A stretch of 26,847 nt of DNA from a virus: positions 1-26,847 of the IMG/VR virus record IMGVR_UViG_3300025828_000153; one strand, 5' to 3'. Position 1 is the first letter of the stretch. Every line of letters begins with the position of its first letter. The position numbers and the translations under genes are program-made. Below the pieces are notes generated by a model. It was not told the DNA's origin, searched no databases, and saw nothing but the letters and a program-made list of their open reading frames with translations. Below, one piece after another: positions 1-26,847 of this stretch.

Positions 1-1524
1 TGTTAAAGTTAATGACAATGAATCAGTGACATCATTCTTTAAAAATCCTTTGGCCCCACTTCTAGCACCTTCAATGTATGCTGGAGTTGCTTGTGTAACA
101 CTAGAACTTACCGTAAGATCGGTAAATGTTTGTACATCATAAAGATATACATCATACTTTGAAGTGTCATTCGAATACGCAGACGCTTCAAGTTTGTAAT
201 CATAAACTCTTGCATTACCGATTTCAATTCCAGCAGCGCCTGATGCGGTAGAACCGATTCTTTCACTTCTAAGACTTACTACAGCTGTAGTACCAAATCC
301 TACAAAAGGTGATCCATATACATTATTAACTTTTAATTGGCCAACTCCATCAAATGCAAATGATGATGTAGAAATTGTTTTCGTATCTCTTGGTTTCTCA
401 ACATCGATGTATGAAGTGTTTAATTTTTCAATATCATATCCTCTTACATATGCTTTACCAGGAGAAACCTGATAGAGCATCAAATCATCGCTTGGAGTTC
501 CACCTTCTGCAGTTTTTTGTTCTGGTAAGTAAATACCACCATTTCCTTGTCTGTTGTTTAAAGATTCAACAACTTTTACCTGGAATGGTTTTACATAGTA
601 ATCACCACTTTCATCATAGGTTCTCTTAGCTAACTCGTCTCTAATTAGATTATAATCCGTCTTCTTAACAAATTTTTGAACTCTACCGTTCTCAAGTCTC
701 ATTAATTCAACGAAGTTTTCATCGTTGAATTCGTTTAAATCTTTTTTAATTAGTGTTGCTTTAATCTGGAATCTGTCTGCTCCTGGTGCAGACTCATTTG
801 AAAATCCAGCTGCGTTATCAAACAGACTGGGATCATTATACGCAGTTACAATATTTTCATTAATGAATAAACCAACTCTATAGTTTGGAGATGCGTCGTA
901 TTGATCTAAAAGGATTGTTTGAGTAGGTACTTTTACAAAAAATCCACGCATAAAGTACACACCTTCTTCCAAAGAAACTGCGCTGCCAGTCGATGTTGCT
1001 CCAGTAGCAATACAAGACGCAAATGGACTATTAGCAGTAATACGAGAAATACCAAATTCAATATCAGTGGATGAGATTAAATTCTCTCCGTCATCAAACA
1101 CCTCTTTTGAAAAGTCATTTCCAGATCTAGAGTACTTTACATAGAGAGTATGTGTTCCTCTTTCAGAATCTTCTGATAAAATATAGTTTACTACTGTGGC
1201 TTCAACACCAGAGACCGATCCCCTAATTTCTTTGCCTACAACATTTTCCAAGTAGTCCCTAACAGGAATGCCCAGAAAACTTTCATTGACCTGAACTGCA
1301 TGATATTGTGGGTCATATGCAATTTGTCCAGGAATAACCATCGCACCTTCTTTAAAGAAGTGCTGTCCAAACTTCTCAATTTGATGTTGAAGAATGGTTT
1401 GGAGTTGGGTTAGTTCTCTTGCCTGGACTGGTGTAGCAGGTTTGAAAAGAACTCGATTAAAGTTCTTGTCTTCATTAAAATCATCATAATAAGGAGAAAC
1501 GTTAAGATTAGTCTCTTGATGCAT
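1..1524 (-). CDS. DUF4815-type tail fiber/baseplate structural protein (3' part cut by window edge)
   Basis: An open frame of 508 codons runs from the ATG at 1524-1522 to the left edge with no stop, so the C-terminus is missing. It begins MHQETNLNVSPYYDDFNEDK, followed by NFNRVLFKPATPVQARELTQ. This is the opening I know from cyanophage virion proteins carrying a DUF4815 domain. The start lies 4 bases after the stop of the gp8-like gene, in the same late operon. In T4 this position is held by the baseplate genes 9 and 10, so a baseplate-attached fiber or adaptor role is inferred. The body is rich in beta-type sequence (G, T, S, V). There are no membrane segments or catalytic motifs. I am confident of the gene and family and less sure of its exact place in the particle. 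Confidence 0.85.
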   Translation of the reverse strand, partial: MHQETNLNVSPYYDDFNEDKNFNRVLFKPATPVQARELTQLQTILQHQIEKFGQHFFKEGAMVIPGQIAYDPQYHAVQVNESFLGIPVRDYLENVVGKEIRGSVSGVEATVVNYILSEDSERGTHTLYVKYSRSGNDFSKEVFDDGENLISSTDIEFGISRITANSPFASCIATGATSTGSAVSLEEGVYFMRGFFVKVPTQTILLDQYDASPNYRVGLFINENIVTAYNDPSLFDNAAGFSNESAPGADRFQIKATLIKKDLNEFNDENFVELMRLENGRVQKFVKKTDYNLIRDELAKRTYDESGDYYVKPFQVKVVESLNNRQGNGGIYLPEQKTAEGGTPSDDLMLYQVSPGKAYVRGYDIEKLNTSYIDVEKPRDTKTISTSSFAFDGVGQLKVNNVYGSPFVGFGTTAVVSLRSERIGSTASGAAGIEIGNARVYDYKLEASAYSNDTSKYDVYLYDVQTFTDLTVSSSVTQATPAYIEGARSGAKGFLKNDVTDSLSLTLT

Positions 1525-1528
1525 TTTC

Positions 1529-3133
1529 TTAGAACTCTAATACGATTTTAATGTCTTCTTTCTGAGTGGCACTCCGTTGGATTGAGGCCCTGTTATCTAT
1601 GTATAAGACCTCACCAGAATATTTTTTAACTTCTGGTTGAGCAATACCATTAACAAAACTCTGTCCCAGTTGGACATTAGCTGATCCAACAGTTGTTGCA
1701 GTTCCTGGACTTGATGCACTACCAAAACTTGTTTCGATTCCAAGTGCAGATCCTGCAGATTGTCCACTAATGACAAATGTTCCACCTGCACCAATCGATG
1801 AAGTGAAATCTACAAGTCTAAACCCATAAGAGGTAGAAGCAAGTCCAACGGGGTTGTAGACCTTTAGAACACCAGTAGAAGAGTCCCAATTTGCAACATA
1901 ACCAACAGCTGTTGATCCAACACCAATTTGTTGGAAAACTGGAGTATCTACAGTATATGTTGTGTCCGCAATATTACCACCAGTTAAACTTGTGAGTTTT
2001 ATAGCAGTCAATGCACTTGCTTTTGATGAAGTAAGTAAATTTCCTGCAGGTGTAAGAGGATCTTTGATTAAACCAACTCTAGCGAAATCATTACCAGTGA
2101 TAAAGTCTGGGTTTGTTTCATCATTCTCAAAACGAGAATATAAAAGAACTCTAAATGCACCAAGCTCCTTATAAATGTCATTTCCATGTCCACCAGGAGG
2201 AGGAGTAATAACTTCAAACGAAGCTACCGATGTAGTACCAACACCAACAGCAGAAAGACCAGCAATTGGGCCTCCAGTTTCTGCACCTGGAGCTCCTGGA
2301 TAGAATTGAATTGTTCCTCTAGTATATCCACTACCACCATTTGTAATGGATACGTTAGAAACTTTTCCTTGGGAGTCAATAGTGATACTAGCTCTACCCC
2401 CAGTTCCATCTCCTAAAATAGGAATATTTGTAAATGTCGTTGAAATTGGTTGATATCCTTCACCTGAATTTACAATCAGAGCCGTTTCGATTTTTCCATC
2501 AACAGCATTGTTTTTTACGTCTGCAGTGTCTCCAGTTCCCCAATCTTCAGGAACTGGAATAAAGTCAATGGAATCAAATTTGATAATATCAGATGGAGTA
2601 ATAGTATACAGATACTTCCAAAGATATCCATCGCCACTTGTACCAGCAGTTCTTGGTTCTAATCCAACAAAAGTTGGTTCATCAAGAGAACGAGTTCCAT
2701 TTGGATTTGATGGATTAGCTCCATTGTTGATACAAACATAAACTCTAAACGCACTGTTTACAACATAAAATCGAGAATCGTATAGATTCGTTGAACCAGT
2801 TTGTGGGCTTAGATTAGATCTAGTATAGGTATCTTTATACATTTCATAGACAGTTCCCGCTGTCCATTCATATTTCCTTACCAGTCTCTTTACATCACCA
2901 GTTGAAAGTTTTTTGAGTGCAATGATGGTGTCATAATCATCATTATACTCTCTAAACCCGTCTTTTGGAGCAGGAGTGTTAGTATTCCAATCAGTAGTAC
3001 CATAACCAGCACCAACATCACTAGAATTGGGAAGTCCAATAAAAGTGTAATACGACTGGGAGGTGGAAGCCACACCAGCGACGAAATTCGCAGCATTTAA
3101 TATTCTAAATTGATCTGAGATAATCGCAGGCAT
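1529..3133 (-). CDS. gp8: Baseplate wedge protein, gp8 homologue
   Basis: A 534-residue protein of the baseplate wedge, acting in assembly of the tail baseplate. Two stretches match T4 gp8 as I remember it. The first is GDGYLWKYLYTITP near residues 167-180 (T4: GDGYVWEYLFEIPP). The second is the C-terminus KYSGEVLYIDNRASIQRSAT (T4: HSGEMIYMENRPPIIMAMDQ), which runs to the end in both. T4 gp8 is 334 residues, so this protein carries about 200 extra residues. The extra middle part (about 210-470) includes two glycine-rich SGEGY and GGSGY units of the kind repeated in the giant neighbour. The ATG is at 3131-3133, about 20 bases below a perfect late promoter. The next gene starts 4 bases after its stop. 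Confidence 0.85.
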   Translation of the reverse strand: MPAIISDQFRILNAANFVAGVASTSQSYYTFIGLPNSSDVGAGYGTTDWNTNTPAPKDGFREYNDDYDTIIALKKLSTGDVKRLVRKYEWTAGTVYEMYKDTYTRSNLSPQTGSTNLYDSRFYVVNSAFRVYVCINNGANPSNPNGTRSLDEPTFVGLEPRTAGTSGDGYLWKYLYTITPSDIIKFDSIDFIPVPEDWGTGDTADVKNNAVDGKIETALIVNSGEGYQPISTTFTNIPILGDGTGGRASITIDSQGKVSNVSITNGGSGYTRGTIQFYPGAPGAETGGPIAGLSAVGVGTTSVASFEVITPPPGGHGNDIYKELGAFRVLLYSRFENDETNPDFITGNDFARVGLIKDPLTPAGNLLTSSKASALTAIKLTSLTGGNIADTTYTVDTPVFQQIGVGSTAVGYVANWDSSTGVLKVYNPVGLASTSYGFRLVDFTSSIGAGGTFVISGQSAGSALGIETSFGSASSPGTATTVGSANVQLGQSFVNGIAQPEVKKYSGEVLYIDNRASIQRSATQKEDIKIVLEF

Positions 3134-3153
3134 TTTTAACAGACTTTTTGTTT

Positions 3154-3161
3154 TATTTATA
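3154..3161 (-). promoter_or_regulatory. T4-type late promoter for gp8
   Basis: On the minus strand the octamer is TATAAATA, the exact T4 late consensus. It lies 20 bases upstream of the gp8-like ATG. It overlaps the stop codon of the giant upstream gene (CTA TAA ATA). It would give gp8 and the DUF4815 gene their own late transcript. Confidence 0.75.
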
Positions 3162-6100
3162 GAGTCTCGGTGAAGTCACTGTAGTTTTCACTGAGTTTCA
3201 AGATGCGATTAACAATTGGAGCAGTTGTTAGTCCTGTATATCCGTTTTGATTATTAATCGTAAACGATCCAGGACTTACAGGATCTCTGGTGAAGTTATA
3301 GAATCTACCCCAACTATAATTACCAATTTTTGGAGACAGACTTGTTGTTCCAAGTCCTGCCAAGGATTCAACGTTAGAGTAAACGGTCACAATTCCAGAA
3401 GTTCCATCGTTAATGACTTGATCCGCACGATAAACATTATCTATAAATGTTGTACCAACACCGATAGCAGAGTTTTCAATAGTAATAGACGTTAATCCAT
3501 TACCAACTATTGATCCAGTAATAACAAAATAGTATCCACTTTGAATTCCACTTCTAGCAATATTGCCAAATCCAGCTTGATTGAGGAAAGAACTTGAATC
3601 AAGTTCAAACTTAACCATTGGACTATCCGTACCAATACCAGTTGCACTTGTCCCCACACCAACAACATATCCAAAATCACCCTCACATTCGACACTTGTT
3701 ATTGTTTCAATTGTTACTGGTTCCAACGAAAGTATGACACCAACTGATTGTGTGGAATCAAATCCAAATCCACCATCACTAATAGTAATTGCGGATATTG
3801 TCCCCGCTGCAGACACAGTAGCAGTGGCTGCCGCAGACACGGTTTCAAAGGTACTGTATGCAATATTGGAAGACAGACCCACAGTTACTAACTGCTGATC
3901 AACATAAGCAAGTCCATTGTAGTCTGTACCAACACCAATAAACTTCTTATACCAAGTGGTGCCATCTACAGAATTCATAACCATTCCAGTTTGTCCAACT
4001 GCAACCCAAACGTTATCTGCATAATAAACAGAGTTGAGGTTAAATGTTGATCCAGAAGAAACAATACTCCAATTCAAACCATTATCTGTAGATTGAATGA
4101 TTGTTCCAGCTGCACCAACTGCAATCCACTGGTTATCATCAAAGTAGACATCATTCAGTCTGGTTGTGACTGATGCAGTACCTGCACCAGACCAAGTTTC
4201 ACCATTTGTAGATCTAAGAATTGTACCAGCATCACCAACTGCAATGAATGTATCTTGATTACTACCAACACCGTGGAGATTATTTGTTGTGTTACTGTCA
4301 GCAACAACAAATGCGGTTCCAAAACCAGATGCACCTTGTTCAGTAAAGAGAATCGTTCCACCTGCACCAACAGCTACGCCTTTAGTTTGTCCACCAGCAT
4401 AGTCATTAAGATTTGCAGAAATTGTAGTGTTCGCAAACGAGAATATAAATCCATTTAAAGTTCTATTGAAAATAGTAGAAGTATCAAATGTAGACGCATC
4501 TGTACTTATCGCAATTGTTCCACCAAGACCAACAGCAATCAAACTTGTGGAAGTATTTGAGGCCTTATCAACCCCAAAGAATGTTCCAAATCCACTAACT
4601 CCAGAATCACTCCAAGTAATACCATCAATCGAAGTGTTGATACCAGAAGTGCTTCCAACAGCAATAAAGACACCATTAACATGCGCTACTGAATTATATT
4701 CAATATCTGTGTTTGAAGTTGCTTGTGTCCAAGTTTTTCCTATCTCTTTAGATTGTACATATGTCGTTGCAAATGAAACCGTAGGAGCACTTAAATATCC
4801 AAATCCACCATCAGTTATAGTTACGGAAGAAATTGTTCCTCCAGAAGAAACTGTTGCGGTTGCAGAAGCTCGATCAACATTATTTTCTCTTATTAATTTA
4901 ATACCCTTTCCAGGAACGTTATTTCTAAGAGATCTGTTGTCATAGGCACTGAATAATGGGAATGCATTTTCAACAAAGATTTGATCAGAAGAGACACCAA
5001 CATTTTGAATAATTCTTGTGGTTGGTTGGACCTTTGCAATCAAACTATCCCTTGCTTTTGACAGAGGTTGTCCATTCAGAATTAAATCACTTGTTTGTTT
5101 GGTCCAAGAGACGGCTCTTTCAAAGTTTGGATCAGTATTAATACCAACGTTTCCATAAAGATTAGTTTCAACTTTATCAATACCAACAATATCAGTGATA
5201 ACTCTATTCAATTGCATTTGATAATTATCCTGTCTCTGCAATTGAAGTTCATCACCGATCTTGACAGTTGCAAAAGCTGTGAAAGCATCTAGATCTTTAT
5301 TAGATCCTCTAAAGAATAGAATTTGGAATTTACTACCAGACTTTGGAGCTTCAGTAAATTTAATTTTTGTTGGAGACTCTAGAATGTAGTTTTCTCCAGG
5401 TTTTTGTACAACGTCATTCAATACCAAAATAAAATTATTTGCAATATCAATGGATGGGTCATCAGTAGTAAAGTTGACAATTGTTTTAGTTATAGCACGT
5501 CTAATAGTAAATGAAGTTTGTGTACCATCAAATTCATCGGAGAAGTTGTGTAATGGCAAAAGTTGACCAAAACTATAACCAGCAAACTCATCATCTGTTG
5601 TTTGATCAACAGTAAACGTAAACGTACTAAATGCAACACCGACATTTGGATCGGTTGGAATACCAGCAACTGTTAATACATCTCCATTTCCATATCCAAT
5701 ACCTCGATTTGTAATATCAAAATCAATAATACTACCACCCGTACCTACCGTAACAGTAGCTTCAAAACCACTACCTTGACCACCAGTAAAGGACATGTTT
5801 GCATATCCAGTGGCAATACCAACAACAATAGTTGGTGGGTTAGTTGAAGCATATCCAGAACCACCACTTACTGTACTAATTCCAGAAACTGTTCCTGCTG
5901 TACCAACAGTTGCAGAGAGAACAGCAGTTGACCCGATTCCAAGTGGATTTAATACTTGAATTGAAACGGAATCAGATGATCTGTAACCAGAACCACCACC
6001 AGTAACCACAACGGATTCAATAGCTCCTGCAGCATTAATAACTGCAGTAGCTGCAGCTGCTACTAGATTTTGGTATCCAGATCCAAATCCAACAACAACG

Positions 6101-9100
6101 TCTTTTACTATTCCACCCCTAGGAAGATCTTCTCTATCAGAACCAGTAAAGATAACAGATGCTCCAATGCCAGGGCTCTGTCTTTCTGTCATACTATAAT
6201 CAATTGTTGGTCTTTGGAAGATGTTATTAATTAAGACAACGCCATTGTTAATAACTTCGTCATCTCCTCCACCACCACTCTTAGTAGTTACAATTCCAGT
6301 TGTATCTTGAGTATTTTGAAGAAGAGTGAATGTTTTACCAACACCAGTAAATCTATCAGAAACATCATCAAAAATAAAGTTGGTTGAAGGATCTTCTCTA
6401 TAGAAAATACGACCAGCAAAACTGGAATATGTGGAAATGCCTGGTTGCAGAGTACTTACCCCAGTTGGACCATATGGAGGAGAAACAAAGTGAATTACAT
6501 CCTTGAGGATGCGATAGTCACCACCCATCATCGTTACAGCAGCTCCAACTGTGTGTGCTGCAGCAACACTACCAAGAACTGCACGTTCTACTTCAAGAAC
6601 ATTAGTAGATCCAAATCCAACAACATTAATTCTAATAATTTCATCGTCAATTTGAAGGAGATTATTAGATACAATTGAAGTTACACCAACGACTTTAATC
6701 GTTGTAGATCCAACACCCACAGCTTCAGTAAGAGCAACCCCAATATTTTTTCTGTAGAGAGGTGATTGGATGATATTATCAATTTCAATAATTACTCTAT
6801 TAAATGGAGTGATGACATCAAATGAATGAGATGTTCCAGATCCTACAGATCTAAAAACTAATGGATCATTAGATGATGCTGTTGTACTTAATCCAGCTAA
6901 CTTTAGATTGTTGTTATCAATTTTAATTGCAAAGAGTTCTTTTGGTAAGAAATCTGTAGAAACTCCACCAACCACATTATTAGTTGTTTCAATACCAATT
7001 CTGTTAGATCCATATACAGAATCACCAGGATCATATATGAATTTTTCTCCAGTCTGGAAGTCATGATTGTTAATTCTGATAATAGAAGATCCTGTAGAGA
7101 CTATACTTGAGTCGGATCCATCGAATATCTTATTGAAAGGTATCTTTGTTCCATTAAGTGTAGAAAGTTTGAATGACGTAAGGCCAACTACTTTGGCACT
7201 GGTTGTTGTACCAATGCCAGTAAATTCTCCAGAGATATCATCAATAAGTTCTACTCTATTAGAAACAATGTTGATACCATCAGTAATGGTTCTATTTCCA
7301 AATAAGATGAATTTTGATAATCCATTAGCAAGAGTTTCTTCAGTAGCAATATCAAAGTCGTCTTTTTCATAAAATGTCTTTAGATTGTCTATTTGAACAA
7401 GAAGACTTACTGCTCCACCAGCACCAGAGTCGTTGATTTCTAAAGTATTGCTCCTTCCAAATCCAGCAGTTGCGGAAGATGGGACAATTAAATCACAGAA
7501 TCTCTTATATCCAGCTGGGTGAATAATACTATCAACAGGATCTTCCCAAGTTAACTCTTGAACTTCACTCTTAATAGAATATGCAAAATTTTGATAGTAG
7601 TCATTGTCCTGAAGTCTTTGGAAATTATCATTCAATTTACCACTATCATTTTGCCAACCCTTTGGTCTTTGAGACTTGTATCCAGTCTCAAAAACTCTAT
7701 CATATGATTTTACATCAACAACAGTGGCTTCTGCACCAGAAACTGATCCTCTTATCACATCACCATTTAATATGTCAGAATTTGTCCTCTCAATCCTCAA
7801 CGTGTTTGTAACAGAATCATATCCCTTGTTGTCCGAAACTTTTCCAATACCATCAGATGAATAATTTACGATTTCTCCAGCAAAAAATTCAGTGACATCA
7901 AGTTCTACACTAAAAGTTGGTAAATCACTTTGTTTGATTACTTTTCCAGCACTATTCGTTAGATCAAAAGTGCCTCCAGTTGTTCCCAATCCAACTATAG
8001 AATATGTAATTTGTGATGTAGTTGGAGTTCTAGATGCAATAGTGAAGAATGAATAATCATAATTTTCTGAATTGTATCCACCAGTCGTGTTAAAGGATGT
8101 TTCAACGGTGTTAACATTTTCAACAAAAATTATGTCTCCAACCGCAAACGGGAAATCACTTCCATCGGGTTTCCAACCATTTGTAGGTTGTGTAAGTGTA
8201 AGGAAATTGGTGTCTCCGTTTGAACTAGCCGTGACAACTCCAACACCATTACTATTTCGAATTGGAATTATTCTCGCTGGGTTATCAATATTATCAAATC
8301 CTGCAGCATTACTTAAAATATCAATAGACCCGATAGAAGTTCCATCCAAATTGGCACGAAGTTGAATATCCGATCTACCAAAAACAATAACGTCTGGAGG
8401 AGTAAGATAATTTCTTCCAGTTGTTACCACTCCAATTTCAGAAATTTTATAGTTTTTGGATACTGTAATAAAAGATGGAATGTCAGCTGTTGGTTTTAAA
8501 GTTTTATCCGATGGATAATCAAATCCAATTTTTGTAATTTCATCAAACAATGAATTACCTAATTTATCGGAGAAGACTCTGAGAACTGCATCACTTCCAT
8601 CAGTTGTTTGTACGGTGGTTATACCAGGAGGACTTACATATCCAGAACCAGGGAATTTAACAGAAATTTCATTTATTGGTCCAATAGCTGATGTTGATTT
8701 GGTTACATATCTAAAAGTAGATATTCCAGATGATGTATAAGAAGAAGCTTCTGGTTCTTTCTTGACTTGGTACTTATATTCTTTATCGCCAGTTTTTTTA
8801 ACATTAAATGATCCAGAATAAACACTATTATTCAGTTCAATTACTGATCCATTAACTACACCCAAATCTGGATTAGCATCTCTTTTATCGACACTAATAG
8901 TATCAAGATTAGTTGGAACTAATTTGTAATATAAAACAGGTGGTACATTGTCAGATAATGTCAAATTGACAATAGCACCAGAAGATCCTGGAGTTCCAGT
9001 TCTAGTAACTTCTGTACTTATACCAAATCCATTATATCTGTTAATAAAGTTCTGATCTTCAAAGAATTCAAGCCTTAAATCAGTTAAACTAGAGTCTGAA

Positions 9101-12100
9101 ACGGCAAATCCAATAGTTCTACCTCTGGTAATTGCAATTTTTGGATTAATTTTTGCAATTTTATGTGTTCCAGATCCAAAAGTAGTAATTCCAACGTAAT
9201 TGGAATTGAAGTTGATAGAATCAATATAATTTGTAGATAATCTAAATCTATTATCATCAATCTTCTTAACATAATACTCACCTTTGTTAATTAAAGGTGA
9301 GGCTGGATTTGATGAGATGTAAAGAACTTTTTCACCACTCTCAAAATCATGATCATCAATTGTAATGATTGACGATGATGTCCCAACACCAACGGCAGAA
9401 GTTTCAAAATATTTTGGATCTACAATTGTTCTTCTAGCTTGTGTATCATATTCAATTGATTTTGAAATCGTAGATGTGGGTACAAGATAGACAGTAACCT
9501 CATCATTTGTTAATAATCCATGATTAGTGGAAGTGCCAACAGTTACATCATATCGTTTTACTGATCCAGAATATTTTTTGTTCTGTGTTGTAAATGAGTG
9601 TTCTGTACCAGTGTTGTCTTTAACTGGTAAGAAATACAATGAAGTTGCTGTAGTTCCAATTCCAGTTAATGTAGTTGTAATACCAAGTAAGTCCTTTCCT
9701 TTATTAACCGCAAAAACAGTTTGTCCATCAACTAAATCAAAAGGATTACTAAGATTTAAGTTTGGAGATACCGTTAAAGCTATTCCCAATAATCCATTTT
9801 TGTAGAGTAATTTTTCTCCAGTCCTAAAACCATGATCTACAATTGTAATACTATTATCTGCAGTGGATCCTGTGGGAGGTAATTCGTGATTTGTAAGAAT
9901 TGTTCCATCATTCGCAACTACTCTTACCACAGTAGTTACTCCTACTCCAGTAACAGTCTGGTTAACTGATGCTGTACCAACACCAATGGAGTTCTGAGGA
10001 TTAAATACTACTTTTCTATCTGCATTGATGGAAAGGTTAGTTTTAATTCCAACTTCAAAAGAAAACTTCCTTTGATCTACTACCAATAGTTCTCCAGCTG
10101 CATGAGAAGTTGAAATCCCAGAATTTCTTATAACTCTATACTTATTATTTGTTTTATCAATTGAAAGAACACGAAGTCTTTCTGAAGTTGATCCAACAAC
10201 CAAAGTATCATCAACATCAATTGATTTCAGTGAAGAAGAAGAATCCAAACTAATAGATGTTGTGACACCAGTGTCTCCTACTGTACCGACACCAACATCC
10301 AACTTAGCAGTTATGGAAGAAACAGATATGGTTCTTGGACCTTCGATAAATTTAAGTTCTCCTGTTCCAATACCAGTAACAAAAACAACGTCATTATCCG
10401 ACAATCCATGGGATGTCGTGGCAATACCAGTTACAATTTGATTTTCATATGTAAATGCAATATTAGAAACGGAAGTTTCTGAATAAGAAATTTCTGTGAT
10501 TCCTCGACCAACAATGGTTTTAACTTTGGCTAATAATGAATTGCCACCAGACTCATCATTGTCAAATACTACTTTATCACCAATTTTGTAGTTGTCTCCA
10601 CCATCAATTACAGAAACTGTAGAGATGCCAATTGGATTAATAGATTTTACAGTGAGTTCAGTTTCTTCTAGGTTGTTAGTAACAAAATAATCATATTTCG
10701 AAGAACCAAATCGCAATTTGTATGGATATGTATTTCTAACAAGATTTCCACTGTTTAAGAGTGGAAGATTTTGAATAGATAATGGATTTTCATTAAATTC
10801 ATTTTTTTCAAATTTAAACCCATTCAGAATGTATGGGAAAAGAGGTTCCCTATTGTTTGAAAAAGGAATCGTTGAGCTATTTGAAACTTCAATGTTACAA
10901 AAATATGCATATACTCCTTCGGGATATTCTGGCGTTTTACAGAACCTACCATTATATTCGTCAAGATCTCCATCAGCGGTGTAATTCCAATCATTAACAA
11001 AGAATCCTAAAGGATACAATGTTACTGAAGGTCTATTTGATTTTGTTTCTAAAGTATAACTTGGAAGTAATCTACGAACTGTTCCACCAGTTGCTGTGTT
11101 GTATCCATATGGACCATAGATCGGTGAGCCATCGTATGCCCAACCAACAATAGGAGAGTGTGTGGGTGTTGATTCTTCACCAAAACTAGAGTCTACGTTG
11201 TCACCGAGAACTCTTCTTAATTTTCTGGAAAGGTATCCATGAACAAATTTGTTGCCGTAATTTGAATTTTGGCTTGGAACTATAATTCCATCATCATTTT
11301 CATTAACAGTTTTTTTGTATCTTTGTACAAAATCAACTTCCCATTTTTTAACATCCGCTCTAAGTTTAGCACCACTTCCAACAGGAATTACCTTAATCGA
11401 AGTTGATCCTTGAACAAAGGACTTGCCTCTATCTACAACAGTTACGGATGTAATAGCCCCATTTGTAACTGTGGCCACTAATTTTGCATATTTACCGACT
11501 CCATCAACTCTAAGAGTTGGAGGGGTTACATATCCAGTTCCACCGTTTTTAATTAAAACTTGATCAATTTCACCATTAATAACAACTGGATCCAATTCCG
11601 CATCAGTGCCATTAGAGATGGTTACCGATGGTCTTCTATGTAAATTAAGGGTTTCTGTAACTCCATATCCAGTTCCCACACTGGTCAAATGTACATTTCG
11701 TATAGAACCTGTACAGATGGTATTAACAGTAGGAGTAGAAATAGATGTGTTAGCAACTCCAGAAATTACATCGATACTTACATGAATTTGTGGATACTTA
11801 AATGTATGTGTACCAACTCCAATTGAAGTAAAATCAACATAATTATTCTTGATATAGTTTAATGTTGATGAGGTAGTGCCGACACCAGCATTAGCTACTC
11901 TAAACTTATCATCATCAACTTTAATTACTCTGTAATTGAGTGTCTGTGACAACCCTCCAATTTCTGAGTCAGTTGTTGAATATTCAACAAGATCACCAGA
12001 ATTAAAACCATGGTCTCTGAAATATATGTAATTGTCTGAGGTATTAATACCACTTCTAATTTCCGCAGATAATGATGTCGGTGGATACACAACAGAATCT

Positions 12101-14826
12101 ACCGTTGTCTTTCTATTAGAATATCCAGACCCAGGATCTTCAATAATAACAGTATCAACCACGTTTCTTTGAGTGGTGGTTGTCAGTACGTTGGTTCCTG
12201 CAGACTTAGAAGTTAAAGTTATTGGATTATTTCCAGTAAAAGCATCCTGACGAGTATTCATCAATTGAATATTCGTATCATCTACCTTATGAACATAATA
12301 TAGTGACTCATCAACAAGACCACCAACAGCTGCATATTCAGATGATTTTTTGTAAATTACCGATTCACCGTTAAAGAACAAGTGATTTGAAGGAAATTCA
12401 ATCTTATCATCACTAGTATTGACACCAGTGTCAGCATCAAACTTTTTAGAGTTATTTTCTAATCTCAATCGTACAGAGGCTTTAGCTCCAGATCCATTAC
12501 CTCCAGTGATTTCTACAGAAGGAACTTTTTTAATGTCAAAACCACGATATGTAACATCGATGGATTTGAATGATCCATCTTCAATAACTGCAAAAGCAGT
12601 TGCCCCCGATCCAACAGAATCATCGATGTGTACATTTGGTGGATTAATTAGATCATATCCAGAGCCACCATTTTCCACATCAATGTTTTCCAAAGATCCA
12701 TAGTAAACAACATCTCCAGACTTATTTGAATGAATTTCAACACCATTCAAAAACATACCAATGGTTTCGTTTTGAAATGTTTTTTCAAATTTTTTGGGTT
12801 TTGGAGTTACTGAAAATTCTCTTAAGAAATTTTGATATTGTAAATTATTACCAGAAAGATCAGTTGGAACAATTTTATGGTCGGTGCCAGAGTTTGAAAC
12901 ATCTAAAGAAATATATCTTTTTAGATTAGCATCAGTTTTACTGTTTGCAAGAGAAATTTTATTGTCACTAATTTTTACTAAAGTATAATCACTTCCAGAT
13001 GTCAATCCATCAACATCAGTTCCACCAACAGAATAATATTTTACAACATCTCCAGTAAAAAATCTATGGCTGGTAATGTCGATTGTAGTGCCACTGACAT
13101 TTGATGATGTAAATGTTTTCGTCCTATCTGTAGCAAAAACTTCATATGATGGTAAAGATCCAGAAGTTACATAGAACTTATCGTTATCTAAATTGGAATA
13201 TGTGTTTTGAACATTAGCCAAAAACTCAGATATATTAATGGATGAAGAATTAGCTGAAGCAAACGACAGATCTCTTCTAACACTATAAGTTGTATCTACA
13301 TCAAGAGTACCTGAGGTAACAGTGATTTTAAATTCAAAATCACTAATAATTTGAGATACAGTTCCTACAACATTCGATGCAATTGCGGAACTTTCATCGA
13401 CAAGAGTTACAGAATCATCTACTCGAAGTAGATGTGCATCTGCAGTAGATACGTTATTGGTGATTGTATCAATTATTGATTTGTTATTAGAATCTTTAGC
13501 AACTCTTGTTTTTGTCTTTAAATTATGCAACCAAGAATTTAATCTATAATCATTTGATGCCGAAAGATTGCCAAGATTTTTTGGTTTAATTTTATCATTT
13601 ACATACAAATATCCAACATTGTCTAAGTCTAAATCAGAAACTACAGAAGTAAGTCTGAAATATACGGGTTTAGTGATATCACCATTTTCATAAGCATATA
13701 CAGTTCTCGAACCTCTTACAAATTGGCCATCTGAATATGCAGAGGTAATACCTGTTAAACCAAAGAATTGATTTGATGATTTACTAGTATAAGTAGCAAT
13801 TCCTACAGTTTGGCCAGTTCCAACATAAACCGAGCCTGTATTTCCAAATCCAAGAGTGGAGTCCACTGTAATAACAGTGTCCCCAATAGAAACGTTAGAT
13901 AATAACGTAGATGATCCAGTAACTACGAACGTACCAAGTTCGGACTCTCTACTTAAACTTAAAATATAATATTCAATATCATTCTTTCTATATCTCTGTA
14001 TATTAAAAAGTGATCCACTTGCAACACTATCAGTTTGATATAATGTCTGTCCATTTATGTTTAATGGATTACCACTAATTAGTTCTGCTACAAGATCATC
14101 AGTAACAACATAATCTGCATTTGATGGTGTAAAAAGATATTCGATTGGCTTTACAATTTCAGCTCTCTTGTTGTAGAGAACATTAAAGAGAATTTTTATC
14201 GCTTCGTTTGTTCCCTTCGAAGCATAAAAATCTTTAGCCTGTCGTAAAAAATTAGCTTTATCTACTGCATTATCAAGTTTTCTGTCTTCAAATCCAGGGA
14301 GAAACTGATTTTTTGTTTTTTTCCAAAATTCTCTTAAGAAAAGATTACTTAAATTTTCAACTCTAGAGGTAGAAACGTGATTTTCTGCAGAGGTGGAGTT
14401 AAAAAGTAATTTTTCTTCGTTATTGTTTTGATGAAGATTTTCAATACCACTAAATCCGCGAATACAACCAGTGAATGAATTGGTTGTAATTCCAGTGTAT
14501 GTAATGATTTCGTTTCCAATTTTCAACAGGCCATAAGTCTTTGGCCATCCATCAGTTGAAGTTACATTGATGGTATCATCATAAGAAGCTACTGCACTTG
14601 TACAAGTGGTAAATCCAATTAGATTTTCATTTCCACTAAATGTCTCCGTCTTTTGATATTCATTAAAATTTGTGATGAGGTCAATTGGACCACCTTGGTA
14701 CTCTTGAGAGAGGTAGTATTGACTTAAAAAATCAACAAAAAGAGGATTTTCCTCTTGAACAAAAGAAGGTAGTTGACTCCTAACGATCTGATTGATCTGG
14801 ACTTTCTTGGAAGCGGTGTCGATCAT
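3157..14826 (-). CDS. gp7: Giant gp7-position baseplate wedge protein with YHYH and beta-propeller-like regions
   Basis: A single 3,889-residue frame takes up over 40% of the window. It lies between gp6 and gp8, where T4 encodes gp7 (1,032 residues). The N-terminal ~270 residues resemble the C-terminal part of T4 gp7 as I recall it (here KDFYASKGTNEAIKILFNVL; T4 YDFYSTKGIEASYKFLFKVL). A second T4-like patch, HPAGYKRFCDL, comes near residue 2430. Between and after these lie repeated modules: a unit with H-x-F-x-x-G-E/D-x-V-x-Y, a GGSGY...PPxV unit, and GVGTT tracts. A YHYH-type patch (VGWAYDGSPIYGPYGY) sits near 1225-1330. Propeller-like repeats (IAVGxxGTIxxSTDGxxW) cover about 3356-3660. The ATG overlaps the gp6 stop by one base (TAATG), so the start is firm. 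It is probably a fused wedge protein plus long external decoration. The gp7 assignment rests on position plus remembered similarity. Confidence 0.8.
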   Translation of the reverse strand: MIDTASKKVQINQIVRSQLPSFVQEENPLFVDFLSQYYLSQEYQGGPIDLITNFNEYQKTETFSGNENLIGFTTCTSAVASYDDTINVTSTDGWPKTYGLLKIGNEIITYTGITTNSFTGCIRGFSGIENLHQNNNEEKLLFNSTSAENHVSTSRVENLSNLFLREFWKKTKNQFLPGFEDRKLDNAVDKANFLRQAKDFYASKGTNEAIKILFNVLYNKRAEIVKPIEYLFTPSNADYVVTDDLVAELISGNPLNINGQTLYQTDSVASGSLFNIQRYRKNDIEYYILSLSRESELGTFVVTGSSTLLSNVSIGDTVITVDSTLGFGNTGSVYVGTGQTVGIATYTSKSSNQFFGLTGITSAYSDGQFVRGSRTVYAYENGDITKPVYFRLTSVVSDLDLDNVGYLYVNDKIKPKNLGNLSASNDYRLNSWLHNLKTKTRVAKDSNNKSIIDTITNNVSTADAHLLRVDDSVTLVDESSAIASNVVGTVSQIISDFEFKITVTSGTLDVDTTYSVRRDLSFASANSSSINISEFLANVQNTYSNLDNDKFYVTSGSLPSYEVFATDRTKTFTSSNVSGTTIDITSHRFFTGDVVKYYSVGGTDVDGLTSGSDYTLVKISDNKISLANSKTDANLKRYISLDVSNSGTDHKIVPTDLSGNNLQYQNFLREFSVTPKPKKFEKTFQNETIGMFLNGVEIHSNKSGDVVYYGSLENIDVENGGSGYDLINPPNVHIDDSVGSGATAFAVIEDGSFKSIDVTYRGFDIKKVPSVEITGGNGSGAKASVRLRLENNSKKFDADTGVNTSDDKIEFPSNHLFFNGESVIYKKSSEYAAVGGLVDESLYYVHKVDDTNIQLMNTRQDAFTGNNPITLTSKSAGTNVLTTTTQRNVVDTVIIEDPGSGYSNRKTTVDSVVYPPTSLSAEIRSGINTSDNYIYFRDHGFNSGDLVEYSTTDSEIGGLSQTLNYRVIKVDDDKFRVANAGVGTTSSTLNYIKNNYVDFTSIGVGTHTFKYPQIHVSIDVISGVANTSISTPTVNTICTGSIRNVHLTSVGTGYGVTETLNLHRRPSVTISNGTDAELDPVVINGEIDQVLIKNGGTGYVTPPTLRVDGVGKYAKLVATVTNGAITSVTVVDRGKSFVQGSTSIKVIPVGSGAKLRADVKKWEVDFVQRYKKTVNENDDGIIVPSQNSNYGNKFVHGYLSRKLRRVLGDNVDSSFGEESTPTHSPIVGWAYDGSPIYGPYGYNTATGGTVRRLLPSYTLETKSNRPSVTLYPLGFFVNDWNYTADGDLDEYNGRFCKTPEYPEGVYAYFCNIEVSNSSTIPFSNNREPLFPYILNGFKFEKNEFNENPLSIQNLPLLNSGNLVRNTYPYKLRFGSSKYDYFVTNNLEETELTVKSINPIGISTVSVIDGGDNYKIGDKVVFDNDESGGNSLLAKVKTIVGRGITEISYSETSVSNIAFTYENQIVTGIATTSHGLSDNDVVFVTGIGTGELKFIEGPRTISVSSITAKLDVGVGTVGDTGVTTSISLDSSSSLKSIDVDDTLVVGSTSERLRVLSIDKTNNKYRVIRNSGISTSHAAGELLVVDQRKFSFEVGIKTNLSINADRKVVFNPQNSIGVGTASVNQTVTGVGVTTVVRVVANDGTILTNHELPPTGSTADNSITIVDHGFRTGEKLLYKNGLLGIALTVSPNLNLSNPFDLVDGQTVFAVNKGKDLLGITTTLTGIGTTATSLYFLPVKDNTGTEHSFTTQNKKYSGSVKRYDVTVGTSTNHGLLTNDEVTVYLVPTSTISKSIEYDTQARRTIVDPKYFETSAVGVGTSSSIITIDDHDFESGEKVLYISSNPASPLINKGEYYVKKIDDNRFRLSTNYIDSINFNSNYVGITTFGSGTHKIAKINPKIAITRGRTIGFAVSDSSLTDLRLEFFEDQNFINRYNGFGISTEVTRTGTPGSSGAIVNLTLSDNVPPVLYYKLVPTNLDTISVDKRDANPDLGVVNGSVIELNNSVYSGSFNVKKTGDKEYKYQVKKEPEASSYTSSGISTFRYVTKSTSAIGPINEISVKFPGSGYVSPPGITTVQTTDGSDAVLRVFSDKLGNSLFDEITKIGFDYPSDKTLKPTADIPSFITVSKNYKISEIGVVTTGRNYLTPPDVIVFGRSDIQLRANLDGTSIGSIDILSNAAGFDNIDNPARIIPIRNSNGVGVVTASSNGDTNFLTLTQPTNGWKPDGSDFPFAVGDIIFVENVNTVETSFNTTGGYNSENYDYSFFTIASRTPTTSQITYSIVGLGTTGGTFDLTNSAGKVIKQSDLPTFSVELDVTEFFAGEIVNYSSDGIGKVSDNKGYDSVTNTLRIERTNSDILNGDVIRGSVSGAEATVVDVKSYDRVFETGYKSQRPKGWQNDSGKLNDNFQRLQDNDYYQNFAYSIKSEVQELTWEDPVDSIIHPAGYKRFCDLIVPSSATAGFGRSNTLEINDSGAGGAVSLLVQIDNLKTFYEKDDFDIATEETLANGLSKFILFGNRTITDGINIVSNRVELIDDISGEFTGIGTTTSAKVVGLTSFKLSTLNGTKIPFNKIFDGSDSSIVSTGSSIIRINNHDFQTGEKFIYDPGDSVYGSNRIGIETTNNVVGGVSTDFLPKELFAIKIDNNNLKLAGLSTTASSNDPLVFRSVGSGTSHSFDVITPFNRVIIEIDNIIQSPLYRKNIGVALTEAVGVGSTTIKVVGVTSIVSNNLLQIDDEIIRINVVGFGSTNVLEVERAVLGSVAAAHTVGAAVTMMGGDYRILKDVIHFVSPPYGPTGVSTLQPGISTYSSFAGRIFYREDPSTNFIFDDVSDRFTGVGKTFTLLQNTQDTTGIVTTKSGGGGDDEVINNGVVLINNIFQRPTIDYSMTERQSPGIGASVIFTGSDREDLPRGGIVKDVVVGFGSGYQNLVAAAATAVINAAGAIESVVVTGGGSGYRSSDSVSIQVLNPLGIGSTAVLSATVGTAGTVSGISTVSGGSGYASTNPPTIVVGIATGYANMSFTGGQGSGFEATVTVGTGGSIIDFDITNRGIGYGNGDVLTVAGIPTDPNVGVAFSTFTFTVDQTTDDEFAGYSFGQLLPLHNFSDEFDGTQTSFTIRRAITKTIVNFTTDDPSIDIANNFILVLNDVVQKPGENYILESPTKIKFTEAPKSGSKFQILFFRGSNKDLDAFTAFATVKIGDELQLQRQDNYQMQLNRVITDIVGIDKVETNLYGNVGINTDPNFERAVSWTKQTSDLILNGQPLSKARDSLIAKVQPTTRIIQNVGVSSDQIFVENAFPLFSAYDNRSLRNNVPGKGIKLIRENNVDRASATATVSSGGTISSVTITDGGFGYLSAPTVSFATTYVQSKEIGKTWTQATSNTDIEYNSVAHVNGVFIAVGSTSGINTSIDGITWSDSGVSGFGTFFGVDKASNTSTSLIAVGLGGTIAISTDASTFDTSTIFNRTLNGFIFSFANTTISANLNDYAGGQTKGVAVGAGGTILFTEQGASGFGTAFVVADSNTTNNLHGVGSNQDTFIAVGDAGTILRSTNGETWSGAGTASVTTRLNDVYFDDNQWIAVGAAGTIIQSTDNGLNWSIVSSGSTFNLNSVYYADNVWVAVGQTGMVMNSVDGTTWYKKFIGVGTDYNGLAYVDQQLVTVGLSSNIAYSTFETVSAAATATVSAAGTISAITISDGGFGFDSTQSVGVILSLEPVTIETITSVECEGDFGYVVGVGTSATGIGTDSPMVKFELDSSSFLNQAGFGNIARSGIQSGYYFVITGSIVGNGLTSITIENSAIGVGTTFIDNVYRADQVINDGTSGIVTVYSNVESLAGLGTTSLSPKIGNYSWGRFYNFTRDPVSPGSFTINNQNGYTGLTTAPIVNRILKLSENYSDFTETL

Positions 14827-16709
14827 TACTGTCTAATATATTTTCCGTTGGAGAAGCTAGAAGTGGAAATGAACCTAGTACCAGAATTGTCAGCACCTGT
14901 GGATATCAAGTCTTCAAGAGTACTAATGTTACTGTTATCAACAGAAAGTTGAAGAAATAGATCTTTCAACCCAATAATATCATTCGATTCAGGAACAGCC
15001 TGAATTTCTATGATGTTATCACTCTTAACTGTTGACAAAATCCTTATTGTATCTATAAGGATTTCACCAACGTCATATTTCACAGTGCCAGCATTTGAAA
15101 TGACTACTTCAGGTGTTCCATCACTTAAAAGTCTGAACGCAAAAAGACGCCCAGTTGTTTCATTTTCCCAAACATCACCAAAATATAAAGTTCCATCAAT
15201 TCCATCAACAACAAATCCAGTAGATTTGATGTTATAACCCTTTCTACCCGCATGAAATGCGTTTCCATAACACAATTCATACTGAGCAAAGTTTGCAGTG
15301 TTGGCTTCCAAATTTCTACGGATAGTTACCTTAGTGATATTGGAAGTAATCGATGTATTTGTATCGTCAATAATTTTTTGAACTTTACTATACTTAAATC
15401 TACCTCCAAACTTATTCAAATCTGCAGATTTTGAATAAGTTGTTAGAGAATTTGTTACTTGTGTTTTTAAATCCGATGGACTTAACAGTGTATTGGAATT
15501 GTAGTAAACACTACTTTCAAGTTCTACATACAAATACTTCAAATCTACAATTTGTGGTTGAATTCCAGCAACACTGTAAGATTTCAAATCCTGCAATATT
15601 TGTTTTTTATCAAAATCAGAAATATATTGTCCGTTTTTGGGTTTAATTGATATAAAAACTCTACCAAATTGAGGTGGAGTTGCATCTTCTCCACCATATG
15701 CAATTACACCTTCTGCATTTGAATAGATTGTTGCGATAATAGATTGATAATCATTTGCCGTTACTGCACGATATTGTGATGCATAAACTCTAGGAGCTAA
15801 ATTTTTGATCGTGCTGATATTTTCAATCTCAGATCCATTTCTTGATGGTTGATTAGTATTGATATCAGAGACACCAGTTACAACCAATGCACCATTGTTG
15901 TCAACTAACTTTCCAACGAATGAGAAGTTTGCAACACCATTACCGTTTTCACCATCAGAGACAACGTAAGACGCTGTAACGACGTTTCCTGATGACAACC
16001 TCTTACCAATTACACCGTCACCGAATAAAATTTCATATTTTTCATCTTGTACTTCTTGGAGTAGATAAATCTCAGATGTTGTTTTGATTCCAACAATATT
16101 ATCAACTTGAGAATATACAACTTGTGTCGTAGAACTTGCGGTGTCCTTGACAGAAACCTTCAAAGTTGAAGTATCAACGAATGGATTTGGAATAATGAAT
16201 CTTTGATTTGACTGAGAAGTGTCAACAATAAATTCTTTGGTTAAGAACGTTCCCTGTTTAATATCAACGGTGAAAAATGCAATTCCATCAACAACTGGTG
16301 ATGTTACATCCTCTGGAACTACGAACGTATAGTTGGTATTTGCGAAATCTCCAAGGGCCACAAGACCCGCCTTGAGGGTTACAGAGGTCTTTGTGGATGA
16401 ACTACCCAGATCAACACTAAAACTGATATTTGCAGATGCAGCTCTTCTAGAAGAGGGGACATACCCAATATTTCTAGCTAATGCAACTACGTTTTCTCTC
16501 AATGTTGCACTATCAATGAACGCCTCATTGGCGACCATGTTTGCATTATAGTTCGTAATATACGAATTGTACGCTAGAGTGTCAACTAAAATCGATAAGT
16601 TAGAACCTTCAAAGTCAAAATCAGTAAAATTAGAGTTTGACCTCAAATATTCGCGTAAAGCCGCTTTAATTTGTTCAAAATCTAGGTTTGTATATTGAGT
16701 AAACGCCAT
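14826..16709 (-). CDS. gp6: Baseplate wedge protein gp6
   Basis: A 627-residue protein, close to T4 gp6 (660). gp6 is the core wedge subunit that forms the inner baseplate ring and belongs to the baseplate J-like group. The N-terminus has the typical gp6/J pattern: FTDFDFEGSNLSILVDTLAY, then YNANMVANEAFIDSATLREN and a VALARNIGYVPSSRRAA segment around residues 30-100. A second conserved patch near 300-340 (APRVYASQYRAVTANDYQSI) is the J-like middle region. Its ATG overlaps the gp25 stop by one base (TAATG), and its own stop overlaps the next ATG in the same way. It is therefore translated as part of a coupled gp25-gp6-gp7 unit from the late promoter above gp25. Confidence 0.93.
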   Translation of the reverse strand: MAFTQYTNLDFEQIKAALREYLRSNSNFTDFDFEGSNLSILVDTLAYNSYITNYNANMVANEAFIDSATLRENVVALARNIGYVPSSRRAASANISFSVDLGSSSTKTSVTLKAGLVALGDFANTNYTFVVPEDVTSPVVDGIAFFTVDIKQGTFLTKEFIVDTSQSNQRFIIPNPFVDTSTLKVSVKDTASSTTQVVYSQVDNIVGIKTTSEIYLLQEVQDEKYEILFGDGVIGKRLSSGNVVTASYVVSDGENGNGVANFSFVGKLVDNNGALVVTGVSDINTNQPSRNGSEIENISTIKNLAPRVYASQYRAVTANDYQSIIATIYSNAEGVIAYGGEDATPPQFGRVFISIKPKNGQYISDFDKKQILQDLKSYSVAGIQPQIVDLKYLYVELESSVYYNSNTLLSPSDLKTQVTNSLTTYSKSADLNKFGGRFKYSKVQKIIDDTNTSITSNITKVTIRRNLEANTANFAQYELCYGNAFHAGRKGYNIKSTGFVVDGIDGTLYFGDVWENETTGRLFAFRLLSDGTPEVVISNAGTVKYDVGEILIDTIRILSTVKSDNIIEIQAVPESNDIIGLKDLFLQLSVDNSNISTLEDLISTGADNSGTRFISTSSFSNGKYIRQ

Positions 16710-17113
16710 TATTCCCTAGTTGGTTGAAGAATGAATGTGACTTCTTGTGTTGGTAACGGTAATCCGATGATGTCGTAGGTGATTTCTACCACAATTTCAT
16801 TAGTATCGGGTGGATGAGATGCAAAAACCGATGTTAATCTAACTCTTGGTTCAAAGTTTTTGATAGAAGTCTCAATTTCAACCTCTAATCTTGTCAAAAT
16901 TTCTTGATCAGCTGGTTCAAAGAAGCTATTTCTAACTTCAGAACCAATCAAAGAGTTAAAAGGTCTCTCAGTATTGATCGTTTCAACAAGATTTCGGACA
17001 GATCTCTTGATTGCATCCTCATTTGTGAGTGCAACTATGTCATTAGTCACAGGATGCCTTCGAAAAGACAACGAAATGTCTTTAAATCGACGTGATGTAC
17101 GGACGACAGGCAT
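16709..17113 (-). CDS. gp25: Baseplate wedge protein gp25 (GPW/gp25 family)
   Basis: A 134-residue member of the GPW/gp25 family, the usual size (T4 gp25 is 132). In the particle, gp25 joins the gp6 ring to the tail sheath and starts sheath polymerisation. Family marks are LSFRRHPVTNDIVALTNEDA near the N-terminus, then IKRSVRNLVETINTERPFNS, where the family has a conserved arginine/ERPF-type segment. The C-terminal half ends in alternating beta strands (IVVEITYDIIGLPLPTQEVT). The ATG is 23 bases below a perfect TATAAATA late octamer. The ribosome site is weak. It is the first gene of the gp25-gp6-gp7 unit. Confidence 0.93.
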   Translation of the reverse strand: MPVVRTSRRFKDISLSFRRHPVTNDIVALTNEDAIKRSVRNLVETINTERPFNSLIGSEVRNSFFEPADQEILTRLEVEIETSIKNFEPRVRLTSVFASHPPDTNEIVVEITYDIIGLPLPTQEVTFILQPTRE

Positions 17114-17136
17114 CTAACGATACAATTTTTCTGCTA

Positions 17137-17144
17137 TATTTATA
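17137..17144 (-). promoter_or_regulatory. T4-type late promoter for gp25-gp6-gp7
   Basis: TATAAATA on the minus strand is an exact match to the T4 late -10 octamer. It ends 23 bases before the gp25 ATG, nearly the same spacing as the copy in front of gp8 (20 bases). It lies just before the C-terminal end of the 63-aa gene upstream. Confidence 0.75.
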
Positions 17145-17336
17145 CTACTCATGCCAACGTTCAACAAAATCATCAAAACCACCAGCACCTCCACATGGTC
17201 TTGACATTCTATCTTCGGGAATTTGATACTTTTGGTCATGAGCCTTCTTCAAAAGTGCGTCTGATGACCTTTGAGTAATCAACCTCATCCCTTTTTGGAT
17301 GAAATCTTTACCTAAGTCTACTGGATTTTGAGCCAT
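17145..17336 (-). CDS. Small conserved cyanophage-type protein, function unknown
   Basis: A 63-residue protein starting MAQNPVDLGKDFIQKGMRLI. It is basic in the middle (SSDALLKKAHDQKYQIPEDR) and ends in a glycine-rich GGAGGFDDFVERWHE tail. I do not recognise a domain. It sits directly upstream of gp25, with the late octamer in the short gap. A late-promoter-like octamer with one mismatch (TATAAAGA, 17344-17351) lies just above its ATG. A minor virion or assembly role is possible from position only. Confidence 0.7.
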   Translation of the reverse strand: MAQNPVDLGKDFIQKGMRLITQRSSDALLKKAHDQKYQIPEDRMSRPCGGAGGFDDFVERWHE

Positions 17337-17384
17337 TTTTCTGTCTTTATAGGAAAAACAGAACTTTTTAAGGGGTTTCTATCC

Positions 17385-18089
17385 CTAGTCAGCGTTTATA
17401 CAACGTGGATCACAAGGATTTTGTCCGCAATTTGGACAAATTTTACTTTCTTCAGGTGTTTTCCAAAAATAATCGTCGGTATCACCTAATCTTCCCCATC
17501 TTACACCATTCTCAACCTGATAGTATTTGGTAGAAACCTTAAAATCAGGTGTTTTTGGTGTTTCTGGAGTGATCGAAAGGTCAAAAATACGCATTCTATT
17601 GTTTGGATAGAGTGCAAATTGACCATTTTCAAGTTCAATGCAGTTATGAGACTTGTGTTCGTCGGGAATTTCACTCACGTTACAGTTAGTTATGTCCACA
17701 TCGGGATGGAAATTATCCAATGTAAACAAATATTCACCAGAAATAGCTCCATAGTTTCTTGTATGACATACAAAGTCCATAGAACCAATGAATTGTTTCT
17801 CAATACACCTAACACCATAGTCCATACAGTTCCAAAACTGTAGATTAGGAAGGTCTAGATCGGGGTCAGGCGTCTCTGGGCGGGACACAAATGCACTGAT
17901 AGGGAGTTTATCATACATTGCTGCGTATTCTGGTAAATACGTCTCAAAATAAAATGCGCGCCCAGGTATCGACTTAGCCGACACCCAGACGCCTTCTACA
18001 AACTCGCCATGACCATCCTGTAGATCTCTAAGGTATTCTTTACGAACCCAGACTTTCTGTGGAGGGAGATTGACGACTAGTTGACTCAT
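17385..18089 (-). CDS. Conserved hypothetical protein with C-terminal CxxC zinc-ribbon-like tail
   Basis: A 234-residue soluble protein of unknown function. The C-terminus carries CPNCGQNPCDPRC (about residues 218-230). This places four cysteines like a small metal-binding knuckle; further cysteines (CMDYGVRC, near 108-115) lie in the middle. The N-terminal part (VNLPPQKVWVRKEYLRDLQD) and the aromatic-rich body suggest a compact alpha/beta fold. No enzyme motif is visible. The ATG overlaps the stop of the 30-aa gene by four bases (ATGA), so it is translated in the petF chain. I do not recognise a named family. The gene is real; the role is open. Confidence 0.75.
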   Translation of the reverse strand: MSQLVVNLPPQKVWVRKEYLRDLQDGHGEFVEGVWVSAKSIPGRAFYFETYLPEYAAMYDKLPISAFVSRPETPDPDLDLPNLQFWNCMDYGVRCIEKQFIGSMDFVCHTRNYGAISGEYLFTLDNFHPDVDITNCNVSEIPDEHKSHNCIELENGQFALYPNNRMRIFDLSITPETPKTPDFKVSTKYYQVENGVRWGRLGDTDDYFWKTPEESKICPNCGQNPCDPRCINAD

Positions 18090-18177
18090 TTTTTCTTTCT
18101 CTTTGGTTTATTCTTTTTTGGTAGAGTCCTTTTATCAATATAGGACTTACCATTTTTATGAATGTACCTAGGAGCCA

Positions 18178-18178
<1 letters not shown>
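18086..18178 (-). CDS. 30-residue highly basic peptide coupled to petF
   Basis: This is a very short gene supported by its junctions. Its ATG (18178-18176) overlaps the ferredoxin stop by one base (TAATG), and its TGA overlaps the next ATG by four bases (ATGA). The product begins MAPRYIHKNGKSYIDKRTLP and ends KKNKPKRKKK. About 14 of 30 residues are K or R, and there is no acidic cluster. Such a composition fits nucleic-acid or ribosome binding, but this is inference. No domain is recognised. Confidence 0.65.
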
Positions 18179-18600
<422 letters not shown>

Positions 18601-18608
<8 letters not shown>

Positions 18609-18777
18609 TCTCAGGAATTCTTTCTAAAGTGATGGTAGACGGATTTGGTGAACCCGTGTCAAAATATTGTACTGAGAGGTCCATAATCATGTCAAGGGCT
18701 TCGTCCTCACTACCCGAGAAGACTTCGCGCCCTTCGACACAAACTCTATAAACCTCAGATGACTCTGGTCTTTTCAT
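18601..18777 (-). CDS. 58-residue hypothetical protein
   Basis: I start this gene at the internal ATG at 18777-18775 (MKRPESSEVYRVCVEGREVF). The longer frame back to 18930 only repeats the glycosyltransferase coding region in another frame. The product is acidic (FSGSEDEALDMIMDLSVQYF) and ends with ITLERIPENG. The start overlaps the end of the glycosyltransferase gene by 23 bases, and the stop overlaps the 48-aa gene by eight. No domain is recognised. Confidence 0.65.
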
Positions 18778-19507
18778 GCCCAACACGAATTCGAGGGTCG
18801 CACCAGATCTCCATGCCTGCTTTCTTTGCATCGAGACAAAAACTGACATCCTCACCACACATGTCCTGAACCTCACCAGATTCGAAGACTTGCATCTGAG
18901 GTGCAAACCATGGATACTCCAAGTTCTCAAAGACGCCTTTCTGAATCAGAACCCATCCGAAACCTGTGTAGTCCACAGTGAATGGTTTCCGACGCTTACT
19001 CATCGTCTCCACAGTCTCATGGTTCATCACACCTTTGTTGGCTTTGAACTCTTCTTCTTCGAGCCAGTGAGCAACGGAAGTTGTGTGACCATCTTCAGTT
19101 GCATACCATCCACATGCAATCTCACGTTCCATCCCCAACTGATAAAGTCTGAAGAAACTTTCAGTGTTGAAGACGATATCATTATCAATCCACAACTGAT
19201 AGTCATACTCAAGTTTACCGTCCCATGGAATTTGATTCTTTCCACGCAACACATTCGCTCCAAGTACCTTGCATCGTGCAAAGTTCACCATGGAACTATA
19301 GTCCTGTGAGATTTGAATGCTTGCACCAACTTGTACAAGATCAAAACACAGTTGTACAAAACTCTTTAGAAACGTATAAGAACATCCACGGCCTGGAAGA
19401 CAAAATACAATCTTCTTACCACGAATATGTTCCCTACATGCTTCGATATCAAAATCATCTGCAGGCGCGGTCGGAGCTGCAGCCTGTACTCTAAATCCCT
19501 TTGCCAT
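18755..19507 (-). CDS. GT-A-fold glycosyltransferase-like protein
   Basis: A 250-residue protein likely to transfer a sugar from a nucleotide-sugar donor. The N-terminal KKIVFCLPGRGCSYTFLKSF segment is the first beta strand and loop of a GT-A fold. A DxD-type metal motif is seen as WIDNDIVF (D108, D110). A later GEDVSFC (E219, D220) and a C-terminal histidine (RVGHEKTRVI, H244) fit the catalytic acid and third metal ligand of such enzymes. There is no membrane segment. Possible targets are virion proteins, phage DNA or host surface sugars; the sequence does not tell. The ATG lies about 19 bases below the likely start of a sigma70-like promoter (19533-19562). Confidence 0.8.
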   Translation of the reverse strand: MAKGFRVQAAAPTAPADDFDIEACREHIRGKKIVFCLPGRGCSYTFLKSFVQLCFDLVQVGASIQISQDYSSMVNFARCKVLGANVLRGKNQIPWDGKLEYDYQLWIDNDIVFNTESFFRLYQLGMEREIACGWYATEDGHTTSVAHWLEEEEFKANKGVMNHETVETMSKRRKPFTVDYTGFGWVLIQKGVFENLEYPWFAPQMQVFESGEVQDMCGEDVSFCLDAKKAGMEIWCDPRIRVGHEKTRVI

Positions 19508-19532
19508 GAAAAATTCTCAGTGGTTTAATGAA

Positions 19533-19562
19533 ATCATACAACGTATATAGGAGCTTTGTCAA
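19533..19562 (-). promoter_or_regulatory. Sigma70-like promoter for the glycosyltransferase-petF cluster
   Basis: Minus strand: TTGACA (19557-19562), 18-base spacer, TATGAT (19533-19538). The -35 box overlaps the stop codon of the 53-aa gene. Transcription would start about 19 bases before the glycosyltransferase ATG and could carry the coupled genes to 17385. It is a host-polymerase type promoter, unlike the late octamers near the baseplate genes. Confidence 0.65.
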
Positions 19563-19720
19563 TAACTCCCTTCAGTGTCTTTTGACAATTCTAACGGTAC
19601 TATCTCATCCTCTCCAATGTTTACTTTCTTGGAGATTATGAGATCCTCCAGTTGATCTACTGTCAGACTATGCGCTTTAACTTCCTTTCCCTCATAGACA
19701 TGAAAAATTAAGTCATTCAT
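19559..19720 (-). CDS. 53-residue acidic hypothetical protein
   Basis: I start at the ATG at 19720-19718, which has a good ribosome site (AAAGGA about 3 bases upstream in AAAGGAACT-ATG). The longer frame to 19864 has no support and an arginine/lysine-rich composition unlike the rest. The product begins MNDLIFHVYEGKEVKAHSLT and is acidic toward the end (GEDEIVPLELSKDTEG). Its stop overlaps the promoter of the next gene. No domain is recognised. The 220 bases upstream, to the end of the 80-aa gene, hold a hairpin and no convincing gene. Confidence 0.65.
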   Translation of the reverse strand: MNDLIFHVYEGKEVKAHSLTVDQLEDLIISKKVNIGEDEIVPLELSKDTEGSY

Positions 19721-19916
19721 AGTTCCTTTGAGACTTACGGAGTTACTTATGCGACCTCTGGGCGACTTTGTGGCCCACGGAAATTTTTTCTTTTGGATGG
19801 ATTTGAAAACCCCTTTGAGGGCCACGGAAAACCTTGAAGTCTTATAAAGACCTCGTGGACGCATACTTTTATAGATTGGAGGGACCCAGCGTTTTTAGTT
19901 AAGGGTAGGGGGTATA

Positions 19917-19934
19917 GGGGGGGATCAACCCCCC
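19917..19934 (-). terminator. GC hairpin after the 80-aa gene
   Basis: GGGGGGG-ATCAA-CCCCCC (plus-strand reading) forms a six-base-pair G/C stem with a five-base loop, about 10 bases past the stop of the 80-aa gene. No T-run follows on the minus strand, so it is either a weak terminator or a transcript-end stabiliser. Confidence 0.45.
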
Positions 19935-19942
19935 ACACTGGC

Positions 19943-20185
19943 TCAACCGCTGGTCTTGAAGTAGGCTGCACGGTTGCCCTCTACCGTGAGGTCACGGGAG
20001 GAGGTGGCGTGCCCAGCGTATGCCTGCCCGCGGCGGTTGGTGTTGGTACGGGGGCCCTTGGTCATGGAGAACACCAGCTCGCTCTTCTTCGCCTTACGGG
20101 TGGGGAGCACGGTCACCTTCACAGTCTTACCAGCGGCGTTGAGGTCGGCGGCGATGGCGGTGAGGTTGTCGATGGAGGAGGTCAT
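19943..20185 (-). CDS. 80-residue hypothetical protein (GC-rich island)
   Basis: I start at the ATG at 20185-20183 (MTSSIDNLTAIAADLNAAGK). The longer frame to 20413 merely crosses the upstream gene and promoter. A modest AAGGA lies just before the ATG. The N-terminal half looks helical, and a central VKVTVLPTRKAKKSELVFSM looks like beta strands. The C-terminal third is basic and glycine/asparagine-rich (GPRTNTNRRGQAYAGHATSS). No named domain is recognised. It has its own promoter at 20210-20238 and is followed by a GC hairpin. Confidence 0.65.
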   Translation of the reverse strand: MTSSIDNLTAIAADLNAAGKTVKVTVLPTRKAKKSELVFSMTKGPRTNTNRRGQAYAGHATSSRDLTVEGNRAAYFKTSG

Positions 20186-20209
20186 GTCCTTGGTGTGGTT
20201 GATGTGGCT

Positions 20210-20238
20210 ATTGTAGGGACGAACGGGGAGGAGGGCAA
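20210..20238 (-). promoter_or_regulatory. Sigma70-like promoter of the TTGCCN/AGCCACAT family
   Basis: Minus strand: TTGCCC (20233-20238), 17-base spacer, TACAAT (20210-20215), then AGCCACATCAAC. The -35 box lies inside the hairpin at 20231-20245. Confidence 0.65.
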
Positions 20239-20245
20239 GGCCCTC
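20231..20245 (-). terminator. Hairpin at the stop of the 66-aa gene, overlapping the next promoter
   Basis: GAGGGC-AAG-GCCCTC is a perfect six-base-pair stem with a three-base loop. It covers two bases of the stop codon of the 66-aa gene (20244-20246) and the -35 box of the following promoter. There is no T-run. It could act as terminator, operator or both. Confidence 0.45.
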
Positions 20246-20444
20246 AGGCGATATCCAGGAAGGCATCGGGGTGAACCCAGACGACCTCACAGACCTCCTC
20301 CTCGCCTGCTTGGAGATAGTCCTGCCACTCCTCATAGATGGCGATGGCGTTGGCATCATCCCCTGCATCCAGAGCGGCATTGATGAGACTGTCGGCCCAC
20401 TCCATGTTGCCATCCATGAGTTCGGCGCGTTGAGTGTCGGTCAT
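20244..20444 (-). CDS. 66-residue acidic hypothetical protein
   Basis: The ATG at 20444-20442 follows its own promoter (20467-20495) by about 23 bases; the longer frame to 20495 would run through that promoter. The product (MTDTQRAELMDGNMEWADSL onward) is acidic and helical, with ALDAGDDANAIAIYEEWQDY in the middle, and ends in VWVHPDAFLDIA. No domain is recognised. An acidic early phage protein of this size could mimic DNA or bind a host protein, but nothing here shows it. Confidence 0.65.
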   Translation of the reverse strand: MTDTQRAELMDGNMEWADSLINAALDAGDDANAIAIYEEWQDYLQAGEEEVCEVVWVHPDAFLDIA

Positions 20445-20466
20445 GTCGTTGGTGGTTGACTTGGCT

Positions 20467-20495
20467 AGTATAGGGCCTGAGGCGCCCTCAGGCAA
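20467..20495 (-). promoter_or_regulatory. Sigma70-like promoter with palindrome in the spacer
   Basis: Minus strand: TTGCCT (20490-20495), 17-base spacer, TATACT (20467-20472), followed by AGCCAAGTCAAC. A perfect 8-base inverted repeat (20475-20493) fills the spacer and enters the -35 box. Confidence 0.7.
20475..20493. terminator. Perfect inverted repeat GCCTGAGG-CGC-CCTCAGGC
   Basis: An 8-base-pair stem with a 3-base loop, containing the stop codon (20488-20490) of the 114-aa gene. It occupies the -10/-35 spacer of the next gene. As RNA it can be a terminator of the upstream gene; as DNA it is placed where a repressor site would sit. Confidence 0.5.
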
Positions 20496-20832
20496 GGCGC
20501 ATCCCAGAACGGAACGGAACCGTGAAGTGCTCAGTGCCGTTCCAGAGGCGGCAGAACCATTCCCACTTGTGCTGGAAGATGCCCTCGCCAGGCAGACCGT
20601 GTTGTGAGAGAATCGCGTTTAGGCGGGACTTGGTGGTGACGGACTGCCACCCGCCATCGTGAAGGGTGACGCACTCAGCAGAGACCTCAGCGATCAGGTT
20701 GCCATGGAGGCGGATCTCAGTCACTGCCAACTCACCCTTGTCGTTGAAGAAATTCACGACCTCGGTGTTGCCAGATTTCCAGTCACGACCCTCGGTGATG
20801 GCGGCGTTCATGAGGCGTTCGATCTTGCGCAT
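20488..20832 (-). CDS. 114-residue conserved phage hypothetical protein
   Basis: The product starts MRKIERLMNAAITEGRDWKS. It has a beta-rich centre (AVTEIRLHGNLIAEVSAECV) and a TTKSRLNAILSQHGLPGEG segment followed by IFQHKWEWFCRLWNG. I recall proteins of this form (MRKIE...W.S.NT...LHGN.IA...TTKSRLNA.L) in many unrelated phages, but know of no proven function. It is encoded in the GC-rich island, with a -10-like TAGAAT at 20859-20864, 26 bases upstream. Its stop lies in a perfect hairpin shared with the next promoter. Confidence 0.8.
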   Translation of the reverse strand: MRKIERLMNAAITEGRDWKSGNTEVVNFFNDKGELAVTEIRLHGNLIAEVSAECVTLHDGGWQSVTTKSRLNAILSQHGLPGEGIFQHKWEWFCRLWNGTEHFTVPFRSGMRLA

Positions 20833-20858
20833 GGTTGCGGTTCGTTTGGTATGTGAGA

Positions 20859-20864
20859 ATTCTA
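20859..20864 (-). promoter_or_regulatory. -10-like element TAGAAT for the 114-aa gene
   Basis: TAGAAT on the minus strand is followed by TCTCACATACC. It overlaps the stop codon (TAG, 20862-20864) of the 76-aa gene. No good -35 box is seen 17 bases upstream, so activity is uncertain. Confidence 0.4.
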
Positions 20865-21092
20865 GACGGTCACGGTCTGGTGGGACTGGAGACAGTGACG
20901 GTTGATCCAGTGTCCCATGCTGGTGTTGCCAGAGTACCAGAGCAACCCCAGGATAGCCCGACGGCTGACGTGAGTGTGGCGATACTCAGCCAGAGGACCT
21001 TTGAACCAGCGGACCCGTGCCGTGCCAGTGATCGGGTTCAGGCGGAGGGTCCAGACGCTGGTGCTGTTGTTGCAGTTGATGGGGAAGCGCAT
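20862..21092 (-). CDS. 76-residue hypothetical protein, possibly KTSC-like
   Basis: The ATG at 21092-21090 has an AGGA a few bases upstream and a family promoter at 21114-21142. After MRFPINCNNSTSVWTLRLNP comes ITGTARVRWFKGPLAEYRHT, then HVSRRAILGLLWYSGNTSMG and HWINRHCL. The order beta-beta-(Y/H)VS-small-residue helix-SxG-hydrophobic-I resembles the small KTSC domain found in phage and bacterial proteins. The signature residues are not all there, so this is a guess. The protein is basic. Confidence 0.65.
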   Translation of the reverse strand: MRFPINCNNSTSVWTLRLNPITGTARVRWFKGPLAEYRHTHVSRRAILGLLWYSGNTSMGHWINRHCLQSHQTVTV

Positions 21093-21113
21093 TGCGGTCC
21101 TGTTGATGTGGCT

Positions 21114-21142
21114 AGTATAGGGCTGAGTGGGGAAGGGGGCAA
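21114..21142 (-). promoter_or_regulatory. Sigma70-like promoter, TTGCCC-N17-TATACT
   Basis: Minus strand: TTGCCC (21137-21142), 17-base spacer, TATACT (21114-21119), followed by AGCCACATCAACAGGACC. The -35 overlaps a six-base-pair hairpin at 21133-21148. Confidence 0.7.
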
Positions 21143-21148
21143 CCCCTT
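21133..21148 (-). terminator. Hairpin at the stop of the 86-aa gene
   Basis: AAGGGG-GCAA-CCCCTT (plus-strand reading) is a perfect six-base-pair stem. It enters the stop codon of the 86-aa gene (21147-21149) and overlaps the -35 box of the next promoter. Confidence 0.45.
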
Positions 21149-21407
21149 AGAGGTCCTCCATCATCTCAGTGATCTGGCGATCGTTGATGCAGGCAGAATC
21201 CCACTTGACCCCATCGGGCGTTTGACCAATGTGGCGACCGATCATGCCCTCAGTCATGCAACGCACGAACTTCTCAAAGGGGGTCTCATCGTTGCCACAG
21301 AACTCAACACATGCCTTAGCGGTGTTGTAGAGGAACTCATCGTTCTGAATCCAGAGGGCAACATTCCAGGTTTCGTAGTTGGTCCAACCGTTGTAGGTGA
21401 GTGCCAT
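21147..21407 (-). CDS. 86-residue phage protein of the NGWTNYETWN type (DUF7249-like)
   Basis: The product begins MALTYNGWTNYETWNVALWI, then QNDEFLYNTAKACVEF. The N-G-W/Y-x-N-Y-E-T-W-N-V-A-L-W signature is a widespread phage hypothetical family that I recall as DUF7249; the name is from memory and should be treated as such. The rest is acidic and ends DRQITEMMEDL. No function is known to me. It has a -10-like TAGACT at 21436-21441, and its leader shares CAGTTCAAACAAA with the 64-aa gene at 22259. Confidence 0.8.
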   Translation of the reverse strand: MALTYNGWTNYETWNVALWIQNDEFLYNTAKACVEFCGNDETPFEKFVRCMTEGMIGRHIGQTPDGVKWDSACINDRQITEMMEDL

Positions 21408-21435
21408 GTTCGTTTGCTTTGTTTGAACTGATGTT

Positions 21436-21441
21436 AGTCTA
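21436..21441 (-). promoter_or_regulatory. -10-like element TAGACT for the 86-aa gene
   Basis: TAGACT on the minus strand is followed after five bases by CAGTTCAAACAAA. The same leader at the same spacing occurs below the -10-like TATTGT at 22476-22481. The -35 box is poor. Confidence 0.45.
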
Positions 21442-21454
21442 CAGGGTCAGCGGG

Positions 21455-21634
21455 TCAGTCCCGATCGCTGATGTGCCAGTAACCGAATTGGCTGGTCTCA
21501 GGTGCAGGGGTCAGGATCTCATCCCCAGAGGCGACCTCAGCGCGCATGGCAGCCCAACGGCGTTGTTGCTGGATCACGAATTCAGTGTAGTCTGCCAGGA
21601 TCAGGGGCAGATCGGGTTGAGTGGTTTTGTTCAT
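21455..21634 (-). CDS. 59-residue hypothetical protein with almost no 5' leader
   Basis: I start at the ATG at 21634-21632 (MNKTTQPDLPLILADYTEFV). The longer frame back to 21739 runs through the promoter and the upstream gene. The -10 box CATACT ends just six bases before this ATG, so the message may be leaderless. The product is mostly helical at first (QQQRRWAAMRAEVASGDE), with a short polar tail ending WHISDRD. No domain is recognised. Confidence 0.55.
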   Translation of the reverse strand: MNKTTQPDLPLILADYTEFVIQQQRRWAAMRAEVASGDEILTPAPETSQFGYWHISDRD

Positions 21635-21640
21635 GTGGCT

Positions 21641-21669
21641 AGTATGGGTCAGGATGGGCAGGAAAGCAA
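21641..21669 (-). promoter_or_regulatory. Sigma70-like promoter, TTGCTT-N17-CATACT
   Basis: Minus strand: TTGCTT (21664-21669), 17-base spacer, CATACT (21641-21646), then AGCCACATGAAC. This keeps the family AGCCACAT tail, but here the ATG of the 59-aa gene lies inside that tail. Confidence 0.6.
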
Positions 21670-21674
21670 GGGCC

Positions 21675-21689
21675 GAGGGCCGGTCCCTC
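21675..21689 (-). terminator. Hairpin at the stop of the 73-aa gene
   Basis: GAGGG-CCGGT-CCCTC is a five-base-pair stem touching the stop codon of the 73-aa gene (21688-21690). It lies six bases above the next -35 box. Confidence 0.4.
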
Positions 21690-21909
21690 AACCGACCACC
21701 AGATCGGCAATTGCCTCCATGCCATTGACCCATTCCCACTTGGTGATCTGCTCAGTAGCAGGAACCTGGCGACGCATGTCATGCTGACGCTGGAGACCAA
21801 CAGCGAACTGCTGGTTCTCCATGTAGGGTCCGATGTGGTCCACCTTGGTGACCCGACCCGTGAAGGTGGTCCAGGTGCGACGGATGTAGAAGTTGGTTTC
21901 GTTTGTCAT
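21688..21909 (-). CDS. 73-residue hypothetical protein
   Basis: The product begins MTNETNFYIRRTWTTFTGRV and continues TKVDHIGPYMENQQFAVGLQ. The centre is rich in Q, R and H, and the end is VNGMEAIADLVVG. It is encoded in the GC-rich island. A -10-like TAGAAT (21916-21921) ends six bases before the ATG, another nearly leaderless arrangement, with no clear -35. No domain is recognised. Confidence 0.6.
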   Translation of the reverse strand: MTNETNFYIRRTWTTFTGRVTKVDHIGPYMENQQFAVGLQRQHDMRRQVPATEQITKWEWVNGMEAIADLVVG

Positions 21910-21961
21910 GCAGACATTCTAGTCACGGGTGTGGACGGATCGTGGGTCCAGGTGGACGGTT

Positions 21962-22093
21962 TCAGAACTGGGCTAGGAGTTTCTTAGTCTCTTGATCAAA
22001 ATCCTCCTCTGGAGTATCATCGAACACTGCCATGAGATCTTCTTCACGAATGTCGAAGATTTCACCTTGCATGTCTTGAATTTCATCCCACAT
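21962..22093 (-). CDS. 43-residue very acidic protein
   Basis: The ATG at 22093-22091 follows CTGAGG by about eight bases. The product starts MWDEIQDMQGEIFDIREEDL and ends ETKKLLAQF; about a third of residues are D or E. It is the third gene of a close series (22453 to 21962) whose members are separated by only a few bases. No domain is recognised. Confidence 0.6.
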   Translation of the reverse strand: MWDEIQDMQGEIFDIREEDLMAVFDDTPEEDFDQETKKLLAQF

Positions 22094-22103
22094 AATTTAA
22101 ACC

Positions 22104-22256
22104 TCAGTTGTTGAAGAGTTTGGTGATCTTTTGAAGTGCAGTATCGTAGTCTTCAATCCCTTCCATCTCAGGATCTTCGTACTGACGATTTTGATCCAAC
22201 AGAGTGTAGATCAGGTCCCACTCACTATCAGTAAAGAACTCTTTGATGTTGTTCAT
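22104..22256 (-). CDS. 50-residue acidic hypothetical protein
   Basis: The ATG at 22256-22254 lies two bases after the TGA of the 64-aa gene, a coupled arrangement. The product starts MNNIKEFFTDSEWDLIYTLL and continues DQNRQYEDPEMEGIEDYDTA, ending KLFNN. It is mainly helical and acidic. No domain is recognised. Confidence 0.65.
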   Translation of the reverse strand: MNNIKEFFTDSEWDLIYTLLDQNRQYEDPEMEGIEDYDTALQKITKLFNN

Positions 22257-22258
22257 TA

Positions 22259-22453
22259 TCAGTTCAGGACGAAAGTTTTCTCAGAGATTACATCCATGTC
22301 CTCAGACATTTTCACATAGTTCCACTCATTCTCATCCTCACCTTCTTGATACAAATGGACGAAACCTTGAGTATCAGTACGAACCCAACATGCATCGAAG
22401 TTCTCATCATCGAACTCATAACCCGATGCAATCAAACCTTGAACGAAAGTCAT
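22259..22453 (-). CDS. 64-residue acidic hypothetical protein
   Basis: I start at the ATG at 22453-22451 (MTFVQGLIASGYEFDDENFD). The longer frame to 22498 would enter the promoter and leader. The product continues ACWVRTDTQGFVHLYQEGED and ends VISEKTFVLN, a small alpha/beta protein rich in D and E. The leader carries CAGTTCAAACAAA below a -10-like TATTGT, as in front of the 86-aa gene. It heads a three-gene series with the 50-aa and 43-aa genes. Confidence 0.65.
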   Translation of the reverse strand: MTFVQGLIASGYEFDDENFDACWVRTDTQGFVHLYQEGEDENEWNYVKMSEDMDVISEKTFVLN

Positions 22454-22475
22454 GTGATTTGTTTGAACTGAAGTA

Positions 22476-22481
22476 ACAATA
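22476..22481 (-). promoter_or_regulatory. -10-like element TATTGT for the 64-50-43-aa series
   Basis: Minus-strand TATTGT lies five bases above the shared leader CAGTTCAAACAAA, the same spacing as at 21436-21441. No strong -35 is seen. Confidence 0.4.
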
Positions 22482-22535
22482 ACCCATCTGGTGACCAATG
22501 GGGAGAATAGTGGACGGTTCCAGAATTGGGCTTGG

Positions 22536-22559
22536 CTCTATGCGTCTATGCGCATAGAG
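22536..22559 (-). terminator. Nine-base-pair hairpin after the 78-aa membrane gene
   Basis: CTCTATGCG-TCTATG-CGCATAGAG is a perfect stem with a six-base loop, three bases past the stop of the 78-aa gene. No T-run follows on the minus strand. Its core, TATGCGTCTATGCGCATA, matches 16 of 18 bases of the hairpin at 23441-23458. Confidence 0.5.
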
Positions 22560-22561
22560 TA

Positions 22562-22798
22562 TTATAATCCTGAATTCTCTTCAACAATACCACGAAGTCC
22601 TGCCGATATCTTATCAATAACAGCTAACGTCTTAAGTATAAACGAACGAAGTCTAGTAGACATATCATTCTCTTTCCAAGATCTTGTAACGAACTGAGTT
22701 AGACCTACAATCACAGCAGCAGCTGTGACTAATACATACACGAACTGTTGTAGTTGTACATTAGACAACACTTGATCCTTTAGTTGTTGATAGTTCAT
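22562..22798 (-). CDS. 78-residue protein with one membrane segment
   Basis: I start at the ATG at 22798-22796 (MNYQQLKDQVLSNVQLQQFV). Residues about 19-37 (FVYVLVTAAAVIVGLTQFV) form one hydrophobic span. A basic and helical tail follows (TRSWKENDMSTRLRSFILKT), ending IVEENSGL. One span plus a charged helix fits a small inner-membrane protein; holin-like, anchor or toxin roles are all possible and none is shown. A good promoter (TTGCCA-N17-TACAAT, 22851-22879) lies upstream. The frame stays open to 23074, but that stretch is repeat DNA with odd composition, so I leave it out. Confidence 0.65.
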   Translation of the reverse strand: MNYQQLKDQVLSNVQLQQFVYVLVTAAAVIVGLTQFVTRSWKENDMSTRLRSFILKTLAVIDKISAGLRGIVEENSGL

Positions 22799-22850
22799 TG
22801 GTGGCTTTAGAATACTCAGAGCTTTAATGTTTTCAACCCTGACAGAGTTG

Positions 22851-22879
22851 ATTGTACACAGTATATTCATACATGGCAA
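22851..22879 (-). promoter_or_regulatory. Sigma70-like promoter for the 78-aa membrane gene
   Basis: Minus strand: TTGCCA (22874-22879), 17-base spacer, TACAAT (22851-22856). It is back to back with the plus-strand promoter at 22884-22912; only four bases separate the two -35 boxes. Confidence 0.65.
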
Positions 22880-22883
22880 GCCC

Positions 22884-22912
22884 TTGACATAAACACACGC
22901 AGGCTTTATAAT
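22884..22912 (+). promoter_or_regulatory. Perfect consensus sigma70 promoter
   Basis: Plus strand: TTGACA (22884-22889), 17-base spacer, TATAAT (22907-22912). Both boxes and the spacing match the consensus exactly, the only such site I found in the window. Transcription should begin near 22919, directly before the first repeat of the TGCGCAG region. No convincing gene follows for 600 bases. Confidence 0.75.
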
Positions 22913-22920
22913 ATTACACA

Positions 22921-23202
22921 TATACTGCGTACGGGTAGGTGTGGTGGGCCTATGTAAATGCCTGCGCAGTATATACCCACACATTATATGGTGCGGGTAG
23001 GGGTGAGTGGGGTGATGCGCAGTATATACACATATTCTTGCGCAGTACATATGCTGCGCCACACCTAGCCACAAGACGCGCCACTGCGCAGTAGATACCC
23101 TGCGCGACGCGGCATATCCCCTGCGCGGTATATAAGTACGCAGTCCCCCACCCGCGTACCCCTAGGCTACTGCGCAGGCCCCCGCGCAGGCAATATACTG
23201 CG
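22921..23202. repeat. Cluster of TGCGCAGTATATAC-type short repeats
   Basis: Copies start at 22963 and 23016 (identical over 14 bases), then come diverged forms at 23039, 23085 and 23122. Shorter TGCGCx cores lie at 23055, 23101 and 23171. Inverted forms are TATACTGCG at 22921 and ATATACTGCG near the right end (23193-23202). The core ACTGCGCAGT (23083-23092) is a perfect palindrome. Spacing is irregular (about 15-55 bases), so this is neither a CRISPR nor a simple tandem array. Confidence 0.7.
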
Positions 23203-23427
23203 ACCAGCCCTCCAAGTGGCCATAAAGACTTCGCAATACTTCGAAGGGTATGGTAGGATGGCTGGTTATAAGGTCCTGGTATAAAACTTTGTGGGTCTCG
23301 GAGTATTATGTTGCCATCTCGGAGGTTTTATGGTAGCGTGCGCGCTAAGACTACAAGACCTCAGCACCTTTATAAGCATTTAGAGAGGCATACCTAGAGG
23401 GCTTCAAAGATACATAAACACTCTATG

Positions 23428-23470
23428 AGCCTTAAGTCTTTATGCTTCTATACGCATACAAGGCTTTTTT
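23428..23470 (+). terminator. Intrinsic terminator
   Basis: AGCCTT (23428-23433) pairs with AAGGCT (23460-23465), and inside it TATGC (23441-23445) pairs with GCATA (23454-23458). A run of six T ends at 23470. A second near-palindrome, TTAAAAAAGGCTTTTTTAA (23481-23499), follows and repeats AAGGCTTTTTTA 27 bases downstream, giving a double stop before the oxygenase gene. Confidence 0.65.
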
Positions 23471-23521
23471 ACAGCTTAATTTAAAAAAGGCTTTTTTAAT
23501 CAATAACCTTCTATTTACCAC

Positions 23522-24046
23522 ATGAACAAAACCTCATTATTGAACGTCTACAAGAATATACTTACACCAGAAGAACATGATACATGTGATAATATCCTAC
23601 GTGGCTTTGGATGGATATTTGGTTTTAAATCTGATCTAGGAGATAAGGATCACAAAGACAACATACCCTTTTGGAAACTACCTCTAGATCATGAGCCTTT
23701 CTTTACTCAGCATATGTTTAATATGATTGAGCAAAACACTGAAATGAAGTTTGAGTTACTAGAGGTCTATTGTAATGGTCAAACATACGCACAAGATGGG
23801 TATCCACATATAGATAACGTACATGGAGAAACACATACCTTTCTCTACTATGCAAATAAAGACTGGAACTTAACATGGGGTGGGCAGACAGTCCTTCTAG
23901 TAGATGGTAAAAAAGTAGGAATTGATCCATACCCTAACAGGGCCATATTGTTTAGTACTGATCTAGTACATTATGGAGAGGCATATAATCAATTCTGTAG
24001 AGATTTAAGAATGACTGTTTGTTATAAGTTACGGGAGATTACTTAA
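23522..24046 (+). CDS. 2OG-Fe(II) oxygenase superfamily protein
   Basis: A 174-residue protein and the only plus-strand gene in the window. It has the iron-binding triad of 2-oxoglutarate dioxygenases: H96-x-D98 (GYPHIDNVHGE) and H150 (FSTDLVHYGEA). Downstream R160 or R163 (CRDLRMTVCYKL) could bind 2-oxoglutarate. The FLYYANKDWNLTWGGQTVLL stretch is the usual core strand and turn of prolyl-hydroxylase-like members. Cyanophages carry many such genes; substrates are mostly unknown and may be proteins, nucleic acids or small molecules. No clear ribosome site or own promoter is seen, and two terminators lie upstream. The 3' end overlaps the opposite-strand 98-aa gene by 18 bases. Confidence 0.88.
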   Translation: MNKTSLLNVYKNILTPEEHDTCDNILRGFGWIFGFKSDLGDKDHKDNIPFWKLPLDHEPFFTQHMFNMIEQNTEMKFELLEVYCNGQTYAQDGYPHIDNVHGETHTFLYYANKDWNLTWGGQTVLLVDGKKVGIDPYPNRAILFSTDLVHYGEAYNQFCRDLRMTVCYKLREIT

Positions 24047-24325
24047 CTCTTTAACATAATACTCCTGTTCTGGACTATCAATACTAGGACGGCTTTGGAT
24101 GTATGTGAGTTCGTTCCAGGACTGAACATAACAGATTACCAATACTCTTTCATTCCTATGAAACGTTCCTATTGATTGATCTTCTACTGGTTTAGGCCAT
24201 ACTTTCGTTTCAATCGTAATGTAGTCTGGGCACTTGAAATAAACCCACCCTTCTACACTATGAGATCCCTTGTTCCATATAACATAGTCATTGACTTGTG
24301 GAGAATAGGTTAGGACGGATTGCAT
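24029..24325 (-). CDS. 98-residue hypothetical protein
   Basis: The product starts MQSVLTYSPQVNDYVIWNKG, then SHSVEGWVYFKCPDYITIET. A basic segment follows and a beta-rich RVLVICYVQSWNELTYIQSR comes near the end. The GWVYFKCPDYITIE pattern looks like a small SH3-like or beta-barrel fold; I believe close relatives occur in cyanophages but cannot name the family. It is the last gene of the minus operon from 26404. Its ATG overlaps the end of the 54-aa gene by 16 bases. The 3' end overlaps the oxygenase gene tail to tail. Confidence 0.75.
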   Translation of the reverse strand: MQSVLTYSPQVNDYVIWNKGSHSVEGWVYFKCPDYITIETKVWPKPVEDQSIGTFHRNERVLVICYVQSWNELTYIQSRPSIDSPEQEYYVKELSNLP

Positions 24326-24474
24326 ACGATGACAGCAGTGTAAGGATCTGGTTGTGTGCAGAAGTAGGTTGGATTGGCGGGTTCTAATGAAACGATTTGA
24401 TTGAGAGTATAAAGAGCAATGGCAAACTGCATGAAGGGTAATGTTTTGACTATAGTGTCACGATAGTTTTTCAT
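24310..24474 (-). CDS. 54-residue protein with hydrophobic N-terminal segment
   Basis: A short gene supported by its junctions: the ATG (24474-24472) overlaps the upstream TGA by four bases (ATGA), and the end overlaps the 98-aa gene. The product starts MKNYRDTIVKTLPFMQFAIA and continues LYTLNQIVSLEPANPTYFCT, ending VIVCNPS. A basic start followed by a hydrophobic stretch (about residues 11-30) fits a signal anchor or an exported peptide with two cysteines. No domain is recognised. Confidence 0.6.
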   Translation of the reverse strand: MKNYRDTIVKTLPFMQFAIALYTLNQIVSLEPANPTYFCTQPDPYTAVIVCNPS

Positions 24475-24830
24475 TCGTCAGTTAAATGATCGGCACAATT
24501 TAATGGAGTGTTGGGTGTGCAATTCATCGCTTCTTTTAGGGCTTCAGTTACATTCTCCTTGAATGAACGATAAGGAATAAAGATCTCATCTTCCTCAGTC
24601 TTATAGTCCTGATGAGTTTTCTTGAACTCAGTCTCTACATCATACAATAGAGATTGCACAATGTCGTTGATGGTTTCAATGGACTTTGGCGTGAGTGAGT
24701 GCCATTCAAAACCAGGGAACATATCATCCTTGACACGGTTAAGTAGGGCTCTCTTACAATGCCATTGACTATCAAAGATCTGGGTAAATGCTTCCCAATC
24801 GTGTTGGGATTTGAAATGTGGGATACTCAT
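24471..24830 (-). CDS. 119-residue hypothetical protein
   Basis: The product starts MSIPHFKSQHDWEAFTQIFD and continues SQWHCKRALLNRVKDDMFPG. The middle is helical (SIETINDIVQSLLYDVETEF) and the tail acidic with two cysteines (NCTPNTPLNCADHLTDE). The ATG overlaps the stop of the 94-aa gene by four bases (ATGA), and the stop overlaps the next ATG likewise. No domain is recognised. Confidence 0.75.
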   Translation of the reverse strand: MSIPHFKSQHDWEAFTQIFDSQWHCKRALLNRVKDDMFPGFEWHSLTPKSIETINDIVQSLLYDVETEFKKTHQDYKTEEDEIFIPYRSFKENVTEALKEAMNCTPNTPLNCADHLTDE

Positions 24831-25111
24831 TTGTTATTCAACTCCATGTAATCTCTTGACGCATAAAACAACTCATCACGCCAGTTACGACCAGCAATGT
24901 CAAATGTAAAACCTAACTTACCAATAGAAAGTAGGAATGAGAATAGTTTACCATATCCTACCGTGATTTGGACATAAGGAAACTCAATCCAATTACCATA
25001 CTCTCCAACATCAAAAGCCACCTGAAGTAGAGAATAGTTCTTTGTAGTAAGGATCGTCATATAATACTCCTTACCAAAGTCTTCACGACAGCCGAATTGA
25101 ATGAGTTTCAT
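24827..25111 (-). CDS. 94-residue hypothetical protein
   Basis: The product starts MKLIQFGCREDFGKEYYMTI. The alternating hydrophobic pattern of YSLLQVAFDVGEYGNWIEFP and YVQITVGYGKLFSFLLSIGK suggests a beta-sandwich or small barrel. The end is acidic and helical (RNWRDELFYASRDYMELNNK). An AAGG-containing site lies ahead of the ATG. It follows the previous gene by 29 bases and overlaps the next by four (ATGA). I recall similar proteins in phages, without a function. Confidence 0.75.
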   Translation of the reverse strand: MKLIQFGCREDFGKEYYMTILTTKNYSLLQVAFDVGEYGNWIEFPYVQITVGYGKLFSFLLSIGKLGFTFDIAGRNWRDELFYASRDYMELNNK

Positions 25112-25140
25112 TGAGGTTCACCCTTGATAGTATTTCTAAA

Positions 25141-25383
25141 TTAGCAGAAATCCAGGACGGACACTGATAGTGTTCTACGCACTGGTGGCCGCATGGAGGT
25201 GTATGCTGTGGTTGGCCATGATACCTCATCTCCTGGTTTTTGTGCATTGATTGGTGCATAAAACTTACCAGTCTTTTTACAAACAAAACCCCAAACAGTC
25301 CATACTCTTTCAGTAGTGTAAGTATAAACGTCTGGGTGCATGAGTTTGATAATGTCAAACTTTGCGTTGAATGGTTCAATCAC
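25141..25383 (-). CDS. 80-residue hypothetical protein (GTG start preferred)
   Basis: The frame is open from an ATG at 25470, but that start would overlap the previous gene by 95 bases. A GTG at 25383-25381 (read as VIEPFNAKFDIIKLMHPDVY) overlaps the previous stop by only eight bases, so I prefer it. The product continues TTERVWTVWGFVCKKTGKFY and then APINAQKPGDEVSW, a mixed beta pattern with KKTGKFYAPIN that looks conserved. It ends in a basic segment. No named domain is recognised. If the ATG is used the protein has 109 residues. Confidence 0.65.
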   Translation of the reverse strand: MIEPFNAKFDIIKLMHPDVYTYTTERVWTVWGFVCKKTGKFYAPINAQKPGDEVSWPTTAYTSMRPPVRRTLSVSVLDFC

Positions 25384-25594
25384 ATACTTGTGATTTGTTG
25401 GTGGCAAGTGAAAGTTGTCGGGCAAGTTCAATCCTAGTTTCGATGAGCCTTTGTTTGAGATAGTCTTCATAATCTAGACCAGTAACAGCATCCAATGCAT
25501 TGTTGACTTGTGTGATTGCATGACGCAATTTAATCACTTGTTCATTTTCCACACGATACCATTTCACAACTTCATCATAGAGTTCGGCTTGCAT
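25376..25594 (-). CDS. 72-residue helical hypothetical protein
   Basis: I start at the ATG at 25594-25592, one base after the TGA of the 146-aa gene. The frame extends further upstream only as a shadow of that gene. The product starts MQAELYDEVVKWYRVENEQV, then IKLRHAITQVNNALDAVTGL, with a second charged helix (DYEDYLKQRLIETRIELARQ) and end SQVCD. It is probably two coiled-coil-like helices. No domain is recognised. Confidence 0.7.
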   Translation of the reverse strand: MQAELYDEVVKWYRVENEQVIKLRHAITQVNNALDAVTGLDYEDYLKQRLIETRIELARQLSLATNKSQVCD

Positions 25595-25595
25595 T

Positions 25596-26036
25596 TCAGA
25601 AACGTTCTGGGATTTCTTGATAGGAGTATCCATCGGCTTTAACATCAGGTTTGTTTCGTTCAGTGTCCCAATAATACTTTGACTTTTCAAGTGCGTCAAG
25701 TTCAGCACGTTTGGTGTAGTAGTCGGCTTCAGCAAGATTGTACTTTCGTTGGAAATACTTATCATCCTCTTGTTGTAGTTGCAATGGACGATGACCACTC
25801 ACAACTTTCATAAGAGTTTGAGCATTCTCCTTCTGTTTCCCGTGATAATCAATCAGGTCCTGAATTGCAGTGCGGAGATCCTCAAAGAAAGCATCAACCT
25901 CACCGTCTTGCATATACTCATCTACACTATCTTGTAGACGGGATGCACGTTGTTTGTTGAACTCTTTCTTCCAATACTCATCAGAGTTGTTGATCACTGG
26001 ACGACCTTCAGTAGTTTCAGTTTCTTTCAGTTTCAT
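25596..26036 (-). CDS. 146-residue helical hypothetical protein
   Basis: The product starts MKLKETETTEGRPVINNSDE and continues YWKKEFNKQRASRLQDSVDE. It is charged and helical almost throughout, with heptad-like stretches from about residues 25 to 75 and 90 to 125, consistent with a coiled coil. It ends SYQEIPERF. The ATG overlaps the previous TGA by four bases (ATGA), and the next gene starts one base after its stop, so it is firmly in the operon. No enzyme motif is visible. Confidence 0.75.
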   Translation of the reverse strand: MKLKETETTEGRPVINNSDEYWKKEFNKQRASRLQDSVDEYMQDGEVDAFFEDLRTAIQDLIDYHGKQKENAQTLMKVVSGHRPLQLQQEDDKYFQRKYNLAEADYYTKRAELDALEKSKYYWDTERNKPDVKADGYSYQEIPERF

Positions 26037-26404
26037 GCGGCCACCTCATACAGAGCGACATACTTACGATTACCAATATCATAACATGTCCAAGAACCAT
26101 TGACAAATGTGTATGCATACTCACCAGTCACATCATCAGTCAGTTTGTGGTATGCATCCTCATTCATAGAGAGTTCGGGATCAACGTTACGATCACCTTT
26201 GATTGCATAATACTCAGGTTCACCATTGTCAGTCATGCAGGTAGACATGTCACCACCATCAATCAACTCACGGACATCATCAACGTCAGTGTAGTTGTTG
26301 ACCAGATACTTACCAAGACCATCAGGATAGCCATCCCAGTGATGATACACAGAGACGATAGAACCATCTTTGAGTTGATAGCCAATTCTTGAACGGGTTG
26401 CCAT
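26033..26404 (-). CDS. 123-residue conserved phage protein, operon head
   Basis: I start at the ATG at 26404-26402 (MATRSRIGYQLKDGSIVSVY), matching the opening MATRS-x-I...DG-x-(V/I)...(Y)-x-HWDGYP of a widespread phage hypothetical family I recall. The product continues HHWDGYPDGLGKYLVNNYTD, then VDDVRELIDGGDMSTCM, and near the end YAYTFVNGSWTCYDIGN. It is acidic, with no catalytic motif I know. A -10-like TACAAT (26429-26434) lies 24 bases above the ATG and a GC hairpin just beyond it, making this the likely first gene of the operon to 24029. Confidence 0.8.
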   Translation of the reverse strand: MATRSRIGYQLKDGSIVSVYHHWDGYPDGLGKYLVNNYTDVDDVRELIDGGDMSTCMTDNGEPEYYAIKGDRNVDPELSMNEDAYHKLTDDVTGEYAYTFVNGSWTCYDIGNRKYVALYEVAA

Positions 26405-26428
26405 TGTTTGTTTGTTAATGTCAGTAGA

Positions 26429-26434
26429 ATTGTA
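26429..26434 (-). promoter_or_regulatory. -10-like element TACAAT for the 26404-24029 operon
   Basis: Minus-strand TACAAT lies 24 bases above the first ATG of the operon. No good -35 box is seen; the region where it should be abuts the hairpin at 26442-26461. Confidence 0.45.
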
Positions 26435-26441
26435 CCAGAAG

Positions 26442-26461
26442 TCGGCCCAGTCTTGGGCCGA
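26442..26461 (-). terminator. Eight-base-pair hairpin TCGGCCCA-GTCT-TGGGCCGA
   Basis: A perfect stem with a four-base loop, 16 bases past the stop of the 80-aa gene at 26478 and directly above the next -10 box. There is no T-run. The stop-hairpin-promoter order matches the pattern in the GC-rich island. Confidence 0.5.
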
Positions 26462-26477
26462 TGCAGTAGTTATCATA

Positions 26478-26720
26478 TCACATCTCACCGAACATTTCAT
26501 CGAAGAGGTTGTCACCAGCGTCCTTTGCCTCACGACGCTCACACTCATAATCGATCGCGTCACGCATCTGGAGCAGAGCCATTTGGGTTTGCTTCAGTTT
26601 GTCCATTTCAACGTTGATGTAGTGGAGACGGTTGTTGATTTGAACGCGATCCATACCGTCAACGGTGGTGACGGTGTGATCCATTCCGTTGATGGTGCGG
26701 GTTTGGTCTGCGATGATCAT
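26478..26720 (-). CDS. 80-residue helical hypothetical protein
   Basis: I start at the ATG at 26720-26718, which has GAGAGGA about six bases upstream. The product starts MIIADQTRTINGMDHTVTTV, then DGMDRVQINNRLHYINVEMD and KLKQTQMALLQMRDAIDYEC. The second half is a long charged helix ending NLFDEMFGEM, probably a coiled coil. It has its own promoter of the AGCC family at 26743-26748. No domain is recognised. Confidence 0.7.
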   Translation of the reverse strand: MIIADQTRTINGMDHTVTTVDGMDRVQINNRLHYINVEMDKLKQTQMALLQMRDAIDYECERREAKDAGDNLFDEMFGEM

Positions 26721-26742
26721 GGGTGTTCCTCTCAACATGGCT

Positions 26743-26748
26743 AATATA
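26743..26748 (-). promoter_or_regulatory. -10 element TATATT of the AGCC promoter family
   Basis: Minus-strand TATATT is followed by AGCCATGTTGAGAGGA. It shares the AGCC after the -10 box with the promoters at 20210, 20467, 21114 and 21641. The ATG inside AGCCATG is not used; the real start lies after GAGAGGA. The -35 is weak. Confidence 0.45.
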
Positions 26749-26802
26749 CCCGATCTGGCGGGTCTCGGCGGGGATGGTGGACAGCCAGGTGACTGGCCAC
26801 CC

Positions 26803-26847
26803 TCACCAGTTGACGTATGTCATGTCGGGATAGATTCCCATCTCTTC
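26803..26847 (-). CDS. C-terminal end of a gene cut by the window edge
   Basis: The last 14 codons and stop of a minus-strand frame are visible: EEMGIYPDMTYVNW, then TGA at 26805-26803. A hairpin follows just below it (GCCAG-GTGA-CTGGC, 26784-26797, extended by GGTG/CACC). The stop-hairpin-promoter order is again the same as in the GC island. Too little is present to identify it. Confidence 0.5.
   Translation of the reverse strand, partial: EEMGIYPDMTYVNW

Follow-up and report, generated by a model that had tools for sequence, protein, structure and literature searches.

The window, a virus record of 26,847 bases, carries genes for T4-like baseplate proteins (gp6, gp8 and a wedge protein resembling gp25) and is thus a fragment of a T4-like cyanophage. 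Near its right end lies an intergenic gap of ~550 bases that a first-pass annotation had treated as a single feature; it is two modules, both on the + strand (Table 1). Module A consists of a promoter, P1, and a folded non-coding sequence, and module B of a second promoter, P2, a conserved box and an A+T-rich tract. Immediately to the left of the gap, a block at 19750-22000 has 55-61% G+C vs ~38% for the genome, and an intergenic 26-mer, GTGGACGGTTYCAGAAYTGGGCTWGG, is repeated at 21952-21977 and 22510-22535, where shuffles predict 0; the repeat also occurs in S-CAM9, S-8S5x and the IMG/VR contig L013, and a related motif precedes small genes in other cyanophages. The gene to the right (23522-24046) matches Pfam 2OG-FeII_Oxy_3, yet the PHROG that it matches over its whole length, PHROG 274, is labelled DNA endonuclease V, a label that looks wrong.

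Table 1. Features of the intergenic locus, in window coordinates.
Feature	Position	Strand	Description
P0	22851-22879	-	Divergent promoter TTGCCA-N17-TACAAT, back to back with P1
Module A	22884-23290	+	P1 and folded non-coding sequence
P1	22884-22912	+	Exact TTGACA-N17-TATAAT; predicted start near 22919
H1 hairpin, P1 RNA	22920-22974	+	Outer stem 22920-22931/22963-22974
H1 inner stem and loop	22935-22940/22948-22953	+	Loop GUGGUGG, 22941-22947
Hairpin run	22985-23140	+	GC-stem/AU-loop hairpins with TGCGCAGTATATAC repeats; variable, number differs between lineages
Best-conserved stretch of P1 RNA	23145-23202	+	C-rich segment, AGGCTAC, CGCAGGCAATATACTGCG; columns invariant in four lineages
3' hairpin, P1 RNA	23203-23266	+	ACCAGCC...GGCTGGT, inner CTTCG/CGAAG
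P2 spacer copy	23297-23310	+	TCTCGGAGTATTAT, 21 bp upstream
Module B	23311-23507	+	P2, conserved box and A+T-rich tract
P2	23311-23339	+	TTGCCA-N17-TAGCGT, conserved spacer
Conserved box	23340-23374	+	Just past P2; GCGCGC[CT][AT]AGANNAC..GCAC..TTTA
A+T-rich tract	23464-23507	+	Candidate DNA unwinding element, perhaps also a terminator
Decayed DnaA box	23465-23473	+	TTTTTTACA, aligns with TTTTTCCACA of S-PRM1 and S-8S5x

Searching phage records with blastn, we found the same gap, devoid of any annotation, in five Kyanoviridae (S-CAM9, S-PRM1, S-8S53, S-8S55 and S-8S56), whereas S-SCSM2R has only a small part of it; pattern scans of IMG/VR added the contigs L008, L010, L011 and L013-L018. A fourth, more distant lineage carrying module A is represented by L075/L083 (contigs of 119 and 116 kb), whose assignment combines an H1 covariance model match (E 0.44, weak alone), blastn matches, down to 8e-14, in the C-rich part, and a promoter order identical to that of the window. 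Module A is thereby kept in four lineages, spanning S-CAM9, S-PRM1, S-8S53/55/56 and IMG/VR contigs. Its distribution is restricted, since a model of the P1 hairpin (R1) has no match in S-SM2, S-SCSM2R, DSL-LC02, Sf-FS3 or Sf-CH8; nor does R1 match any of the 80 IMG/VR loci listed as having two DnaA boxes. Among bacterial genomes, cyanobacteria yielded no P1 RNA, and two chance-like matches came from a Rikenella and an Actinomycetota MAG. In the record of S-8S53 (OQ504982; 1-2650 and the record end), the last bases repeat the start inside the P1 RNA, 449 nt being identical, so that the linear record derives from a circular assembly opened inside the element.

The exact TTGACA-N17-TATAAT promoter named in the first-pass annotation is indeed present: P1 is the only 12/12 site in 20000-26847, and it is conserved in the aligned relatives with 17-18 spacing, being weaker in L075/L083. 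A promoter similar to P0 occupies the same place in these relatives. The −35 boxes of P0 and P1 lie a few bases apart and form an inverted repeat, TGTCAAGGGCTTGCCA (22851-22912; also in loci L002-L017 and L075), mostly with TTGACA on one side and TTGCCA on the other, the stronger side being swapped in L015/L016. On the − strand, the putative P0 transcript (upstream of 22850) starts with a conserved CUCUGNCAGNG..UGA in most lineages, possibly a leader hairpin of the small-gene cluster.

The strongest hairpin of the predicted P1 RNA, H1, sits in the 5' part and had been overlooked. Its stem letters are exchanged wholesale across lineages (AUAUACUGCG, AACAUAAAGCGC or ACAUAAUACACA) while pairing is kept, with 93.4% of the cells paired vs at most 53% in slid controls (12 sequences). 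Both sides have changed in 8 of the 19 pairs, and such changes amount to 30 cells vs 11 in shuffles, none of 500 shuffles being as high, although the independent events are few because the 12 sequences fall in only four lineages. The loop UGGUGG is unchanged in all 12. H1 therefore displays the compensatory base changes across lineages by which a structured non-coding RNA is recognized. Toward the 3' end, two of the pairings noted earlier (23203-23213 with 23256-23266, and 23229-23233 with 23242-23246) belong to one hairpin in the window, which is re-formed with other letters in most lineages but is absent in the lineage L075/L083, and RNAalifold found no compensatory pairs in this 3' half of the P1 RNA. 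The third pairing (23266-23274 with 23366-23375) falls away: by eye it is not kept in most relatives, and P2 lies between its arms. Taken as a whole, the RNA folds only mildly more stably than shuffles, by 1-4 standard deviations, and the same holds for the antisense, so that the sense strand is not favoured. A pseudoknot between the loop and the C-rich segment, and pairing of the P1 RNA with host Yfr1, were both considered and dropped, neither being consistent across lineages by eye.

Like the first-pass annotation, we see no convincing gene in the gap. When close relatives are compared, most indels are 1 or 2 bases long or have other lengths not divisible by 3, which argues against a conserved protein, and a coding test found no reading frame common to the relatives. 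Whether curated thresholds or a cutoff of E≤5 were applied, Rfam gave no match for the P1 RNA, only chance hits. This includes the covariance models of GOLLD and ROOL, which had been suggested for comparison; the P1 RNA resembles these RNAs in being long, non-coding and multi-hairpin in a phage genome, but matches them in neither sequence nor structure even at E≤5. The models of manA, wcaG and PhotoRC-II, structured RNAs of T4-like cyanophages (PMC2864571), also have no match here, and those RNAs sit in gene leaders whereas the P1 RNA does not. Together, conserved sequence, compensatory changes in H1, and the lack of both a reading frame and an Rfam match sustain the proposal of a new structured RNA after the consensus promoter for the 5' two thirds of the gap. 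The 3' third has a promoter of its own and is a separate element with a far wider distribution; its best interpretation is a replication origin, not a part of one 550-nt RNA.

In relatives, P2 of this second element reads TTGACA/TTGACT-N17-TAGAAT/TACAAT, followed by the box GC[AG]CGC[CT][AT]AGATNAC...GAGCACATTTA. The P2 spacer may resemble T4 early promoters. The repeated TCTCGGAG noted earlier exists, and corresponds to this spacer and its upstream copy; separately, of the S-CAM9 isolates L002 and L009, one has a copy more than the other of a 21-nt repeat, CACAAGACCCTGAGCACTTTA, immediately downstream of P2. A sequence-only model of P2 and the box (R2), built without DnaA-box clusters, matches 14 of 19 complete cyanophage genomes, at a single place in each, including Syn9, Syn19 and S-PM2 at weaker scores; a second match in S-8S53 is the end-of-record overlap. 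The element lies at about 19.2-19.3 kb in S-PM2, about 52.6 kb in Syn9 and about 140.8 kb in S-PRM1. In the same 19 genomes R2 has no match in P-SSM2, P-SSM4, P-HM2 or Sf-CH8, and the element of S-SM1 was seen by eye. The locus is independent of its flanking genes, and in S-SM2, DSL-LC02 and S-SCSM2R module B has an orientation opposite to that of the surrounding genes. The terminator claimed for the end of the gap is doubtful: the terminator scan did not report it, and the imperfect A/T-rich inverted repeat with a T-run at 23460-23498 was demoted because the related tracts, such as AAAAAACCTTTTTT in S-SM2, lack a G+C stem and look more like an A+T-rich unwinding tract.

After P2, many genomes carry, along with the A+T-rich tract, copies of TTTTCCACA, the 9-mer cyanobacterial DnaA box (PMC4674748), direct or inverted and often 21 bp apart. 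Exact boxes occur at 2.8/kb in the 260 nt after P2 (21 P2 loci, not all independent) vs 0.016-0.035/kb in four whole genomes, an enrichment at module B of ~100-fold with a combined P of about 5e-9 for four genomes. Furthermore, all exact pairs within 30 nt in 22 records adjoin module B (S-PM2, S-SM2, Syn9, Syn19, S-SM1 and DSL-LC02), and reversed-pattern controls gave zero. An independent IMG/VR scan for two boxes 12 nt apart returned at least 80 usable loci, some with seven or eight boxes on both sides of P2. R2 lies within 600 nt of the boxes in 35 of the 80 loci listed, and in those 35, 155 of 158 exact boxes are ≤600 nt from R2 vs ~13.5% expected by length; the loci were chosen for having two boxes, and the fair measure is that R2, built without the clusters, falls beside them. 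No exact box follows P2 in the window, its closest relatives, S-CAM9 or L075/L083, and Bellamy, SynMITS9220M01 and S-SCSM2R are without boxes at the element, which implies that DnaA is not needed everywhere. As the boxes of the window have decayed, its copy may rely on transcription alone or have lost function. We found nothing relevant in the open-access literature linking cyanophages to a DnaA box or a DnaA-dependent origin.

The layout of module B recalls the T4 origins oriF and oriG, ~100 bp in size, in which a promoter is followed by an A+T-rich unwinding element and the transcript forms an R-loop that primes synthesis (PMC3016281). Like these, module B is a short intergenic element of a T4-like phage in which an A+T-rich tract follows the promoter, here within ~100-170 bp; transcription by the host polymerase is a further T4 feature that we assume to be shared. 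The two differ in that P2 has a sigma70 −35 box (TTGMCW) and no MotA box, and so is no MotA-dependent middle promoter, and in that module B is present in one copy per genome, with a conserved box after the promoter and, in many relatives, flanking DnaA boxes. To our knowledge, DnaA boxes are not known from T4 origins. Such clusters adjoining an A+T-rich tract, found in many relatives, are instead a feature of cyanobacterial chromosomal oriC (PMC4674748), from which module B differs in that its genome is that of a lytic phage, its promoter is of an early type and dnaN is not its neighbour.

It is the combination of a T4 oriF/oriG-like layout with host DnaA boxes that leads us to propose module B as an origin, for which sequence support is good. 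In the four genomes for which GC skew was computed, it is monotonic and thus uninformative, giving no origin signal; a single theta origin was predicted earlier for Syn9 (PMC2984593), and may or may not coincide with module B. In the proposed mechanism, P2, a sigma70-type promoter, would drive transcription through the conserved box into the A+T-rich tract, where the transcript would form an R-loop and prime leading-strand synthesis by analogy with T4, and host DnaA would help to open the duplex where boxes remain, several of which flank module B in most relatives. With moderate confidence, we read the intergenic locus as a probable replication origin of a T4-like cyanophage, to which a structured RNA has been added.

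Module A would, on this origin model, supply an origin-linked structured transcript. P1 and P2 share a strand, with P1 430 bp farther upstream, and the P1 RNA, a folded non-coding transcript of ~390 nt up to P2, could run on through P2 into the A+T-rich tract as a second primer or a regulator of the origin. All P1-bearing loci with a sequenced 3' part also have P2 and the A+T-rich tract, while many P2 loci are without P1. Because P1 transcripts would enter the tract via P2, a primer or origin-control role is plausible, though we advance it tentatively; the association may also reflect mere shared neighbourhood or inheritance in one gap. ColE1 RNA II is a folded primer transcript, some hundred nt long, that starts upstream of the replication start and runs toward it. 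The P1 RNA resembles it in layout, with no known sequence relation and a putative primer role. More speculatively, T4-like cyanophages might start replication at a hybrid origin, uniting a T4-style transcript-primed tract with host DnaA boxes, to which four lineages added an upstream P1 RNA as folded primer or regulator, in the manner of RNA II but in a lytic phage, the boxes then decaying.

Alternatively, the P1 RNA could be a free-standing early regulatory RNA, unrelated to the origin, whose invariant UGGUGG loop and C-rich segment engage a host target, protein or RNA, in trans. The consensus promoter, a loop that stays fixed while the stem letters change, the lack of a fixed downstream gene and the divergence from the small-gene cluster all fit such an RNA, but in the loci collected it always accompanies module B and its target is only putative, and we regard both this role and this mode of action as somewhat unlikely. 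It is also conceivable, if unlikely, that the boxes serve to titrate host DnaA and so block host replication, or to place the P2 transcript under DnaA control, with no origin involved; boxes stand on both sides of a promoter in many loci and DnaA also acts as a transcription factor, against which we set the adjoining A+T-rich tract, the single copy and the promoter-to-A+T layout shared with oriF/oriG. That H1 and the repeats are an inverted-repeat element at the DNA level, a protein site or cruciform, seems improbable. The stem letters of any inverted repeat would covary, and in several relatives the antisense fold is about equally stable; however, one G-U pair is invariant in 12 of 12 sequences and several G-C to G-U changes are kept as pairs only on the + strand, fitting an RNA of that strand, and the inner stem, bulge and asymmetric loop do not make a simple palindrome. 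Finally, the idea that the entire 550 nt is a long 5' leader controlling the 2OG-Fe(II) oxygenase, the next + strand gene in the window and L015, is very improbable and already refuted for the family, because the downstream gene varies among relatives, being another + gene in S-CAM9, S-PRM1/L010/L013 and S-8S5x and convergent in five (L008, L011, L014, L016 and L017).

T4-like cyanophages are abundant, yet their replication origin has, as far as we know, only been predicted so far (one theta origin, in Syn9) and never mapped. The single-copy, sequence-defined candidate in S-PM2, Syn9, Syn19, S-SM1, S-SM2 and others makes the origin directly testable. The P1 RNA would add a new family to the cyanophage RNAs. 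Should host DnaA be involved, replication would start differently in these phages than in T4.
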